64,000 nt of DNA from an uncultured Verrucomicrobiota bacterium (GTDB taxonomy: Bacteria > Verrucomicrobiota > Verrucomicrobiia > Limisphaerales > UBA9464). Position numbers and translations under genes: made by a program. The DNA lies in NCBI GenBank assembly GCA_903922605.1, contig CAIXUG010000001.1, positions 1-64,000 on the forward strand, written 5' to 3'. Below the pieces are notes generated by a model, which did no database searches, was not told the origin of the DNA, and saw only the letters and a list, made by a program, of their open reading frames with translations. Positions 1 to 64,000 of this stretch are shown piece after piece. Position 1 is the first letter of the stretch, and every line of letters starts with the position of its first letter.

Positions 1-1
1 C

Positions 2-1192
2 GTTCTGGACATCAACACGGACATCTCGGCCCGGAAGAAGGCCGAGCTGCAGATGTTTCGCGCGCAGCGGATGGAAAGTATTGGCACACTGGCCGGTGGA
101 GTCGCCCACGACCTGAACAATGTGCTTGCCCCGATCCTGATGTCCCTGGAGCTCCTGCGGATGCATTGTCCGGATCCCGAGTCAGAGGATCTGTTACACA
201 CCCTGCTGCTGAGCGCCCAGCGCGGGGCGGACCTGGTCAAGCAGCTGCTTTCGTTTTCACGGGGAATCGAAGGCGAGCGGGTCGTCGTCAACGTTGCCCA
301 TATTCTGCGCGATCTCAACCGGGTCATCCGGGAGGTCTTCCCCAAGAACATCGAAATCAGGCCGTTGCTCGATGGCGAGGGTTGGACGGTGGTCGGTGAT
401 GCGACGCAGCTGCATCAGGTATTCCTGAATCTTTTCGTGAACGCGCGGGACGCCATGCCCGGCGGTGGCAGGCTGAGCGTCACGATGGAGAATGTCGTCC
501 TGGACGAGATGTATGCCGGGACCAACGCCGAGGCAAAGCCCGGGGCCTATCTTCGGGTGACGGTGGCGGATACCGGCATCGGCATGCCCCCGAAGATTCT
601 CGACCGCATTTTTGAGCCCTTTTTCACCACCAAACAGCTGGGCACGGGAACCGGGCTTGGCCTGTCCACGACGTCGGCGATCGTGAAAAGCCATGGGGGC
701 TTCATCAACGTTTACAGCGAACCGGGGAAGGGCACGACCTTTCATGTTCATCTGCCGGCCAGCACGGCCTCGGTCGCGAAGGAAAGCGGCAAGATCGGCC
801 GTCCCGCACTGCCGAAGGGCAATGATGAGCTGATTCTCATTGTGGACGACGAGGCAAGCATCCGGACCGTCGCGCAACTGACACTCGAGCGCTTCGGCTA
901 TCGCGTGCTGCTGGCCAGTCAGGGAGCGGAGGCGCTGGCGATTTATGCGGTGCACCAGAATCAAATCGCCGTCGTGCTGACCGACATGGCCATGCCGGTC
1001 ATGGACGGGCCATCCATGATCCTCGCCTTGAAAGCGCTGGATCCACGCATCAGAATCATCGGTTCCAGCGGACTCACCACCCACGACACGCCGGGCACCA
1101 CGGCCAGCATGGTCGTCGATCATTTTCTACCCAAGCCGTATACGGCCGAAACGATGCTGATCGCGATCGCAGCCGTCCTGAAATCCAGTTAG
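2..1192 (+). CDS. Hybrid sensor histidine kinase with C-terminal receiver domain (5' partial)
   Basis: The gene runs in from the left edge; the open frame continues upstream of the first internal ATG at 53, and its first visible residues ([13 protein letters not shown]) look like the end of a PAS/PAC domain. The H-box [13 protein letters not shown] gives the phospho-accepting His near visible residue 36. The ATPase domain shows the N box [12 protein letters not shown]1 DTGIGMP, the F box and G2 [10 protein letters not shown] receiver domain starts near [10 protein letters not shown] and carries the phospho-acceptor Asp in [12 protein letters not shown]. Order PAS-HisKA-HATPase-REC is typical of cytoplasmic hybrid kinases that signal by phosphorelay. 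The stimulus is unknown because the sensor part lies outside the window. Confidence 0.93.
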
Positions 1193-1233
1193 GCGCCGTG
1201 ACGGTGGCGTGAAGAAACCAACCACTCGGCCAC

Positions 1234-1700
1234 TCATGGGGTGCGCTCGTAGCTGCCGAGTTCGCCAGCTACGCCGCCGCCAGGCTCACCCTGATAGAGT
1301 GCCGCCACCGACGGGCGGCTCAGCACCACCAGCGTGAACACCCCCAACAGGGTGCCAAAGGGCACCATCAGGCAGTTCACCACCGCCACAACGAGACTGA
1401 ACGTCCGGTGGCGTCGCCGGCTCAGGCACCAGGCCGAGAACAGCGTCAGCGCGGCAAACGTCAGCCCGGCGCAAATGAAAAAAGCGGCGAAAACAACGAA
1501 CATTCCGCCGACGAAATAGAGGTCCTGTCCTGGTGGTGTCGGAAGCCTGCCCGACAGCATGGCCAGGCCGAACACCAGATACGGATGATCGGGAAAAGAC
1601 TGAAGAGGGCCGTCATCCCGCCCATGACCCAGTGGCAAATGCTGAGCGTTTTGAGGTGCTCACCATCCACAATGCGCTGGCGTTCGTCGGGCAGGATCAA
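1234..1700 (-). pseudogene. Small multi-pass membrane protein interrupted by an apparent frameshift
   Basis: Two overlapping minus-strand frames join into one protein. From a TTG at 1700 (7 nt after the zwf stop) one frame reads a soluble head HLKTLSICHWVMGG and a first membrane segment ending LFSLFPII. The adjacent frame continues with VFGLAMLSG, then two or three more hydrophobic segments and LGVFTLVVLSRPSV, to the stop at 1234. The join falls near 1575-1585, where one base is missing or two are extra. The composite of about 155 residues matches a small integral membrane family of Verrucomicrobiota and Planctomycetota that I know only as uncharacterised. Either the gene is decaying or the sequence has a base error. 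Close spacing suggests co-transcription with zwf. Confidence 0.6.
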
Positions 1701-1706
1701 AGCGGA

Positions 1707-3266
1707 TCACTTCTGCGGCTGCGGATTGCGCCACTCGCGGCCGTCGGCGGCCAGCAGGTCGTCGGCGGCGGTCGGGCCCCAGGTGCCGGCCAGGTAGAAC
1801 TCCCGGTTCGTGAGCGGCTTGTCCACCCAGGCGTTGCGGATGCTGTCCACGATCCCCCAGGCCGTCTCCACCTCGTCGCGGCGGATGAAGAGCGTGGCGT
1901 CACCGGCGATGGCCTCCAGCAGCAGCCGCTCGTACGCCTCGGGCGTGTAGGCGCCGAACTCGGTGTCGTAGCTGAAACGCATCCGCACCGGCCGCAGCTC
2001 CATCGCGGCCCCGGGCACCTTGCCGTTGAAACGGAGCGTGATACCCTCGTTGGGCTGGAGTCGCAGCGTCAGCGAGTTGGGGTCGAGCTTGGTCTCGGAT
2101 TTGGCGGCGAAAAGGATGTTCGGTGCGGGCTTGAACTGGATGCGGACCTCGCTCGCGCTGAGCGGCAGGTTCTTGCCGGTGCGGATGTAAAACGGCACGC
2201 CGGACCAGCGCCAGTTGTCGATGAGGACCTTCATGGCGACGAAGGTCTCAACATTCGACTTCGGGTTGACCTTCGGCTCGCTGCGGTAGGCCGGGCGCAC
2301 CTCGCCATCCACCTCGCCCGCGAAATACTGGCCGCGCACGACGTTCTTCGCGACGTCGGCCGGCGTCATCGCGCGGATGGACCGGAGCAGCTTCACCTTC
2401 TCGTCGCGGATGTTCTCGGCCTCGAGCGAGACGGGCGGTTCCATGCCGACGAGCGACAGCACCTGCAGGACGTGGTTCTGCACCATGTCCCGCATCGCGC
2501 CCGATTCCTCGTAGTAGCCGCCGCGTGAGCCGACGCCGATTTTCTCGCCGACGGTGAGCTGGACGTGATCGATCGAATCGCGGTTCCAGAGATGTTCGAA
2601 AATGCCGTTGGAGAAGCGGAAGGTCAGGATGTTCTGGACCGTCTCCTTGCCGAGGTAGTGGTCGATCCGGAAAATCTGCCGTTCATGGGCATGGCGGACG
2701 ATCTCGGCATTGAGCGCGCGGGCGCTTTCCAGATCGTGGCCGAAGGGCTTTTCCACGACGAGCCGGTCAGGCGTAAAGCCCTCCTCCTTGCGGAGCAGGC
2801 CGACCGCGCTGAGATTTTCGGAAATCTCGCCGAACTGGCTGGGATTCGTCGCCAGATAGAACAGCAGGTTGGAGCGGAGCTTTTCGTGCTCAAGACCGCC
2901 AATCTGGGCCTTGAGCTTTTCGTAACCGGCCCGGTCAGAAATGTCCGCCTGGCAATAGAGCACATTGGCCGCAAAGGCCGCCCAGACCTCGTCGTTCACC
3001 GGCTTGGTCCGGGAAAACTGGTTCAGTGCCTCCCGTAGCTCGTTGCGCCACGACTCATCCGTCTTCTCGCGCCGGGCGAAACCGATGATCTTATAGGGCG
3101 TGGGCAGCGCCTTCTCGAGGGCGAGGTGATAGAGGGCCGGGATCAGCTTGCGGGCGGTCAGGTCGCCCGAAGCGCCAAAGATGACGACCGTGCAGGGCTC
3201 GATCTGGCGGCGGGGCTGGACGGCGCGGGAGGCCAGAAGTTCATCAAGACTGGACGAGTCGTTCAT
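1707..3266 (-). CDS. zwf: Glucose-6-phosphate 1-dehydrogenase
   Basis: Catalyses NADP-dependent oxidation of glucose 6-phosphate to 6-phosphogluconolactone, the first step of the oxidative pentose phosphate pathway, in the cytoplasm. At 519 residues it is of normal length. The N-terminal Rossmann motif is IFGASGDLTARKLIPAL (about residues 29-45) and the active-site signature is RIDHYLGKETVQNI (about 200), containing the substrate-binding His-Tyr and Lys. The C-terminal domain (RLQPNEGITLRF, YERLLLEAIAGD) is intact. The ATG at 3266 is 120 nt from the divergent prfC start. No pgl or gnd lies nearby, so the pathway is not clustered here. Confidence 0.97.
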   Translation of the reverse strand: MNDSSSLDELLASRAVQPRRQIEPCTVVIFGASGDLTARKLIPALYHLALEKALPTPYKIIGFARREKTDESWRNELREALNQFSRTKPVNDEVWAAFAANVLYCQADISDRAGYEKLKAQIGGLEHEKLRSNLLFYLATNPSQFGEISENLSAVGLLRKEEGFTPDRLVVEKPFGHDLESARALNAEIVRHAHERQIFRIDHYLGKETVQNILTFRFSNGIFEHLWNRDSIDHVQLTVGEKIGVGSRGGYYEESGAMRDMVQNHVLQVLSLVGMEPPVSLEAENIRDEKVKLLRSIRAMTPADVAKNVVRGQYFAGEVDGEVRPAYRSEPKVNPKSNVETFVAMKVLIDNWRWSGVPFYIRTGKNLPLSASEVRIQFKPAPNILFAAKSETKLDPNSLTLRLQPNEGITLRFNGKVPGAAMELRPVRMRFSYDTEFGAYTPEAYERLLLEAIAGDATLFIRRDEVETAWGIVDSIRNAWVDKPLTNREFYLAGTWGPTAADDLLAADGREWRNPQPQK

Positions 3267-3385
3267 GCGGATCGGAGCCTGCTAGAGGTCAGGGGCGGAT
3301 TCAATGGCGCATTATCTGACCGTCCAGGCCGCCCTTCGCGAACGTGTTGGAGCTTGGGCCGGCTTTCGCCTACGGTCGGGCTCCC

Positions 3386-4237
3386 GTGACTTTGCAGGAA
3401 GAAATTCAGCGCCGGCGCACCTTTGCGATCATCTCGCATCCGGACGCCGGCAAGACGACGCTCACCGAGAAGCTGCTGCTCTATGGCGGCGCGGTGCAGC
3501 TTGCCGGCTCCGTGACCGCGCGCAAAAACCAGCGCGCCACCACCTCCGACTGGATGGAGCTGGAAAAGAAGCGCGGCATCTCGATCAGCTCAACCGTCCT
3601 GCAGTTCGAGTACGACGGCTACCGGGTGAACCTGCTCGACACGCCGGGCCACAAGGACTTCTCCGAGGACACCTACCGGGTGCTCACCGCCGTGGACGCC
3701 GTCATCATGGTCATCGACGCCGGCAAGGGCGTGGAAAACCAGACGCGCAAGCTCTTCGAGGTCTGCGCGCGGCGGGGAGTGCCCATCTTCACCTTCATGA
3801 ACAAGCTCGACCGCCCCGCGCGCGATCCCATCGCGCTGATGGACGAGCTGGAGGCGGTGCTCGGAATCAGGACGTGCGCGCTGAACTGGCCGCTCGGCAA
3901 CGGCGCGGATTTTCGCGGCGTGTACGACCGCGCGGAAAAGAAGGTCCACCTGTTCGAGCGCGTCGTGGGCGGCAAATACCGCGCGGCCGTGAATGTGACC
4001 GGCCTGGACGATCCGTTGGTCAGCGGTCAGCTCGACGCGCAGACCTACGCGACCGTGCGCGAGCAGATTGAGATGATCGAGCTGGCCGGTGCGGAGTTCG
4101 ACCATGAAAAGGTGCTGGCCGGCAAGCTGTCGCCCGTCTTCTTCGGGTCCGGCGTCAACAACTTTGGCGTGCAGCTACTGCTCGACAGCTTTCTGAAATA
4201 CTCCTCCGCTCCCCGGGGGCGGATGGCGATGGGCTGA
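3386..4237 (+). pseudogene. prfC: Peptide chain release factor 3, N-terminal (G domain) fragment of a split gene
   Basis: RF3 is the GTPase that recycles RF1/RF2 from the ribosome. This 283-codon fragment holds a complete G domain: G1 SHPDAGKTT, G2 RGISISS, G3 DTPGHKDF, G4 NKLD. It continues to LLLDSFLKYSSAPRG, the linker before domain II, then reads four or five foreign codons to a TGA at 4235. A GTG at 3386 fits the family start (VTLQEEIQRRRTF). Upstream, TTGGAG, an 18-nt spacer and TACGGT end 9 nt before the GTG, a possible promoter with almost no leader. The remainder of RF3 resumes at about 13314. The fragment alone cannot be a normal RF3; whether both halves act in trans is unknown. Confidence 0.88.
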
Positions 4238-4325
4238 GGGCCGCGCGAGGCAGGGAAGGAAAGCGGCCCGTTGATCGGTTAAATACGCAGTTCGAAAACG
4301 CCATGACCCGACCGGCCGGCGCGAC

Positions 4326-5003
4326 TCAGACAACGGTCCGGCCACGGCGCAGCCAGCGCGCGGTGGCGAGCATGACCAGCCCGCTGAAGACAGCCGTGGC
4401 CGCCGGCTCCGGCACGGTGGTGCCCGAAATGCCCCAGCCGTTGAGCTTCGCCAGGTTGCCGCTGGCGAGGTCGGCCACCAGCAGGGTCCAGTCGCCGTTC
4501 GGGTTGGTCCCCACCAGCCCCGCCAAGGCCGAGCCTCGCGTGTCCCCCAGCGCGTCGGCCCGCCCGTCCGATTTCCAGGTGCCCGTCAGCTGCCCCGCCC
4601 CGTTCAGCGTATAGCTCACCGTCTGGTACAGGTGGATGTCATCCGCCGCCCCGTCGTTGATCGTCACGCTGAAGCCCGCGTCGCTGTAGCCGTCCCCATT
4701 CAGCGGGGTCAGCCCCGTCCGGTTGATCAGCACCGCCAGCGCCCCGCTGGGGCTGCTCAGCTGCACGTACAGGTCGCTGTTCCACGCCGTGTTCCCGTCG
4801 GCGCTCCCGATGTCCAGCGTGATGCTCAGGTCGGTGAGCTGGTTCCCCGGCGTGCTCACGGTCAGCACCCGGGCCAGGCCCGGATCGGTCGGGTCATTGA
4901 TCGTGTTGCCGCTGCCCAGGGTCTCGCTGACCGAGAACACGGCGGCGTGCGTGAACGGCAGAGCCAGGACGGAGGCGGCAAGAAGTGCAAAGTGGGGCTT
5001 CAT
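4326..5003 (-). CDS. PEP-CTERM protein with proprotein-convertase P-domain
   Basis: Secreted 225-residue protein. A signal peptide (MKPHFALLAASVLALPFTHA) is followed by a beta-sandwich of the P-domain type. Typical elements are DLYVQLSSPSGA, LINRTG, GTWKSDGRA and PNGDWTLLVADLASG followed by LNGWGISG. The C-terminus has VPEP, a hydrophobic helix and the basic tail RWLRRGR, which is the PEP-CTERM sorting signal recognised by exosortase/XrtA-type systems. No exosortase gene is in the window. In other proteins P-domains stabilise secreted subtilisin-like proteases; here no protease domain is fused. It is the last of four minus-strand genes in the segment that splits prfC, 80 nt after the large adhesin gene. 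Confidence 0.85.
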   Translation of the reverse strand: MKPHFALLAASVLALPFTHAAVFSVSETLGSGNTINDPTDPGLARVLTVSTPGNQLTDLSITLDIGSADGNTAWNSDLYVQLSSPSGALAVLINRTGLTPLNGDGYSDAGFSVTINDGAADDIHLYQTVSYTLNGAGQLTGTWKSDGRADALGDTRGSALAGLVGTNPNGDWTLLVADLASGNLAKLNGWGISGTTVPEPAATAVFSGLVMLATARWLRRGRTVV

Positions 5004-5011
5004 GGCAGGAG

Positions 5012-5082
5012 TAATCAGTGATCAGTAATCAGTGGGTCGGCATTCTCCGTTCATAACTCGCAACTCGTAACTCGTAACTTCC
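5012..5082. repeat. Two heptamer near-repeat arrays between adhesin and P-domain genes
   Basis: 5012-5032 reads as TAATCAG, TGATCAG, TAATCAG in perfect 7-nt phase. 5055-5082 reads AACTCGC, AACTCGT, AACTCGT, AACTTCC, again in 7-nt phase. The two arrays have unrelated consensus sequences. They fill the 80-nt gap between two minus-strand genes and abut the stop of the upstream one. They resemble arrays at 39791, 45362, 45399 and 47051 in periodicity, not in sequence. Confidence 0.8.
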
Positions 5083-5083
5083 T

Positions 5084-8000
5084 TCACGGGACGGTCACGG
5101 TGCGCCAGTAGGAGGGGCTGGGCGGGCTGGGATCGGTATAGGTGGCGAAGCCGCTGGCATCCGCCGTGACGGTGGTCAGCGTGGTCCAGGTCACCGGCGG
5201 TGTCAGGCCGCCGGAGCGCTGCACCTCATAGTGCGTCCCGGGGATGCCCGCGAACTTCAGCAGCACATCGGGGCCCACCATGGTGACCGACACCAGCGCG
5301 GTGCCGTCGCCGGAGCTGCTGCCCACGGTCACCGTCACGATCCCGGTGATGATGTTCACCCCGTCGCTGATCCTCACCTCGAAGCTGTCATCGCCGACAT
5401 AGCCCGCCGGCGGCGTGTAGCTGATCGTCTTGGGCGGCCCGCTCAGCAGGGCCACCGTGCCGCCCTGCAGGCTCACGCTGTCCACCGAAGGGACCGTCCG
5501 GGTCGTCCCTTCCGGGTCGCTCGTCTTCGCGATGATCTTCGACACCAGCACCGACACAGAGGTGTTCACCGAGCAGTTGAACCCATAGCCAGCGTAAGCG
5601 GGAGGCTCGTTGATGTTCCCAATGGTGACAGTCAGCACCTTCTCAAAAGTCAGCCCGCCCACATCCGTCACCCGCACCCGGACAGAGTAGCTGTTCTGCG
5701 TCTCGTAATCGAACACCGCCGCGGTCTGCACCGTGTTCCCCACGATGCTGAAGCTGGAGTTGTCCGTATCCCCGGTACCCGTCACCAGGCTGAAGCTCGC
5801 CGTGTCGCCCAGCGCCGCATCCGGGTCCGTCGCCGACAGCGTGCCCACCGTCGTGCCCACCGCCTGGTTCTCCAGCACCGTCGCCGGGCTCAGGCTGATG
5901 TCCGTCGGGGCTGAGGTGTCCTGGGCGGTCGTGAAGGTCAGGTCGGCGCCGAACTGCGCGCCCGCGACATTGGTTCCCGCCACGCGGTAGTGGTAGGTCG
6001 TGTTCGGGGTCAGCCCGGTCAGGGTCGCACTCACCGCCTGGTCCACCGTCCCGTTGTCCGGGGTCAGGGTGATCGCGCTCACGGTCCCGTAGTTCGTGTC
6101 CGCCCCGCTCTCGAACACCGCCACGGTGCTCAGACCGTTCGGGTTCACCGTCCCGTTCAGGGTCGCCCCGGTCAGCGTCAGGCCGGTCGCCGCCAAAGTG
6201 GTCAGCACGGGGGAGTTGTCCACGGTGAAGGCCGTGCTCGGACCGGCAGCCGGGGCCAGGTTGCCGGCCGTGTCGCTGGCGGTGCTCGCCGCGAGGCTGA
6301 TCCCGAGAGTGCCCACGCCGCTCAGGCTGGAGAGGGTCACCGTTCGGGTGCTGCCCGAACCGGTGACCGCGACCGAGCCCGCGTCGGCGCTGCCGGTCTT
6401 GTTCAGCGTGATGTTGCCGCTGCCCAGGGTGATGCTGTTCTCCCCGCTGTAGGTCACGGTGTACGTCACCGGGCCGGTCGTGGCCGTGCTCGCCGACGGT
6501 GCGCTGATCGCGATACCCGGGGGCGTGTTGTCCACCGTGAAGGTCGCGCTCGGCCCGGCTGCGCCGGCCAGGTTGCCCGCCGTGTCCGAGGCCGTGCCAC
6601 CGGCGATGGTGATGCCCAGCGTCCCGTCGCCGGTGATCCCCGAGAGCGTCACCGTCCGCGTGCTCCCGCTGCCGCTCACCACCACGCTGCCGGCCGAGGC
6701 CGTGCTGGTGCCGTTCACCGTGATGTTGCCGGCGTTCAGCGTGGACCCGCTGAAGTTCGCGTCGCTGTAGGTCACCGTATAACTCACCGGCCCGCCTGCC
6801 GTGAGGCTCGCCGAAGGCGAGCCGATCACGATCCCGGGGGCGGTCTTGTCCATCGTGTAGGACTGTCCCGCGTACGGCAGCGAGGTCGAGAGCGTGGGCG
6901 AAAGACCCGTCGAATAGGCCAGGTTCAGCGTCAGCGTGCCACCGGATGATCCCGTCGTCACCGGCACGCTCCACGTCAGGCCGCCGTCGCCCGTCGTGGG
7001 GGTTCCGACCGTCGCTCCGGTTGCCGCCGTTCCGCCCAGTGTGAAGTTCCCCGACGCGACCCCCGTCACTGCCGACCCGAACGTCAGCGTCCAGTTCACC
7101 GTCCCGGCATTCGAGGGGGTTGCGTTTGCCCGGTTCAACGAGCTGACCGTCGTCGCCGGCGTCGCGCTGATATTGAGCGTCACAATCCCGACGTTGGACT
7201 GGATGAAGGTGGTATCGACCGCCTGGTAGGTAAAGGTATCCGTGCCCGAATAACCCGTGGTCGGGGTGTAGATGAAGCTGCCGTCGGCATTCAGCGTCAC
7301 CGTGCCATGGCCGGGGGAGGCGATGAGCTGGACACCCTGGATGTTGTTGTCCAGATCCGTGTCATTCTGCAACAGCCCGACGTTGGGCGCGGCGGTCAGG
7401 CTGCCATTTTCGTTCAGTGAGTAGCTGTCGTTCACCGCTACCGGCGCGTTGCCGGAGACAAAGCTGCTCTGCTGGATGAAAACGTCCGAGTCGTACAGGG
7501 TGTCGAAGGTGTCGGCGATGGCGATCTTGATGTGGTTGACGACCCCCGGGGTCACGGAAGCCTGGGCAGAGAAGACCGTCGTGATCCCGTCCAGTTCGGT
7601 ATTGTAAACCTTGCCCGTGTTATCGCGGTAATACTGCGCGTTGTGGGGATTGGTCCCGATCGGGTTGCCGCCGTTGACGTTGTTGATGGAGACCGGAGTC
7701 GTGGTGCCCGGAATCAGCGCGCAGTTGTTCGCCGCCGCGTGGCCATTTACAAAGAATCCAAAAACATCATTGAACTGGGTGTTGGCATATTCCGGGTATT
7801 CCTCCGAGCCAAATACATAGCGGAAGGCGATCGTCGGAAAGGTGGGAACAAAGTCGAATTCCAGGATCGTCGCGTCATGCAGGGTGCTCGCCGAGACTCC
7901 GATCAGCGCGGCCAGGTCGGCGTCTCCCGCCAGATTGAGGGTGAGCGTGGTGTTGGCGGCGGCGTTGGGGCCGACCACATTCTGGACGCCGCCCGAGCTG

Positions 8001-8296
8001 AGCACGATGCCGCTGTCGATGCCGATGATCCCCTGCCCGCCAGTGAAAATGCCCGCCGAGGAGCTGTCGCTCGATTTTGTCGTCCCGCTTCCAATATGGG
8101 CCGTGAGAGTGGGATTGCTGAACGACTGGATGCCGGTGCCCTTGATGTAATTCGCCAGCGCCAGCGCATCCGTCCCGGTGGTTCCGGCAGAATTGCTGAT
8201 GCCGAAACTCTGCCCGACAGCCGTAAGGGCGATCCATGGCAGCAGGGCGGACGCAAGCAGCCGGAAACAGCGCGGAGAATGACCATGCGATCTCAT
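5084..8296 (-). CDS. Choice-of-anchor L / Ig-like / cadherin-like surface protein
   Basis: Secreted 1070-residue modular protein. After a signal peptide comes a choice-of-anchor L domain (about residues 30-285), with VFGSEEYPEYANTQFNDVFGF and a DTLYDSDVFIQ end. Next is a cadherin-like tandem domain (NDSYSLNENGSL, LLQNDTD, GTDTFTYQAVD). Two near-identical Ig-like repeats follow, each with GSVxVxGSGSTRTVTLS and TASDTAGNLA. Then come a fibronectin-like domain (TLNGTVNPNGL, NTTYHYRVAGTN), a cadherin domain (DYETQNSYSVRVRVTD) and a last Big-type domain. The C-terminal block (HYEVQRSGGLTPPVTWTTL ... YWRTVTVP) is common at the ends of Verrucomicrobiota surface proteins. Probable role: adhesion or extracellular scaffold. 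It is the third of four minus-strand genes inside the prfC split. Confidence 0.85.
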   Translation of the reverse strand: MRSHGHSPRCFRLLASALLPWIALTAVGQSFGISNSAGTTGTDALALANYIKGTGIQSFSNPTLTAHIGSGTTKSSDSSSAGIFTGGQGIIGIDSGIVLSSGGVQNVVGPNAAANTTLTLNLAGDADLAALIGVSASTLHDATILEFDFVPTFPTIAFRYVFGSEEYPEYANTQFNDVFGFFVNGHAAANNCALIPGTTTPVSINNVNGGNPIGTNPHNAQYYRDNTGKVYNTELDGITTVFSAQASVTPGVVNHIKIAIADTFDTLYDSDVFIQQSSFVSGNAPVAVNDSYSLNENGSLTAAPNVGLLQNDTDLDNNIQGVQLIASPGHGTVTLNADGSFIYTPTTGYSGTDTFTYQAVDTTFIQSNVGIVTLNISATPATTVSSLNRANATPSNAGTVNWTLTFGSAVTGVASGNFTLGGTAATGATVGTPTTGDGGLTWSVPVTTGSSGGTLTLNLAYSTGLSPTLSTSLPYAGQSYTMDKTAPGIVIGSPSASLTAGGPVSYTVTYSDANFSGSTLNAGNITVNGTSTASAGSVVVSGSGSTRTVTLSGITGDGTLGITIAGGTASDTAGNLAGAAGPSATFTVDNTPPGIAISAPSASTATTGPVTYTVTYSGENSITLGSGNITLNKTGSADAGSVAVTGSGSTRTVTLSSLSGVGTLGISLAASTASDTAGNLAPAAGPSTAFTVDNSPVLTTLAATGLTLTGATLNGTVNPNGLSTVAVFESGADTNYGTVSAITLTPDNGTVDQAVSATLTGLTPNTTYHYRVAGTNVAGAQFGADLTFTTAQDTSAPTDISLSPATVLENQAVGTTVGTLSATDPDAALGDTASFSLVTGTGDTDNSSFSIVGNTVQTAAVFDYETQNSYSVRVRVTDVGGLTFEKVLTVTIGNINEPPAYAGYGFNCSVNTSVSVLVSKIIAKTSDPEGTTRTVPSVDSVSLQGGTVALLSGPPKTISYTPPAGYVGDDSFEVRISDGVNIITGIVTVTVGSSSGDGTALVSVTMVGPDVLLKFAGIPGTHYEVQRSGGLTPPVTWTTLTTVTADASGFATYTDPSPPSPSYWRTVTVP

Positions 8297-8881
8297 AAGT
8301 TGATGGGGGATGAATACCTACTTTTAAAACCTTCTGATTATCATATCAGCCTTGCAATACCAATCTCACCTCCCGGCTGAAAACCCGTCTGAAAACATGG
8401 AACGGTACGGCGGAAGGGATTCACGGCTGCGGAATGACTCCGTAGAGCCGCAAGTTGGCCAGGCAATGAGGACGATGCGGGGGTGTTCACAAATGATGGG
8501 CGGCGAATGCGTTTTTGGGCAACCAACACGGGCTCATACCTATAAGTACGGAAATGCGGGGGAGACTTTACCGGATTTTCGAAAGATTTTTCCCGGACCG
8601 ACGGAGACGGCGCGCAGCGCCTTCCCGGTGGCTGCGCAGAGTATCGGGCCCCGGGGATGGAAACAATTGACCCCCATAGGTTTGAATCACGGGTGACCAA
8701 ACTGGCGGATTTCCCGTGTTCACGGGGGCTGCGGCAGGGTTGTGACGCCGCCACGACGGTGCAAACGCTGGTTTGGGGCGGGAATAGAGCGCGTCGGAGG
8801 ACGACACGACGAAGCCCTGCCGTCGCCGCTCATGGAGTTCCAGAACGGCTGCTGGCATGGGCACCAGCTCCAACGTGCGCC
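8297..8881. other. 585-nt intergenic region with no supported gene
   Basis: This lies between the start of the adhesin gene and the corrected end of the kinase gene. Open frames here lack motifs, good starts and family resemblance. The part next to the adhesin (about 8300-8350) is AT-rich (cctacttttaaaaccttctg) and is the likely promoter region for that gene. I saw no tRNA, terminator or convincing small protein. Confidence 0.5.
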
Positions 8882-11800
8882 CTACCGGCCAGGTGCTTCC
8901 CAGGCTTCGAGTGCTTGGCCGGGCGCGATATGTAAGAATACCGTGTCGTCCGCCGCGAAGCGCATCCAGTTGCGAGGTGCGGGTGCGTTCAGGCGCAGGC
9001 GTTCCCGGCGGATTTCCCCGGCGGCCGGCAGCGCATCCCAAAACGCCAGCGTGCGGTCGCCCGAGGAGGCGACGACCTTGCCGTCGCCGGAGACGGCCAG
9101 CGCCGTTACGCCGCCGGACTGCGCCCGCCAGCGCTCCGCCGGGAGTTCACATCATAGACCCGCACCCGGCCATCCTCATTCCCCACGAAGAGCCGACGTC
9201 CGTCCGGGTGGAAGGCGACCGCAGTGTCGAAATCCTCCGCGTTGCCCAGGGGCACGAAACTGCCGGCCACGTTGTCAGTCCGATACAGCCGTGCGTGCCG
9301 TCCGATGAAGCCGGTGACCGCAATCAGCCGGCCGTCCGGTGACACATCCACGCAGTTGACACCACTCGGGCCGTAAAGCATCCGCTGGTCATCCGTGCCG
9401 GAGGTTTTGCGGTGTTCGAGATCCACCACCAGCAGTTTGCCGGGAATCAGGCCGACGAGCGTTCGCTCATCCCGTGAAAGCACGCCCCGCACCACCAGCC
9501 CGAAGCCCGGGTGCGAAGGAATGCCCTTCACCCGCCACAATTCACGCGGTTGAACGCGGTCGCCGATGGGTTCCCAGACGAAAATCTCGCCGGTGTCAAA
9601 ATGCCGCGTCACCGCCCGCCCGTCGCGCAGCACCGCCAGCGGGTAATGGGCTTCGGGATAGGCAATGCGCCGGTTGGACTGGCGGTCCCACAGCCAGGTG
9701 CGATTCGTATCGGCACGGTAGAGGACAAAGCGTCCGTCGGCCGAAGCCGCCGGGTGTTCCCAATAGTTCCAGGACCACACCCCACCGACGCGGGACCGGG
9801 AGATGGCGGCGGCCAGCGGCCAGCGGCGCAGCGTGCCATCGCTGCCGACGGTGGCGAGCGGGGCAGAACCGGGCAAAAACACCAGATCGCGTACCCGTTC
9901 GGTATGCCCCAGCAGAAACCCGTACTGCCCCTCCGCCGCCGAGCGGCTCAGCAGGTTGGCCGGGGGGAGCTGCGGTCCATCTTCGCCAAACGGCTGGGCC
10001 AGACCGGGAAAGGCCTCGTCGTCATAGCTGCGGGTAGTCGGTTCGGAGTCCAGCAGCCGGAAGGTCCGGAGCGTGGAGTCATCCGTCGCCACCGCCAGAA
10101 CCGGCTCATCCGGACTGAATGCCAGCGCATGGATCTGGGCCGGCAGAGCGACATTCAGGACCGGCGCGTTGCTGACGAGCGAGAACACCGTGACCCCCAG
10201 AGCCGTGCGTGCCTGGCGGCCGGTGGCCACGGCGAGATGCCGCAGATCGCCGGAAAATGCCAGCAGCGCCGGCGAGCCGTTGGTCAGGAGCAGCGTGTGC
10301 GCCGGGGCGGAAAGCCCGGCCGCCACCGACTTGAATTCGGCGGCCGGCAGCACCTCAACCCGCACGCCCTGAGGATGATCGCGCGACCACGCCAGTTGTT
10401 TGCGGTCGGAAGACAGCGCCAGCGGACCGTAAACCTCGCCGGTCAGCAGCTCTTCTTTGCCACTGGCCAGGTCGAAGACCCCGGAGCGGGCGGTGCCGTG
10501 CGCGCCCCACACATTGTTGCCGGCGAAGAGCACACGCGCGTCGTCGAGCCACACACCGTTCAGGCGACGACCGGCAGTCGAATGCAACAGACGGCCGGTG
10601 TCGGTCTCGGCGATGATCAGAATGTCGCCGTCACCACAGAGGAAGTGGCGGCTATCGGGAGAAAACGCCAGCGTGTACAGCCCGTGGTCGATGGCGATCT
10701 GGGTATGCTGCGCGCGCGGGTCGGACACGGTGATGCCGCTTTCCTGGGCACCGTTGGCGGGGTCCACCCAGCGCAAAACCCGGTCGTCCGTGATCACGGC
10801 CAGCCGCTGCCGGACCGGTTCCCAGGCAACACAGCGCGGCTCGGACTGGTCGAATTCGGTGCGCCGCACGTCATCGCCCCGGCTCAGCCATTGCAGCAGC
10901 CGCCATTCGAAGCCGCGCCGTTCCGGGGCCAGGCCATCGAGCAGTTGCCGAGCCCGGCCCAGATCGCCCTGTTGCCGCGCCGAAAACGCATGGGCTACGG
11001 TGGCAAAGTAGGCGTGGTCATTGGCCATGCGCTCGGCCTCAAGTGCCGAAGCGGCATTGCGGTCGGCCAGATTCCGGGCGGATTCGGCCCGCCGCCACAG
11101 TACGGTGGCGGTCACCGTCCCACCCACCAGCGCACAGGCCAGCGACGCCGCGAGCAGGGAGAGCTTCTTGTTCCGCCGCACCCACTTGACTGTACGTTCC
11201 AGCGGCGTGATCGGGCGCGAGCGGATCGGCTCGCCCCGCAGCCAGCGATCCAGCTCCTCCGCCAGCTCACCCGCGCTGGTGAGGCGGCGGGCGGGATCCT
11301 TTTCCAGGCAGCGCAGACAGAGAGTTTCGAGATCGGCGGGAATCAGATTCGCCAGCCGGGACTTGAAGGCCCCGGAGGAGGACGAGCCCTCGGTCGCCCG
11401 GCGGATTTCGGCGCTCGAAAATCGCGGCGGCTCCGTTTCGAGAATCTGGCGAAAAATCTCCGCATGGCCTTCGCCTGCAAAGGGGACGCGGCCCGTGAGC
11501 AGCTGGTACAGGATGGCTCCCAGCGCCCAGACATCGCTGGCGGTGCTGATTTCACGCACGCGTCCGGCGGCCTGTTCGGGCGACATGTAGTGAGGCGTGC
11601 CCAGCTGCGCGGAAGAGATGGTGAGCGAGCTGTCGGCATCCACCAGTTTGGCCAGCCCAAAGTCGGTGAGGTGCGGTTCGCCCGCCGCGTCGAACAGAAT
11701 GTTGCCCGGCTTGAGGTCGCGATGCAGCACGCCGTGCTGGTGCGCATACTGGACGGCCCGGGCGACCTTGGACATCAGCCCGGCAACCTCGCGCAGCGGA

Positions 11801-12276
11801 ATCCGCACCTCCGGCCAGGCCAGCCGCTGGGCCAGCGAACCGCCCTCCATGAGCTTCATGCTGATGTAGGGCTGCCGGTGGAGTTCGCCCACCTCGTAAA
11901 CCCGCACGATGTGCGGATGCTCCAGCCGGGCGGCCGTCTCGGCCTCGATGCGGAAGCGCGCCTTCTCGGCCTCGCCCATCAGCAGCACGCTGCGCAACAG
12001 CTTGAGCGCGACCGTGCGGTTCGCCCGGGCATCCACCGCCTCATACACCACGCCCATGCCGCCCGCGGCCAGCTCCCGCTCGACCCGGAAGTGCCCGAGC
12101 CGCGCGGGCAGTTGCGTGCCGTCAAAAGGGGTCTCGGTTTCGACCGACGGCGGCGGTGGTGGCTCCGTGAGGAGCACCTGCATCAGGGCGCAGGCGGCGC
12201 AGGGCTGATCTACGGGCGCGGGTGCCCCGCAGCTTCGGCAGACGCGCGGAGAGGAAGCGGCAGAAGGAGGATTCAT
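8882..12276 (-). CDS. Ser/Thr protein kinase with C-terminal WD40 propeller, carrying an apparent frameshift
   Basis: The N-terminus has a small zinc ribbon (CRSCGAP ... CAAC). The kinase domain spans about residues 60-345: glycine loop AAGGMGVVYEA, VALK lysine, catalytic loop HRDLKPGN, DFG and YMSPEQAAG. A membrane helix follows (LSLLAASLACALVGGTVTATVLW, about 373-395). The remainder is WD40-like repeats (HALAFSPDE, RDLVFLPGS, CVDVSPDGRLIAVTG), extracytoplasmic if the helix spans. The frame stops at 9106, but the neighbouring frame continues with RAQSGGVTALAVSGDGKVVA and FWDALPAAGEIRRERL to a TAG at 8882, clearly another blade. One base seems missing near 9136-9140. An ECF sigma factor lies upstream in the same direction, a pairing known in Planctomycetota and Verrucomicrobiota. 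Confidence 0.85.
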
Positions 12277-12453
12277 CTGCGGTCAGCGCCAGCGCCTGGG
12301 ATTACCAGAACAGGGTGTGATCACATCAACTTCCGGCCTGCCGCAGGCAGACGGGCAGGACGGGAGGAGAAAGCTTGATCAAGACCCTCGTCTCCTGTCG
12401 GTGCTGGTAAATGGTTCATCCCAAAGGAAAAGAAGGGAGTTTTGGCCGGAACC

Positions 12454-13188
12454 TTACTGCCGTAGCAGACGAACGAGGTGACGCAGCTCCTCCTCGACCT
12501 CGGCCGCATCCACCACCGTGGCCCGGATTTCCGCCCGGATGGTGGCGGCAAATTGCTGCCGCAAATCGTAGGCCGCCTTGCCCACCGCCCCCTCGCTCAT
12601 GGCGAGCCGGCCCCCGATGGCGGCATGCGTCTCGGCCTCAGGACTGCCATCCAGCGAGAGCTTCAGGGCCGCGAACAACGCCGCACGTTCGGACCATCGT
12701 TCGGCCAGCTGGGCAAAGGCGCGCGCAAAGAGATCCCTCGCCCAAGCACGCTCGAAGGCGACGTCCGGAGTGTCGGTGTCGGCAACAGCAGGTTCCAGGC
12801 GGAGTGTCTCCAGTTCATCCAGCGGCAGCAGGACGGCCCCGCCACCGCGCTTGACCGCTTGCGTCCGGTCGTGCTGGTCGCGCAGCCAGCGGCGGAAGGC
12901 CACCAGCAGGAAATTGCGGAAGCGACCCTCGCCGGGTCGCACATCGCGCAGGAAATCACGGCTGAGCAGATAGGCGAAGAATCCCTGCACCCGATCGGCC
13001 GCCGTGTCGTGATCGGCTCCGCGTCGGCGCAGGAAGGCGTAGAGGGGCCGCCAATAGGCCTGCGCCAGCCGTTCGAGCGCCGCCAGCGCGACCGGGGTGT
13101 CCGGTTCGCGGGCGGCGACAATCGCCGACCACAGCGTGGCCGGAAACAGCGCCTGCCGGGTGGCCGCGTCGTTGTCTAGGTTGTCCAT
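12454..13188 (-). CDS. ECF-type RNA polymerase sigma factor (kinase-associated)
   Basis: A 244-residue sigma-70-family protein. Region 2 is in ALERLAQAYWRPLYAFLRRRG and the following ADRVQGFFAYLLSRDFL. Region 4 lies near IGGRLAMSEGAVGKAAYDLR, a helix-turn-helix that reads -35 DNA. The tail RAEIRATVVDAAEVEEELRHL is typical of the long ECF sigma factors found next to Ser/Thr kinases. I chose the ATG at 13188 (MDNLDNDAATRQALF) because family members begin just before the LFPATLWS motif; an ATG 42 nt earlier is possible. The kinase gene follows on the same strand after 177 nt. The likely arrangement is kinase signalling to the sigma factor to control the same or nearby genes, which is inference. 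Confidence 0.88.
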   Translation of the reverse strand: MDNLDNDAATRQALFPATLWSAIVAAREPDTPVALAALERLAQAYWRPLYAFLRRRGADHDTAADRVQGFFAYLLSRDFLRDVRPGEGRFRNFLLVAFRRWLRDQHDRTQAVKRGGGAVLLPLDELETLRLEPAVADTDTPDVAFERAWARDLFARAFAQLAERWSERAALFAALKLSLDGSPEAETHAAIGGRLAMSEGAVGKAAYDLRQQFAATIRAEIRATVVDAAEVEEELRHLVRLLRQ

Positions 13189-13313
13189 GTCTGAGTGCTT
13201 GTGCGCAGTAGGCCACGTGGCCGCCGGCAAGGCAATGCCCCGGCGGGTTCGGGCTCGCCGGGCGGGCAGATTTCAGGTTGTCTGTCCGTCCCCGTCACCA
13301 CGGGGCATCATTC

Positions 13314-14096
13314 ATGTCAGGCGAAACGTCATCCGCCGGCCACCTAATCGAGCCGGAATACCCGCAGTTCTCCGGGTTCATCTTCAAGATCCAGGCGAAC
13401 ATGGACCCGCGCCATCGTGACCGGATCGCGTTCGTGCGCGTGGTCAGCGGGAAGTTCGAACGGGATATGGTGGTGACCCACGTGCAGTCCGGCAAAAAGG
13501 TGAGGCTCAGCTCCTCGCACAAGCTCTTTGGCAACGAGCGCGAAACGGTGGATGAGGCCTACCCGGGCGACATCATCGGCCTCGTCGGCCATGATGGCTT
13601 CGGCATTGGCGACACGCTCACCACCGACGCGAAGATCCGTTACGACGAGATCCCCCGCTTTCCGCCCGAGGTCTTCGAGTATTTCCACAACCCCAACACG
13701 GCCAAGTTCAAGCAGTTCCGCCAGGGGCTCGACCAGCTGCTGCTGGAAGGCGTGGCGCAGGCCTTTCACCTGACGAACACCGCGAGCCGGGTGCCGCTGC
13801 TGGCGGCGGTCGGTCCGCTGCAGTTCGAGGTGCTCCAGTACCGGCTCGAAACCGAATACGGGGCCGAGACCCGCCGGGAAGCCGCCCCGTTCCAGGCCGT
13901 CCGCTGGCTGCCGGTGGACACCAAGGCCGAAGATCTGGACGCCATTTCGCTGCCCACGGGTGCCCGGTTTGCCTTCGACCTCGACAACCACGCGGTGGCG
14001 CTCTTTCCGAGCGACTGGGCGCTGAACTATTTCGCCCAGAACAATCCCAAGCTGGAACTGGCGGCACTGGCCCCGAAGCGGGACGGCGGGGCCTAG
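13314..14096 (+). pseudogene. prfC: Peptide chain release factor 3, C-terminal fragment (domains II-III) of a split gene
   Basis: This is the other part of prfC. From about 13350 it aligns with RF3 domain II (FSGFIFKIQANMDPRHRDR, FVRVVSGKFERDM, VDEAYPGDIIGL). It continues through domain III (AVGPLQFEVLQYRLETEYG, VRWLPVDTK) to the natural stop at 14094-14096. The ATG at 13314 (MSGETSSAGHLIEP) is the nearest start, and another lies at 13278. Together with 3386-4237 nothing of the protein seems lost: the break sits in the linker after SSAPRG. It ends convergently with the phosphoesterase gene, overlapping by 4 nt. A free-standing protein lacking the GTPase domain would not be a normal RF3. Confidence 0.85.
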
Positions 14097-15232
14097 GGAG
14101 AATCCAGTCGGAAAAAGCCGAGGTCGCCGACCGGGCTGTTGGTCGCCGGCAGCTCAAAGACGGAGTCGGTGGCAACCAACTGAGACAGGACCGACCAATG
14201 CAACAGGTCCGTCGAGTTCCGCAGTTCGTAGGCACGGCCAGGTTCCGCCCCGGTGACCTGGAATTTCACGGGCCCGTGAGGAAAGCCGGGCTCCAGCGAA
14301 AGCCGGGGCGAGGAGGCCGGCTGAAACAGGTCGGCCAGATCGTTCGCGTTCGCGGCATCGCCGAGAAAAGGGCGCAGGGAGAAGATTTCCTGGACCGTCC
14401 GCAGCGTCGAGCTGTGGGTGTAATAGACCGAATTGTGATAACCACCCCCCTTGCCCAGCGGGGACAGGACGATCAATCCGATCGGGCCGTCGCGGGTGGG
14501 ATCCGTCGCGGTTTCCGCGCCCTCGTCCCAGGTGATAAAGACGGCCCCGCGGTCTTGAAAGGCGGGGGAGGCGGTGATGACTGCCAGCGTATCGCGCAAC
14601 CAACGGTCCCCCTGGGTCCGGGTGCTCGGCGAGCCGGGCGACAGGTTGTGCATGTCGTTGGTCAGGTTCGGGGTGATGAAGTTGAAGCGGGCGACCCGAC
14701 CGGCGGCCAGGTCCGGGGCGAGCTCGGTGAAGGGACGGACGTGATTGGTGCAATAGCCGAAGTCCGACGTGATGCCGGGAAAAAACATGAAGGGGTTGTG
14801 GCGCACGGCGTAGTTGCCGTTGTTCGTGTTCGGGATGTCATTCCCCGAGATATCCTCCTGATAGGTTCGCCACGAAACTCCCGCGTGATCGAGCTGGAAG
14901 GCGAGATGGTTGGTCGTGAGGTGGGCGTTGACGGACGGCGGCTGGTCGGACAAGGCCCCGAAATTGGTGCCGGCCACGAGCCAGATGTAGTTGGGTTCGC
15001 TCGGATGATTATTGGTCGGTGTGTAGTAGTTTTCCGCGAACGAAGCCTGCGGCAACAGCACCTGGTTTATGAAAGGACAGTGATTGGTGTCACGGATGGT
15101 TTCCCAGCTGTGGTTTTCCATCATGATGAGGAAAACGGTCCTGATTTCCGGCAGATCGGCGGTCGCGGACCACGACAGTCCGAAAACCAGCAACCCGAGC
15201 ACAGCCAATCGGTGGGCGGAGGGAAATTTCAT
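14093..15232 (-). CDS. Secreted phosphoesterase (acid phosphatase / phospholipase C-like)
   Basis: A 379-residue secreted enzyme of the phosphoesterase (alkaline-phosphatase-fold) family that includes AcpA and phospholipase C. A signal peptide (MKFPSAHRLAVLGLLVFGLSWSATA) precedes the metal/nucleophile motif VFLIMMENHSWETI. Further family motifs are NNHPSEPNYIWLVAG, FNFITPNLTNDMHN, FITWDEG and VLSPLGKGGGYHNSVYYTHSS with LRTVQEIF. The last 70 residues (YELRNSTDLLHWS ... GFFRLDSP) are a separate Verrucomicrobiota-style secreted C-terminal module. It probably hydrolyses phosphomonoesters or phospholipids outside the cytoplasm. It sits between the intact prfC 3' end and a second, diverged prfC tail. 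Confidence 0.87.
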   Translation of the reverse strand: MKFPSAHRLAVLGLLVFGLSWSATADLPEIRTVFLIMMENHSWETIRDTNHCPFINQVLLPQASFAENYYTPTNNHPSEPNYIWLVAGTNFGALSDQPPSVNAHLTTNHLAFQLDHAGVSWRTYQEDISGNDIPNTNNGNYAVRHNPFMFFPGITSDFGYCTNHVRPFTELAPDLAAGRVARFNFITPNLTNDMHNLSPGSPSTRTQGDRWLRDTLAVITASPAFQDRGAVFITWDEGAETATDPTRDGPIGLIVLSPLGKGGGYHNSVYYTHSSTLRTVQEIFSLRPFLGDAANANDLADLFQPASSPRLSLEPGFPHGPVKFQVTGAEPGRAYELRNSTDLLHWSVLSQLVATDSVFELPATNSPVGDLGFFRLDSP

Positions 15233-15324
15233 GCGCGGCGGTGCGGAACGAACGGAACCCGTCCCAGCCCTGAACTAAGCGTATTTTGAGCCAATCCCGA
15301 CGTGGACGCGAATTATTCTGCGCG

Positions 15325-15450
15325 GTCGGCTTGTTTTCGTTCCACTTCATGCACGCGGTGGCGCTCTTCCCAAGCCACTGGGCGCTGAACTGCTTCGCCC
15401 AGACCAATCCGAAGCCGGAACTGGAAGCGCTCGCGCCGAAGAAGACGTAG
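15325..15450 (+). pseudogene. prfC: Diverged duplicate of the prfC 3' end
   Basis: Read in frame to the TAG at 15448, this stretch encodes HAVALFPSHWALNCFAQ followed by TNPKPELEALAPKKT. The last residues of the prfC fragment ending at 14096 are HAVALFPSDWALNYFAQ and NNPKLELAALAPKR. The similarity fades upstream of about 15325 and there is no start. Substitutions are scattered, many at third positions, so this looks like a tail from a related prfC rather than a recent local copy. It lies 90 nt from the phosphoesterase start. Confidence 0.75.
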
Positions 15451-15613
15451 GCGCAAGGCCGGCAACCCCGGGCCAATTGCCGCCCTCAGAGACGGCAGCT
15501 TTCCCGCGAAGCGCCTCCCGGCCGTGCCAGGACCTAAAGCGCTCCTTGCGGATAGGACAAAATTCTGTCATAGAATACGCCAACCGTTACCCCCTCTGCC
15601 CACAACGGTTTCC

Positions 15614-18600
15614 ATGCGCATGAAAACTTTCCTCCATGCATGCTGCGTCGTCGGCCTGCTTTTCCTCGGGAACGCGGGTCTCGCGATCGCGCAAGCTGCC
15701 GACCCTACCGGCCCGGTGCCACCCGTCGCCTCCGCCACGCTCACCATCAATACGCCGTCACCGGGGCAGCAATTTGCTCAGGGCAGTCCGATCAACATCG
15801 ACGCCACGGCCGTGGACCCGGACGGGGAAATCCGCCGGGTCGAGTTCTATGCGGGCGACCTGTTGCTGGGTGTTTCGGAGATTTTGACGAAGGATGCGAT
15901 TGTCCCAGGACGGGCCCGGGACCATCATTTTGCCTGGACCAATGCGCCGGTCGGTGAATTTAAGCTGCACGCGAAGGCCAAGAGCACGGCTGGTCTCGCA
16001 ATCAATTCGCCCGCCGTCCCGATCACCGTGCTCGGGAACCCACTCAAGCCGAGTTTGACCATCACCTCACCCCAGGATGGCGCCACGGTCCGGGCCGACG
16101 AAACGAACAAGGTGGTGGCGGTGGGGATCGGTCGCGTCGGCGGGATTACCGATGTGGAACTGCTGCTCGATGGCCAGAAAGTTGCCGAGTCGCATCTCAC
16201 GTTCATCCGCGCACCGGGAGCCGACGAACCGGTGACCCACACATTCGCCGTCGTCATTGCCGAAGGTGAACACAAGCTGGTCGCCCGCGACCTGACCGAC
16301 CCGGCCCTCAGTTCACCCGCGGTGACAATAACGGCCCAAGGCGGCGTCGCCCTGGTCACCATCGCCACGAGCAAATCACCGGCCTACGAGCGCTCCTCGA
16401 CGGGTGACGTGAATGACCTGGCCAACCAAACCGGCAGCTTCCGGGTTACCCGCACCGGCGGTGACCTGACCATGCCATTGACTGTCTTCTACCTCCTCGG
16501 CGGCACGGCAACGCCCGGTACGGATTATCAGGTGCTCGACGCCGTTACCGGTGGACCACACCAGCCTGGCCCCACGAACCAGACCACGGTCCTGCGTTCG
16601 CTACAGTTTCCCGCCGGCGCGGCCACGACCGACCTCTCGTTTGTCGCCATCCCGGACAAGCTGACCGAGGGCACCGAAAGCGTTGTGGCCACGCTGATCC
16701 AGTCACCTTCGGCCGGGCCCATGCCGGCCGACTATGAGCTGGGCGAACCCCACGAGGCGACGGCCGAGATTCGTGACAGCGCCATGCCCGCGCGATTCGT
16801 GCTGCTAAACGCCCCGACCAATGGTGCGTCGTTCACCAACCCCGTGACGATTCACGTCGAGGCGACTGCCGAGATCACCGGCGTGGGCATTTCCGGCCTG
16901 GTCTTTGTCGCCAACGGCGTCGAGATCGGCCGTGCGCTATATTGCTGTGAAACCTGCCTCTGCACCGCGCCGGTTCCGGGGCAGCCCTTTTCCGGTAGCA
17001 TCGACTGGAAGGATGTGAAGCCGGGAACGTACAGGTTGGTGGCCAAGGCGTTAACTTCCCTGGATTCGATGCCCGAATCCGACCCGGTGACCATCACCGT
17101 GGTGGGCCCGCCGCCCACGCCGCAGCTTACCATCAAGCAGCCGACGAACAACGCCACGCTGCGGGACGACCAGAGCACCACCGTGATCGTCGTGGGTATT
17201 GGCCGCGTAGGTGGGATCACCGATGTGGAACTGCTGCTGGACGGCCAGAAGGTGGGCGAGTCGCACCTCAGCTTCATCCGTCCGCCCGGGGCCGATGAGC
17301 CGGTGACGCATGAGTTCTCGCTGCGCCCTCCCGTCGGTGACCATGAACTCGTCGCCCGCGATTTGTCCGACTCCACGGTCATTTCCCCGGTGGTCCACAT
17401 TCACGTGATCGACCCGAACCCGCTCGCCACGATGACCTGGGTGAAGCCGGAGGATGGCGATACGTTCCCAGCCGGCACGCCCATCGATCTGGAGGTCGCG
17501 GCGTTTGATCCCAAGGGCCTGATCTTCCATGCGGATTTTTACTCCGATGGCAAACTCATCGGCGGCGCCGACTACAGTTGTCCGCTCTGCAAACCGGCCC
17601 CCGGCGCCACCCTCTCGATTCCCTTCCAGTGGACCGGTGCGCCGCTCGGCAAACACCTGCTTGCCGCCGTGGCGACGAACTCGGCCGGACTCGCTGTCGG
17701 CACGAAACGCCTCACCATCGAGGTCACCGCGCCGCCCGCCCCGCGCATCGCGGCTGAGCGGACATTGCCCGCCGTCTTCCAGCCCGGCACGAAGTTCACG
17801 GTCAGCATCACCGTGATGCCCGGCACGAACGTGCAGAACTATGTCGTCGAAGATCACCCGCCCTTCCTCTTCCACGGCGGCGCAGTGCCGCCGCCCGACC
17901 AGCCGCTCTGGAACGTCACGGCGGTCAGCGATGGCGGCGTTTTCGACTTCGCCACGGGCGCGGTGAAATTTGGCCCGTTCTTCGATCACGAAACCCGGAC
18001 CCTGACCTACGAGATTACGCCGAATTCCGTCCCCATTGGGGTGGCGGAATTCGCCGGCACGGCGGTGGCCGACGGAGTTGCGGTACAAATCGGCGGCGAC
18101 CACCAGTTGCTCGGAGACCAGCGTCATCCGGCGGATCGAGATCCGGCGGATGACAGCATCAGCGCGACGGAACTCACGGCCTACGGGGCGGCCTGGAAAA
18201 ACGGTGGCACCTGGCCGCTCGGACCGAATCCGATTCCGGTCGATTACGTCACCCGGGCCGGCGCGCTCTGGCGCGAAGGTGAGCGCTATCGTTTCGATCC
18301 TTCCGCCGGCCCGGCCCCATTGTGCTGGGTGAGCAATCCGCTGCTGCCGCCCATCACGCCGGCAAACGGGGGCTCCACCACCAGCAGCGTGATCAAGAAG
18401 CCGGCATTCCACGGCATCGCGTGGCGCCGCGTGGAAGGACAGGCCGGCCAGAGCTTGAGCGTCACCGTGCGCGCTTTGCCGGCGCCGGATGTGAATGCGA
18501 TCGCCCTGGAAGAAAAGGTTCCCGGCACCCCGACTGCGATCAGCGACAACGGCACCTTTGACACCGCCACGAAAACGATCCGCTGGGGACCGTTCCTGGA

Positions 18601-18952
18601 CGGTCTGGCGCACTCCGTGACGTACCGCCTCGAAGGCGACGCGGCACGCCGTCCCGAGCACGGAACCGCTTCCTTCGACGGCTCCAGTGTGCCAGTGCTG
18701 CCCCTGGGCTCCGGTGACGCCACCGGGCCGCGCCTGGTCAGCGTCGGAGCCACGGATGATGGCGCGATGCAGGTCGTGGTCGAGGACGACACGATGAGCG
18801 CCACCACCGCCTACGAGCTGGAAGTCAGCACCAATCTTCAGCACTGGTCGAAGGCGGGTGCCTTCGTGAACGGCAACACGGCCGGCTTCGCCCGGGACGA
18901 GGTCCCCGCCACCATCGGGCCGCGTTTCTACCGGGCGGTGCGGGGGAACTGA
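15614..18952 (+). CDS. Large secreted multi-Ig / Calx-beta protein
   Basis: An 1112-residue secreted protein. I chose the ATG at 15614 (MRMKTFLHACCVVGLLF) because a signal peptide follows directly; the upstream in-frame ATG adds non-signal sequence. Domains in order: Ig-like (INIDATAVDPDGEIRRVEFY), a second Ig-like (IGRVGGITDVELLLDGQKV), a Calx-beta-like domain (FRVTRTGGDLTMPLTV, GGTATPGTDY), and an Ig-like domain with a Cys cluster (YCCETCLCTAP). Then comes a near copy of the IGRVGGITDVELLLDGQKV domain and a further Ig-like domain with YSCPLCKP. Two DUF11-like repeats precede the C-terminal YELEVSTNLQHWS ... FYRAV block. Possible role: cell-surface scaffold or matrix. No catalytic domain was recognised. 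AT-rich DNA just upstream (gacaaaattctgtcatagaat, 15554-15576 region) may contain its promoter. Confidence 0.8.
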   Translation: MRMKTFLHACCVVGLLFLGNAGLAIAQAADPTGPVPPVASATLTINTPSPGQQFAQGSPINIDATAVDPDGEIRRVEFYAGDLLLGVSEILTKDAIVPGRARDHHFAWTNAPVGEFKLHAKAKSTAGLAINSPAVPITVLGNPLKPSLTITSPQDGATVRADETNKVVAVGIGRVGGITDVELLLDGQKVAESHLTFIRAPGADEPVTHTFAVVIAEGEHKLVARDLTDPALSSPAVTITAQGGVALVTIATSKSPAYERSSTGDVNDLANQTGSFRVTRTGGDLTMPLTVFYLLGGTATPGTDYQVLDAVTGGPHQPGPTNQTTVLRSLQFPAGAATTDLSFVAIPDKLTEGTESVVATLIQSPSAGPMPADYELGEPHEATAEIRDSAMPARFVLLNAPTNGASFTNPVTIHVEATAEITGVGISGLVFVANGVEIGRALYCCETCLCTAPVPGQPFSGSIDWKDVKPGTYRLVAKALTSLDSMPESDPVTITVVGPPPTPQLTIKQPTNNATLRDDQSTTVIVVGIGRVGGITDVELLLDGQKVGESHLSFIRPPGADEPVTHEFSLRPPVGDHELVARDLSDSTVISPVVHIHVIDPNPLATMTWVKPEDGDTFPAGTPIDLEVAAFDPKGLIFHADFYSDGKLIGGADYSCPLCKPAPGATLSIPFQWTGAPLGKHLLAAVATNSAGLAVGTKRLTIEVTAPPAPRIAAERTLPAVFQPGTKFTVSITVMPGTNVQNYVVEDHPPFLFHGGAVPPPDQPLWNVTAVSDGGVFDFATGAVKFGPFFDHETRTLTYEITPNSVPIGVAEFAGTAVADGVAVQIGGDHQLLGDQRHPADRDPADDSISATELTAYGAAWKNGGTWPLGPNPIPVDYVTRAGALWREGERYRFDPSAGPAPLCWVSNPLLPPITPANGGSTTSSVIKKPAFHGIAWRRVEGQAGQSLSVTVRALPAPDVNAIALEEKVPGTPTAISDNGTFDTATKTIRWGPFLDGLAHSVTYRLEGDAARRPEHGTASFDGSSVPVLPLGSGDATGPRLVSVGATDDGAMQVVVEDDTMSATTAYELEVSTNLQHWSKAGAFVNGNTAGFARDEVPATIGPRFYRAVRGN

Positions 18953-18972
18953 AGAATCGGGGCGCCGGGAAG

Positions 18973-20589
18973 TCAGCGGGCCACGTCGGTCGGGGGCCGC
19001 GACTTGCCGCCCTTTCGCTTTGGCATCGGAACCCATTGTTCTACCGGCAGCGGCTGGGCCGCGACGGCACGCAGATCATCGTCTGAGAAGTCGACATCAG
19101 CGGCCATGTTTTCCCGAACCACCAGCCAGCCAACAACCACAACCAGACCCAGGATCGCGGTCGGCAGGAGGGAAAGGAAGGTCCCATCGACGGCAAACCA
19201 AAGACTGATGCCACTGCCAAGCAGCATGAACGCGGGCGTTTTCGTGGGATTGGATTCATGCACCACAGCCGCGGCATTCGCCGCGTGCCAGACCGATTGC
19301 GCGAACGAAAGCCAGCGCAGGGAGAGGCCATAGGCCAAGGGCCAGCACCACGTCAGGCCCCAAGCCAGCCAGTCACGGAGAACCAATGGCCCCGTGCCCA
19401 GGACCTTTTCCAGACTGAGCGCAGCCAGACCGAGCAACAAGAGCGCCCCACCACGGTCAGCCACCCGACGGAGCCGCTGCGCTTCGGCATTCAGCCCGTC
19501 GAACACTTCGCGGGGTTCGAGGCCGGTGGTGAGAAGCAGTTCGAACGCACCCTCACGCCGGTCCTCGGCGACCGGTTGGGAAACCGCCAGATGCAACAGG
19601 GTATCCACCGCCGCCACGTAACCCATGGCCGTGACCACCAATGCGGGCCACGGAAACAGGACGGCGGCCAGCACGCCACCCAGACCCAGGACGACTGTCA
19701 CCAAGATGATCCCATGGCCCCAGGAACGATTGCGACGCAGCCGCCAAGCAAAGACCGCATCCGCCGGCACCGGCAGTTGGCTTCGCCGCCAGGTCGCCGA
19801 GCCACCCCACGCATCACGCCAGCGACCGAGGAGCCCCTTTCCCTCGTCCTCGCTCCATTGCCGGTGAAACAGCCAGGTAGCCAGCCCTCCGAACAGCAGT
19901 GACCAGAGCAGAAATCGCAGCACCAATCGGCCAACCAATGCCCCGTCGTCATGGCCTGCACAGGTGCCGGGAATCCTCGTCCAGTCGCTCAGGCCGCCCC
20001 AGACATACAGCGCCAGGCGACCTGCCGGACCCAGGCGTGGAGCCAGCAGCCATTCCAGCGTGAGGGGAAGCCCAACGACGATGATCGTGAATCCGGCGGC
20101 GATCGAGTTCGCGGCGGCGACCGATCTGGCGTACAGCCGGCCAACGGCCCGCATGATCGTTCCAAACACGAGCACGACGATCGGTAACAGGATCAGGAAG
20201 ACGACACCCTGTGGCCGCGCACCAGTCCACCAGAGCCCGGTGATCAGGACGGGCACCATCAGAAGCGCACCTTCCAAAACCAGCAGCATGGAGCCCAACA
20301 GGCTGCCCCAGAACACTGCCGCCGAGTTCAAGCCGGCCAGCCGCAGCAGCGACTGGCTGCCCGCCTCCTGGTCGCTCGCAAAGAGCATCGGGCCGCGTGA
20401 AAGCGAGTACGCCACCAGCCCGAAGGCGACCTGGACCATGCCCAGCCTCATCCCCTGGCGGAAGACCAACAGCAGCAAGACCGCCACAACAGCGGCACCG
20501 CCCAGCGTCTTCAAGCGCGCCCGGATGGGCGGCCCACTGCGCGCCGCCACCCGCAGCTCGCGCTGGATCAGGGGAAGCAGGCCGCTCAT
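18973..20589 (-). CDS. ABC-2 type permease with two fused halves
   Basis: A 538-residue protein with 12 or more hydrophobic segments and no ATPase domain. Each half contains the ABC-2 permease hallmark, an acidic loop before a coupling helix: DQEAGSQSLLRLAGLNSA (about residue 72) and EDRREGAFELLLTTGLEPRE (about 340). The protein thus looks like two ABC-2 permease units joined in one chain. The C-terminus is short, charged and basic (MPKRKGGKSRPP). No ABC ATPase is adjacent; the nearest are at 39777 and 46300. Substrate unknown. It overlaps no gene, and lpxD lies 18 nt upstream on the same strand. Confidence 0.7.
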   Translation of the reverse strand: MSGLLPLIQRELRVAARSGPPIRARLKTLGGAAVVAVLLLLVFRQGMRLGMVQVAFGLVAYSLSRGPMLFASDQEAGSQSLLRLAGLNSAAVFWGSLLGSMLLVLEGALLMVPVLITGLWWTGARPQGVVFLILLPIVVLVFGTIMRAVGRLYARSVAAANSIAAGFTIIVVGLPLTLEWLLAPRLGPAGRLALYVWGGLSDWTRIPGTCAGHDDGALVGRLVLRFLLWSLLFGGLATWLFHRQWSEDEGKGLLGRWRDAWGGSATWRRSQLPVPADAVFAWRLRRNRSWGHGIILVTVVLGLGGVLAAVLFPWPALVVTAMGYVAAVDTLLHLAVSQPVAEDRREGAFELLLTTGLEPREVFDGLNAEAQRLRRVADRGGALLLLGLAALSLEKVLGTGPLVLRDWLAWGLTWCWPLAYGLSLRWLSFAQSVWHAANAAAVVHESNPTKTPAFMLLGSGISLWFAVDGTFLSLLPTAILGLVVVVGWLVVRENMAADVDFSDDDLRAVAAQPLPVEQWVPMPKRKGGKSRPPTDVAR

Positions 20590-20607
20590 GCCGCGAATCG
20601 GACGGGG

Positions 20608-21630
20608 TCAGGACTGGTTGCCCGCCCGCCGCTCCAGCTCATGCACGCGGCGGAGCAGCTCCGGCAGGCGTTCGGCGGCGAGGAGCTGGCGCTTCATCAC
20701 CCGGTCGGGTTGGGCGGGCGAGCCCATCCACTTCTGGCCTTCGGGGATGTGGTTCATGATGCCGGACTGGGCGACCAGCGTGACCTTGTCGCCGATGCGA
20801 AGATGGCCCGCCACACCGACCTGGCCGGCAATGGTCACGTAGTTGCCGATCTTGGTGCTGCCCGCGATGCCGACCTGCGCCACGATGATGCAGTGCTCAC
20901 CGATGGTCACGTTGTGGCCGATCTGCACGAGGTTGTCGATCTTGGTGCCCTTGCCGATGACGGTGGCCCCCAGCGCCGCGCGGTCGATGGTCACATTCGC
21001 CCCCAGCTCCACGTCATCGTGGAGGATGACATTGCCGACCTGCGGCACCTTGCGGTGGGCGCCATTGTCGAACACATAGCCAAAGCCATCCGCGCCGACC
21101 ACGGTGCCGGCATGGATCTGCACGCGGCGGCCCAGCACGGTGCGGTTGTAAAGAGTGACGCCCGGAAAGAGCCGGCTGCCCTCGCCGATCACGCAGTCGT
21201 CGCCGACATAATCCCGCGCCTGCAGCACCACCCCGGGACCGATCTTGGCGCGCTCACCCACGTGACATTGCGCGCCGATGTAGGCGGTCGGATCAATCCG
21301 GGCCGTGGCCGCGACAATCGCGGTCGGATGGATTCCTCCGGGAAACACCGGTTCGGGAAAGAACAGGGGCAGCACCTGGGCGAAGCCGACGCGGGCATTG
21401 GCCACGCGGATCAGCGTCTTGCCGCTGGCCGATTTGAAATCACCGGCCACCAATACCGCCGCCGCCGCGCTCTGGTCGGCCCGGAGGAAGTACGACTCGT
21501 TCTCGGCGAAGGTCAGGTCCCCCTGCTTGGCGGAATCTGCCGGGGCGAACCCGAGCAGCATCAGGGCGGGGTCGCCCAGCACCTGACCGTTCAGTTTTTC
21601 AGCAATCTGGGCGGCGGAAAATTCAGGCAT
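20608..21630 (-). CDS. lpxD: UDP-3-O-acylglucosamine N-acyltransferase
   Basis: Transfers a 3-hydroxyacyl chain from acyl-ACP to UDP-3-O-acylglucosamine, the third step of lipid A synthesis, so the cell should have an LPS outer membrane. At 340 residues it has normal length. The N-terminal uridine-binding domain includes EFSAAQIAEKLNGQVLGDP and AFVGFAQVL-like sequence. It is followed by a left-handed beta-helix of hexapeptide repeats (IGPGVVLQARDYVGDDCVIGE) and the catalytic His in QIGHNVTIGEHC. A coiled C-terminal helix (LLRRVHELERRAG) ends the protein. It is not grouped with lpxA or fabZ here. Confidence 0.96.
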   Translation of the reverse strand: MPEFSAAQIAEKLNGQVLGDPALMLLGFAPADSAKQGDLTFAENESYFLRADQSAAAAVLVAGDFKSASGKTLIRVANARVGFAQVLPLFFPEPVFPGGIHPTAIVAATARIDPTAYIGAQCHVGERAKIGPGVVLQARDYVGDDCVIGEGSRLFPGVTLYNRTVLGRRVQIHAGTVVGADGFGYVFDNGAHRKVPQVGNVILHDDVELGANVTIDRAALGATVIGKGTKIDNLVQIGHNVTIGEHCIIVAQVGIAGSTKIGNYVTIAGQVGVAGHLRIGDKVTLVAQSGIMNHIPEGQKWMGSPAQPDRVMKRQLLAAERLPELLRRVHELERRAGNQS

Positions 21631-22075
21631 GAAAATGAGTGGGGGAGTTGGGGGTCAGAAATGGGTACGCGTCCGTTTCCGGAGCGAAGGCTCCGAAGCG
21701 GCTTGGCACCGCTGAAAGGCGGCGCACCAGGCTCCAAAAAATGGCGGCGCAGAATAAGGTCATGTTGACTGGATCGCTGCTCCACGCACGGGGCGGAGTG
21801 TAGCGACAGCGATTCATACGCCGGCAATGTCTTTTTTGGCCTATTTGCGCTCTTTTCCACTGACTTGGGTCGGCCCACCGGCCACGGAGGGCCTTGCCCG
21901 CAGGGTCCTAATCTCAATCTTCCTCTTACTTTTCATCACCGGAAGCAGAGCCCTTAGGATGAAGATCGGAAGACCGCCGTGTGGCCATAGCGTTGACTCA
22001 CCCGCCGAATGCTGCTGACACTTTGGGACATTTTCCACGCGGCACCTGGGGCCGCCACAGCACTACACCTACCTT
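21631..22075. other. 445-nt divergent intergenic region
   Basis: This separates lpxD (minus) from the oxidoreductase (plus), so it should hold both promoters. No open frame is convincing. A short hairpin, GGAGC-GAAG-GCTCC, lies near 21679-21692, followed by other GC-rich partial palindromes up to about 21740. A TTGACT at 21993-21998 is a possible -35 element, but no good -10 follows it at 16-18 nt. Confidence 0.4.
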
Positions 22076-23239
22076 ATGAGCAGAAAGATTCGTTACGGCA
22101 TGATCGGGGGCGGACGCGGCGCGTTCATCGGCGCGGTCCATCGCATCGCGGCCAACATTGACGGCCAGATCGAGCTCGTCGCCGGCGCCTTTTCATCCGA
22201 TGCCGAGAAGTCGAAGGCCTCCGGCGCCGACTTCTTCCTCGATCCTGCGCGCGTTTACGCCAGCTATGCGGAACTCGTGGCCAAAGAGGCCGCCCTGCCC
22301 GCCGACCAGCGGATCGACTTCGTCTCGATCGTGACGCCGAACCACGTTCACTTTCCGGCGGCCAAGGCGGCGCTGGAGGGCGGCTTCCACGTGCTGAGCG
22401 ACAAGCCGGCCACTTTCGACCTCGCCGAGGCGAAGGAGCTCGCGGCCATCGTGAAGAAGACCGGCCTGCTCTACGGCCTCACGCACAACTACACCGGCTA
22501 TCCGCTCATCAAGGAGGCCCGCGAACTCGTCCACAGCGGCAAGCTCGGCAAGATCCGCAAGGTCGTGGTCGAGTATCCGCAGGGCTGGCTTGCCACCCGC
22601 ATCGAAGCCAGCGGCCAGAAGCAGGCCGCTTGGCGCACCGACCCGAAGCGCAGCGGCGCGGCCGGCTGCATCGGCGACATCGGCACCCACGCCGAGAACC
22701 TCGCCGAATACGTCACCGGCCTGCAGATCAGCGAGCTCGCGGCGGACATCACCGCCTTTGTGAAAGGCCGCAAGCTTGATGACGATGGCAACGTGCTCCT
22801 CCGCTTCAAGGGCGGCGCGAAGGGCGTGCTGCACGCTTCCCAAATCTCCGTCGGCGAGGAGAACAACCTCAGCCTGCGCGTGTACGGCGAACTCGGTGGC
22901 CTTGAATGGCACCAGCGTGAGCCGAACACCATGCTCGTGAAGTGGCCCGACCAGCCGATGCAGGTCTATCGCACGGCCAACGGCTACCTCGGCGCCGCCG
23001 CCAAGGCCGCCGGCCGCACGCCACCCGCGCATCCGGAGGGCTATCTCGAGGCCTTCGCGAACATCTACAAGAACTTCGCCACCGCCATCCGCGCCCGTCA
23101 AGCCGGCCAGAAGCTCGCGAAGGACGATCCCGCGAACGACTACCCGAAGATCAGCGATGGCGTCCGCGGCATGGCCTTCATCGAGGCCGTGGTGAAGTCC
23201 TCCAAAGCCAACTCGGCCTGGACCAAACTGGACGCCTAA
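22076..23239 (+). CDS. Gfo/Idh/MocA family oxidoreductase
   Basis: A 387-residue NAD(P)-dependent oxidoreductase acting on a sugar, inositol or similar polyol. The N-terminal Rossmann motif is GMIGGGRGAFIGAVHR (residues 8-23). The family catalytic segment appears as SDKPATFDLAEAKEL (EKP replaced by DKP, a common variant). The conserved acid/base region is GDIGTHAENLAEYV (about residues 202-215). The C-terminal alpha/beta domain is complete. No partner gene such as a sugar isomerase or TIM-barrel epimerase is adjacent, so the substrate cannot be named. A strong terminator follows the stop. Confidence 0.92.
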   Translation: MSRKIRYGMIGGGRGAFIGAVHRIAANIDGQIELVAGAFSSDAEKSKASGADFFLDPARVYASYAELVAKEAALPADQRIDFVSIVTPNHVHFPAAKAALEGGFHVLSDKPATFDLAEAKELAAIVKKTGLLYGLTHNYTGYPLIKEARELVHSGKLGKIRKVVVEYPQGWLATRIEASGQKQAAWRTDPKRSGAAGCIGDIGTHAENLAEYVTGLQISELAADITAFVKGRKLDDDGNVLLRFKGGAKGVLHASQISVGEENNLSLRVYGELGGLEWHQREPNTMLVKWPDQPMQVYRTANGYLGAAAKAAGRTPPAHPEGYLEAFANIYKNFATAIRARQAGQKLAKDDPANDYPKISDGVRGMAFIEAVVKSSKANSAWTKLDA

Positions 23240-23259
23240 ACGTCAATCTGGCGCAGACG

Positions 23260-23291
23260 AAACCCGGTCGGAAGCCTCCGACCGGGTTTTT
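23260..23291 (+). terminator. Rho-independent terminator after the oxidoreductase gene
   Basis: A perfect 13-bp stem (23260-23272 with 23277-23289, core aaacccggtcgga) closes an agcc loop and is followed by two further T residues. It lies 20 nt after the stop at 23239, in the convergent gap before rlmN. On the minus strand only a short T run follows the hairpin, so it is a better terminator for the plus-strand gene. Confidence 0.9.
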
Positions 23292-23329
23292 CATTTCGAT
23301 GCCGGCCGAAACGTCTGCCCGGCGGCCGG

Positions 23330-24439
23330 TCAGGCCGCGGCCGCCAGCGGACGTTCGCGCGTCTTCTCGGCGCGCAACTGGCCGCAGCCGGCGGCGACAT
23401 CAATGCCGCGACGCTGGCGGACGGTGCTGGGAAAGCCCGCCGCCTGCAGCACCTGCTGGAAAGCCTTGGCCGCATCGGACCGCGTCGGCGTGCCGGCGAA
23501 GCCGCCCGTCGGATTCAGCGGGATGAGGTTCACGTGGGCGTCGATTCCGGCGAGGAGTTCCGCGAGGCGTTCGGCCTGCGCGGCCGAATCGTTCACGCCC
23601 TCGATCAGGGTCCACTCAAAGAAGATGCGGCGACCGGTCTCGGCACCGTAGGCGCGGCAGGCGGCGATGAGCTCCGCCAGCGGCCAACGCCGGCTGGCGG
23701 GCACGAGGGCGGAACGCTCGGCCTCGGTCGCGCCATGCAGGCTCACCGCCAGGTGGTAAGGCCTTTTTTCCTCCGCCAGCCGCAGAATGCCCGGTACCAC
23801 GCCCACGGTGCTGATGGTGATGCGGCTCGGGCCGATGTTCAGGCCGCGCCGATCGCTGATGATTTCCAGCGCGGTCATCACCGCGTCGTAGTTGTGCAGC
23901 GGTTCGCCCATGCCCATGAGCACGAGGTTGCGGAGACCGGCCTGACGTGTCGCCTGCAGGGCCAGCTGTGCATGGCGCACCTGCGCGACGATTTCGCCGG
24001 GGCGCAGATGCCGCACGAAGCCCATCTGGCCGGTCGCGCAGAAAACGCACCCCATCGCGCAGCCCGCCTGCGTGCTCAGGCATGCGGTATGTCGGCCGGT
24101 AAAACCCATCAGCACGGTCTCGACGCTCTGGTTGTCGTTGAGGCGCAGCAGGAACTTGCGCGTGAGCCCGTCGCTGCTGGCGATGTCGGCGCTCGCGGCG
24201 GGGGCATCGGCGAAGAAGGGGCGTCCCACGCCCACATTTTCGGCGATCCAACGCTGCAGGGGCGGCACGAAGTCGGCACGCGCACCCAAATCCGCAGTCA
24301 GGTCGCGATGCAGGGCCCGCCACAATGCCCGCGTGTGGAGCGGGCGCAGGCCGGACGCCACCAAGGCACGCTCCAGCTCCCCGAACGTGAGATCGTGGAG
24401 CGCACGGGGCGTGGTGTTTGCGGCGGCGACAGGCGGCAT
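23330..24439 (-). CDS. rlmN: Dual-specificity RNA methyltransferase (23S rRNA A2503 / tRNA A37 C2)
   Basis: A radical-SAM enzyme that methylates C2 of A2503 in 23S rRNA and A37 of some tRNAs. The 4Fe-4S motif is CAMGCVFCATGQMGF (CxxxCxxC). Other family marks are LVLMGMGEPLHNYD, ISTVGVVPGI, LAVSLHGATEAERSALVPASR and the C-terminal catalytic Cys in RRGIDVAAGCGQL. I chose the ATG at 24439 (MPPVAAANTTPRALHDLTF), giving 369 residues as usual for the family; the longer frame upstream reads repeat-like DNA. It is convergent with the oxidoreductase and divergent from gatB. Confidence 0.95.
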   Translation of the reverse strand: MPPVAAANTTPRALHDLTFGELERALVASGLRPLHTRALWRALHRDLTADLGARADFVPPLQRWIAENVGVGRPFFADAPAASADIASSDGLTRKFLLRLNDNQSVETVLMGFTGRHTACLSTQAGCAMGCVFCATGQMGFVRHLRPGEIVAQVRHAQLALQATRQAGLRNLVLMGMGEPLHNYDAVMTALEIISDRRGLNIGPSRITISTVGVVPGILRLAEEKRPYHLAVSLHGATEAERSALVPASRRWPLAELIAACRAYGAETGRRIFFEWTLIEGVNDSAAQAERLAELLAGIDAHVNLIPLNPTGGFAGTPTRSDAAKAFQQVLQAAGFPSTVRQRRGIDVAAGCGQLRAEKTRERPLAAAA

Positions 24440-24746
24440 CTCGGCCACAATTGTGACGGCCGGGCCGGGGTCGCGACAATGAAATCGGTAGGCACAGGAA
24501 TATCGGGCCCTGTTAGTCGGAGCTGAGGCTGCTCTGCTCTGGAAAGCAGCAACAACCCGGCGCAAGCCGGGGCGACGTGAGTCCAAGGTGGCCCGGCTCG
24601 CGAGGACGCTCGCCCCACCGAAATTCCTTTTGTCCTCCAGCACCGATCACACCTTAGCCGGGCCACGATTAGGAGCGACACCGGCCACGCCGCCCGAGCT
24701 TTCTTATTCCGTCCTTCCCCCTGCTCTGGCACAACCGGGTCGGAAC
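24440..24746. other. 307-nt divergent intergenic region with stem-loops
   Basis: This lies between rlmN and gatB and should contain both promoters. A stem-loop with a GCAA tetraloop (cccggcgcaagccggg) sits at 24556-24571. A GC-rich partly palindromic block at 24587-24619 begins ggtgg and ends ccacc. These look like repeat-type palindromes rather than genes; the open frames crossing them have no family features. Confidence 0.5.
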
Positions 24747-26192
24747 ATGGAATACGAAGCGGTCATCGGCCTGGAAACCCACGTCCAGCTCAAGACGACG
24801 TCGAAGATGTGGTGCGGCTGCGCCAACACCTTCGGCTCCGACCCGAACACGAACGTCTGCCCCGTCTGCCTCGGCATGCCCGGCGTGCTGCCCGTCGCCA
24901 ACGCGGAGGCGCTGAAGCTGACGGTGCTCACCGGCTATCTGCTGAACGGCGAGATCCCGCGCTTCGCGAAGTTCGACCGGAAAAACTATTTCTATCCCGA
25001 CTCGGCCAAGAACTACCAGGTCACGCAATACGACAAGCCCAGCACGCTCGGCGGCTGGCTGGAGTTCGAGTTCAAGGCGGCGCCCACCGGCTTCGCCCGC
25101 GTGCGGATCACCCGCGCGCATCTGGAGGAGGACGTCGGCAAGAGCACGCATTTCGACCGGCACAGCGGCGTGGACTTCAACCGCGCCGGCGTGCCCCTGC
25201 TCGAGATCGTTTCCGAGCCGGACCTCACCAGCTCCGACATGGCCTACGAGTATCTCAACGCCCTCAAGGACGTGCTCATCCGCGGCGGCGTGTCCGACTG
25301 CGACATGGAAAAGGGCATGGTCCGCTGCGACGTGAACGTGTCCGTGCGGCCCAAGGGCGAGACGAAGCTCGGTGCGAAGATCGAGATCAAGAACATGAAC
25401 TCGTTCTCCGGCGTTCGCCGCGCGCTCGACTACGAGATTCCGCGCCAGATCGAGGCGGTGAAGCGCGGCGAGACGCTGCGGCAGGAGACCCGCCGCTGGG
25501 ATGACATGGCGGGCATCACCGAGCCGATGCGCTCCAAGGAGGACGCCCACGACTACCGCTATTTCCCCGAGCCGGACCTGATGCCCTTCTGCCCGACGGA
25601 TGAATGGCTCGCCGAGGTGAAGGCGCGGGTGGTCGAGCTGCCCCTGCAGCGCAAGCTGCGGCTGATCCGCGAATTCGGCCTCCCGGCCGGTGATGCCCAG
25701 GTGCTCAGCGATAACCTCGAACTGGGCCGCTTCTTCGAGACGGCGGCGAAGGATTTCAAGAACCCCAAGGCCATCGCCAACTGGATCATCAACAACCTCG
25801 CGGCCAAGCTCGCCGAATCCTTCACCGAGGTGGGCGATTTGAAATTCCCGCCTGAGGCCCTGCGGGAGCTGGTCGAGCTCGTCGAATCGCGCAAGATCAA
25901 CTCGAACCAGGCGCAGGTGGTCTTTGCGGAGCTGTTCGCGAACGGTGGCGCGCCGGCAGCCATCGTTGAGGCCAAGGGGCTGGCGCAGGTCAGCGACACC
26001 GGCGCAATTGAGCAGCTGGCCGACGAGGTGATCGCCGCCAATCCGGGTCCGGCGTCTGACTTCCGCGCGGGCAAGGTGGCAGCGCTGAACTTCCTCAAGG
26101 GCCAGCTGATGAAGCTATCCAAGGGCAAGGCGAATCCGGCCGTTGCCGGCGAGGTGCTGGAGCGGCGGCTGCGCGGCGGAAGCGCCGCCTGA
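24747..26192 (+). CDS. gatB: Aspartyl/glutamyl-tRNA amidotransferase subunit B
   Basis: Part of the GatCAB complex, which converts Glu-tRNA(Gln) or Asp-tRNA(Asn) to the amidated form. GatB binds and phosphorylates the mischarged tRNA. The ATG at 24747 gives 481 residues and starts with MEYEAVIGLETHVQL, as in the family. The zinc site is seen as WCGCANTFG and CPVCLGMPG. Other marks are KNYFYPDSAKNYQ, LEEDVGKSTH and EIKNMNSFSGV, and the C-terminal YqeY-like domain is present. The neighbouring genes are not gatA or gatC, so the complex is encoded at separate loci. Confidence 0.96.
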   Translation: MEYEAVIGLETHVQLKTTSKMWCGCANTFGSDPNTNVCPVCLGMPGVLPVANAEALKLTVLTGYLLNGEIPRFAKFDRKNYFYPDSAKNYQVTQYDKPSTLGGWLEFEFKAAPTGFARVRITRAHLEEDVGKSTHFDRHSGVDFNRAGVPLLEIVSEPDLTSSDMAYEYLNALKDVLIRGGVSDCDMEKGMVRCDVNVSVRPKGETKLGAKIEIKNMNSFSGVRRALDYEIPRQIEAVKRGETLRQETRRWDDMAGITEPMRSKEDAHDYRYFPEPDLMPFCPTDEWLAEVKARVVELPLQRKLRLIREFGLPAGDAQVLSDNLELGRFFETAAKDFKNPKAIANWIINNLAAKLAESFTEVGDLKFPPEALRELVELVESRKINSNQAQVVFAELFANGGAPAAIVEAKGLAQVSDTGAIEQLADEVIAANPGPASDFRAGKVAALNFLKGQLMKLSKGKANPAVAGEVLERRLRGGSAA

Positions 26193-26247
26193 TAACTGAG
26201 TTTGCGACTTGTGACCGGGTTGCCGGCCGGCTGAAACTGAAGACGAC

Positions 26248-27015
26248 GTGACCACTCCCCAGGAACAACTGCTCTGGCTCGCCCACGAGATGGGCCGGCT
26301 CGAACGTGGCCTCGTTTGCTTCAACGAAGGCACCGCCTCGGCGCGGCTGGAGGGCGACCATTTCCTCGTCACCGCCAGCAGCTGCGTGCTGGGCACGCTG
26401 ACCCCGGCCGATCTGGTGGAGTGTTCCGCCGCCCGGATTCTGGCCCTGCTCGACATGCCGCTTTTCGACAGCAACGAGCTCGACCGCACCCTCATGCAGG
26501 CCCGGGTCAGTGAGACGGCGAAACGGCCCAGCCTGACGGCAGCCTTCCACTCGCTGATGCTCCAGTATGAGGGCGTGAACTTTGCCGCCTATTGCTCACC
26601 TCCCGCCTGCGTGCAGGTGCTTTGCTCACCGATGGCCGAGGCGTTTGCGGAGCAGCGGCTGTTTCCCGAGCAGGTGATCCAATGCGGCGTGCAGTCGGTC
26701 TATGTGCCCTATGCCGATCTCGGCAGCACGCTGGCCCGGGAAGTCCGCAGCCGCGTCACGCTGCAGCAGCGGCGCACCTCCCGGGGCATACCCAAACTGG
26801 TCGTGATCCAGAACACCGGCATCATCGCCTTGGGATCAACCGTGGAAAACGTGCTGGCCACGCTGCTCACGGCGGAAAAGTCCGCCCAGGTGTTCATGGG
26901 CTCGGCCGTGCTGGGCGGCCCGACCTTCCTGAAGCCGGGCCAGTCACAGCGGCTGGACAACCCGGTCAGCGGCCCCGCCACCGCCCAGGAGCGTCCGCGC
27001 CTGCTCAAGCAGTGA
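26248..27015 (+). CDS. Class II aldolase/adducin-like protein
   Basis: A 255-residue soluble protein starting with GTG at 26248. The N-terminal half resembles class II aldolase/adducin folds (GRLERGLVCFNEGTASAR, the GLV..GNxSxR element). Next comes a segment with a probable start of the His-containing region (MLQYEGVNFAAYCSPPACVQVLCSP). The later part, VIQCGVQSVYVPYADLGSTLAREV and LVVIQNTGIIALGSTVENVLATL, follows the family pattern of an active-site region. The usual zinc-binding HxH is not evident (HSLMLQY and no H-x-H at the expected position), so enzymatic activity is uncertain. It lies 55 nt after gatB on the same strand. Confidence 0.6.
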   Translation: MTTPQEQLLWLAHEMGRLERGLVCFNEGTASARLEGDHFLVTASSCVLGTLTPADLVECSAARILALLDMPLFDSNELDRTLMQARVSETAKRPSLTAAFHSLMLQYEGVNFAAYCSPPACVQVLCSPMAEAFAEQRLFPEQVIQCGVQSVYVPYADLGSTLAREVRSRVTLQQRRTSRGIPKLVVIQNTGIIALGSTVENVLATLLTAEKSAQVFMGSAVLGGPTFLKPGQSQRLDNPVSGPATAQERPRLLKQ

Positions 27016-27050
27016 GGCTGAGACACGGACACGGTGCCGCAGGAAGCGGT

Positions 27051-27986
27051 TCAGCTCCGCCGTTCGTGACGCCGCCATAGGGCAAACAGCGCCAAGCCAG
27101 CCCCAATGGCCGCCGTGGTCTCCAGCGGCTCGGGCACGCCCGTGATACCCCCGATCCAGCCCAGATTGGACGAGACCCGGGTGGCCACCCAGCTGGCGGC
27201 GATGTCGCCCGCCTGATCGGGAACGAGCTGGTAGCCCGACCCGGAGTCGAAGTAGAGCCCGCCGGCATCAAAGATGGCCGCGTTGAAGGTGGATCCGTTC
27301 GCCGTGGTGCGGAAGCTGGATTCGACGCCGTAATTGATGCCCGCCAGTTTCCAGACGCCGCCCTGCTGGATGAACACGCCGCCGCCGCTGTCACCCGTCG
27401 AAAGAGTCACGGTATCGGGCAGGCCGCTGTTCCGGTCAAAAGGCACCACCAGCATCTGCCCCAGTCCGGTGCCAAAGTCACTGGTGTCGGCCACAGAGCC
27501 CCGTCCCCAGCGTTGCACGCCATCGCCGGTCCCCCAAAGCCAGCCGCGCGTATCGCTGGGTGAGGCACCGCTCACCGTGACCGCACTGCCCCGTTGGGTG
27601 CCCCGGCCGACCACCACGAGATCCTGGCCGGTCTCGCCCGAGCCCGTGAAAAGCGGCGCGTAGCTGCTGAAGGTCCCGCTGACCTGCCAAAGCGTCAGAT
27701 CGGTGTTCGGGCTGTCGAACTTGGCGACCGTCGTGTAGGAGCTGCCGTCGTAGCTGAAAGTGCCCCCCACCGCGCCACCGACGTGCTTGGCCGTCAGAAA
27801 ATAGTTCGGGGCGATCGCGGTGCCGAGCACCCCACCCCACGTGCCCTCATACTGCCAACCGCTGCCATCGCCGGGATTGGTGGTGTTGTGGGTGGGATCA
27901 CCGGTCGATAGAAAGATAACAGCCTCAGCCGGTTGCGACGCCAATCCTGCCAGAAGAACGGCCGAAAACAACAGCGTGGATTTCAT
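27051..27986 (-). CDS. Trypsin-like serine protease with PEP-CTERM anchor
   Basis: A secreted protease of 311 residues. I chose the ATG at 27986 (MKSTLLFSAVLLAGLASQPAEA), which gives a clean signal peptide. The catalytic triad is visible: His in YFLTAKHVGG, Asp in SPNTDLTLWQV and Ser in LSTGDSGGGVF. The C-terminus carries VPEP, a hydrophobic helix and WRRHERR, a PEP-CTERM sorting signal. The protein is therefore probably handled by an exosortase and released or held at the outer surface. It is convergent with the aldolase-like gene and divergent from the NUDIX gene. Confidence 0.9.
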   Translation of the reverse strand: MKSTLLFSAVLLAGLASQPAEAVIFLSTGDPTHNTTNPGDGSGWQYEGTWGGVLGTAIAPNYFLTAKHVGGAVGGTFSYDGSSYTTVAKFDSPNTDLTLWQVSGTFSSYAPLFTGSGETGQDLVVVGRGTQRGSAVTVSGASPSDTRGWLWGTGDGVQRWGRGSVADTSDFGTGLGQMLVVPFDRNSGLPDTVTLSTGDSGGGVFIQQGGVWKLAGINYGVESSFRTTANGSTFNAAIFDAGGLYFDSGSGYQLVPDQAGDIAASWVATRVSSNLGWIGGITGVPEPLETTAAIGAGLALFALWRRHERRS

Positions 27987-28154
27987 ATCGGGAGGATTTC
28001 TTAGCCGGAACGACCGCAAAATGCGAGCCGCTTGTGCTGAGACTTTCGTTGCCTGATAGGCGCAAATTTTTTACAAAGCGTCTGCGCTATCGGTTGCGAC
28101 AGATGATCGCACCGGAAGGCACATTGCCAACCCGTGTCCTGCCCCCCGCCCAAC

Positions 28155-28658
28155 ATGTCAGTTCCCCGCCGCTCCCGGGTCAGCGCGGGCCTGCTGATGT
28201 ACCGCGAGCGGGAGGGCGAACTGCAGGTGTTCATCGCCCGTCCGGGAGGCCCCTGGTTCCCCAACAAGGAGCGCGATCTGTGGACCATCCCCAAGGGTGA
28301 GGTGGAGCCGGGTGAAGGGCTGCTCCCCGCCGCCATCCGGGAATTTCAGGAGGAGGTCGGCATCATCCCAAACGGCCCCTATCACGAACTGGGCTCCATC
28401 CGGCAGAAGGGCGGCAAAACCGTCCACGCCTGGGCGTTTGAGGGCGACTGGCCGGACGGGCAGCCCATCCGCAGCAACCGTATCGAGGTGGAATGGCCAC
28501 CGGGATCGGGTTCACGCTCCTCCTGGCCGGAAATTGAGAAGGCCGAGTTCTTCACCCTGCCCGCCGCCCGGGAAAAGATGAAGGTGGCCCAGCATAGCCT
28601 GCTGGACCGCCTGGTGTCCCTGCTCGACGGCCTCGATGAGGCCGCCAGCGGCGGCTGA
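28155..28658 (+). CDS. NUDIX hydrolase
   Basis: A 167-residue hydrolase of nucleoside-diphosphate-linked substrates. The Nudix box is intact: GEVEPGEGLLPAAIREFQEE then VGI, matching Gx5Ex7REUxEExGU. The surrounding fold is typical of small NUDIX proteins (SAGLLMYREREGELQVFIA, WTIPKGEVEPGE, GGKTVHAWAFEGDWP). I prefer the ATG at 28155 (MSVPRRSRVSAGLLMY) over the GTG at 28134. Sequence around the box resembles diadenosine polyphosphate/NTP hydrolases, but the substrate cannot be fixed. Confidence 0.9.
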   Translation: MSVPRRSRVSAGLLMYREREGELQVFIARPGGPWFPNKERDLWTIPKGEVEPGEGLLPAAIREFQEEVGIIPNGPYHELGSIRQKGGKTVHAWAFEGDWPDGQPIRSNRIEVEWPPGSGSRSSWPEIEKAEFFTLPAAREKMKVAQHSLLDRLVSLLDGLDEAASGG

Positions 28659-28674
28659 GGGCCGATCGGGCCGC

Positions 28675-29112
28675 TCAGTCCTTGCCCCAGAAATCGAAGA
28701 CGAACACGTCCGCGACGAACGGGCCGATCAGCTTGCCGAACTCCTTGTGATCGGGATGCACGAGATAGGCGTTGCGATCCTCCTCCGAGTTGAAGGTGAC
28801 GATCCAGGCGTGCGTGAATCCCTTGTTAAAGCCTTCCGGGCTGTTGTTCAGACCCCAGGTCAGCTTTTGCACCTGCGGAATCTTGGTCTTCAGGGCGCGG
28901 AAGGCGTCCTCGACCTTCTTGATGTCCTCCTTGCTGGTGCCGTCCTTGAACTTGAAGGCGACCACATGGTTGAGCTTGGTGGCCTTGGACTTTTTGGCCT
29001 CGGCCTTCCTTTCTTTCTTGGGGGCCTTGGCGTCGTCTTCAGCGCGGACGGTCATGGTGGTGAGGGTGGTAAGGCTCGCCAGAACGAGGCAGAGCGGCAG
29101 ATGGAACTTCAT
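28675..29112 (-). CDS. Exported Dabb (stress-responsive A/B barrel) protein
   Basis: A 145-residue protein with a signal peptide (MKFHLPLCLVLASLTTLTTMTVRA) and a Lys/Ala-rich linker (APKKERKAEAKKSKATK). A single Dabb domain follows: LNHVVAFKFKDGTSKEDIKKVEDAF, FTHAWIVTFNSEEDRNAYLVHP and FVFDFWGKD. Dabb domains form dimeric ferredoxin-like barrels; exported versions are frequent in Verrucomicrobiota and Planctomycetota and have no assigned role. It is convergent with the NUDIX gene, 16 nt apart. Confidence 0.87.
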   Translation of the reverse strand: MKFHLPLCLVLASLTTLTTMTVRAEDDAKAPKKERKAEAKKSKATKLNHVVAFKFKDGTSKEDIKKVEDAFRALKTKIPQVQKLTWGLNNSPEGFNKGFTHAWIVTFNSEEDRNAYLVHPDHKEFGKLIGPFVADVFVFDFWGKD

Positions 29113-29290
29113 GTTTTTTGTGCGGCGTTACGGTGAAACGCGACCGCAAGCTACGCGGCGCAACCCCCGGGTCGCAAGTGGCGGCTGACGGCAGTTATTC
29201 GCAATCTGACTCGCGCCGGCCACCGCATCTTCATTCCGAAAGAGACTTGCCACCGGGCATTTCCACCGGGTTGGCTGCCGTTGCGATCCC

Positions 29291-29716
29291 ATGATGAAAC
29301 CGACTCTCCGACCGATGACGGCCACCGATTATCCCACCGCGCTGGCCCTGTGGCAGGCGACGGAAGGCATGGGACTTGGCGCCGCCGACTCGGCCGCGAA
29401 TGTGGCCGCCTTTCTCGCGCGCAATCCCGGCCTCAGCGTCGTGGCCGAACAGGCGGGCCGCCTCGTTGGCACCGCGCTGTGCGGCCACGATGCCCGGCGG
29501 GGCACCATCTATCACCTCGCGGTGGCCGCCCAATTCCGCGGCGCCGGCACCGGACGCGCGCTGGTGGACTGGTGCCTGGCCGGGCTGCGGCGGCACGGCC
29601 TCACGCGCTGTCACATCATCGTCCTGGCGCATAACGAGAAGGGCCGCCGTTTCTGGGCGCATCTTGGTTTTAAGGAATACAATGAGGTGACGCTCTGCTC
29701 GTACGATTTGACGTAA
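29291..29716 (+). CDS. GNAT family N-acetyltransferase
   Basis: A 141-residue GCN5-related acetyltransferase. It starts with an ATG pair at 29291/29294 (MMKPTLRPMTATDYPTALALW). The acetyl-CoA-binding motif is YHLAVAAQFRGAGTGRALVDW (motif A, Q/RxxGxG/A), and the late strand/helix is HNEKGRRFWAHLGFKEYNEV. The substrate is unknown. A long perfect inverted repeat lies between its stop and the convergent histidine kinase gene. Confidence 0.9.
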   Translation: MMKPTLRPMTATDYPTALALWQATEGMGLGAADSAANVAAFLARNPGLSVVAEQAGRLVGTALCGHDARRGTIYHLAVAAQFRGAGTGRALVDWCLAGLRRHGLTRCHIIVLAHNEKGRRFWAHLGFKEYNEVTLCSYDLT

Positions 29717-29757
29717 CACGGAGGGAAAACCGCGCGGGCAAAGGCTTGGCCGGCATC

Positions 29758-29864
29758 CCAAGTAGGACGGGCGTCCCGCCCGTCTTCTATCTTTTCCCCG
29801 AGCGGTGTTCGGATGACCAACCAACACGAATATGGAAGACGGGCGGGACGCCCGTCCTACTTGG
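29758..29864. repeat. Long perfect inverted repeat (REP-like) between convergent genes
   Basis: Two 30-nt arms (29758-29787 and 29835-29864) are exact reverse complements separated by 47 nt. Each arm is itself palindromic around gacgggc-gtccc-gcccgtc, so each can fold alone or with the other. The position between the GNAT gene and the histidine kinase gene would suit a two-way transcription stop, although there is no T tract. Confidence 0.85.
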
Positions 29865-29873
29865 CAGCCGCGC

Positions 29874-31079
29874 TCACGCCGGCGCGGTCAGCAGCCGGGG
29901 TGCCTTGTCCCGCAAGGGGAACCAGAGCTTGAAGGTGGTGCCTTTGCCAAGGTGGCTTTCCAGCTCCACCCGTCCGCCGTGGTCACGGATGATGCGCTGC
30001 ACGATCATGAGGCCCAGGCCGGTGCCCTTCTGCTTCGTGGTGTAGAAGGGCTCAAAGATCCGGTTGAGCTGTTCCGGCGGAATGCCGCTGCCGGTGTCGG
30101 TCACCGCGAGCCAGACGGCGTCAGGCGTGGCCCCGGTACTGAGCGTGAGCGTGCCGCCCTTGGTCATGGCCTGCATGGCGTTCTTCACCAGATTCACCAG
30201 CACCTGCCGGATCTGGGCGGCGTCGAACTGGGCCACCGGCAGGTTCCGCGCAAGCTTCTCCTTCACCTCCAGCCGCCGGTTGTCGAGTTCGGGCTGCAGG
30301 ACGGCGAGGGTGTCACGTACCACGTCGTTAAGCACCCCGGGCTGGAATTTGGGCGGCGTGGGCCGCATCGCGGACAGAAATTCGGTGATGATGTAGTCGA
30401 GCCGGCTGATCTCGCCCTTCGCCACCCCCAGGAACTCGTCGAGCTTGTCCGCGTGGGCCGTAACCGCCGCCGGATCCTCATCGGCGGCGCGCCGTAGCCG
30501 CTTCACCTCGCGCTCCATGAGCTGGAGATGGATGTGCAGGGCGTTCAGCGGGTTGCCCAGCTCATGCGCGACGCTCGCAGCGAGCAGCGTGAGGGCGTGG
30601 ACGCGCTCGGTCTCGACGGCGTCGGAGGTCTGCTGCCGGGCCTCGGTGGCATCGTGCAGGATCAGCGCGACCCCGCTGCTGCCGCTGGCCTCGCCATCCA
30701 GCGGCGCGGCATACAACCGGATGAAGCGCTGGCGCGGATAGCTCACCTCGAATTCATGCCGCATCACCCCTGGCCCGCCGCGCCTGTCGAGGCGGGCGAC
30801 CTGTTTCCAGTCGAGGTGGGGCAGGTAACGCGTCACGGGCTGGCCTTCGCCGTCATCGGCGCGGAGGCCGATGAGCCTAGTGACCGACTCGTTCAGATAA
30901 AGGATGCGCCCGGCCTCATCCACGACCAGCACGCCGTCCTCGATGGTGTTGAACAGGGTTTCGAGAAAGGAGCGTTCGTGGGCGAGACGCTGAACGACTG
31001 TCTGCAAGCCCGTCGCATCGAGCCGGCCGATGCGGCCCAGCACCTTGTCGAGGAATCCTGATTTCGTCCCGGCCTTCAT
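29874..31079 (-). CDS. PAS-domain sensor histidine kinase (NtrB/AtoS-like)
   Basis: A 401-residue cytoplasmic histidine kinase. Its PAS domain (about residues 36-150) has FNTIEDGVLVVDEAGRILYLN. The H-box is LLAASVAHELGNPLNALHIH (about 170-189). The ATPase domain has NLVKNAMQAM, DTGSGIPPEQLNRIFEPFYTT and KGTGLGLMIVQRII. The ELGNPL form of the H-box is typical of NtrB-like kinases that pair with sigma-54 activators, but no such regulator is adjacent. Its ATG overlaps the stop of a possible 40-residue upstream gene in an ATGA arrangement. Confidence 0.92.
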   Translation of the reverse strand: MKAGTKSGFLDKVLGRIGRLDATGLQTVVQRLAHERSFLETLFNTIEDGVLVVDEAGRILYLNESVTRLIGLRADDGEGQPVTRYLPHLDWKQVARLDRRGGPGVMRHEFEVSYPRQRFIRLYAAPLDGEASGSSGVALILHDATEARQQTSDAVETERVHALTLLAASVAHELGNPLNALHIHLQLMEREVKRLRRAADEDPAAVTAHADKLDEFLGVAKGEISRLDYIITEFLSAMRPTPPKFQPGVLNDVVRDTLAVLQPELDNRRLEVKEKLARNLPVAQFDAAQIRQVLVNLVKNAMQAMTKGGTLTLSTGATPDAVWLAVTDTGSGIPPEQLNRIFEPFYTTKQKGTGLGLMIVQRIIRDHGGRVELESHLGKGTTFKLWFPLRDKAPRLLTAPA

Positions 31080-31198
31080 GTTGCACGATCTTTCCGGAGG
31101 AACAGATTGGTGTCCGCCAGCAGGTTCGGCCTCAGGAACAGATCAGTGTCCTGGGTCTGCAGCCGGCCCTGGGTGGTGAAGGCGAAGGAGCGGGTCAT
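31076..31198 (-). CDS. Candidate small protein (40 aa) translationally coupled to the histidine kinase
   Basis: An ATG at 31198 opens a 40-codon frame (MTRSFAFTTQGRLQTQ, then DTDLFLRPNLLADTNLFLRK) whose TGA overlaps the kinase ATG as ATGA. The peptide contains a near repeat, DTDLFLRPN and DTNLFLRKD. It is not hydrophobic enough for a membrane protein and I recognise no family. The ribosome site is weak. The four-base overlap and the internal repeat favour a real gene; the short length argues caution. Confidence 0.4.
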   Translation of the reverse strand: MTRSFAFTTQGRLQTQDTDLFLRPNLLADTNLFLRKDRAT

Positions 31199-31411
31199 GC
31201 CTGAATGCGGATACCGTAGGGATTGGCCCGGGCAAGGCAAGGCGGTGCGACACCGGGCTTGCCCCCGTCCCGGTTTTTCCGCGAACCTCCCCGGCTGTGA
31301 TTCACCTTTGCTACGCCGTCATCTGGCTGCCTCGTCTCGCGACGCGGACGCCGTGTTTGCCTTGGCGTGGGCTTGCCGAGCGGCAAAAACCGGCCAAAAT
31401 GGGAATCCCCG

Positions 31412-31439
31412 TTGACCGCTGCGGGACAAACCGTATGCT
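31412..31439 (+). promoter_or_regulatory. Predicted sigma-70-type promoter of the SPFH/ABC gene run
   Basis: TTGACC (31412-31417), a 16-nt spacer and TATGCT (31434-31439) lie 27 nt before the ATG at 31467. Both hexamers are good matches to housekeeping promoter elements. It would start the long plus-strand run beginning with the ABC-2 permease. Confidence 0.55.
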
Positions 31440-31466
31440 TCCCGCCACACAGTCACGCTTTACCTG

Positions 31467-32426
31467 ATGCGACAATTCATCGCCATCGCCAGCAATGCCT
31501 TCATGGAATTGGTGCGGCAGCCCATTTACCTGCTGCTCATGACCACGTCGGCAGGATTCTGCGTGTTCCTGGCGGCGGTGCCTTACTTCGGGTTCGGCGA
31601 GGATCCCAAGCTGGTGAAGGACAGCACCTTGGCGGTCGCCCTGCTGGCGGGCCTGCTGGCCTCGGTGCTCTGCGCCTCGGCCAGTGTCACCCAGGAAATC
31701 CGCACCGGCACGGCGCTCACGGTGCTGGCGAAGCCGGTGGGCCGCGTGACCTTCCTCCTGGCAAAATACGCCGGCCTGGCCGGCACGCTGGTGCTGATGA
31801 CCTACGCCAACATGGTGGCGGTGCTGCTGGCCAGCCGCATGGCGTTTGATGCCTACGGCAGCACGGATTCCATCTCGCTCGCCATCTACGCGGCGGCGGC
31901 AGTGCTGGCCTACGGCGTGGGTGGTTTCTCCAACTTCTTCCTGCGCCGCACCTTCGTTTCGGACGCGGTCTTCGCGTTTGTACTGCTGACGACCGTCTCC
32001 GTGTGGGTGGCCTCGATGGTGTCACATCCCGACAAGCCCTTCGCCGAGCCGGCGGCGGTGGACTGGCGGCTGGTCCCGGCCGGCGTCCTGATCCTGTTTG
32101 CCCTGCTGGTGCTGGCCGCACTCGCCCTGGCCTGCTCGACCCGGCTGGACACGGTGCCCACGCTGGCAATCTGCTCCGCGTTCTTCCTCGCAGGCCTGAT
32201 GACCGACTACCTGTTCAAGGGTCCGGCCGATGCCGGGGCCTGGTGGGCGAAGACCGCCTATGCGCTCGTGCCCAACTGGCAGCAGTTCTGGCTCGCCGAC
32301 GCGCTGGAGGAGAAAAAATCAATCCCCTGGAGCTACGTCGCCCACGCGGGCGGCTACATGCTCGCCTATCTGTCAGCCGCGCTGGCGGCGGCGCTGCTGC
32401 TCTTCGACGACCGCGAACTGAACTGA
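31467..32426 (+). CDS. ABC-2 type permease (first gene of the SPFH/P1B/ABC cluster)
   Basis: A 319-residue polytopic protein with six or seven hydrophobic segments. After the first membrane segment comes a periplasm-facing loop. Then SVTQEIRTGTALTVLAKPVG is the characteristic ABC-2 coupling helix (E.r.GT...L.KPv.R), followed by FLLAKYAGLAG. The C-terminal hydrophobic helix ends LLFDDRELN. It has no ATPase of its own in the next gene; an ABC ATPase lies eight kilobases downstream in the same run (39777). Likely the membrane half of an exporter of unknown substrate. Confidence 0.85.
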   Translation: MRQFIAIASNAFMELVRQPIYLLLMTTSAGFCVFLAAVPYFGFGEDPKLVKDSTLAVALLAGLLASVLCASASVTQEIRTGTALTVLAKPVGRVTFLLAKYAGLAGTLVLMTYANMVAVLLASRMAFDAYGSTDSISLAIYAAAAVLAYGVGGFSNFFLRRTFVSDAVFAFVLLTTVSVWVASMVSHPDKPFAEPAAVDWRLVPAGVLILFALLVLAALALACSTRLDTVPTLAICSAFFLAGLMTDYLFKGPADAGAWWAKTAYALVPNWQQFWLADALEEKKSIPWSYVAHAGGYMLAYLSAALAAALLLFDDRELN

Positions 32427-32530
32427 TTTTGAACCCGATGAACCCGGCCCAACTCCCAACGTGGCGGCGTCCCGACGCCGACATTGTATTCTTTGGCGAC
32501 AAGCCGTGGTTCAATCCCCTTTCCTGACCG

Positions 32531-34417
32531 ATGGAACGCAATCTATCCAAGAACGGACTGATCAATGCCCTGGCCCTGCTCGCAGCCGGCCTGGGCGTGG
32601 CAGCCCTGTCGCATTACGAGAAGTCCCTCACCGCCACGGTGGCCGCGGGCTTCTTCCTCGTGGGCTTCCTCGTGGCGCTGGTGAGCTGGTTCCAGATGCG
32701 CCTCGCCATGCGCGAGGAGGCCGAACGGCTGGAAGTCGAATCGCTTTCGACTTCCCGGGGTGATTCCGCGCTGTTCAGCGAATCGGCCGCCGAAACCTTC
32801 CCCGCCCGCCGCGCCCGCGAGCAGTTTGACCGCTGGCTGGTGCCGGCCTTCACCGTGCTGCTGGGGGCCTTGGAGGCCGTCGGCGTCCTGTGGTTTTACC
32901 GTGAATTGCGCGAGGGCGCCGACCCGGTTTCCGCGCCGGATCCGACGCTCGCCTTGGCCGGCTTTGCCAGCATCGGCCTGGTGCTGTTCCTCCTGGGCAA
33001 ATATGCCGTCCGTCTCGCGCAGTTGGAGGATTCCCGGCTGCTGCGGCCCGGTGCCTCCGCCGTGCTCCTGGGCGCGCTGCTCGCCGGGGTCTCCGCAATC
33101 GTCGCGGTCTGCGACTGGCTGGGTTTCCCCAAGTACGACCGCTATATCGCCTGGGTGCTGATCGGCCTGTTTGCCCTGGTCACGGTCGAGACGCTCTTTG
33201 CGCTGATCTTCGAGATCTACCGCCCGCGCGTCCGGGGCAAGGCGATACGGCTGATCTATGAGAGCCGCATTACCGGCCTGCTGGGGCAAAGCGGCGGCCT
33301 GTTCAGCACGGCGGCCCAGGCGCTGGACTACCAGTTCGGCTTCGAGGTCAGCGACACCTGGTTCTACAAGTTCCTGAAAACCCGCCTCGTCTGGCTGCTG
33401 CTGGTCTGGCTTGGCATCCTCACGGTCTCCACCTGCTTCGTGGCCATTGATCCCGGCCAGCAGGGCCTGCTGGAGCGCTTCGGCCGCCCGGTCGAGGGCG
33501 GAGTGCTGGATTCCGGGCTCCATCTGAAACTGCCCTGGCCGATCGACGACGTGGTGCGCTACGACACGCGCTCGCTCCAGTCCTTCAACGTCGGTTTTGT
33601 GCCCGATCCCGAAAAGGAGGGCGAACGCACGCTCCTCTGGACCCGCCCACACTACAAGGAGGAGTTCAACCTGCTCGTCGCCAGCCGGGAACAGCAGGCT
33701 GCCGCCACTCCGGGAGACCAGACGGTGCCGGTCAACCTCCTGACCGTGAGCATCCCCGTGCAGTACGTCATCCGCGACGTCCGCGCCTGGGCCTACAATC
33801 ACGCCAACGCCGGCGACCTCATCGAGCGCATCGCCAACCGCGAGGTCGTCCGCTACATGGCCAGCGTGGACATCGACAAGATCATGAGCTTTGGCCGGCT
33901 GGAGGCCTCGCATGATTTGCAGGCGCTGATCCAGAAGAAGGCCGATGACGCCCGGCTCGGCGTGCAGATTGTGCTGGTCGGCCTGCAGGACATTCATCCG
34001 CCGGTCGGCAACAAGCAGCTCCACGTCGCCGCCGCCTACGAGGAAGTGATCGGGGCCATCGCCGACAAGGAATCCAAGGTGCTGGCCGCCGAGGCCTACC
34101 GCGCCGAGACCCTCCCGCGGGCCACCGCCGATGCCGCCCGCAAGCTCAACGAGGCGCACGCCGCCGCCACGCGCCGCAGCGCCATGGCGGCCGGCCAGGC
34201 CGCCCAGTTCAACAACCAGCTGGCCGCCTACAACGCCGCGCCCACCGTCTTCCGCGCCCGCACCTACCTCGACACCTTCGCCACGGCGGTCGGCCCCGCC
34301 CGCAAGCTCGTCATCGGCCCGACCAACACGTCGGACGTCATCATTTTCAACCTCGAGGACAGCATCGCCTCCGGCCTGCTCGGCGGCGCAAAGATCACCG
34401 ACCCGGACAAGAAGTGA
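32531..34417 (+). CDS. HflK-like SPFH protein with multi-pass N-terminal membrane region
   Basis: A 628-residue protein, much longer than HflK (about 420). The first 300 residues hold about seven membrane segments (LINALALLAAGLGVAALSH ... LVWLLLVWLGILTVSTCFVA). An SPFH/Band-7 domain follows from about residue 300 (IDPGQQGLLERFGRP, LHLKLPWPIDDVVRYDTR, VPVNLLTVSIPVQYVIRDV). A long Ala-rich helix (KVLAAEAYRAETLPRATAD ...) follows, suited to SPFH oligomer cages. HflK/HflC control the FtsH protease in other bacteria. This is the first of three consecutive SPFH genes; the extended membrane head is unusual. It begins 104 nt after the permease. Confidence 0.88.
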   Translation: MERNLSKNGLINALALLAAGLGVAALSHYEKSLTATVAAGFFLVGFLVALVSWFQMRLAMREEAERLEVESLSTSRGDSALFSESAAETFPARRAREQFDRWLVPAFTVLLGALEAVGVLWFYRELREGADPVSAPDPTLALAGFASIGLVLFLLGKYAVRLAQLEDSRLLRPGASAVLLGALLAGVSAIVAVCDWLGFPKYDRYIAWVLIGLFALVTVETLFALIFEIYRPRVRGKAIRLIYESRITGLLGQSGGLFSTAAQALDYQFGFEVSDTWFYKFLKTRLVWLLLVWLGILTVSTCFVAIDPGQQGLLERFGRPVEGGVLDSGLHLKLPWPIDDVVRYDTRSLQSFNVGFVPDPEKEGERTLLWTRPHYKEEFNLLVASREQQAAATPGDQTVPVNLLTVSIPVQYVIRDVRAWAYNHANAGDLIERIANREVVRYMASVDIDKIMSFGRLEASHDLQALIQKKADDARLGVQIVLVGLQDIHPPVGNKQLHVAAAYEEVIGAIADKESKVLAAEAYRAETLPRATADAARKLNEAHAAATRRSAMAAGQAAQFNNQLAAYNAAPTVFRARTYLDTFATAVGPARKLVIGPTNTSDVIIFNLEDSIASGLLGGAKITDPDKK

Positions 34418-34472
34418 GCCGCCCACACACCCCGAATCCCCCAACTTTTACCCACCCGAATCCGTTTTCCGC

Positions 34473-35381
34473 ATGAAGAAGAAAAACCCGCTCATGTTGC
34501 TCATCGGCACGCTGCTCCTGCTGATCTTTGTCGCGATGCTGTTCTGTTTCCAGGTCCGCACCACCGAGGTCGCGGTGGTCACGACCTTCGGCGAGTACTC
34601 GCGCAGCATCACCAATGCCGGCCTGAACTTCCGCCTGCCGCTGCCGATCCAGAAGGTGTACAAGTTCGACAACCGCCTGCAGAACTTCGAACGCAAGTTC
34701 GAGCAGACGACCACCAAGGACGCCAAGAACCTCCTCATCACGGTCTTCGTGGGCTGGAAGGTCAGTGATCCGAAGACGTACCTGGAGCGCTTCAACGGCG
34801 ACTCGGTCCGCGCCGAGCAATCACTGGAAAACCTCGTCCGCAACGCCAAGAACGCCGTCGTCGGCAGCTACAATTTCAGCGACCTCGTCTCGCCCGACCC
34901 GAGCCAGGTGAAGTTTGACGCGGTCGAGGGTGACATCCTCAAGGCGTTGCAGGGGCCGGCCCACGACACCTACGGCGTCAGCATCGAGCTGGTCGGCATC
35001 AAGCAGCTCGGCCTGCCCGAATCCATCACCGGCAAGGTCTTCGAGCGCATGCGCGCCGAGCGCATGCGCCTCGTGCAGCAGTTCAACGGCGAGGGCGAGG
35101 CCAAGGCGATCGAGATCCGCAGCGAGGCCAACCGCAAGCGCGACGAGCTGCTCGCCCAGGCCGACGCCGACTCGCTCCGCATCCGGGGCGAGGCCGAGGC
35201 CGCCGCCTCGAAGGACTACATCACGCTCGAACAGCGGCCCGACCTCGCCGTGTTCCTCATGCAGATCGAGGCGCTCAAGACCGCGCTCAAGGATCGTGCC
35301 ACCCTCATCCTGGATGAGAAGGTTCCGCCGTTGAACCTGCTCAGCGGCGAAAAAGCCCCGTCGGCCCCGGCCACCAAGTAA
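34473..35381 (+). CDS. HflC-like SPFH protein
   Basis: A 302-residue SPFH protein starting MKKKNPLMLLIGTLLLLIFVAM (ATG at 34473; one N-terminal membrane helix). The SPFH core contains VRTTEVAVVTTFGEYSR, LNFRLPLPIQKVYKFDNRL and FVGWKVSDPKTYLERF. The helical part has GKVFERMRAERMRLVQQF and EAKAIEIRSEANRKRDELL, with the ERM.AER signature of HflC, then DYITLEQRPDLAVFLMQIEA. It has the length and layout of HflC. It sits 55 nt after the first SPFH gene and 28 nt before the third, so the three are probably co-transcribed and may co-assemble. Confidence 0.9.
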   Translation: MKKKNPLMLLIGTLLLLIFVAMLFCFQVRTTEVAVVTTFGEYSRSITNAGLNFRLPLPIQKVYKFDNRLQNFERKFEQTTTKDAKNLLITVFVGWKVSDPKTYLERFNGDSVRAEQSLENLVRNAKNAVVGSYNFSDLVSPDPSQVKFDAVEGDILKALQGPAHDTYGVSIELVGIKQLGLPESITGKVFERMRAERMRLVQQFNGEGEAKAIEIRSEANRKRDELLAQADADSLRIRGEAEAAASKDYITLEQRPDLAVFLMQIEALKTALKDRATLILDEKVPPLNLLSGEKAPSAPATK

Positions 35382-35409
35382 CCACCGAAGGTCCAGCCCC
35401 CCGCATCCC

Positions 35410-36513
35410 ATGGCCGATCCCAAGTCCAGTTCCGGCAACCTGAAGCTGACCCCCTCGCCGGTCACCTCGCAGGATGACGCTTCCAGCCAGGCGCTGACCG
35501 AGGCGCTCGGCAGCAGCGTCCTGCTGGTCCGCCTCCTGTTGTGGGGCCTGCTCGTGGCGTTCGTGGGCTCGTGCATCTTCCAGGTGAAACCCAACGAGGT
35601 CGCCGTGGTGCTTCGCTTCGGCAAGCCGCGCGGGACCGGGCCCGACATGCTGCTCAAACCCGGCCTGCACTGGGCCCTGCCCCTGCCCATTGACGAGATC
35701 GTCCGGATGCCGGTCGGCGAGTCCAAGAGCGTCCGCGCCAAGAACGCCTGGTACGCCATCTCGCCCGAGGAGGAAGCCGCCGGCGTGGTGCCCGCCGCCA
35801 ATCCCACGCTGCGCCCCGGCGTGGACGGCCACACCCTGACCAGCGACGGCAACATCCTGCATGTGCGTGCCACGCTGAAATACCGCATCGCCGACCCGGT
35901 GGCCTACACGTTCCAGTTCCGTGACGTGACCAACACGCTGGTCAACTTCCTCAACAACGCCATCTATCACGCCAGCGCCCGCTTCACCGCCGACGCCGCG
36001 CTCTACAAGGACCGAACCGCCTTCACGGACGCCATCCGGGCACGGCTTTCCAGCCTCGTGGAACGGGCCAGCCTCGGCATCGCCCTCGAACCGCTCGACG
36101 TCGAGGTCTCCGCGCCGCTCTACGTGCGGGATGCCTTTGACGAGGTCATCCGCGCCGAGCAGGACCGCTCGAAAAAGATCAGCGAGGCCCAGGGCTTCTT
36201 CGACGAGACCGTGCGCAAGGCCGAAGGCGAGGCGTCCGCCATCCGCTCCAGCGGGCTGGTCGTGAGCAACTCGCTGGTGCAGGCCGTCAGTGCCGAGGCC
36301 AAGTTCTTCCTCGACCAGCTGCCGGTCTATGACCGCAACCCGGCGCTCTTCCGTGAGCGCAAGCGCATCGAGGCCGTGACCCAGGTCCTCACCAACGCGC
36401 CCGACAAGTTTTTCCTGCCCTCCCGGGCCGACGGTCAGCCGCGCGAACTGCGCCTGCAGCTGAACCGTGAGCCGCTGTCGCCCGTCACCAAGCCCAAGGC
36501 CAACGGCCAGTGA
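35410..36513 (+). CDS. HflK-like SPFH protein
   Basis: A 367-residue SPFH protein with one N-terminal membrane helix (VLLVRLLLWGLLVAFVGSCIF, about residues 37-57). The SPFH domain has VKPNEVAVVLRFGKPRG, LHWALPLPIDEIVRMPVGE and DGNILHVRATLKYRIADP. The helical stalk follows (FDEVIRAEQDRSKKISEAQ, ETVRKAEGEASAIRSSG). It resembles HflK but contains an unusual internal segment, WYAISPEEEAAGVVPAANP, between SPFH strands. It is the third SPFH protein in a row and lies 32 nt before the P1B ATPase gene. Confidence 0.88.
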   Translation: MADPKSSSGNLKLTPSPVTSQDDASSQALTEALGSSVLLVRLLLWGLLVAFVGSCIFQVKPNEVAVVLRFGKPRGTGPDMLLKPGLHWALPLPIDEIVRMPVGESKSVRAKNAWYAISPEEEAAGVVPAANPTLRPGVDGHTLTSDGNILHVRATLKYRIADPVAYTFQFRDVTNTLVNFLNNAIYHASARFTADAALYKDRTAFTDAIRARLSSLVERASLGIALEPLDVEVSAPLYVRDAFDEVIRAEQDRSKKISEAQGFFDETVRKAEGEASAIRSSGLVVSNSLVQAVSAEAKFFLDQLPVYDRNPALFRERKRIEAVTQVLTNAPDKFFLPSRADGQPRELRLQLNREPLSPVTKPKANGQ

Positions 36514-36545
36514 TCCGCCGCCCATCCTCCTTCCCCTCCTAGCCC

Positions 36546-38546
36546 ATGCAAGTCACCTCCCTTCTCGCCCAGCAAGACGACTGCGCCGACTGCGGTCACG
36601 ACCACGGCGGGCTGCAGCACAGCCACACCAACATGAAGCTGTGGCAGACGCTCGTCGGCCTCATCCTCGTGCTGAACTCGTTCCTCGTGGAATGGCTCTC
36701 GCCCGGCATGGCCACCGTCGGCGATCTCAGCGCGCTCGCGGGCACCATCGTGCTGGCCTACCCGATCCTGCTCGTGGCCTTCAAGGACCTCCGCCTCGGC
36801 CGGCTGAGCATCAACGAGCTGGTCGCGCTCGGCGTGCTCGCCTGCGCGGCCAAGGGCGACTTCCGCACCGCCGGCATCGTCGCCTTCTTCATGCTCCTCG
36901 GTGAGATCATCGAGACCCGCACCGCCGCCGGTGCCCGCGCCTCGATCGAGTCGCTCGTCAAGATCACCCCGACCAAGGCCCGCCGCCTCGTCGGCAACAG
37001 GGAGGAGGAGGTCGCCGCCAGCGCGCTTTCGGTCGGTGACGTGATCCGCATCCGCCCCGGTGACAACATCGCCGCCGACGGCGTGATCCTCACCGGGCAG
37101 GGCTCGGTGAACCAGGCGAACATCACGGGTGAATCCCTGCCCGTGGACAAGAACCCCGGCGAACAGGTCTTCGCCGGCACGGTCAATCTCAACGGCCTGC
37201 TGGAGGTCAAGGTCACGAAGGCCGGCCAGGACACCACCATCGGCCGGGTCCGCGAACTCATCCTCGCCGCCGAGAAGACCAAGCTGCCCTTCATGCGGAT
37301 CGTGGACCAGTACATCGGCTACTACACGCCGCTGGTGCTCGTCATCGCCGCACTGGTCTGGGCCTTCACCAAGGATCTCGACCGCGTGATCAGCGTGCTC
37401 ATCGGCGCCTGCCCCTGCGCCTTCATCCTGGCCACGCCCACCGCGATGGTCGCCGCGCTCAGCGCCGCCGCGCGGCTCGGCATCCTCGTGAAGAACATCG
37501 CCGACCTCGAGGCGGCCGCCCGCATCACCGCGTTTGTCTTCGACAAGACCGGCACGCTCACGACCGGCAAGCTGGTCGTCAGCCGGCTCAATCCGCTCGG
37601 GGACGTCGCCCCGGCCGAGCTGCTCCGCCTCGCCGCCAGCACGGAACGCTTCTCCAATCATCCGACCGCGAAGGCCATCGTGCAGCTCGCCGAGGAGGCC
37701 GGTGTGCCGCTGGCCACCGTCACCGATTTCAAGGAGATCGCCGGCCGCGGCGTCGGTGCCCTGCTGGACGGTTCCCGCCTCGTCATCGGCCGCGCCGCCT
37801 GGTTGCGCGACAACGGTGTGAACGGCGACTTCCTCAAGTCGGTGGACCTCGATGAGACCGCCGGCTTCAGCCTGCTCTTCGTCGCCCGCGATGGCGTGTG
37901 CATCGGCTGGTTCGGTTTGCAGGATCAGACCCGCGGCGAGGCCGCCGAGGCGATCCAGGGCCTGCAGGCGGCCGGCATCCGCCGCATCGCGATGGTGAGC
38001 GGCGACCGCAAGCCGGTGGCCGAACGCGTGGCCGCCGAGATCGGCGTGCCCGAGGTCGTCGCCGAGTGCCTGCCGCAGGACAAGGTCGAGTTTGTGAAGG
38101 CCTGCAAGGCCAAGGGCTACCGGGTCGCCGTCGTCGGTGACGGCGTGAACGACGCCCCGGCGCTGGCCGCCGGCGACATCAGCATCGCCATGGGCGCCGC
38201 CGGCAGCGAGGTCGCGATCCATTCCGCGACCATCGCGCTGATGAACAACGACCTCCGCCGCCTGCCGTTCCTGGTGAAGATTTCCCGGATGGCCCGCAAC
38301 GTCATCAACCAGAACTTCCTCTTCGGCATCCTGTTCGTGGTGGTCGTGCTCACTGCCGGGGCGATGGGCAAGGTGCATCCGATCATGGCCGCGCTGCTGC
38401 ACAACGTCGGCGCGCTGGTCGTCGTGTTCAACAGCGCCCGCCTCGTCCGCCAGGGCGAGGAGCTGGAGCCGTTCCTGAAGCCCGAAACCAAGCCGGAAGA
38501 GCCGGGCGACAGCAGCCCGGTGACGTTGACGCCGGCGACGGCTTGA
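36546..38546 (+). CDS. P1B-type heavy-metal-translocating ATPase
   Basis: A 666-residue metal export pump. The N-terminus has no full metal-binding domain, only a Cys/His patch (CADCGHDHGGLQHSH). Core motifs: TGES (about residue 194), membrane motif CPC in GACPCAFILATPTAM (about 288-290), phospho-acceptor DKTGTLT (Asp about 332), ERFSNHP (the SEHP-type His), and GDGVNDAP (about 530). The last membrane helices read LLHNVGALVVVFNSARL, lacking both the MxSS of Cu+ pumps and the DxG of typical Zn/Cd pumps, so metal choice is uncertain. Its position directly after three SPFH genes is unusual and suggests a shared membrane assembly. Confidence 0.93.
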   Translation: MQVTSLLAQQDDCADCGHDHGGLQHSHTNMKLWQTLVGLILVLNSFLVEWLSPGMATVGDLSALAGTIVLAYPILLVAFKDLRLGRLSINELVALGVLACAAKGDFRTAGIVAFFMLLGEIIETRTAAGARASIESLVKITPTKARRLVGNREEEVAASALSVGDVIRIRPGDNIAADGVILTGQGSVNQANITGESLPVDKNPGEQVFAGTVNLNGLLEVKVTKAGQDTTIGRVRELILAAEKTKLPFMRIVDQYIGYYTPLVLVIAALVWAFTKDLDRVISVLIGACPCAFILATPTAMVAALSAAARLGILVKNIADLEAAARITAFVFDKTGTLTTGKLVVSRLNPLGDVAPAELLRLAASTERFSNHPTAKAIVQLAEEAGVPLATVTDFKEIAGRGVGALLDGSRLVIGRAAWLRDNGVNGDFLKSVDLDETAGFSLLFVARDGVCIGWFGLQDQTRGEAAEAIQGLQAAGIRRIAMVSGDRKPVAERVAAEIGVPEVVAECLPQDKVEFVKACKAKGYRVAVVGDGVNDAPALAAGDISIAMGAAGSEVAIHSATIALMNNDLRRLPFLVKISRMARNVINQNFLFGILFVVVVLTAGAMGKVHPIMAALLHNVGALVVVFNSARLVRQGEELEPFLKPETKPEEPGDSSPVTLTPATA

Positions 38547-38562
38547 GGTTTATTTTACGCCG

Positions 38563-38751
38563 ATGGCAAAAGTTGAAAAACCTGTTGTGTCCGCCCGCCA
38601 AAATGCCTTGGCAGAAGCCGCATTCCCGCAGGGACAACGTCTTGTGAGCATGGACACCTTGAGGCGTTCAGACCGGAAGTTGCGGTTTGAAGACGCCAAG
38701 CGCAGGGTTTTTTCCGAGCATCGCGAACTCCTCCGACGTCTGGCTGAGTGA
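38563..38751 (+). CDS. Probable antitoxin of a Doc-type toxin-antitoxin pair
   Basis: A 62-residue charged protein (MAKVEKPVVSARQNALAEAA, later LRRSDRKLRFEDAKRRVFSE) with no membrane segment. Its TGA overlaps the ATG of the toxin gene by one base (TGATG). Small acidic/basic partners in this position are the rule for Doc/Fic toxins. DNA here is AT-richer than the flanking genes. TTGACG at 38526 and TATTTT at 38551, 19 nt apart inside the end of the ATPase gene, could be a private promoter with almost no leader. Confidence 0.65.
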   Translation: MAKVEKPVVSARQNALAEAAFPQGQRLVSMDTLRRSDRKLRFEDAKRRVFSEHRELLRRLAE

Positions 38752-39755
38752 TGGAGACCGAGCCGATATTCCTCGAATATGATGAAGTCATCGAACTCCA
38801 CGAGCAGTCGATTGCCGAGTTCGGTGGCAGCATGGGAATTCGGGACCGTGGTCTGGTGGAATCCGCCCTTGCCTCCGCCAAGAACGCGTTCTTTTTCGGA
38901 AACGGAGACACTTTCGATGTCGCTGCGGCTTACGCATTCCATATCGCCGAAGCTCAGGCCTTCCTTGACGGCAACAAGCGAACCGCCATCGCCAGCGCAA
39001 TCGCCTTCCTGCACCTCAATGGCGTCGCCGAAGTCCCAGGCGATGGTGTGTTGTATGACGCAATGATTGCCATTGCGAAACACCGCCTGGACAAACCTGG
39101 GCTGGCTGACCTGTTCCGAAAGCATGACGGGAACAGTGGAGGACGTGTGCTCCGGGAAGAACCACCAACGGCTTACGGGCAGACAGACCGGCGAAATACG
39201 AAGTACAGTCTATCCCCCGGAAAATTCTGGGTCGAAGGACTGCCGCCTGTTCTCAATGGGATCACGGGAATCTTACCTCTTCCGATGATTTTGGACCTGA
39301 CAGTTGGCGAGGAAGTCGTGCTTTGCTGGCGAGAACCGACTCCGTTCGCAGACCAGTTTGCCTCCATACGTCCGTTCAGTCTGTATCTGAACACCGGTAT
39401 GTTCAGGTCAGGTTTCGGACCACTGATGTGGATGGTTTTTTTTGTTACCGAAGGTTCGGAGCAATCACCCCATCTGGCCGCCGCTGAATGCCTCGTAAAT
39501 CCTGACTCCGAAATTCAGTTGGCACTTTGGCGAAGACTCTCCAAGCAGACTCACTGGCATCTAGTGATTCTTGATGGCCGGAATCAGGTGAAAAGATTTT
39601 TGGAGTTTCCAAACAATTTTGAGCTGAGCCGAGCTTTGGGACTGATGGCGCAGGTTTGTTCGGGTTCTGAAATGACAAATTTTGAACGCGCCCAGGAGGA
39701 ATTCAGCCAGGCTTTCCCGCTGGAAACCCTGCTGAAGCCCCAGTCCCAGCCATAG
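38751..39755 (+). CDS. Doc-family (Fic fold) toxin fused to an unknown C-terminal domain
   Basis: A 334-residue protein. Residues 1 to about 125 are a Doc toxin: FLEYDEVIELHEQSI, GIRDRGLVESALASAKN, the motif AQAFLDGNKRTA near residue 70 and KPGLADLFRKH at the normal end of Doc. In the canonical motif HxFx(D/N)GNK the His is catalytic; here it is Gln. The additional 200 residues (from GRVLREEPP to the end) match no family I know. They contain LTVGEEVVLCWREPTPFADQF, GPLMWMVFFVTEG, LAAAECLVNPDSEIQLALWR and THWHLVILDGRNQVKRFLEF. Doc toxins are usually about 125 residues, so the tail is an unusual fusion. The start ATG at 38751 overlaps the antitoxin stop. Base composition suggests recent acquisition. 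Confidence 0.8.
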   Translation: METEPIFLEYDEVIELHEQSIAEFGGSMGIRDRGLVESALASAKNAFFFGNGDTFDVAAAYAFHIAEAQAFLDGNKRTAIASAIAFLHLNGVAEVPGDGVLYDAMIAIAKHRLDKPGLADLFRKHDGNSGGRVLREEPPTAYGQTDRRNTKYSLSPGKFWVEGLPPVLNGITGILPLPMILDLTVGEEVVLCWREPTPFADQFASIRPFSLYLNTGMFRSGFGPLMWMVFFVTEGSEQSPHLAAAECLVNPDSEIQLALWRRLSKQTHWHLVILDGRNQVKRFLEFPNNFELSRALGLMAQVCSGSEMTNFERAQEEFSQAFPLETLLKPQSQP

Positions 39756-39776
39756 GTCCGATTCTGACAACTTCAC

Positions 39777-41006
39777 ATGGCCACCCTGCCCACTCCGCAC
39801 TCCGCGCTCCCCGCTCCGCGCTCCGACGAAGTCGTGATCCGCGCCGCCGGCCTGACCAAGGTCTTCCAGGATTTCTGGGGCCGGCCCAAGGCGCGTGCCG
39901 TGGACAACGTGGATTTTGAGGTGCGCCGCGGTGAGGTGTTCGGCCTGCTCGGGCCGAACGGTTCCGGCAAGTCCACCACCATCAAGATGCTGCTGGGCCT
40001 GCTCTACCCGACCAAGGGCCAGGTCACCGTCTTCGGCGCGTCGCCGCGCGACGTGAAGACCAAGGCCCGCATCGGCTACCTGCCCGAGGAAAGTTACCTC
40101 TACCGCTACCTCACTCCCGGGGAGACGCTCGATTTCTTCGGCAACCTGTTCGCCCTGGATTCCGCCGACCGGAAGAAGCGCACCGAACAGCTCATCGAGA
40201 TGGTCGGCCTCGGCAACGCGCGCACGCGCACCGTGGGCGAGTTTTCCAAGGGCATGCAGCGCCGCATCGGCCTCGCCCAGGCGCTGATCAACGATCCCGA
40301 CCTCATCATCCTTGACGAGCCCACCGCCGGTCTCGACCCCCTTGGCTGCCGCGAGATCAAGGATCTCATCCGGACTCTCGCGAAACGCGGCAAGACCGTC
40401 ATCCTGAGCTCGCATCTGCTCGCGGATGTCGAGGACGTCTGTGACCGCGTGGTGATCTATTACGGCGGCAAGATCCAGGCCCAGGGCACCCTGAAGGAAC
40501 TGCTCGCCGCGCCCGACGAGGTCCGCATCACCTCGCCGGTGCTGAGCCGGGAGACCACCGAGAAGGTGCTGCAAATCCTGCGCGCCGAGGTGGGCGACAC
40601 CGTGCGGCTCGAAAACCCGACCCAGAACCTGGAGAACTACTTCCTCGGCGTGGTCGAACGCGCACGCGCGCAATCCACGAGCGGCGCCACCAGCGGCAAC
40701 TCGGTCGCCGCGTTTATCAAGGGCAGCGCCGAGGCCGGTGCCAGCCAGTCCGACAAGGTGCTCGACCGGCTCACCAAACCGTCCACATCCGCAACGGCGA
40801 CGACCGCGCCGGTTCCCACTGTTACCGCGCCCGCGCCCAAGGTGGATGTCGCCAAACTCGCGGCCCTTACGAAAGCCGACGAGCCGGCAACACCGGCAAC
40901 GTCTGCCCCATCCGCCACCCAACCCGCACCCGAGGCCCCCAAGCCGGCGGACCTGAGCAAGGCCAACGAGAAGCTGTCGGGCCTCCTCGGCGGCAAAAAA
41001 CCCTAG
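39777..41006 (+). CDS. ABC transporter ATP-binding protein with Ala/Pro/Thr-rich C-terminal tail
   Basis: The ATPase of an ABC-2 exporter, 409 residues. Walker A is GPNGSGKST (about 58-66), the signature EFSKGMQRRIGLAQ, Walker B LIILDEPTAGLDP and the switch His ILSSHLL. After the ATPase core and a short regulatory segment, a tail of about 110 residues is low in complexity and rich in Ala, Pro, Thr (TATTAPVPTVTAPAPKVD), ending SKANEKLSGLLGGKKP. The ATG at 39777 reads through a heptamer array; the GTG at 39834 (MIRAAGLTKVF) is an alternative start closer to the family. It probably drives the permease at 41520, or also the one at 31467. Confidence 0.9.
   Translation: MATLPTPHSALPAPRSDEVVIRAAGLTKVFQDFWGRPKARAVDNVDFEVRRGEVFGLLGPNGSGKSTTIKMLLGLLYPTKGQVTVFGASPRDVKTKARIGYLPEESYLYRYLTPGETLDFFGNLFALDSADRKKRTEQLIEMVGLGNARTRTVGEFSKGMQRRIGLAQALINDPDLIILDEPTAGLDPLGCREIKDLIRTLAKRGKTVILSSHLLADVEDVCDRVVIYYGGKIQAQGTLKELLAAPDEVRITSPVLSRETTEKVLQILRAEVGDTVRLENPTQNLENYFLGVVERARAQSTSGATSGNSVAAFIKGSAEAGASQSDKVLDRLTKPSTSATATTAPVPTVTAPAPKVDVAKLAALTKADEPATPATSAPSATQPAPEAPKPADLSKANEKLSGLLGGKKP
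39791..39825. repeat. Heptamer array across the ABC ATPase start region
   Basis: Five units in exact 7-nt phase: CACTCCG, CACTCCG, CGCTCCC, CGCTCCG, CGCTCCG. The array lies just after the first possible ATG (39777) and before the alternative GTG (39834), so part of it would be translated only if the first start is used. Confidence 0.8.
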
Positions 41007-41013
41007 CGGTGTG

Positions 41014-41514
41014 ATGAGAGGCTCACTTATCGCATGGTTGGCTGGCATTTTCTGCATCTTGCAGCTCGGATGCGGGAATTCGCATGCCGTGTCGGTAGAC
41101 ACGGTATCGGCGGACGATCCCGAAATGAACCGGGCGATCGCCCAAGCCCGGTTAACCATGTCTCGCTTCGATGAGGCCTTTGACCAGAAGCACACCACCG
41201 CAGACCTTTTTTTCCTCAAGAAGCCTTATGCGACCCCAAGCGGGGGTGCCGAGCACATGTGGATCACGATCAAGGACCGATCTTCAGAAGGATATGTCGG
41301 AACGGTGAACAACGACGCCGAAACAACCAAACTCGCACGCTTGGGCCAGGAGGTGACCGTGAAACCGTCCGAGGCGTCCGATTGGTATTTTGTCAAAAAT
41401 GGGGTCATGCACGGAGGTTATACGACGCGATGCTCAATGAAGAAAATGAAGCCGACGGAAAGGGCCGAGCTGCTGCTTCGCCTGCCCTATAAAATGGCTC
41501 CCGATAACGAGTGA
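41014..41514 (+). CDS. DUF2314 domain protein, probable lipoprotein
   Basis: A 166-residue exported protein starting at ATG 41014 or GTG 41011. The N-terminal helix RGSLIAWLAGIFCILQLGC ends in a Cys that fits a degenerate lipobox. The second half is a DUF2314 domain: EHMWITIKDRSSEGYVGTVN, LARLGQEVTVKPSEASDWYF and the GGYTTRC end. DUF2314 proteins have no established function. The gene is AT-richer than its neighbours and lies between the ABC ATPase and permease genes, so it may be an inserted cassette. Its stop is 5 nt before the permease start. Confidence 0.75.
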   Translation: MRGSLIAWLAGIFCILQLGCGNSHAVSVDTVSADDPEMNRAIAQARLTMSRFDEAFDQKHTTADLFFLKKPYATPSGGAEHMWITIKDRSSEGYVGTVNNDAETTKLARLGQEVTVKPSEASDWYFVKNGVMHGGYTTRCSMKKMKPTERAELLLRLPYKMAPDNE

Positions 41515-41519
41515 ATCCG

Positions 41520-42896
41520 ATGCAGCCCCTTTTCGCCGTCGCCCGACTCACGCTGAAGGCCGCCTTCCGCTTCAAGCTCGTGCTTGTGCTGATGGCGCTG
41601 CTGCTGGGCGCGGTCATTGCGCTGCCGATGATCATCAAGCACGACGGCTCGGCGCTGGGCTTCACCCAGATCCTCATCACCTACACGCTCTCGGCTATTA
41701 CGGCGCTGCTGGGCTTCGCCACCCTCTGGCTGGCGTGCGGCTCACTGGCGCGGGAGGTCGAGGACTTCTCGATGCAGCTGGTCTGCACCAAGCCGGTCCC
41801 GCGCTGGCAGATCTGGCTGGGCAAATGGGTGGGCATCATGGCGCTGAACCTCCTGCTGCTCGCGGTCTCGGGCACCGCCGTCTATTTCCTGCTGCTCGCC
41901 AAGGCGAACGGCCTGAGCGCCGAGCAGCAGAAGGTGCTGCATGACGAGGTGCTGGTGGCCCGCAAGTCGGCCCGGGAGGCGATACCGAACATCGAGCCGG
42001 AGGTGGAGAAGCTCTACCAGGAGCGCATCCGTCAGCAGGCCGTGGCCTCGCTGGACCGGGATTTCGTCCGCCGGCAGATCCGCGAGCAGATCAAGGGCTC
42101 CCGGCAGTACATCCGTCCCGGACAGGGCCGGCGCTGGATCCTCTCGCTCGGGCCGGATGCGGCCTCCCGGCTGAAAGACCAGACGCTCTACGTGCGCGTC
42201 CATTACATCACGACGGAATACGCCGGCTCCGGGGCGACCTACGATTTCGGCTGGGAAGTCGGCCCGCCCGAGGGGCATACCCGGCAGCGCCTCCGGAACT
42301 CCTTCGCTCCCGATTCGTTCACGACCTTTCCCATCGAACCCAACCACATCGCGCCCGACGGCACGGTGACGGTGGACATGTTCAACCTGAACGATAAGCC
42401 GGTGCTGCTGCCGTTGGAGGACGGGCTGGAAGTGCTCTATCGCGAGGGAGGCTTCGCGCTGAATTTCGCCCGCGGCCTCGGGATCATCTTCTGCTGGCTC
42501 GGCCTGCTCTGCGCCATCGGCCTGTTCACAGCCTCCAAGATGCAGTTCAATGTCGCGGCGTTTGTCTCGCTGGCGATCCTGATTGTCGGCACATCCAGCG
42601 GCACGCTGAAGCAGGTGGTCGAGCAGGGCGGTGTCATCGGAGTCAGCAGTGAAGACGGTGTCGTTGCAAAGAAGACGCTGTTCAACCAGGCCTCGGTGGT
42701 CGTCTATGGCAACCTGCGCTGGGTCATTGAGCAGATCGCGGGGTTCAATCCGGTGGATTCGCTGAGCACCGGCCGCAGCATCACCTGGGGGCAGCTCGCC
42801 ACGGCGTTCGTGGTGGTCGTCGGCCTCGCTGGCGGCATCTTCATGGTGGCGGGCATCTGGATCTTCACCCGCCGGGAACTGGCGGCACCGCAATGA
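41520..42896 (+). CDS. ABC-2 type permease with large extracytoplasmic loop
   Basis: A 458-residue membrane protein. I chose the ATG at 41520 (MQPLFAVARLTLKAAFRFKL); a GTG 9 nt earlier is possible. Three or four hydrophobic helices come first, including the ABC-2 element SLAREVEDFSMQLVCTKPVPR. A soluble segment of about 200 residues follows (DEVLVARKSAREAIPNIEPE ... GLEVLYREGG). A second membrane block (ARGLGIIFCWLGLLCAIGLF ... VVVVGLAGGIFMVAGIWIF) ends RRELAAPQ. It likely pairs with the ATPase at 39777. Its TGA overlaps the start of the next gene as ATGA, indicating coupled translation. Confidence 0.87.
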   Translation: MQPLFAVARLTLKAAFRFKLVLVLMALLLGAVIALPMIIKHDGSALGFTQILITYTLSAITALLGFATLWLACGSLAREVEDFSMQLVCTKPVPRWQIWLGKWVGIMALNLLLLAVSGTAVYFLLLAKANGLSAEQQKVLHDEVLVARKSAREAIPNIEPEVEKLYQERIRQQAVASLDRDFVRRQIREQIKGSRQYIRPGQGRRWILSLGPDAASRLKDQTLYVRVHYITTEYAGSGATYDFGWEVGPPEGHTRQRLRNSFAPDSFTTFPIEPNHIAPDGTVTVDMFNLNDKPVLLPLEDGLEVLYREGGFALNFARGLGIIFCWLGLLCAIGLFTASKMQFNVAAFVSLAILIVGTSSGTLKQVVEQGGVIGVSSEDGVVAKKTLFNQASVVVYGNLRWVIEQIAGFNPVDSLSTGRSITWGQLATAFVVVVGLAGGIFMVAGIWIFTRRELAAPQ

Positions 42897-44353
42897 ACGC
42901 GCGCAAATCCATCTTCGCCATTGTGATCGTGCTGGCGCTGGTCGCCGGCTCGCTGGTGCAGACGCGCCTGAACCGCGACCGCGAGCGGCTGGGCCTCACC
43001 CGCACCGCCATCATCAGCAACGCGCCTCCCGTGCTGGCCTTCACCACCGTCGCCCTGGGCGGCTTCCGCGGGCTGATTGCCAATGCGCTCTGGATCCGCA
43101 CCACCGAGCTGCAGGAGGACGGGAAATACTTCGAGGCCGTCCAACTGGCGGACTGGATCACCAAGCTGCAGCCCCATTTCTCGCAGGTGTGGGCCAACCA
43201 GGCCTGGAACATGGCCTACAACATCTCGGTCAAGTTCCCCAACCCCGAGGACCGCTGGCTCTGGGTGCAGCGCGGCATCGAGCTGCTGCGCGACCAGGGC
43301 CTGAAGTACAATCCCGAGCAGGCGCTCATGTATCGTGAGCTGGGCTGGCTGTTCCAGCACAAGATGGGGGCCAACCTCGACGACGCCCACTGGCTCTACA
43401 AGACCGAGTGGGCCCGCATGATGCAGGAGGTCATCCCCGGCGGCCACCCGAACTACGACGAGCTGCTCAACCCGAAGACGCCGGAGGCCAGGGCCCGCGT
43501 CACCAAGCTCGTGGAGACCTACAAGCTCGAACCCGCAATGATGAAAAAGGTGGACGACACCTACGGCCCGCTCGAATGGCGCCTGCCCGAAACCCACGCC
43601 ATCTACTGGGGCATGATGGGCATCGAACATTCCCCCGCGCAGGACAAGATGCCGCTGCGCCGCGAGATCTTCCAGCCGATGCTCGCCGCCTTCCAGCGCG
43701 GCCGGATCGTCACCAACCGCTTCGCCAACCGCATCGAGCTCGAGCCGAACCTCGACATCATCCCGAACGTCTCCCGCGCGTATGAGGATGCCATCGCGGC
43801 CGAACCCGACAACGCCGCCCACATCGGCACGGCGCACCGCAACTTCATGAAGGATGCGATCTACTTCCTCTATGCCAACAACCGGCAGGCCGAGGCGCAG
43901 AAGTGGTTCGACTATCTCCGCAAAAAATACGGCAGCGGCGACAAGGTGGGCATTCCCGAAAACTCCACCATGGAGGAGTACGCGCTCAGCAAGATCACCG
44001 AGGATATCAACGAGACCTCCCGCGACCGCGTCACGGCGCTGCTGCACGGCTTCCTCACGCAGGCCTACTACAATCTCGCCATCGGCGAGGACGCCCACGC
44101 CGCCGGCCTCGAACGCATGGCCGCACGCATCATCGACAACTACAACTACCGCACCCGCAATCCCGGATCAAAGGTGCGCGTGGAGCTGGCCTCCCTGGAC
44201 GAGATGAAGCGCAATGTGCTGCTCGACATGCTCGCCCCCGACCCCGAGGTGAATCCGGAATTCCAAGCCATGCTGCGCACCAAGCTGCAGCTGCCGGCCA
44301 GCTTCGGCGTGCCTACGGGCACGAACGCCCCGGCCAAGCCCACCGCGCCGTAG
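42893..44353 (+). CDS. Membrane-anchored helical-repeat protein linked to the ABC exporter
   Basis: A 486-residue protein of unknown family. One N-terminal membrane helix (SIFAIVIVLALVAGSLV) is followed by soluble helices with TPR-like features: ELQEDGKYFEAVQLADWITK, WANQAWNMAYNISVKFPNP, LMYRELGWLFQHKMGANLDD and FLYANNRQAEAQKWFDYLRK. The region GGFRGLIANALWIRTTELQ looks conserved. It ends in a Pro/Ala tail. It overlaps the permease stop by four bases, so it is almost certainly an exporter partner, perhaps a periplasmic adaptor or assembly factor. No enzymatic motif was found. Confidence 0.7.
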   Translation: MNARKSIFAIVIVLALVAGSLVQTRLNRDRERLGLTRTAIISNAPPVLAFTTVALGGFRGLIANALWIRTTELQEDGKYFEAVQLADWITKLQPHFSQVWANQAWNMAYNISVKFPNPEDRWLWVQRGIELLRDQGLKYNPEQALMYRELGWLFQHKMGANLDDAHWLYKTEWARMMQEVIPGGHPNYDELLNPKTPEARARVTKLVETYKLEPAMMKKVDDTYGPLEWRLPETHAIYWGMMGIEHSPAQDKMPLRREIFQPMLAAFQRGRIVTNRFANRIELEPNLDIIPNVSRAYEDAIAAEPDNAAHIGTAHRNFMKDAIYFLYANNRQAEAQKWFDYLRKKYGSGDKVGIPENSTMEEYALSKITEDINETSRDRVTALLHGFLTQAYYNLAIGEDAHAAGLERMAARIIDNYNYRTRNPGSKVRVELASLDEMKRNVLLDMLAPDPEVNPEFQAMLRTKLQLPASFGVPTGTNAPAKPTAP

Positions 44354-44423
44354 GCATTCACGCGGGGGACATCTGTTTCCCGGTTGTGCCAACAGGTTGT
44401 GAAAAAGACGGGGCGACGTCCGG

Positions 44424-44451
44424 TTGACGCTACCCGGCCTTTCCCTAGCCT
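44424..44451 (+). promoter_or_regulatory. Predicted leaderless promoter of the LysM lipoprotein gene
   Basis: TTGACG (44424-44429), a 16-nt spacer and TAGCCT (44446-44451). The -10-like box ends exactly 6 nt before the ATG at 44458, so transcription would start at or next to the start codon. The same distance is seen at 45466, 47174 and 53046. Confidence 0.5.
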
Positions 44452-44457
44452 CCGGCC

Positions 44458-45267
44458 ATGTTCCGTTCGGTGTGTCATCGCTGGTTCGTGGTGTTGGGCT
44501 GTCTCGTGGCCATCCTTTTGGGGACGGGCTGCGACAAATTCCGTCCCCACAACTCGGATGAACGGACGGAGGCGAACTTTGAGACCGCCTACAACCTCGG
44601 CCTGCAGGGGCTGAACGACGACGCCATCAAGGCCTATTACCGGGCCTTGGAGGCCAACCCCTACAACGCCACCGCCCACCGGGAGCTGGGGCAGCTTTTC
44701 TTCGACAAGAAGCACGACTACGTGCTGGCGATCTATCACCTGCGCCGGTGCCAGCAGATCCGCGCCAACCGCAACGATCGCGAGGCCAACGACTATTCGG
44801 TCGAGCAGGTCATCAAACAGGCGCAGCTCCAGCTGGCCATCGAGTTCTCCGGCCAGATCGGCCGCCAGCAGGCCCAGTCGCAGGTGGACGAGCTGAAGCG
44901 CCGCAATGCGGAGCTGGAGGCCGCCATGGCGCGGCTCAGCCAGCAATTGGGCCAGAACGCGCGCCCGCAGCCGGACAATTCCGTGGCCGCCCAGCCGAAG
45001 CCGGTGGTGGAGACGCCCAAACGCAGCGTGCCGGAACCCGCCCGGGCCGCCGAGCCGGTCAAACCGGTCACCCGGACCGCCGAACCGCCGGTGACCAAGC
45101 CGGTCACCACCCCACGAACCCACGTGGTCAAGTCGGGCGAAACCCCCGCTTCCATCGCGCGCCAGTATCACCTGAGCGCCCAGCAGCTCATGAACGCCAA
45201 CAAGGGCCTGGATGCGCGAAAACTGCGCGTGGGCCAGAGCCTTAATCTGCCGGACGGGGTGAAGTAA
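44458..45267 (+). CDS. TPR and LysM domain lipoprotein
   Basis: A 269-residue lipoprotein. The signal VVLGCLVAILLGTGC ends in a good lipobox (Cys about 25). Two TPR-like units follow (NFETAYNLGLQGLNDDAIKA, YYRALEANPYNATAHRELGQ), then a coiled-coil helix (QAQSQVDELKRRNAELEAAM) and a Pro-rich linker. The C-terminal LysM domain (HVVKSGETPASIARQYHLSA, QQLMNANKGLDARKLRVGQ) binds peptidoglycan. The layout suggests an envelope scaffold tying the outer membrane to the cell wall. It lies downstream of the ABC exporter genes but has its own predicted promoter. Confidence 0.87.
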   Translation: MFRSVCHRWFVVLGCLVAILLGTGCDKFRPHNSDERTEANFETAYNLGLQGLNDDAIKAYYRALEANPYNATAHRELGQLFFDKKHDYVLAIYHLRRCQQIRANRNDREANDYSVEQVIKQAQLQLAIEFSGQIGRQQAQSQVDELKRRNAELEAAMARLSQQLGQNARPQPDNSVAAQPKPVVETPKRSVPEPARAAEPVKPVTRTAEPPVTKPVTTPRTHVVKSGETPASIARQYHLSAQQLMNANKGLDARKLRVGQSLNLPDGVK

Positions 45268-45361
45268 GTGCCCGCCCGAAAATTCGAGAAGGTGCTGTTT
45301 TCGTGACCGAGGCCGGATGGCCGCGCTGCTCCGGTTCCCCTCCTGACTCCGGACGCAGTCC

Positions 45362-45426
45362 CTCCTGTCTCCTGTCTCCTTCGGCCCCTGGTGTTTCCTT
45401 GGAGCTTGGCGCTTGTATTTTGGAGC
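45362..45426. repeat. Two heptamer arrays upstream of the gene at 45478
   Basis: 45362-45382 reads CTCCTGT, CTCCTGT, CTCCTTC. 45399-45426 reads TTGGAGC, TTGGCGC, TTGTATT, TTGGAGC, each set in exact 7-nt phase but with unrelated consensus. They lie in the 210-nt gap between the LysM gene and the next coding region. Confidence 0.8.
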
Positions 45427-45442
45427 TCCGTTGACAGTGGCT

Positions 45443-45471
45443 TTGCATCCGGGCGGGCGGCGTCCTAGGTT
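45443..45471 (+). promoter_or_regulatory. Predicted leaderless promoter of the gene at 45478
   Basis: TTGCAT (45443-45448), a 17-nt spacer and TAGGTT (45466-45471), ending exactly 6 nt before the GTG start at 45478. A better -35 match, TTGACA at 45431, is too far away (29 nt). This spacing supports the GTG as the true start. Confidence 0.4.
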
Positions 45472-45477
45472 CGGGGC

Positions 45478-46287
45478 GTGTCCGGCCGTATCACGTTTGC
45501 CGCCATCGCCTTGTTCTGGGTGGTGATGAACGTCCTGCTTTGGCGGGCGGAGTTCGGCGGCGGTCGCGAAACTGCGTCGGAGATCCCCATCGAGACCGTT
45601 CTGGAGCGCGTCCTCGATGCCGCCGACGATTCGGTGCTGACCCTGCGCCACCACGGCGAGGCCATCGGTCAGGTGCGCTGGAACCCCAGCATCGTCGAAG
45701 GCATCGGCGACACCAATACCGCGGCCAACCTGCCCGAAGGCATGGTGCGCACCCCGTCGGGCCATCTGCTGGATGTGGAACTGAACCTCTTCGGCGACAC
45801 GCCTTCCAGCCGTTGGCGGGTGCTGTCCCACGTTTCGCTGAACACCAACCATGTGTGGCGTGACCTGAGCCTGCGGCTCATTCAGCGCCCCAACCTCTGG
45901 GAGTTCACCGCCGTCAACGGCGAGAAAACCATCCGGCTGCGTACCGAGGAAGGCCACACAGCCTCCGAACAGACCTTCGCGCTCAGCGATTTCGCCAACC
46001 CGTTCGCCCTGATGGGCCCCTACGCCGCCCTGCTGCCGAAGAACCTCCTGCCGGGCGTCCCCTTGCCGGGGGCGAACGGGGTGCGGCCCAGCATCGCCTG
46101 GTCCGCCCGCAACGACTGGCTGCGCGTGGGACACAACCGCGTGCGGGTCTATCGCCTGAAGCTGAAGCTGTTCGAGCATTTCGAGGCCGTCGCCTATTTC
46201 AGCCGCGCCGGCGAGGTGCTCAAGGTGACGCTGCCCGACGGGCTGGTGCTCGTGAACGAGGCCCTTCCCAACATCAGCCGTGAATGA
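45478..46287 (+). CDS. Membrane-anchored protein of unknown function next to ABC ATPase
   Basis: A 269-residue protein starting with GTG at 45478. It has one N-terminal membrane helix (FAAIALFWVVMNVLLW). The rest is probably extracytoplasmic and rich in beta-strand-like sequence (LLDVELNLFGDTPSSRWRVL, WEFTAVNGEKTIRLRTEEG, VRVYRLKLKLFEHFEAVAYF). I recognise no family. It is followed after 12 nt by an ABC ATPase gene, so it may be a partner of that transporter. Confidence 0.65.
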   Translation: MSGRITFAAIALFWVVMNVLLWRAEFGGGRETASEIPIETVLERVLDAADDSVLTLRHHGEAIGQVRWNPSIVEGIGDTNTAANLPEGMVRTPSGHLLDVELNLFGDTPSSRWRVLSHVSLNTNHVWRDLSLRLIQRPNLWEFTAVNGEKTIRLRTEEGHTASEQTFALSDFANPFALMGPYAALLPKNLLPGVPLPGANGVRPSIAWSARNDWLRVGHNRVRVYRLKLKLFEHFEAVAYFSRAGEVLKVTLPDGLVLVNEALPNISRE

Positions 46288-46299
46288 CCGGATACCCGC

Positions 46300-47043
46300 A
46301 TGATTGAGCTGCAAAACCTGGTGAAACACTTCGGCGACGTGCGGGCCGTGGACGGTGTCACGCTCACCGTCCCCCAGGGGGAATTCTTCGCCGTGCTCGG
46401 CCCCAACGCCGCCGGCAAGACCACCACGATCAAGATGGTCGTGGGGCTCATCCGCCCCACGGCGGGCAGCGCCAGGGTGGCGGGCTTCGACGTGCAGGCG
46501 CAGCCGTTGGAGGCGCGCGCCCGGCTGGCCTATGTGCCCGATTTCCCCTTCCTCTACGACAAGCTCACGCCTTGGGAATTCCTGCGCTTTACCGGGCAGC
46601 TTTTCCGGATGACCGACACCGAAATCGCACGCGCGGCGGATGAGCTGGTGCCCCGCTTCAGCCTCGAAAGCTGGCTCAACAAGCCGATCGAGGGCCTGAG
46701 CCATGGGACGCGCCAGCGCGTCGCCATCGCCAGCGCGCTGCTGCACAACCCGGAGGTGTTCGTCATCGACGAGCCCATGGTCGGCCTTGACCCGCACCAC
46801 GCGCGCGTGGTGAAGGACGTGCTCAAGGAAAGGTCGCGACGGGGCATGACAGTGTTTCTCAGCACCCACCAGATCAGCGTGGCGGAGGAAATGGCCGACC
46901 GCATCGGTATCATCCATCAGGGCAAACTGGTGGCCATCGGCTCGGCCGCCGACCTGCGCCGCCAGGCCGGCACCGATGGAGCGCTGGAAAACGCCTTCCT
47001 TGCCATCACGAGTGAGGCAAAGACGACGACGGTGGCAGAGTGA
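46300..47043 (+). CDS. ABC transporter ATP-binding protein
   Basis: A 247-residue ATPase of the ABC-2 exporter type. Walker A is GPNAAGKTTT, the signature GLSHGTRQRVAIASALL, Walker B VFVIDEPMVGLDP and the switch STHQISVAEEMADR. It lacks a fused membrane domain. No permease lies directly downstream; coaD follows. Possible partners are the permeases at 31467, 41520 or the double permease at 18973. It closes the group of transport genes that starts at 31467. Confidence 0.92.
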   Translation: MIELQNLVKHFGDVRAVDGVTLTVPQGEFFAVLGPNAAGKTTTIKMVVGLIRPTAGSARVAGFDVQAQPLEARARLAYVPDFPFLYDKLTPWEFLRFTGQLFRMTDTEIARAADELVPRFSLESWLNKPIEGLSHGTRQRVAIASALLHNPEVFVIDEPMVGLDPHHARVVKDVLKERSRRGMTVFLSTHQISVAEEMADRIGIIHQGKLVAIGSAADLRRQAGTDGALENAFLAITSEAKTTTVAE

Positions 47044-47050
47044 GGGGGAG

Positions 47051-47162
47051 TTTTTGGTTTTCAGTTTTCGGTCTCCGGTTACCGGCTCGCCATCGACCTG
47101 ACTTCGCTGTTCGCCGTTCCCTGTTCGCTGTTCGACCGCGCTGTTCGCACTTCTAACTTCAC
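47051..47162. repeat. Heptamer arrays upstream of coaD
   Basis: 47051-47085 reads TTTTTGG, TTTTCAG, TTTTCGG, TCTCCGG, TTACCGG in phase, drifting unit by unit. 47106-47133 reads GCTGTTC, GCCGTTC, CCTGTTC, GCTGTTC, with one further GCTGTTC out of phase at 47140. 47149-47162 reads ACTTCTA, ACTTCAC. Together they nearly fill the gap before coaD. Confidence 0.8.
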
Positions 47163-47173
47163 ATCGCTCCTCC

Positions 47174-47674
<501 letters not shown>

Positions 47675-47723
47675 TCGCCGAACCTTCTATCCCTCCGTGT
47701 CCATTTGGAGAAATGAGCGGGTA

Positions 47724-47741
47724 GGGATGGCGCGCTGCGCC
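47724..47741. repeat. 18-nt interspersed repeat, copy 1
   Basis: gggatggcgcgctgcgcc occurs here and again exactly at 55049-55066. It sits at the left edge of a palindrome-rich intergenic block (about 47720-47880) between coaD and yceD. The block also holds gcgcagcgcacggtcc, which is partly complementary to the repeat. Confidence 0.6.
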
Positions 47742-47930
47742 GTTCCCCGTCGCCGAGCGGAGCGTCAGGCGACGGAACGAATGCCCACGACCGGCATACA
47801 CTTCTGCCACCCCTTCAGGGTGGGGACCGCGCAGCGCACGGTCCCGACCCGGCGTACATTCACCACCGGACCGGCCTGATCCCCACAGGTCGGGGTTGCG
47901 CCCCAGCCGCTTTGGGCCGAAGCTCCGGCC

Positions 47931-48413
47931 ATGCCGCTCAGAATCGACAGGCGTCAGCTCGAGGGGAAGACGATGCAGGTGGCCGGCGAACTGGCCGCCG
48001 AGGAACTCGCCACAGGGTTCAACGACCCGCTCATCACCTTTGCCTCCCCCCTGGCCTATGACCTGGAACTGGAGGAGCAGCCGCAGGGCATCCTGATGCA
48101 GGGGACGCTGAGCATCACCCTGAGCTGCGTCTGCGGACGCTGCCTGAAAACCTTCGCCCACCCGATCGAATTGCCGGCCTTTGCCGCCCTCGCGGAGTAC
48201 GAGGGGGAGGAGGCGATGGTCCAAGAAGGCGATTTTGCCGACTTGACGCCCTACCTGAGAGAGGACATTTATCTCGGTCTGCCAACGAATCCGTTGTGCC
48301 GACCAGAATGTCGCGGGCTCGCCCGAAAGGCCAAGGCCCGCGATTTGCGTCTCGAGGTCCCGCCGTCCGACGGCAGTTCTCCCTGGGGCGCGCTGGATCA
48401 GTTGAAACTGTAA
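47931..48413 (+). CDS. yceD: DUF177 (YceD) family protein
   Basis: A 160-residue protein. YceD proteins are encoded before rpmF in most bacteria and are implicated in 23S rRNA processing or accumulation. The family signature is present as ITLSCVCGRCLKTFAHPIEL (a Cys pair) and LRLEVPPSDGSSPWGALDQL close to the end. It lies 13 nt before rpmF, the conserved arrangement. The N-terminal half (LAAEELATGFNDPLITFASP) is variable, as usual. Confidence 0.85.
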   Translation: MPLRIDRRQLEGKTMQVAGELAAEELATGFNDPLITFASPLAYDLELEEQPQGILMQGTLSITLSCVCGRCLKTFAHPIELPAFAALAEYEGEEAMVQEGDFADLTPYLREDIYLGLPTNPLCRPECRGLARKAKARDLRLEVPPSDGSSPWGALDQLKL

Positions 48414-48426
48414 ACAATAACGACCT

Positions 48427-48615
48427 ATGGGCGTCCCGAAACGTAAACCGTCAACCAGCCGGCAGCGCATGCGCCGCGCCTACAACAGCGTGATGCATCT
48501 GCCGAAGCTCAATTCCTGCCCGCAGTGCGCGGCCCCGTACATCTCGCACCGCGTGTGCCCGGCCTGCGGTTTCTACAAGGAACGCCAGATCGTCTCCGTC
48601 AAAGCGCAGGCCTAA
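48427..48615 (+). CDS. rpmF: 50S ribosomal protein L32
   Basis: A 62-residue ribosomal protein. The start MGVPKRKPSTSRQRMRRAY is diagnostic. The zinc-ribbon form is present with Cys pairs in CPQCAAPY and CPACGFYK, showing that this is the C+ (zinc-binding) version. It sits in the conserved order yceD-rpmF-plsX-fabH. Confidence 0.97.
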   Translation: MGVPKRKPSTSRQRMRRAYNSVMHLPKLNSCPQCAAPYISHRVCPACGFYKERQIVSVKAQA

Positions 48616-48672
48616 TCGCCTTTACGCGAGCGCCGAGCCACGCTGTCAGCGGGTCGGCGCTCCGTCGTTTCT

Positions 48673-49728
48673 ATGCGCCTCGCGGTGGATGTCATGGGCG
48701 GCGACCATGGTCCCGAGGAACTGCTCCACGGGATCAAGCTCGGTCTGGCCGAAGAACCGGCCATCGTATCGCTCCATGTGGTCGGCCGTGAAGAGGAGGT
48801 GCGCCCGCTGTGCGAGCGCATCGGGCTCCGTGATGCCCGCGTCCAGATTCATCACGCCAGCGAAGTCCTCACCATGGAGGACAAGCCGGTCCAGGGACTC
48901 CGCAAAAAGAAGGACTGCTCCCTGCTCCGCGCGGTCGAGCTGGTGAAGGACGGGAAGGCCGACGCGGTGATTTCCGCCGGCAACACCGGCGGCATTGTCG
49001 CGGCTTCCACCATCCGCCTGCGCACGCTGGAAGGCGTGGAGCGGCCCACCCTGGCGTGCATCATGCCTTCGCGGAACGGCGCGTTCGTGCTGGTGGATGG
49101 CGGGGCCAACCCCGACTGCACGCCCCACACCCTGCTTCAGTTCGCCGTGATGGGTTCCGTCTATTCGCGGGCCATGCTCGGGGTGGAGAATCCCCGCGTC
49201 GGCATCCTCAGCAACGGTACCGAGGAGACGAAAGGCACGGAACTGACCCGGACCGCCGTGGAACTGCTGAAACGGACCAGCCTGAACAGCACCGGCTATT
49301 GCGAGGGTTATGACCTTTTCACAGGAGGTGTGGACGTGGTGGTCTGCGACGGGTTCGTCGGCAACATCGTGCTGAAAACCGCCGAAGGCCTGGGCAAGAC
49401 CTTCGGCGCGTTGCTGAAGGAGGAGCTGACCGCGAACCCCATCCGCATGCTCGGTGCCCTGCTGGCTCGAGGCGGCCTGGGCAAGATCAAGGTGCGCATG
49501 AACCCGGACACCTATGGCGGCGCACCCCTGCTCGGGCTGAACGGCAGCGTCGTGAAGATCCACGGTTCGGCGAAACGGTTCGCCTTGAAGAACGCCATCC
49601 GGCAAAGCTTGCGCGTGGTCAGCCAGAACCTGAAAGAAACGATCACGCGCGAAATCGCCGCCGCCAACGCCGCCGCCGCCAACGCCGCCGCCGCTGACGA
49701 CGCTCCCGGCGCCGCCAGCGCCCGCTAA
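48673..49728 (+). CDS. plsX: Phosphate acyltransferase PlsX
   Basis: Converts acyl-ACP to acyl-phosphate for phospholipid synthesis with PlsY. It has 351 residues and starts MRLAVDVMGGDHGPEELLHG, the typical PlsX opening. Other family segments are ISAGNTGGIVAASTIRLRTL, ACIMPSRNGAFVLVDGGANP, GILSNGTEETKGTELTR and CDGFVGNIVLKTAEGLGK. The C-terminal tail has an Ala run (ANAAAANAAAADDAPG) not common to the family. The gene follows rpmF by 57 nt and precedes fabH by 6 nt. Confidence 0.96.
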   Translation: MRLAVDVMGGDHGPEELLHGIKLGLAEEPAIVSLHVVGREEEVRPLCERIGLRDARVQIHHASEVLTMEDKPVQGLRKKKDCSLLRAVELVKDGKADAVISAGNTGGIVAASTIRLRTLEGVERPTLACIMPSRNGAFVLVDGGANPDCTPHTLLQFAVMGSVYSRAMLGVENPRVGILSNGTEETKGTELTRTAVELLKRTSLNSTGYCEGYDLFTGGVDVVVCDGFVGNIVLKTAEGLGKTFGALLKEELTANPIRMLGALLARGGLGKIKVRMNPDTYGGAPLLGLNGSVVKIHGSAKRFALKNAIRQSLRVVSQNLKETITREIAAANAAAANAAAADDAPGAASAR

Positions 49729-49734
49729 GTTCCG

Positions 49735-50754
49735 ATGGCCCCCATCCGACATCCCCGTTCGAGCCGGCCGCATCTGCGGACCGTCTCCATCACCGGGGTC
49801 GGCTCCTATGTGCCGGCACGCATCCTCACCAACGCCGAGCTGGAGAAGATGGTCGAGACCAGCGACGAGTGGATCAGGAGCCGGACGGGCATCCGGGAAC
49901 GCCGCATTGCCGCCCCACACGAGACGGCCTCCGACCTCGCCTACGAGGCTGCGCAGCGCGCCCTGGCCAGCGCCGGGATTACCGCTGATCAGGTCGATCT
50001 CATCATCGTCGCGACCATCACGCCCGACATGCAGTTCCCCAGCACTGCCTGCCTCGTGCAGCACAAGCTGGGGGCCACGCGGGCGGCCGCCTTCGACGTG
50101 GGCGCGGCGTGCAGCGGATTCGTTTACGCCCTCGACATCGCCAGCCATTTCGTCGCCTCGCATACGTATGACACCGTGCTCGTCATCGGCACGGAAAAGA
50201 TGTCGTCCGTGGTGGACTGGACCGACCGCAACACCTGCGTGCTCTTTGGCGACGGTGCCGGTGCCGCCGTGCTGCAAAACCGCCCGAACGCCCACGGCCT
50301 GATCACCACCTGCCTCGGCTCTGACGGCGCCAAGGCCAGCCTGCTGGAGCTTCCCGGCGGTGGCAGCGCCTGCCCCGCCACGGCTGACACTGTCGCCAAG
50401 CGGCTGCACTTCCTGCGCATGGACGGCAAGGAAACCTTCAAAAACGCCGTCAACGCCATGGTCTCCGCCGCCAACGAGGCGCTGTCCCGCTGCGAGATCG
50501 GCATCGAACGCATCAAGTGCGTCATTCCCCATCAGGCCAACCAGCGCATCCTGAACGCCGTGGCCGAACGGCTCGGAGCTACCGACGACCAGCTCTTCGT
50601 CAACGTGGACCGCTATGGCAACACCAGTGCCGCCAGCGTGGCCATCGCGCTGGATGAGGCGGTGCGCGAAGGCCGGATTCAGCGCGGTGACCTGGTGCTG
50701 CTGGTGGTTTTCGGCGCCGGACTGACCTGGGGCGCGGCGGTCATCGAGTGGTAG
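49735..50754 (+). CDS. fabH: Beta-ketoacyl-ACP synthase III
   Basis: Starts fatty acid chain formation by condensing acetyl-CoA with malonyl-ACP. It has 339 residues. The catalytic triad is visible: Cys in AFDVGAACSGFVYAL, His in CVIPHQANQRIL and Asn in DRYGNTSAASVAIAL. Early family marks are SDEWIRSRTGIRERRI. The first 15 or so residues (MAPIRHPRSSRPHLR) are longer than average; a later start is possible but none is clearly better. It closes the yceD-rpmF-plsX-fabH group. Confidence 0.96.
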   Translation: MAPIRHPRSSRPHLRTVSITGVGSYVPARILTNAELEKMVETSDEWIRSRTGIRERRIAAPHETASDLAYEAAQRALASAGITADQVDLIIVATITPDMQFPSTACLVQHKLGATRAAAFDVGAACSGFVYALDIASHFVASHTYDTVLVIGTEKMSSVVDWTDRNTCVLFGDGAGAAVLQNRPNAHGLITTCLGSDGAKASLLELPGGGSACPATADTVAKRLHFLRMDGKETFKNAVNAMVSAANEALSRCEIGIERIKCVIPHQANQRILNAVAERLGATDDQLFVNVDRYGNTSAASVAIALDEAVREGRIQRGDLVLLVVFGAGLTWGAAVIEW

Positions 50755-50803
50755 AAGGCGGTCTTTGATCATCGCGACAACCGATTTGGCTTCTGCTAAT
50801 TTG

Positions 50804-50829
50804 CAACGGAAGAAACATTTCCTCCGTTG
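50804..50829 (+). promoter_or_regulatory. Candidate operator before the PIN toxin-antitoxin pair
   Basis: caacgga (50804-50810) and tccgttg (50823-50829) form a perfect 7-bp inverted repeat with a 12-nt centre, about 40 nt before the antitoxin ATG. Toxin-antitoxin operons often repress themselves through such palindromes. No clear -35/-10 pair was identified. Confidence 0.35.
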
Positions 50830-50867
50830 AAATTCAAAAAGGAAAGCCTCCTAAATTACCCCACGAG

Positions 50868-51092
50868 ATGAGTGCCAACAAACCGACGAAGAAGACGGTA
50901 GCGAATTCCGTGACGGCCAAGGCTCATGTTGCCTATCCTGACCAGACCAAAGGAAGTGCGATTGCCGCCAAGGCACGTCGTGCGGTCGGCCAGCTTGACC
51001 ATGCCAAACGGCAGAAGCTTTTGAATGCTGGATTGAGTCTGATCTATGGCAGCACGGCAACCCAAACAGTCAAGGCTGGCGTTAGACACTAA
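50868..51092 (+). CDS. Probable antitoxin of a PIN-domain toxin pair
   Basis: A 74-residue basic protein (MSANKPTKKTVANSVTAKA, later GSAIAAKARRAVGQLDHAKR) without membrane segments. I recognise no named family. It overlaps the PIN toxin gene by 47 nt, a common toxin-antitoxin arrangement. DNA is AT-richer than fabH and pilT around it. The final part QKLLNAGLSLIYGSTATQTV may contact the toxin, by analogy only. Confidence 0.6.
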   Translation: MSANKPTKKTVANSVTAKAHVAYPDQTKGSAIAAKARRAVGQLDHAKRQKLLNAGLSLIYGSTATQTVKAGVRH

Positions 51093-51549
51093 CGTCCTCC
51101 TGGATCTGGCTGGCGGCGAAGATTTCGCCGTGGAATTTTTGAAAGTCGTGCAGGCAAACGGCTTCAAATTGGAAATCGGCCCGACCGTAGTTGAGGAGCT
51201 TACGTACCTTGCGCTGCAGGGAGAGGCCGCCAGCCAGAAACTGGCCCTCAAAGCGTTGACCGCCATGCGGGGCTGGGGGATTTCGCCATTCCACCTGACA
51301 GCTCTCGAACGCGGGCTGGTCGATGAGTTTTCCAAACGCCTCTGCGTCCGAGGGTTGCTCCCGCCAGACGAGAAGCATGACGCAGCCGTCCTCGGGGAAG
51401 TTTCCTTGGCGGGAATAAAGGTGCTGGTCAGCTCAGATTCCCATCTGCTGGACATTGAGCCCGCCTCGCTTGCAGCCCAGTTTGCCGGAGTCCACTTCCC
51501 TGAAAACGTCCAGGTGTTCAAACCCGGAACCTTTCTCAAGGCCTTTTAA
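51046..51549 (+). CDS. PIN-domain ribonuclease toxin
   Basis: A 167-residue PIN nuclease. The first catalytic acid is in SRLALDTNVLLDLAGGEDF (Asp-Thr-Asn). Further acids are Glu in GPTVVEELTYLAL, Asp in DEKHDAAVLGEV and the closing Asp in VLVSSDSHLLD. PIN toxins of the VapC type cut tRNA or other RNA; the target here is unknown. The ATG at 51046 lies within the antitoxin gene. The pair lies between fabH and pilT on the same strand, with lower G+C than both. Confidence 0.8.
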   Translation: MAARQPKQSRLALDTNVLLDLAGGEDFAVEFLKVVQANGFKLEIGPTVVEELTYLALQGEAASQKLALKALTAMRGWGISPFHLTALERGLVDEFSKRLCVRGLLPPDEKHDAAVLGEVSLAGIKVLVSSDSHLLDIEPASLAAQFAGVHFPENVQVFKPGTFLKAF

Positions 51550-51681
51550 CCAGCAGCGTTGCTTCGTTCCTGCCATCTCGCTCCTTGGCAACCGGGGGTT
51601 AGGCCGGCATCTTTCTGTCCGCAAAGTCAATTTCCCATTCCACCCGGCAACGCTCCTGCTAGCGTTCCGCTCCGCAAAACT

Positions 51682-52770
51682 ATGGAACTTCTCCGAGGCA
51701 TCTTGAAAGCCGCCGTCGAGGGCGGCGCATCCGACGTCCACATCAAGGTCGGCTATCCGGTCGTCTTCCGCATCAATCGCCAGCTCACCGCGATCGAGGC
51801 GCCCGTGCCCACCGAGCAGTGGATGAACAGCATCCTGGAAAAGATGGTGCCCCCGCACGCCCGCAAGCGCATCGACGAGGATCGGGAGGTGGATTTCAGC
51901 TACTATGAGCCCGGGGTGGGCCGTTTCCGTACCAACGTCTTCCAGCAGAAGGGCAACTTCGCCCTGGCCATGCGCTACGTGAAAACGCAGGTGCCGAGCT
52001 TCGACGAACTGGGCCTGCTGCCCGTGCTCAAGGACATCGCCTCCTCCCACCGTGGCATCGTGCTGGTCGCCGGCACCACCGGCTCCGGCAAGTCTACCAC
52101 GCTGGCGGCGATGCTGGAGCACATCAACGCCAACTTCAAACGGCACGTCATAACCCTGGAAGACCCCATCGAGTTCGTCTTCGAGGACAACCAGTCGGTG
52201 ATCGAGCAGCGCGAGGTCGGCCTCGACACGCAGAGCTTCCAGAGCGGCCTCAAGCACGTCCTGCGGCAGGATCCCGACATCATCATGGTCGGCGAAATGC
52301 GCGACTCGACCAGCTTCACGGCGGCAATGCAGGCGGCCGACACCGGCCACCTCGTGCTTTCCACCCTCCACACCCAGAACGCCTCGCAATCGATCGGCCG
52401 TATTCTGGACTTCTTCCGCCCGGAAGAGCGCGAGCAGTGCCGCCGTCAGCTCGCCAACACGCTCAAGGCCGTCGTCTGCCAACGCATGATCACCACCACC
52501 ACGGGCGGCATCACGCCCTCGCTGGAAATCATGATTAACACGCCAACCGTGCGTAAGATGCTGGAGGAGAACCGTCTCGAAAAAATCTCCGCCGCCATCG
52601 AAACCGGTCGGGACGACGGCATGCAGACCTTCAACCAGGCACTCTACGACCTCGTGAAGTTGCGCAAGGTGACCGAGGCCGAGGCGCTCGCGAAGGCGAG
52701 CAACCCGCAGGCGCTCGACATGATGTTCAAGGGCATCTTCCTCGACGAGGGCCGCCGCATCTTGCAATAG
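51682..52770 (+). CDS. pilT: Type IV pilus retraction ATPase (PilT/PilU family)
   Basis: A hexameric ATPase that retracts type IV pili for twitching motility or DNA uptake. I chose the ATG at 51682 (MELLRGILKAAVEGGASDVH), which gives 362 residues and the family N-terminus. Walker A is GTTGSGKSTT, the Asp box VITLEDPIEFVFEDNQS, Walker B DIIMVGEMRDSTS and the His box DTGHLVLSTLHTQNA. No other pilus gene lies in the window. PilT and PilU cannot be told apart with certainty by eye. Confidence 0.92.
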   Translation: MELLRGILKAAVEGGASDVHIKVGYPVVFRINRQLTAIEAPVPTEQWMNSILEKMVPPHARKRIDEDREVDFSYYEPGVGRFRTNVFQQKGNFALAMRYVKTQVPSFDELGLLPVLKDIASSHRGIVLVAGTTGSGKSTTLAAMLEHINANFKRHVITLEDPIEFVFEDNQSVIEQREVGLDTQSFQSGLKHVLRQDPDIIMVGEMRDSTSFTAAMQAADTGHLVLSTLHTQNASQSIGRILDFFRPEEREQCRRQLANTLKAVVCQRMITTTTGGITPSLEIMINTPTVRKMLEENRLEKISAAIETGRDDGMQTFNQALYDLVKLRKVTEAEALAKASNPQALDMMFKGIFLDEGRRILQ

Positions 52771-52812
52771 GCGTTCATCTGAGCGCGGAGCGGCGGGCGA
52801 GTGAACCAGTGT

Positions 52813-52988
52813 GTGAGAAAGTGGGAAAGTCAGAGAGAGGGAGCGACGAGCGCCTCGTATTCCAGCATCCCACTTGCCCACTCTCCTGCCCTCGCCGTTG
52901 GTGGCGGAAGAGCTGACGGTGATCAAACCACTGACGGCCGAGAACGTTACCCTGCCGACTCACTGACTTACTGACTTACTGGCTCACT
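52813..52988. repeat. Octamer near-repeat arrays between pilT and the PhoB-like gene
   Basis: Three arrays have 8-nt phase: GTGAGAAA, GTGGGAAA, GTCAGAGA (52813-52836); CCCACTTG, CCCACTCT (52869-52884); and GACTCACT, GACTTACT, GACTTACT, GGCTCACT (52957-52988). The first two are roughly complementary to each other. They occupy most of the 287-nt gap. Confidence 0.75.
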
Positions 52989-53023
52989 CTCGCTGCCGCC
53001 CGTCGGCATTTTTTGTCACCGGC

Positions 53024-53051
53024 TTGTAACATCTCCGCCATCACGTAGCAT
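53024..53051 (+). promoter_or_regulatory. Predicted leaderless promoter of the PhoB-like regulator
   Basis: TTGTAA (53024-53029), a 16-nt spacer and TAGCAT (53046-53051), ending exactly 6 nt before the ATG at 53058. This supports 53058 rather than the ATG at 53079 as the start of the regulator. Confidence 0.5.
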
Positions 53052-53057
53052 TGCGCC

Positions 53058-53759
53058 ATGCCTACCAAAAGCCGCGTCATGGCAAAGATACTCGTGGTGG
53101 ACGATGAACCGGATGCTCTGGAACTGGTCGGCTTCAATTTGAAGGCCGCCGGTTATGAGGTCGTCACGGCGGATGATGGTGCGGATGCGCTCAAAAAGGC
53201 GCGCCAGCACGCACCCGATCTCATCCTGCTCGATGTGATGCTGCCCGAGGTGGACGGCCTCGAGGTCTGCAAGCTGCTGCGCCGCGATCCGGCCACCTCG
53301 CAGATTCCCGTCATCATGCTCACCGCCAAGGCGGCGGAGATCGACCGCGTGCTCGGCCTGGAGCTGGGTGCGGATGACTACGTCACCAAGCCGTTCAGCC
53401 CCCGCGAACTGGTGCTGCGCGTGAAGAACCTGCTCCGCCGCCGGACCGACGGGGAGGAGAAGCCGGACCAGTTCAACATCGGCGACATGTTCATCGACGT
53501 GCCCCGGCACCTCGTCACCGTGGCCCGCAAGCGGATCGACCTGACCGCGACCGAATTCAAGCTGCTCACCACCCTTGCCTCGCGCCGGGGCCGGGTGCAG
53601 TCGCGGGAGCAGCTGCTCCGCGACGTGTGGGAGTACGACAACATCATCGACACCCGCACGGTGGACACGCACATGCGCCGCCTGCGCGAGAAGCTCGGCA
53701 CCGCCTGCCGCTACCTCGACACGGTGCGCGGCGTGGGATATCGCTTCGTCGAAAACTGA
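53058..53759 (+). CDS. PhoB-like winged-helix response regulator
   Basis: A 233-residue OmpR/PhoB-family regulator. The receiver domain starts KILVVDDEPDALELVGFNLK, with the phospho-acceptor Asp in DLILLDVMLPEVDG, the Thr in VIMLTAKA and the Lys in DYVTKPFSPREL. The C-terminal winged helix has DLTATEFKLLTTLASRRGRV and IDTRTVDTHMRRLREKLG. The promoter-like boxes upstream favour the ATG at 53058 over the one at 53079. A histidine kinase gene follows by 24 nt. The sequence is close to PhoB, but no phosphate transport genes are nearby. Confidence 0.93.
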   Translation: MPTKSRVMAKILVVDDEPDALELVGFNLKAAGYEVVTADDGADALKKARQHAPDLILLDVMLPEVDGLEVCKLLRRDPATSQIPVIMLTAKAAEIDRVLGLELGADDYVTKPFSPRELVLRVKNLLRRRTDGEEKPDQFNIGDMFIDVPRHLVTVARKRIDLTATEFKLLTTLASRRGRVQSREQLLRDVWEYDNIIDTRTVDTHMRRLREKLGTACRYLDTVRGVGYRFVEN

Positions 53760-53783
53760 GCGGTTCCCCCGCCGGTTCGACGC

Positions 53784-54965
53784 ATGTGGCCCATCCTTTT
53801 CCTCCTCGCGCTGGCCGCCGGCGGCACCTTGGCCGCCTGGTTCGCCCAGCGTGAACGCGTGGTCCGGGCCCGCCTCCGGGACGCCGAACTGGCGCTCGCC
53901 GAGCTCAAGACCGCCCGGCATCTCACGCTCACCGAGGAGCAAACGAAGCAGCAGACCGTCTTCAACAGCATGGTCGAGGGGTTGCTCATCCTCGACGAGG
54001 ATGGCCGTATCCAGTTCGTCAATCCCACGCTGGGCATTCTCTTTGGCCTCCAGCATGACATCCGGGGCCAGACGCTGCTGGAGGCGTTGCGACTGCATGA
54101 GTTGCAGGAAGTCGCCCAGCGCGTGCTGATTGAGGGCCGGGTCACCGGCTTCGAGTTCGCCCTGCCGGGCACCGGCTCCCGCGTGCTGCAGGTCAATGCC
54201 GCCAGCTTCCGTGATCCCGACCGCGCCCACGCGGGGATCATCCTCGTCTTCCATGACCTGACGCGCGTGAAGCAGCTGGAGAATTTGCGGAAGGACTTCG
54301 TCGCCAACGTCAGCCACGAGCTGCGCACCCCGCTCTCGCTGATCAAGGGCTACGTTGAGACGCTGCTGGATGGGGCCAAGGACGATCCCGAAGTGGCGAC
54401 CCGCTTCCTTCATACCATCGAGAAGCACGCCGACCGGCTCACCTTCCTCATCGAGGACCTGCTCACGATCTCCCAGATCGAGTCCGGTCAGGTGGTGCTT
54501 AACCTCCAGCCGCTGCCCTTGCGCGATCAGGCGGAGCAGGTGGTGAACGACCTCACCTCCCGCGCCCTGGAACGCAAGGTGAACCTCCACAACGAGGTGC
54601 CCGCCGACCTGATCGTGCGGGCCGATGGTGACCGCCTGCAGCAGGTGCTTTTCAACCTCGTGGACAACGCCATCAAGTACGGCCGCGCCGGCGGCAACGT
54701 GCGGCTGGGTGCGCGCCGGCTGGACGCCGAGCGTATCGAGGGCTGGGTGGCGGATGACGGTCCCGGCATCCCCGCCGACGCCGGTGAACGGGTCTTCGAA
54801 CGCTTCTATCGGGTGGACCGGGCCCGCTCACGCGAAGCGGGCGGCACGGGCCTGGGACTCAGCATCGTGAAGCACATCATCCAGAGCCACGGCGGCGAGG
54901 TGCGCCTGCAAAGCGAGCCGGGCAAGGGTGCGACCTTCTTCTACACGCTGCTGGTGGGCCATTGA
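53784..54965 (+). CDS. PhoR-like sensor histidine kinase
   Basis: A 393-residue membrane histidine kinase. One N-terminal membrane helix (MWPILFLLALAAGGTLAAWF) precedes a coiled stretch and a PAS domain (FNSMVEGLLILDEDGRIQFV). The H-box is FVANVSHELRTPLSLIKGYV (about 175-194). The ATPase domain shows NLVDNAIKYG, DDGPGIPADAGERVFERFYR and GGTGLGLSIVKHII. A single helix without periplasmic sensor domain is typical of PhoR. It should phosphorylate the regulator encoded just upstream. Confidence 0.92.
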   Translation: MWPILFLLALAAGGTLAAWFAQRERVVRARLRDAELALAELKTARHLTLTEEQTKQQTVFNSMVEGLLILDEDGRIQFVNPTLGILFGLQHDIRGQTLLEALRLHELQEVAQRVLIEGRVTGFEFALPGTGSRVLQVNAASFRDPDRAHAGIILVFHDLTRVKQLENLRKDFVANVSHELRTPLSLIKGYVETLLDGAKDDPEVATRFLHTIEKHADRLTFLIEDLLTISQIESGQVVLNLQPLPLRDQAEQVVNDLTSRALERKVNLHNEVPADLIVRADGDRLQQVLFNLVDNAIKYGRAGGNVRLGARRLDAERIEGWVADDGPGIPADAGERVFERFYRVDRARSREAGGTGLGLSIVKHIIQSHGGEVRLQSEPGKGATFFYTLLVGH

Positions 54966-55048
54966 GCTGGACCCACGCAATCGGAGATACGGACCGCCTG
55001 GTCCGTGTGTCGGGCCTGATCCCAGTTCCCGAAATGAAACGGTATCTT

Positions 55049-55142
55049 GGGATGGCGCGCTGCGCCGGCCCTGTAGCCGCGCAGCCCAGTAGGTCGGGCC
55101 GCTGGCCCGACAGTGTACGCCGGGCCAGCGGCCCGGCTTACT
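55049..55142. repeat. 18-nt interspersed repeat copy 2 and GC-rich palindrome
   Basis: The repeat at 55049-55066 is identical to 47724-47741. Next to it, 55088-55109 and 55121-55142 form a 22-bp inverted repeat with two mismatches, and each arm is palindromic in itself (cgggcc-gct-ggcccg). The block lies between the PhoR-like gene and a convergent gene. Confidence 0.75.
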
Positions 55143-55207
55143 ACGAAATACCGCGCCATACCCACCAAACCACCGATTATCATCGGGAAATGGTATGAGG
55201 GCTCCGA

Positions 55208-55846
55208 TCAGCTTTTGAAGAAGCGCCGGAAGATTTCCGGATGGCGCATGCCGATGTAGAGGAGCATTCCCAGCGCTACCAGCGTGACCATGATGGCCAG
55301 GCCGAATGCTACCGTGCGAAATGCACGGATCTTGTCCTGCAGCGCCTCCGCTTCCTGGGCGCGTTCGGCCTGCCAGATGGCCATCTGTTCATCCACCAGG
55401 TGCTTGGCCTTGTCGGGATCAATCAGCTCGCAAATTCGCCAGTCGGCCGACTTGTCCACAAACGTCGCGGTCGCCCCTGCCACGGTCGCCGGGGCGGCTT
55501 TGGAAAAACCGCTGGCCTGCCAGTAGTCAGCGTCCTCCTGCGTCCAGAGGCGTTGGACGCCCTGGTTGCGGGCGACGATCTGCACGCGCCGCCAGAGGGT
55601 GGCGCGCAGCTCGTCGGCCTGTTCGGAATCGGCGACGGCCTCGGTGTGCAGCAGCGCATCGTTGCCCTCGACCAGTAGGCCGATCGCGGCCAGCAGGGCG
55701 CCCTCAACCTCGGACGGCACTACCTGGAACTCCGTCACGAAGCGTTCCAGCTCCAGCCACGGCAGGCCGGCCTGCTGCCAGAGCGCCTGGAGCGCTGGCA
55801 GATCCTCGACGGTCGCGCGGCGTGCGCTGAGGGCGGGGGGTTCCAC
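55208..55846 (-). CDS. GNAT-like domain protein with C-terminal membrane helix
   Basis: A 212-residue protein starting with GTG at 55846. The N-terminal 140 residues follow the acetyltransferase pattern (ARRATVEDLPALQALWQQAG, LLHTEAVADSEQADELRATL, VARNQGVQRLWTQEDADYW, then QASGFSKA), but a clear acetyl-CoA loop (Q/RxxGxG/A) is missing. A charged helix (DEQMAIWQAERAQEAEALQD) leads to one membrane segment (FGLAIMVTLVALGMLLYIGM) and a basic end, so it is probably tail-anchored. Enzymatic activity is doubtful; it may be a binding protein derived from GNAT. Confidence 0.6.
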   Translation of the reverse strand: MEPPALSARRATVEDLPALQALWQQAGLPWLELERFVTEFQVVPSEVEGALLAAIGLLVEGNDALLHTEAVADSEQADELRATLWRRVQIVARNQGVQRLWTQEDADYWQASGFSKAAPATVAGATATFVDKSADWRICELIDPDKAKHLVDEQMAIWQAERAQEAEALQDKIRAFRTVAFGLAIMVTLVALGMLLYIGMRHPEIFRRFFKS

Positions 55847-55898
55847 GGCGTAAACGTGACGTGGAACCGCCCCGGTTTCAAGCGCTCCGCAACCGGAG

Positions 55899-58355
55899 TT
55901 ATTCGCCCGTGCTCAGGCGGTAATAGACGCGGTCCTTGTCAACCGGCCGCGGCAGGGTAAAGGCGGGCGGGCTGTTGGAATCGAACTCCCAACCGGTCAC
56001 TGGCGACCAGTTCAGGAGATCTTCGGACTGTTCCAGATTCAGGCCGGGCGCCGGTGCGTCCTTGAGATTGAAGCGAAGCGGCCCCCCGCCGGCCGGCAGC
56101 GAAAGCTGCAGCGAAGGGGGAGCTGGCGGCGGCGGCGCCATGCTCGTGACGTGAAAAGTCACGGTGGTGGACAGCCCGTTCACGTCGGTGGCGGTCACGC
56201 TGATATCCGATTCGCCCACAACGCCGGGCGCCGGGCGCAACGCCAGCATTCGTTCGGGTAGTTTGACAATGGAATCGCCGTCGGGAGTCACGGCGAGGGT
56301 GCCGGACGGAAACAGCTGCAGATTTGTGGCCACCACGGAGATCGCGATGTCCTCCGGCCGGGTCCGATCATCCGTGACCGTGAATTGCACAGGGAAGATC
56401 TCCGTATTTGGTCCAAAAAACACGTTCCTGAGCCCGGCAATGACCGGTGGCTGGTTCCCGGGCAGATCCACGGCCAGTGTCTGCTCCGGTGCAAACGGGC
56501 CGCCGACGAACGAATTGTCCACCGCCTGCACACTCCAATAGACCGAGTCCACGTTCGTGACCGGCAGTTTGATCAGGCGGGAGCCGGCGAAGGCGCAGTT
56601 GCCCGGCGAGACCACTTGCCTTGTGCCATCCCCGAGAGACATCGAGGGGACGATTTCGTTGCCGCCCGGTGTGGTTCCGACCCGGAGGTTGTAGGTGAGC
56701 GGCGCGGTCTGATTGGGGTCGGACGCATCCCCCCAGAAGAAGAATAGGCTGGCCCCAAAGCTGAAGGCCTGCAACCGGCCGGGCATGGACGGCGGCAGGT
56801 TGGCGGGCCGGTTGGGGTTCGTGAAGTAGCCTCCGTTCAGTCCATAGACTCCCAACAGGGCGACATCCAGCGCTCCGTCCCCGTTGACATCACCGGCCAC
56901 CACCGTGAGCGCGGGCGAGTTCGTGGCGACGAAACCGCGGGGTGTGAAATGACCGGCGCCATCGTTATGCCAGACGGTGAGCGACGAGTTGGTGCGCAGC
57001 CGGCCAGTCGCCTTGTCGGCGGGATAGGTCAGAGAATTCATCGGGGCGATGAAGTCCGGCGTGCCGTCGTTGTCAAAATCGCCCCAGGCAGGTGTGCCCG
57101 CCTGCCTCATGACATCGGCTGGCAGGCGCAGCGTTTCGACGAAACCGCCGGTGGTGTGCTGGAACAGGGCGAGTTCGGTGGTGGCGCGTGGATAAGTGGG
57201 AAGGTTTCCAACCTGGAACTGCATCCACACGTCCGGCCGGCCGTCCCCGTTGAAATCCGACCAGCCCGCCGCGATGACCAGCCCGGCGGGGAAGCTTGTC
57301 CCGGTGTCGGTGAAATTGCCGTTGCCGTCGTTTCGCAGGAGCACGGCGACGTCGTGGGTCACCCCGGTGTTGAACAGCAGGACGTCGGCAACGCCATCGC
57401 CGTCGAAGTCCGCCACCACCACCGGGCCCGAGGCGTCGGGCAAGGTGGTCGGGATGGCCACCAGCACGCCCGCGTCGTTGCGGAACTGTTGCGACGACGG
57501 CGGCAGCCCGGCGGTAACGGCCGGCGCCACGAGAATCAGATCCAGGTCGCCGTCGCCGTCCAGATCGGCCCAGGCCGCACCGGAATGGCTCGTCTGCGTG
57601 AGCGCCAGCGGCACGTTGGTGAAGGTGATGGGCAAGTTCAACTGAGGGTTCGACGTGGAAGGTTTCGGGGTGCGATTGACGAACAGCGGCTGGGTGACAT
57701 TTCCCAGCAAAAAGAGGTCAATCCGGCCGTCGCCGTCCAGGTCTGCCGGGACCGCTCCGGCAACCGACAGCGGCACTGCCAGGCGGTTATTTGATGAAAA
57801 ATTCCCCGCGAAATTCCGCTCAAAGAACAAGGAGTTGCCAGCGGCCATGAGGCCGGCGAAATCAAGGAACCCGTTGCCATCCAGATCCGCCCAAAGTCCT
57901 TTCGCCAGCACCGAGTAATCGGTGAGGAAATGCCAGCCGGTGAATTCCGCCGGGAGCAGCGTGAGCAGAAAGCTCGTTTGGGCGAGCACATTGGTCGTTC
58001 CCGCCTTAAGGACGGAAACCCGGATGGAGTAGTTTCCCAGCGGCACATCCGCTGTCTCACTCGCGCTCGGTGCGGTGATGCTCAGCATCCAGGCAGCCCC
58101 ATTGGGCGTGGCCGTGATGCGCGGCATCTGTGTACCCCGTGAATTGCTCGCGGAGAGGGTGAGGACGACCCCGGCTGGCCGGGTCACCTCGAGTGGCACC
58201 GTCAACGCCGGCCCGCCCACATAGATGATCTGGTTGGGTATGGGTGCGATCGTGACGCCACCGCCCGACTGGGCGAAGGCGGTCAAAAAGGAGGCGAGGA
58301 GGCCGAACAGCCAGAGGAACTGGCGACTCGGGCGCTCGTGGGAGCGGGTTTGCAT
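55899..58355 (-). CDS. FG-GAP / VCBS repeat surface protein
   Basis: An 818-residue secreted protein. The ATG at 58355 starts a signal peptide (SRQFLWLFGLLASFLTAFAQ). After an Ig-like head, at least six FG-GAP/VCBS beta-propeller repeats show DxDxDGxxD metal loops: ADLDGDGRIDLFL, ADLDGDGDLDLIL, ADFDGDGVADVLL, SDFNGDGRPDVWM, GDFDNDGTPDFIA and GDVNGDGALDVAL. A fibronectin/Ig region follows and the C-terminal NLEQSEDLLNWSPV ... YYRLSTGE block resembles that in other secreted proteins of this window. Role likely surface binding. The MFS gene upstream ends in its own terminator. Confidence 0.87.
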   Translation of the reverse strand: MQTRSHERPSRQFLWLFGLLASFLTAFAQSGGGVTIAPIPNQIIYVGGPALTVPLEVTRPAGVVLTLSASNSRGTQMPRITATPNGAAWMLSITAPSASETADVPLGNYSIRVSVLKAGTTNVLAQTSFLLTLLPAEFTGWHFLTDYSVLAKGLWADLDGNGFLDFAGLMAAGNSLFFERNFAGNFSSNNRLAVPLSVAGAVPADLDGDGRIDLFLLGNVTQPLFVNRTPKPSTSNPQLNLPITFTNVPLALTQTSHSGAAWADLDGDGDLDLILVAPAVTAGLPPSSQQFRNDAGVLVAIPTTLPDASGPVVVADFDGDGVADVLLFNTGVTHDVAVLLRNDGNGNFTDTGTSFPAGLVIAAGWSDFNGDGRPDVWMQFQVGNLPTYPRATTELALFQHTTGGFVETLRLPADVMRQAGTPAWGDFDNDGTPDFIAPMNSLTYPADKATGRLRTNSSLTVWHNDGAGHFTPRGFVATNSPALTVVAGDVNGDGALDVALLGVYGLNGGYFTNPNRPANLPPSMPGRLQAFSFGASLFFFWGDASDPNQTAPLTYNLRVGTTPGGNEIVPSMSLGDGTRQVVSPGNCAFAGSRLIKLPVTNVDSVYWSVQAVDNSFVGGPFAPEQTLAVDLPGNQPPVIAGLRNVFFGPNTEIFPVQFTVTDDRTRPEDIAISVVATNLQLFPSGTLAVTPDGDSIVKLPERMLALRPAPGVVGESDISVTATDVNGLSTTVTFHVTSMAPPPPAPPSLQLSLPAGGGPLRFNLKDAPAPGLNLEQSEDLLNWSPVTGWEFDSNSPPAFTLPRPVDKDRVYYRLSTGE

Positions 58356-58492
58356 GGGGATTGGTTCCGGTTGGTTTCCGTATGACGTGTGGGAGTGTTT
58401 GGTGTATGGCATACACATATCACGCAAGTCAAGGTTGATTCTGCTTTCGCCAAGAAGGAGCAATCCCGTCACTGAGCCTCAATGCCGGTACC

Positions 58493-58537
58493 ACGGCAAA
58501 AAAACGAAAAAGGCGGCTCCGTTACCGGAGCCGCCTT
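58493..58537 (-). terminator. Rho-independent terminator of the MFS gene
   Basis: A perfect 12-bp stem (58510-58521 with 58526-58537, core ggcggctccg) with a four-base loop is followed, on the minus strand, by a long T-rich run down to 58493. It lies 24 nt after the MFS stop and separates that gene from the FG-GAP gene. Confidence 0.92.
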
Positions 58538-58560
58538 GGTGAAAGACCCGTTAATACCAC

Positions 58561-59982
58561 CTATGCCTTGTTATCGGCCAGCGTGACCACTTTGTAACCG
58601 CCCTTGGACTTGAAGTAGAGCAAGATGCCCAGATAGAAAAGAGCCATCGTGGCCGGAATGGCCGCAGTTACCTTGAGGGCGGTGCGTCCGCCAATGAGAT
58701 CCGCATCATGGACCTTGGTTTCGTCCGCGGTACGCTTGTCAGCATCCTTGGCACGCACCTCGCCGACTTTGGTTCCATCGAGACCAACGATGGCCGGGAA
58801 AAAGAGGAACTTGTTTTCGTTCGGAGCCTTGTAGGCTTCATAGACTGCTGGAGCCTTTTCCTTGAGGTCGCGCGAGGCGAAGTAGTCCTGCTTGTAGCCA
58901 ATGCCCGGACCGCCCAAAAGGCCGGCGCTCAGCATGCCGACACCGCCGATGGCACCAATCGTAATAGCTCCGCCCTTGGGAAACCGATCTGAGACCACGC
59001 CCAGCATCGTAGGCCAGAGGAACGTCTTGCCGACGCCATAGACGCTCGCCGCGACGATGCAGGCCACCGCCCCATTGGCATTGCCCAGCAGCGTCAGACC
59101 CGTGGCCCCGAAACAGGCGCTGACCAGCAGGAGGCCAGGAGGGGAGATTTTGTGGACGATCGGTCCGGCGAAGAAACGCAGGATGAACATCAGGGTCGAG
59201 GTATAGATGAAAAGCAGCAGGCCGTTTTGGGGGCTGGCCAGGATGTTGCCGGTGATGTTGGAAATCCAAGAGTCAGTGCCGAGTTCGACATAGCCGACCA
59301 GCGCGTGAACAAAGAGCAGCACCAGCAGCAGCGGCGCGGCGAACTCACCCAGCATGGAGGCAAAGCTGACGCCCTTCTCGCTGGCTTCCGATTTCGGGAA
59401 ATGCTGACCAAGGCACATCAGACCGTAAAACACCACCGGCAGCAGGAACATGGCCCACTGAATTTCCCAGCGGACCTTGCCAACCATGAAGTACGAAACC
59501 AAGGCGCCCAACACCAGACCGGCGGGCCATCCGGCGTGAAGGATGTTGAGGTAGTGCGTTCGGTTCTTGGGAAATAGCGAGGCCACCAGCGGATTCACGA
59601 CTGCCTCGGCCAGGCCGTTGCCGACGGAGAAGAGAATCATGCCCCACTTCAGGCAGTTGTAGGCCGCTTCCTTGCCACCGGTCTTGAAGGCCGCAGTCGC
59701 AAACAGTGTGAGCACTGCCGAGCTGAAATGGCACAGGAACGCCGCGATCATGAGCTTGCCATAGCCGATCACATCGGCCAGCAGGGCGCCGAACAGGATG
59801 ACCACACCAAAACCGACGAGACCGAAACCGGTGACTTCACCCTTTTCGGTCTGGGTGAAACCGTACTGTACTCCCCAGTCATCAAGGATGCCGCCGCGAA
59901 CGCCGAAGCCGACTCCGGCGGCGAGGATTGCCATAAAGCCTGCCCAGAGCAGGCGGTTGGCGTTAGTCTTTCCATTGCTCAT
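58561..59982 (-). CDS. MFS transporter
   Basis: A 473-residue major facilitator transporter with about 12 membrane helices. The opening NRLLWAGFMAILAAGVGFGV and the loop GALLADVIGYGKLM (GxLaDrxG/RR-like motif A, here degenerate) fit the family. An inserted soluble segment between the last two helices (KQDYFASRDLKEKAPAVYEA ... VHDADLIGG) is unusual. The gene is divergent from lutABC, which burns lactate, so lactate or a deoxysugar is a reasonable guess for the substrate, unproven. Confidence 0.88.
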   Translation of the reverse strand: MSNGKTNANRLLWAGFMAILAAGVGFGVRGGILDDWGVQYGFTQTEKGEVTGFGLVGFGVVILFGALLADVIGYGKLMIAAFLCHFSSAVLTLFATAAFKTGGKEAAYNCLKWGMILFSVGNGLAEAVVNPLVASLFPKNRTHYLNILHAGWPAGLVLGALVSYFMVGKVRWEIQWAMFLLPVVFYGLMCLGQHFPKSEASEKGVSFASMLGEFAAPLLLVLLFVHALVGYVELGTDSWISNITGNILASPQNGLLLFIYTSTLMFILRFFAGPIVHKISPPGLLLVSACFGATGLTLLGNANGAVACIVAASVYGVGKTFLWPTMLGVVSDRFPKGGAITIGAIGGVGMLSAGLLGGPGIGYKQDYFASRDLKEKAPAVYEAYKAPNENKFLFFPAIVGLDGTKVGEVRAKDADKRTADETKVHDADLIGGRTALKVTAAIPATMALFYLGILLYFKSKGGYKVVTLADNKA

Positions 59983-60463
59983 AGATTTTTTGCGAGATGG
60001 TTACAGGTGAAACGCGGTGGATTAAACCGGTTTGCCTTCCGCGCGGGAAGCAGATTGTGAAAATCTGAGCGACAGGGGGCGCATCTTTTCACCGTGGTCA
60101 GCCGCTGACCTCGAAGGGAAAGTGGCCCCTGATGAACGCGGGCCGTTCTCCCTCACCCCGGCCCTCTCCCGCTGGGCGAGGGAACCGCCGGGGATGCCAC
60201 TGGCGGACTGGAAGATCCTCCGGCCAATCCCGCGCCGGCCTTCGCCGAGTGGCGGACGATAATCCTCCCTCTCCCAGTGGGAGAGGGCCGGGGTGAGGGA
60301 GAACGGCTACCCGGCTCCGCCCGCGCTCCCAATACCAACCACGGTGAAAAGATGCGCCCAACGACAGACCCCGTCCAGTCCGCGCGAGATTCCCCTTTGG
60401 CTCCGGGCCGGTTTCGGCCTCATCCTCCCCGCCGCCGCGATTGCCGGCGAACGATACCGACCG
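59983..60463. other. 481-nt divergent region between MFS and lutA genes, mostly a nested inverted repeat
   Basis: No gene is supported here. The region should hold the MFS and lutA promoters. Most of it, 60077-60359, is a nested inverted-repeat element (separate entry). The DNA between that element and the lutA ATG shows no good -35/-10 pair. The longer open frame entering lutA from 60293 reads repeat DNA and is not a plausible N-terminus. Confidence 0.6.
60077..60359. repeat. Nested inverted-repeat element (MITE/REP-like)
   Basis: An outer perfect 22-bp inverted repeat (60077-60098 and 60338-60359, core gcgcatcttttcaccgtgg) encloses an inner 40-bp inverted repeat with two mismatches (60143-60182 and 60267-60306, core ctcaccccggccctctccc). 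The inner core is a palindrome type seen widely in bacterial genomes. Total length is 283 nt with no coding capacity and no visible target duplication. Confidence 0.8.
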
Positions 60464-61180
60464 ATGACCGTCACGCTTTTCATTCCGTGCTTTGTGGACG
60501 CGCTGTTTCCGCGCGTCGGCATCAGCATGGTCCAGATCCTCGAACGCCTCGGGCACCGCGTGGAATGCCCGGAGGACATCGCCTGCTGCGGCCAGCCCGC
60601 CTTCAACTCCGGCTATTGGGACGAATCCCGCGCGATCGCCGGCCCGGTGCTGCAGAAGCTCCGTGACAAGGAGGCCGTGGTGATCGCCTCGGGTTCCTGC
60701 GGCGCGATGCTGAAAGTCTTTTACCCGCAGCTGTTCGCCGACCGCCCCGAGGCGGCGGATGCCGACCGGCTCTCCAGCCACGTCTGGGAGTTCTCCGATT
60801 TCCTCGTGCGCAAGCTCGGTGTCACCGATCTGGGCGCGCGGTTTCCCTCGAAGGTCACCTTTCACGATGGCTGCCACGGTTTGCGCGAGCTGGGCATCAA
60901 ACGGTCGCCCCGGGCTCTCCTCGAAAAGGTGCAGGGCCTCGAACTGGTCGAGATGCCGGATTGCGAAACCTGCTGCGGCTTTGGTGGCACCTTCGCGGCG
61001 AAGTTCCCGATGATCTCGACCGCGATGGGCGAGGTGAAATGCACGAGCGCCGCCGCCACCGGCGCGGACTACATCGTGTCCAACGACTCCAGCTGCCTCA
61101 TGCAGGTGCAGGGCCTGCTGAGCCGCCAGGGCAGCCGGCAGAAGACGATCCACCTTGCGGAAATCCTCGCCCAGCAATGA
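60464..61180 (+). CDS. lutA: Lactate utilization protein A ((Fe-S)-binding oxidoreductase)
   Basis: With LutB and LutC it oxidises L-lactate to pyruvate. The ATG at 60464 (MTVTLFIPCFVDALFPRVGI) gives 238 residues, the family length. Two CCG (HdrB-type) cysteine motifs are present: IACCGQPAFNSG with the preceding FIPC, and CETCCGFGGTF with FHDGCHGLRELG. These bind an iron-sulphur cluster. lutB follows, but 534 nt away, with an unrelated small gene in between; in most genomes lutA and lutB are adjacent. Confidence 0.93.
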   Translation: MTVTLFIPCFVDALFPRVGISMVQILERLGHRVECPEDIACCGQPAFNSGYWDESRAIAGPVLQKLRDKEAVVIASGSCGAMLKVFYPQLFADRPEAADADRLSSHVWEFSDFLVRKLGVTDLGARFPSKVTFHDGCHGLRELGIKRSPRALLEKVQGLELVEMPDCETCCGFGGTFAAKFPMISTAMGEVKCTSAAATGADYIVSNDSSCLMQVQGLLSRQGSRQKTIHLAEILAQQ

Positions 61181-61247
61181 CCGTCAACGAAAGAAAAGAT
61201 GAGAGTGCAGAGAAAGCAAGGTATGCTTGGCTCGTCCATCCATCATC

Positions 61248-61574
61248 ATGAGTTTCACAGAAACCGTGCAGACTTGGTTTAACGACGAAGGGGGCGGAAG
61301 CCTGCTATTGCCTGATGGATGGTATGGACGCCCATACGACAATCAGCACGCGCTCACCTCCATTGAAGAATCAGGCGAAACGTTGACCGTTGTTCTCGAC
61401 CAAAAGCTGACGCTGTGTTTTGAAGGCTTGAAGTCGGTTAAAATGCAGAAGCGTGAACTGACATTGGGGCCATTTAAGAAATTGCGTTTTTTGGGGGAAA
61501 GTTTTGGCGCTGACGGAAACCGATGCATAAAGGAGTACCAGACGGGCGACGCGAAAATTTTGACCGTCTCATGA
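61248..61574 (+). CDS. Orphan small protein inside the lut operon
   Basis: A 108-residue soluble protein (MSFTETVQTWFNDEGGGSLL, later LPDGWYGRPYDNQHALTSIE) of a family I cannot name. It looks beta-rich and ends DAKILTVS. I chose the ATG at 61248. Its DNA is clearly AT-richer than lutA and lutB. It reads in the operon direction, so it can be transcribed with lutABC. Proteins of this size inserted in operons are sometimes immunity or defence-related, but nothing in the sequence shows that. Confidence 0.6.
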   Translation: MSFTETVQTWFNDEGGGSLLLPDGWYGRPYDNQHALTSIEESGETLTVVLDQKLTLCFEGLKSVKMQKRELTLGPFKKLRFLGESFGADGNRCIKEYQTGDAKILTVS

Positions 61575-61714
61575 CGCGTGGTACCGGGGCTGTTTCCTAA
61601 ACTTTGGTTCGTGTTCCGAACAAATCCGGCTTCATTTTCTCTGGCAGTCTCAGAACATACCGACATTGAGCCACATGGCGTGGCGTTTCTTAAGTCAATC
61701 CGCTTTCCATCCGA

Positions 61715-63109
61715 ATGACCGCCCCCGTCCAAGACTTCCTCGTCCAGGCCCGGATCGTGGCGCGCGACCTGCGCCATCGCGGCCTGATCCAGCGGGCGCT
61801 CGGCAAGTACGAGGTCGCCCGCGACCGCAAGCAGGCAGCCTTCGGCAGCTGGCAGTCCGCCCGGCAGGCGGCCGCCGAGACGAAATGGGATGCCATCAAC
61901 CATCTTGACCAGTACCTCGACCAGTTCGCTCAGAGGCTGGAGGCGCGCGGCACCAAGGTCCATTGGGCCAGCAACGGCGCACAGGCCCGGGAGATCATCC
62001 TCGGGATCATCAAATCGAAGGGCGCGAAATCGATCATCAAGTCCAAGGCGATGACCGCCGAGGAGATCCATCTGAACGACGCGATGGAGCAGGCCGGCTA
62101 CGAGGTCGTTGAGTCCGATCTCGGGGAGTTCATCGTCCAGCTCCGCCACGAGCCGCCGTACCACATCGTCTTCCCGGCGATGCACCTGACGCGCGACGAG
62201 ATCAGCGACCTCTTCCAGCGAAAGCTCGGCAGTGCGCCGACCAACGAGCCCGAGGAGCTCACGATGATCGCCCGCCGCGCGCTGCGGGAAAAGTACCTCA
62301 CGGCCGACATCGGCATCACCGGGGCGAACTTCGCCATTGCCGAGACGGGTATGATCTCGATCACGGAGAACGAGGGGAACGCCCGCCTCACCGCCGCGCT
62401 GCCCAAGACGATGATCACGCTGCTCGGCATCGAGAAGGTGCTGCCGGAGTTGGCGGATCTCGCCCTCTTCCTGCCCATGCTGGCGACGGCCGGCGCGGGC
62501 CAGACGATGACCGGCTACAACACGATGTACGGCGGTCCGCGCCAGCCGGGCGAGTGCGACGGTCCCAAGGAATTCCACGTGGTGCTGCTCGACAACCGCC
62601 GCACCGAGCTGCTCGCCGATCCCGAACAGCGCGACGCGCTCCACTGCATCCGGTGCGGCGCGTGCCTGAACGTCTGCCCCATCTTCCGCAATGTCGGCGG
62701 CCACACCTACGGCACGACCTACAGCGGCCCGGTCGGCAGCGTCATCACGCCGCATCTGCGCGGCCTGCAGGATTGGAAGCATCTCTCCGCCTCATCCTCG
62801 CTGTGCGGAGCCTGCACGGAGGCGTGCCCGGTGAAGATCGATCTGCATCACCACCTGCTACACAACCGCCGCAACGCCGCCACCGGCAAGCCGTCGGTGC
62901 TGGAGCGGCTCGCCTACCACGCCTTCGCCTTCGTCGCCAACCGGCCCGCGCTGTGGCTTTTCGGCAAGGAAGTGGCCCGGCTGTTCCAGCCTTTGCACGT
63001 CTTCGTGAAGGGCTCGTACCTCGACCCCGCCCGCCCCTGGACGGCGACACGCGACACGCCGGAGATGGCCCCGGAAAGCTTCAAGGAATGGTGGAGGAAC
63101 CGCCGATGA
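61715..63109 (+). CDS. lutB: Lactate utilization protein B (ferredoxin-like iron-sulphur protein)
   Basis: A 464-residue LutB. The N-terminal LUD domain has LRHRGLIQRALGKYEVARDR, KSKGAKSIIKSKAMTAEEIH and TGANFAIAETGMISITENEG. Two 4Fe-4S motifs follow, CIRCGACLNVCPIFRNVGG and CGACTEACPVKIDLHHHLL. The C-terminal DUF3390 region ends PESFKEWWRNRR. It carries electrons during lactate oxidation. Its TGA overlaps the lutC ATG (ATGA), so the two are translationally coupled. Confidence 0.96.
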   Translation: MTAPVQDFLVQARIVARDLRHRGLIQRALGKYEVARDRKQAAFGSWQSARQAAAETKWDAINHLDQYLDQFAQRLEARGTKVHWASNGAQAREIILGIIKSKGAKSIIKSKAMTAEEIHLNDAMEQAGYEVVESDLGEFIVQLRHEPPYHIVFPAMHLTRDEISDLFQRKLGSAPTNEPEELTMIARRALREKYLTADIGITGANFAIAETGMISITENEGNARLTAALPKTMITLLGIEKVLPELADLALFLPMLATAGAGQTMTGYNTMYGGPRQPGECDGPKEFHVVLLDNRRTELLADPEQRDALHCIRCGACLNVCPIFRNVGGHTYGTTYSGPVGSVITPHLRGLQDWKHLSASSSLCGACTEACPVKIDLHHHLLHNRRNAATGKPSVLERLAYHAFAFVANRPALWLFGKEVARLFQPLHVFVKGSYLDPARPWTATRDTPEMAPESFKEWWRNRR

Positions 63110-63795
63110 CCGAACGCGAAAAGATCCTCGGCCGCATCCGCGAGGCGCTGACGGTGGATGCCCCCCATCCCGGCACGCACGGCGGCCATGAGCCGGCCTT
63201 CCATTTCAAAGGCCGCCCGGTGCAGGTCGCCCAGCCGTGGCTGCCCCCCGATGGCAGCACCTTGGAAGAACAGGTCGCCCGCTTTCGCACCGCCAGCACG
63301 GAGCTGAAGACGGATTTTCACTTCGTCGAATCCGCCGAAGCCGCCGCCGCCGTGCTCGCGCGCATCCGTGACGCAGGCCATTGGAGACGCGTGGCCACGC
63401 ATAATGGCGAACTGACGACCACCGCCACCGCCGCCCTGGGCCTGCCGGTGCTCACCGTGGACGGCGGCTACGACGTCAATGCCCTCGAAGCCTGTGACGC
63501 CGGCATCACCGAATGCGACGCACTCGTGGCCCAGACCGGCAGCGTCGTCGTGAACTCCCGCAACGCGGGCGGCCGGGCACTGAGCGTGCTGCCGCCGCAC
63601 CACGTCGTGCTCGCCCGCCGCGAACAGATGGTCGGCGACCTGACAGCAGCCTTCGCCCTGATCAAGCAGCGCTACGGCGCGGATTATCCGAGCATGATCT
63701 CCTTCATCACCGGCCCCAGCCGCACCGGTGACATCGAGCGCATTCTCGTGCTGGGTGCCCACGGGCCGAAGCAGCTCACCGTGATCTGTCACTGA
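63106..63795 (+). CDS. lutC: Lactate utilization protein C (LUD domain)
   Basis: A 229-residue LUD-domain protein, third component of the LutABC lactate oxidation complex. The start MTEREKILGRIREALTVD is typical. The LUD core has VNALEACDAGITECDALVAQ, TGSVVVNSRNAGGRALSVLP, PHHVVLARREQMVGDL and SFITGPSRTGDIERILVLGA, with the closing glycine-rich HGPKQLTVICH. The ATG at 63106 overlaps the lutB stop. Confidence 0.95.
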   Translation: MTEREKILGRIREALTVDAPHPGTHGGHEPAFHFKGRPVQVAQPWLPPDGSTLEEQVARFRTASTELKTDFHFVESAEAAAAVLARIRDAGHWRRVATHNGELTTTATAALGLPVLTVDGGYDVNALEACDAGITECDALVAQTGSVVVNSRNAGGRALSVLPPHHVVLARREQMVGDLTAAFALIKQRYGADYPSMISFITGPSRTGDIERILVLGAHGPKQLTVICH

Positions 63796-63853
63796 TCGAC
63801 GTCTTGCATCGCCTGCACCACGTCGTGGTGAACGGTGATTTCCGGTCATCGGC

Positions 63854-63995
63854 AGGGCTGAAAGCCCGTCCAAAGAATGCCTGGGGTGAAGCGAGCCAGG
63901 CGAGCATAGCCCCAGGTTGCCCGGACAAAAGTGGTCGAGCGCTGCAAGCGCGTCCCAAAAATGGGCACCCTTCTTTGGGTCGGACCTTCAGCCCT
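63854..63995. repeat. Palindrome-rich repeat element at the right edge
   Basis: An outer imperfect inverted repeat starts agggctgaa (63854) and ends ttcagccct (63995). Inside are cctgggg...ccccagg and a small stem gcgct-gcaa-gcgc. No open frame of interest crosses it. The dense palindromes resemble other intergenic repeat elements of this window, with a different core. Confidence 0.65.
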
Positions 63996-64000
63996 CGGAC

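Follow-up and report, generated by a model that had tools for sequence, protein, structure and literature searches.

In the genome under study (G000, a 5.3-Mb draft in 90 contigs), a second, diverged copy of the 3' end of prfC, the gene for the translation-termination factor RF3 (release factor 3), lies beyond a phosphoesterase gene. This copy is probably a dead remnant of the end of prfC-C, derived from the ancestor of G000 and its nearest relative G004 and most likely generated by a local tandem duplication; the copied gene itself is, by its sequence, one of two separate, conserved halves of RF3. The window analysed here is a stretch of 64,000 nucleotides of contig C1.

The second prfC tail

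A self-BLAST of the window revealed a 90-bp ungapped direct repeat with 85.6% identity (E = 8.4e-20) between 13989-14078 and 15352-15441. The first copy belongs to the functional tail of prfC-C (13989-14096). The second copy (tail 2; 15352-15451, plus strand) is a pseudogene remnant that comprises the last ~100 bp of prfC-C and the stop codon (15449-15451). Its frame reads MHAVALFPSHWALNCFAQTNPKPELEALAPKKT*, and about 33 codons are left. The gene end is thereby repeated at both boundaries of the phosphoesterase segment. A first-pass annotation of the window had already pointed out a second, diverged prfC tail past the first one, at 15325-15450. The homology was confirmed; its start was placed too early, as it begins abruptly at 15352. 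When the C-terminal half of RF3 was used as query against the whole 5.3-Mb genome, tail 2 was the only second copy (2.1e-9); the remaining matches were 30-33% identical and lay in long frames resembling other translational GTPases. For the flank 3' of tail 2 (15452-15606) no convincing match was found in the loci of relatives. An Rfam search of 12000-19500 gave nothing, and the window contains no tRNA genes.

Decay and age of tail 2

The changes in tail 2 were polarised with the tails of 8 outgroup relatives. Among 7 assignable private changes, 5 were non-synonymous and 2 synonymous; 2 further synonymous changes could not be assigned. With 68.7 non-synonymous and 21.3 synonymous sites in the 90-bp tail, this ratio is near the unconstrained expectation. 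Four of the replacements (D>H, Y>C, N>T and L>P) affect nucleotide positions that are invariant in all 8 outgroup tails used. The in-gene tails of G000 and G004 are separated by 5 synonymous and 0 non-synonymous differences, a contrast to tail 2 that becomes weak if both unassigned synonymous changes belong to tail 2. In this small sample tail 2 is thus a truncated gene end without coding constraint, and it is most likely a dead, decaying copy of the prfC-C 3' end that has no function.

The synonymous divergence between the two tails (dS = 0.43-0.52) lies between the values obtained for the whole half in the pairs G000-G004 (0.18) and G000-G002 (0.87); the dating, like the decay test, rests on 90 bp and about ten changes. 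Tail 2 retains a few outgroup-like states that tail 1 has lost (the final KK and one third-position base), and otherwise the residues particular to G000 and G004 are present in it. These shared residues and the intermediate dS suggest a dead copy from the G000/G004 line, and tail 2 most likely arose in the common ancestor of both genomes after its split from G002/G003. G004 itself carries no tail 2. Its contig is collinear with the window over 13238-15351, and then ~35 unrelated bases replace 15352-15536, so that the tail has probably been lost in G004.

Gene order around the phosphoesterase gene

As described in the first-pass annotation, a single gene lies between the two tails. It encodes a phosphoesterase (PF04185; 14093-15232, minus strand) and is convergent with prfC-C, the overlapping stop codons sharing the bases CTAG at 14093-14096. 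Orthologues, one copy each, are present in every genome of g1, the genus of G000. Where the flank suffices, their neighbours are lpxD and a Gfo/Idh oxidoreductase gene. Since it is found in the genus with these same neighbours, the phosphoesterase gene is a resident gene and not inserted cargo.

In G002 and G003 the order is Y(+), phosphoesterase(-), lpxD(-). In G000 it is prfC-C(+), phosphoesterase(-), tail 2, Y(+), 18973(-), lpxD(-), and the order in G004 is identical minus the tail. Gene Y (15524-18952, plus strand), which follows tail 2 on its 3' side, encodes an Ig-like domain protein (PF17957); its orthologue in G002/G003 is found at the opposite flank of the phosphoesterase gene. The orthology is supported by the Y of the window being the best match at 654 bits, the next gene of G000 reaching 153. 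Repeated Ig-like domains are visible in Y as an internal repeat (16081-16323 and 17152-17394, 72%). The place that the phosphoesterase gene has in G002/G003 is occupied in G000 by a gene for a 538-aa probable membrane protein (18973-20589, minus strand) without a match in Pfam or NCBIfam. A decayed phosphoesterase was considered for this gene and ruled out, as there is no similarity. It is followed by lpxD (20608-21630, minus strand; TIGR01853), which adjoins the phosphoesterase gene in the genus.

This arrangement would be explained if prfC-C originally lay upstream of Y, phosphoesterase and lpxD. A tandem duplication reaching from within the final 100 bp of prfC-C (left end) to the phosphoesterase promoter region (right end) would then have copied the segment tail-Y-phosphoesterase. 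Subsequent loss of the first Y and of the second phosphoesterase gene would leave prfC-C, phosphoesterase, tail 2, Y and lpxD. One duplication and two losses would account for the order in G000. They would also explain why tail 2 begins abruptly next to the phosphoesterase promoter region and why Y directly follows tail 2. Among the relatives, no genome with the intermediate order prfC-C, Y, phosphoesterase, lpxD was seen. Overall, an ordinary local rearrangement is the most likely mechanism. The first-pass annotation had taken the duplicated end as a mark of site-specific integration or of gene replacement; its direction towards rearrangement or replacement holds, the integration part is not supported.

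RF3 encoded by two genes

The gene from which tail 2 was copied encodes the C-terminal half of RF3. prfC-C (13314-14096, plus strand; start region as in relatives) contains domain II and RF3_C (PF22042 and PF16658 within 13302-14093) and matches positions 283-526 of NF001964 and 284-524 of TIGR00503. The GTPase half is a gene of its own, prfC-N (3386-4237, plus strand), which matches NF001964 as an RF3-type GTPase over positions 4-282 (E = 1.7e-131) and TIGR00503 over 5-282. Its start codon (GTG at 3386) was picked by analogy with the lengths in relatives, and it ends just after PRGR. RF3 is not present as one polypeptide: no single match in the genome exceeds the curated RF3 cut-off of 466.95 bits, the two halves scoring 408.8 and 235.1. 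Compared with Escherichia coli RF3 (2H5E), the N-half covers 8-282 and the C-half begins at 288, which places the split point within the linker that joins the G domain to domain II. A split intein was ruled out from the ends of the halves only: the N-half ends 4-9 aa past PRGR and the C-half starts about 10-18 aa before FSGF, leaving no room for intein halves.

On its other side prfC-N is flanked by zwf (G6PD; 1707-3266, minus strand; TIGR00871), and within the genus this neighbour is conserved for prfC-N and one-piece prfC alike. The 1-kb genes between the halves encode a protein kinase carrying WD40 repeats and a protein with cadherin/Ig domains; RND pumps, which had been considered for them, were ruled out. 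The cadherin-like gene has a 73% internal repeat (6209-6543 and 6520-6861). The protein kinase/WD40 and sigma-factor-like genes (within window positions 8302-13238) are missing from the G004 contig (L073), where the Ig-domain gene and prfC-C are separated by only ~330 bp.

To define the distribution of the split, 58 genomes of relatives were searched with both RF3 halves and the ends were read. Separate halves, the N-half with its own stop and the C-half with its own start, were found in at least 22 sampled family genomes. In 22 of them the N-half stops 4-9 codons after PRGR (variants PQGR, PKGR and PLGR), and a possible start of the C-half's own is found shortly before FSGFIFKIQANM. The halves are often far apart or on different contigs. 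In G016 they share one contig, at 97 kb and 271 kb (~173 kb apart), and in genus g3 each half has one fixed neighbourhood. Both orders occur within one genus, N-X-C in G000 and C-X-N in G002/G003 (C76 and C33; L076 and L077), where the two halves share a strand and the C-half comes first, opposite to the arrangement of the window. Where dS was measurable, pairwise comparisons among split genomes gave dN/dS values of 0.02-0.06 (N-half) and 0.02-0.09 (C-half), with similar values for one-piece genes. Judged by these sequences, the split halves represent a stable two-gene RF3, both genes being under strong purifying selection, and their products would form a working RF3 without a covalent link. 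The first-pass annotation had counted the split gene towards prfC as an insertion site; a fresh interruption does not agree with halves that exist as separate, stable genes across most of the family. The 80 named loci of the GTDB collection comprised 75 in one piece, 4 cut by contig edges and only 1 that was split. This locus (L093, Verrucomicrobia bacterium isolate RE-27jun17-205) has 83% identity and probably comes from the same family. No report of a split RF3 was found in a literature search of limited reach.

One-piece prfC was found in 8 genomes, namely in G005-G007 (G006 was seen in part) and in genera g2 and g6. The linkers of the one-piece family members, at 19-25 aa, exceed the 12-13 aa found for two outgroups and are about as long as the two overhangs added together, a hint of re-fusion of the halves. 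We also considered whether G005-G007 acquired their one-piece prfC horizontally. In the rpoB tree these genomes adjoin the split G002/G003 (92-96% support). The concatenated RF3 tree groups all split g1 genes together and disagrees with the rpoB tree on the branching inside g1; an AU test did not reject g1 monophyly. The split may stem from a single fission followed by re-fusions or from repeated fissions. It is likely that most of this verrucomicrobial family makes RF3 as a two-subunit factor, with a GTPase subunit and a domain II/III subunit encoded by two genes that are often unlinked and are kept by selection. In some members one-piece prfC may have come about by re-fusion or by replacement, and the tail copies seen in two genera would be traces left when the C-terminal gene moved.

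Alternative origins of tail 2

The same anatomy could also be produced by gene replacement, in which an incoming prfC-C with its phosphoesterase gene recombined on one side and was joined illegitimately on the other, so that the native tail stayed in place. The outgroup-like states that tail 2 has kept would fit such a native origin. We nevertheless regard replacement as unlikely: the phosphoesterase gene is native to the genus, and its native neighbours lpxD, Gfo/Idh and Y are found together with it in one stretch; the prfC-C of G000/G004 groups with that of G002/G003, so that a foreign origin is not visible; and replacement would not account for the altered order of Y and the phosphoesterase gene. 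The tandem duplication includes this change of order.

Very doubtful is an origin of tail 2 as the last piece of a worn-away second prfC-C, or of a whole prfC, from the duplication and loss that split the gene. Immediately upstream of tail 2, positions 15280-15351 show a weak resemblance to prfC (p = 0.005 versus random window segments), and the occurrence of both N-X-C and C-X-N orders in one genus would suit such an event. However, the equivalent stretch of G004 lacks the resemblance (p = 0.46). Moreover, the split is shared by G000/G004 and their sister pair G002/G003, and the halves of both pairs form one group, which makes tail 2 probably younger than the split.

The first-pass annotation had favoured prfC as a repeated insertion site. 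An element that integrated site-specifically into the prfC 3' end with its own copy of the gene end would leave att sites at both tails, and indeed the repeat begins within the gene and continues as far as the stop codon; its upstream edge includes an exact match of 17 bp (CACGCGGTGGCGCTCTT). A tail copy of similar size is found in one further genome, G014, which belongs to another genus. This lone copy (C48:26371-26478; L176:17371-17478, minus strand) is 117 bp long, ends at the stop codon, is 95% identical to the end of G014's own prfC-C and starts within a few codons of the start of tail 2 of G000. But it lies away from the G014 prfC-C, which is on another contig, and ~7 kb from the N-half, and its nearest neighbours are an unassigned ORF and the trigger factor gene. 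G014 is the only other family genome with a second tail among 42 family genomes with a prfC tail, and 2 of 42 genomes with an extra tail do not establish a hot spot. Profile searches for tyrosine integrases (PF00589) and resolvase-type serine recombinases (PF00239) gave matches on other contigs only and none on C1 above the threshold of E 0.001. The supposed 1.36-kb element would consist of one resident gene with conserved neighbours, which is present in all g1 genomes and thus neither foreign nor absent from relatives with an empty site. The comparison with relatives, which the first-pass annotation had asked for, was decisive: G004 has prfC-C and the phosphoesterase gene but no tail 2, and G014 alone also carries a second tail. 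Integration is considered highly improbable. Least credible of all is an assembly artefact (a collapsed or chimeric contig), which the draft state of the genome in 90 contigs might suggest, because the copies are 14% different, tail 2 has its own pattern of decay, and the junctions prfC-C/phosphoesterase and Y/18973/lpxD recur in G004.

Implications and comparison with known systems

While tail 2 itself is ordinary scar tissue, the family-wide split of RF3 is the context of greater interest. The nearby prfC, which looks interrupted, is not broken; RF3 rather appears to work as two separately encoded halves throughout the family. If this is true, the family offers a natural test of whether the GTPase domain of RF3 and its ribosome/RF1-binding domains need a covalent link. 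The split is also a trap for annotation, as each half stays below the NCBIfam cut-off for prfC and pipelines may call RF3 missing or broken.

The defining activity of RF3 is to promote the departure of RF1/RF2 from the ribosome. With respect to known RF3 (prfC; TIGR00503/NF001964; structure 2H5E), the two halves together cover 4-526 of the 529 positions of NF001964 and contain the G-domain motifs HPDAGKTT, DTPGH and NKLD as well as RF3_C. The difference is that two genes are used here, with the break in the G domain/domain II linker, and that neither half alone reaches the family cut-off. ICEs of the SXT/R391 family integrate at prfC, in its 5' part. The arrangement in G000 resembles such an integration in having the gene end on both sides of another gene. 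It differs in that no tyrosine integrase or resolvase-type recombinase was found on contig C1, in that a resident gene lies between the repeats, and in that the 3' and not the 5' end is involved. The closest likeness is to a partial gene duplication, or pseudogene remnant, at a rearrangement junction, with which tail 2 shares the truncated gene end, the abrupt start, the lost coding constraint and the absence from the nearest relative; we infer the exact steps in the present case and see no essential difference from such remnants.
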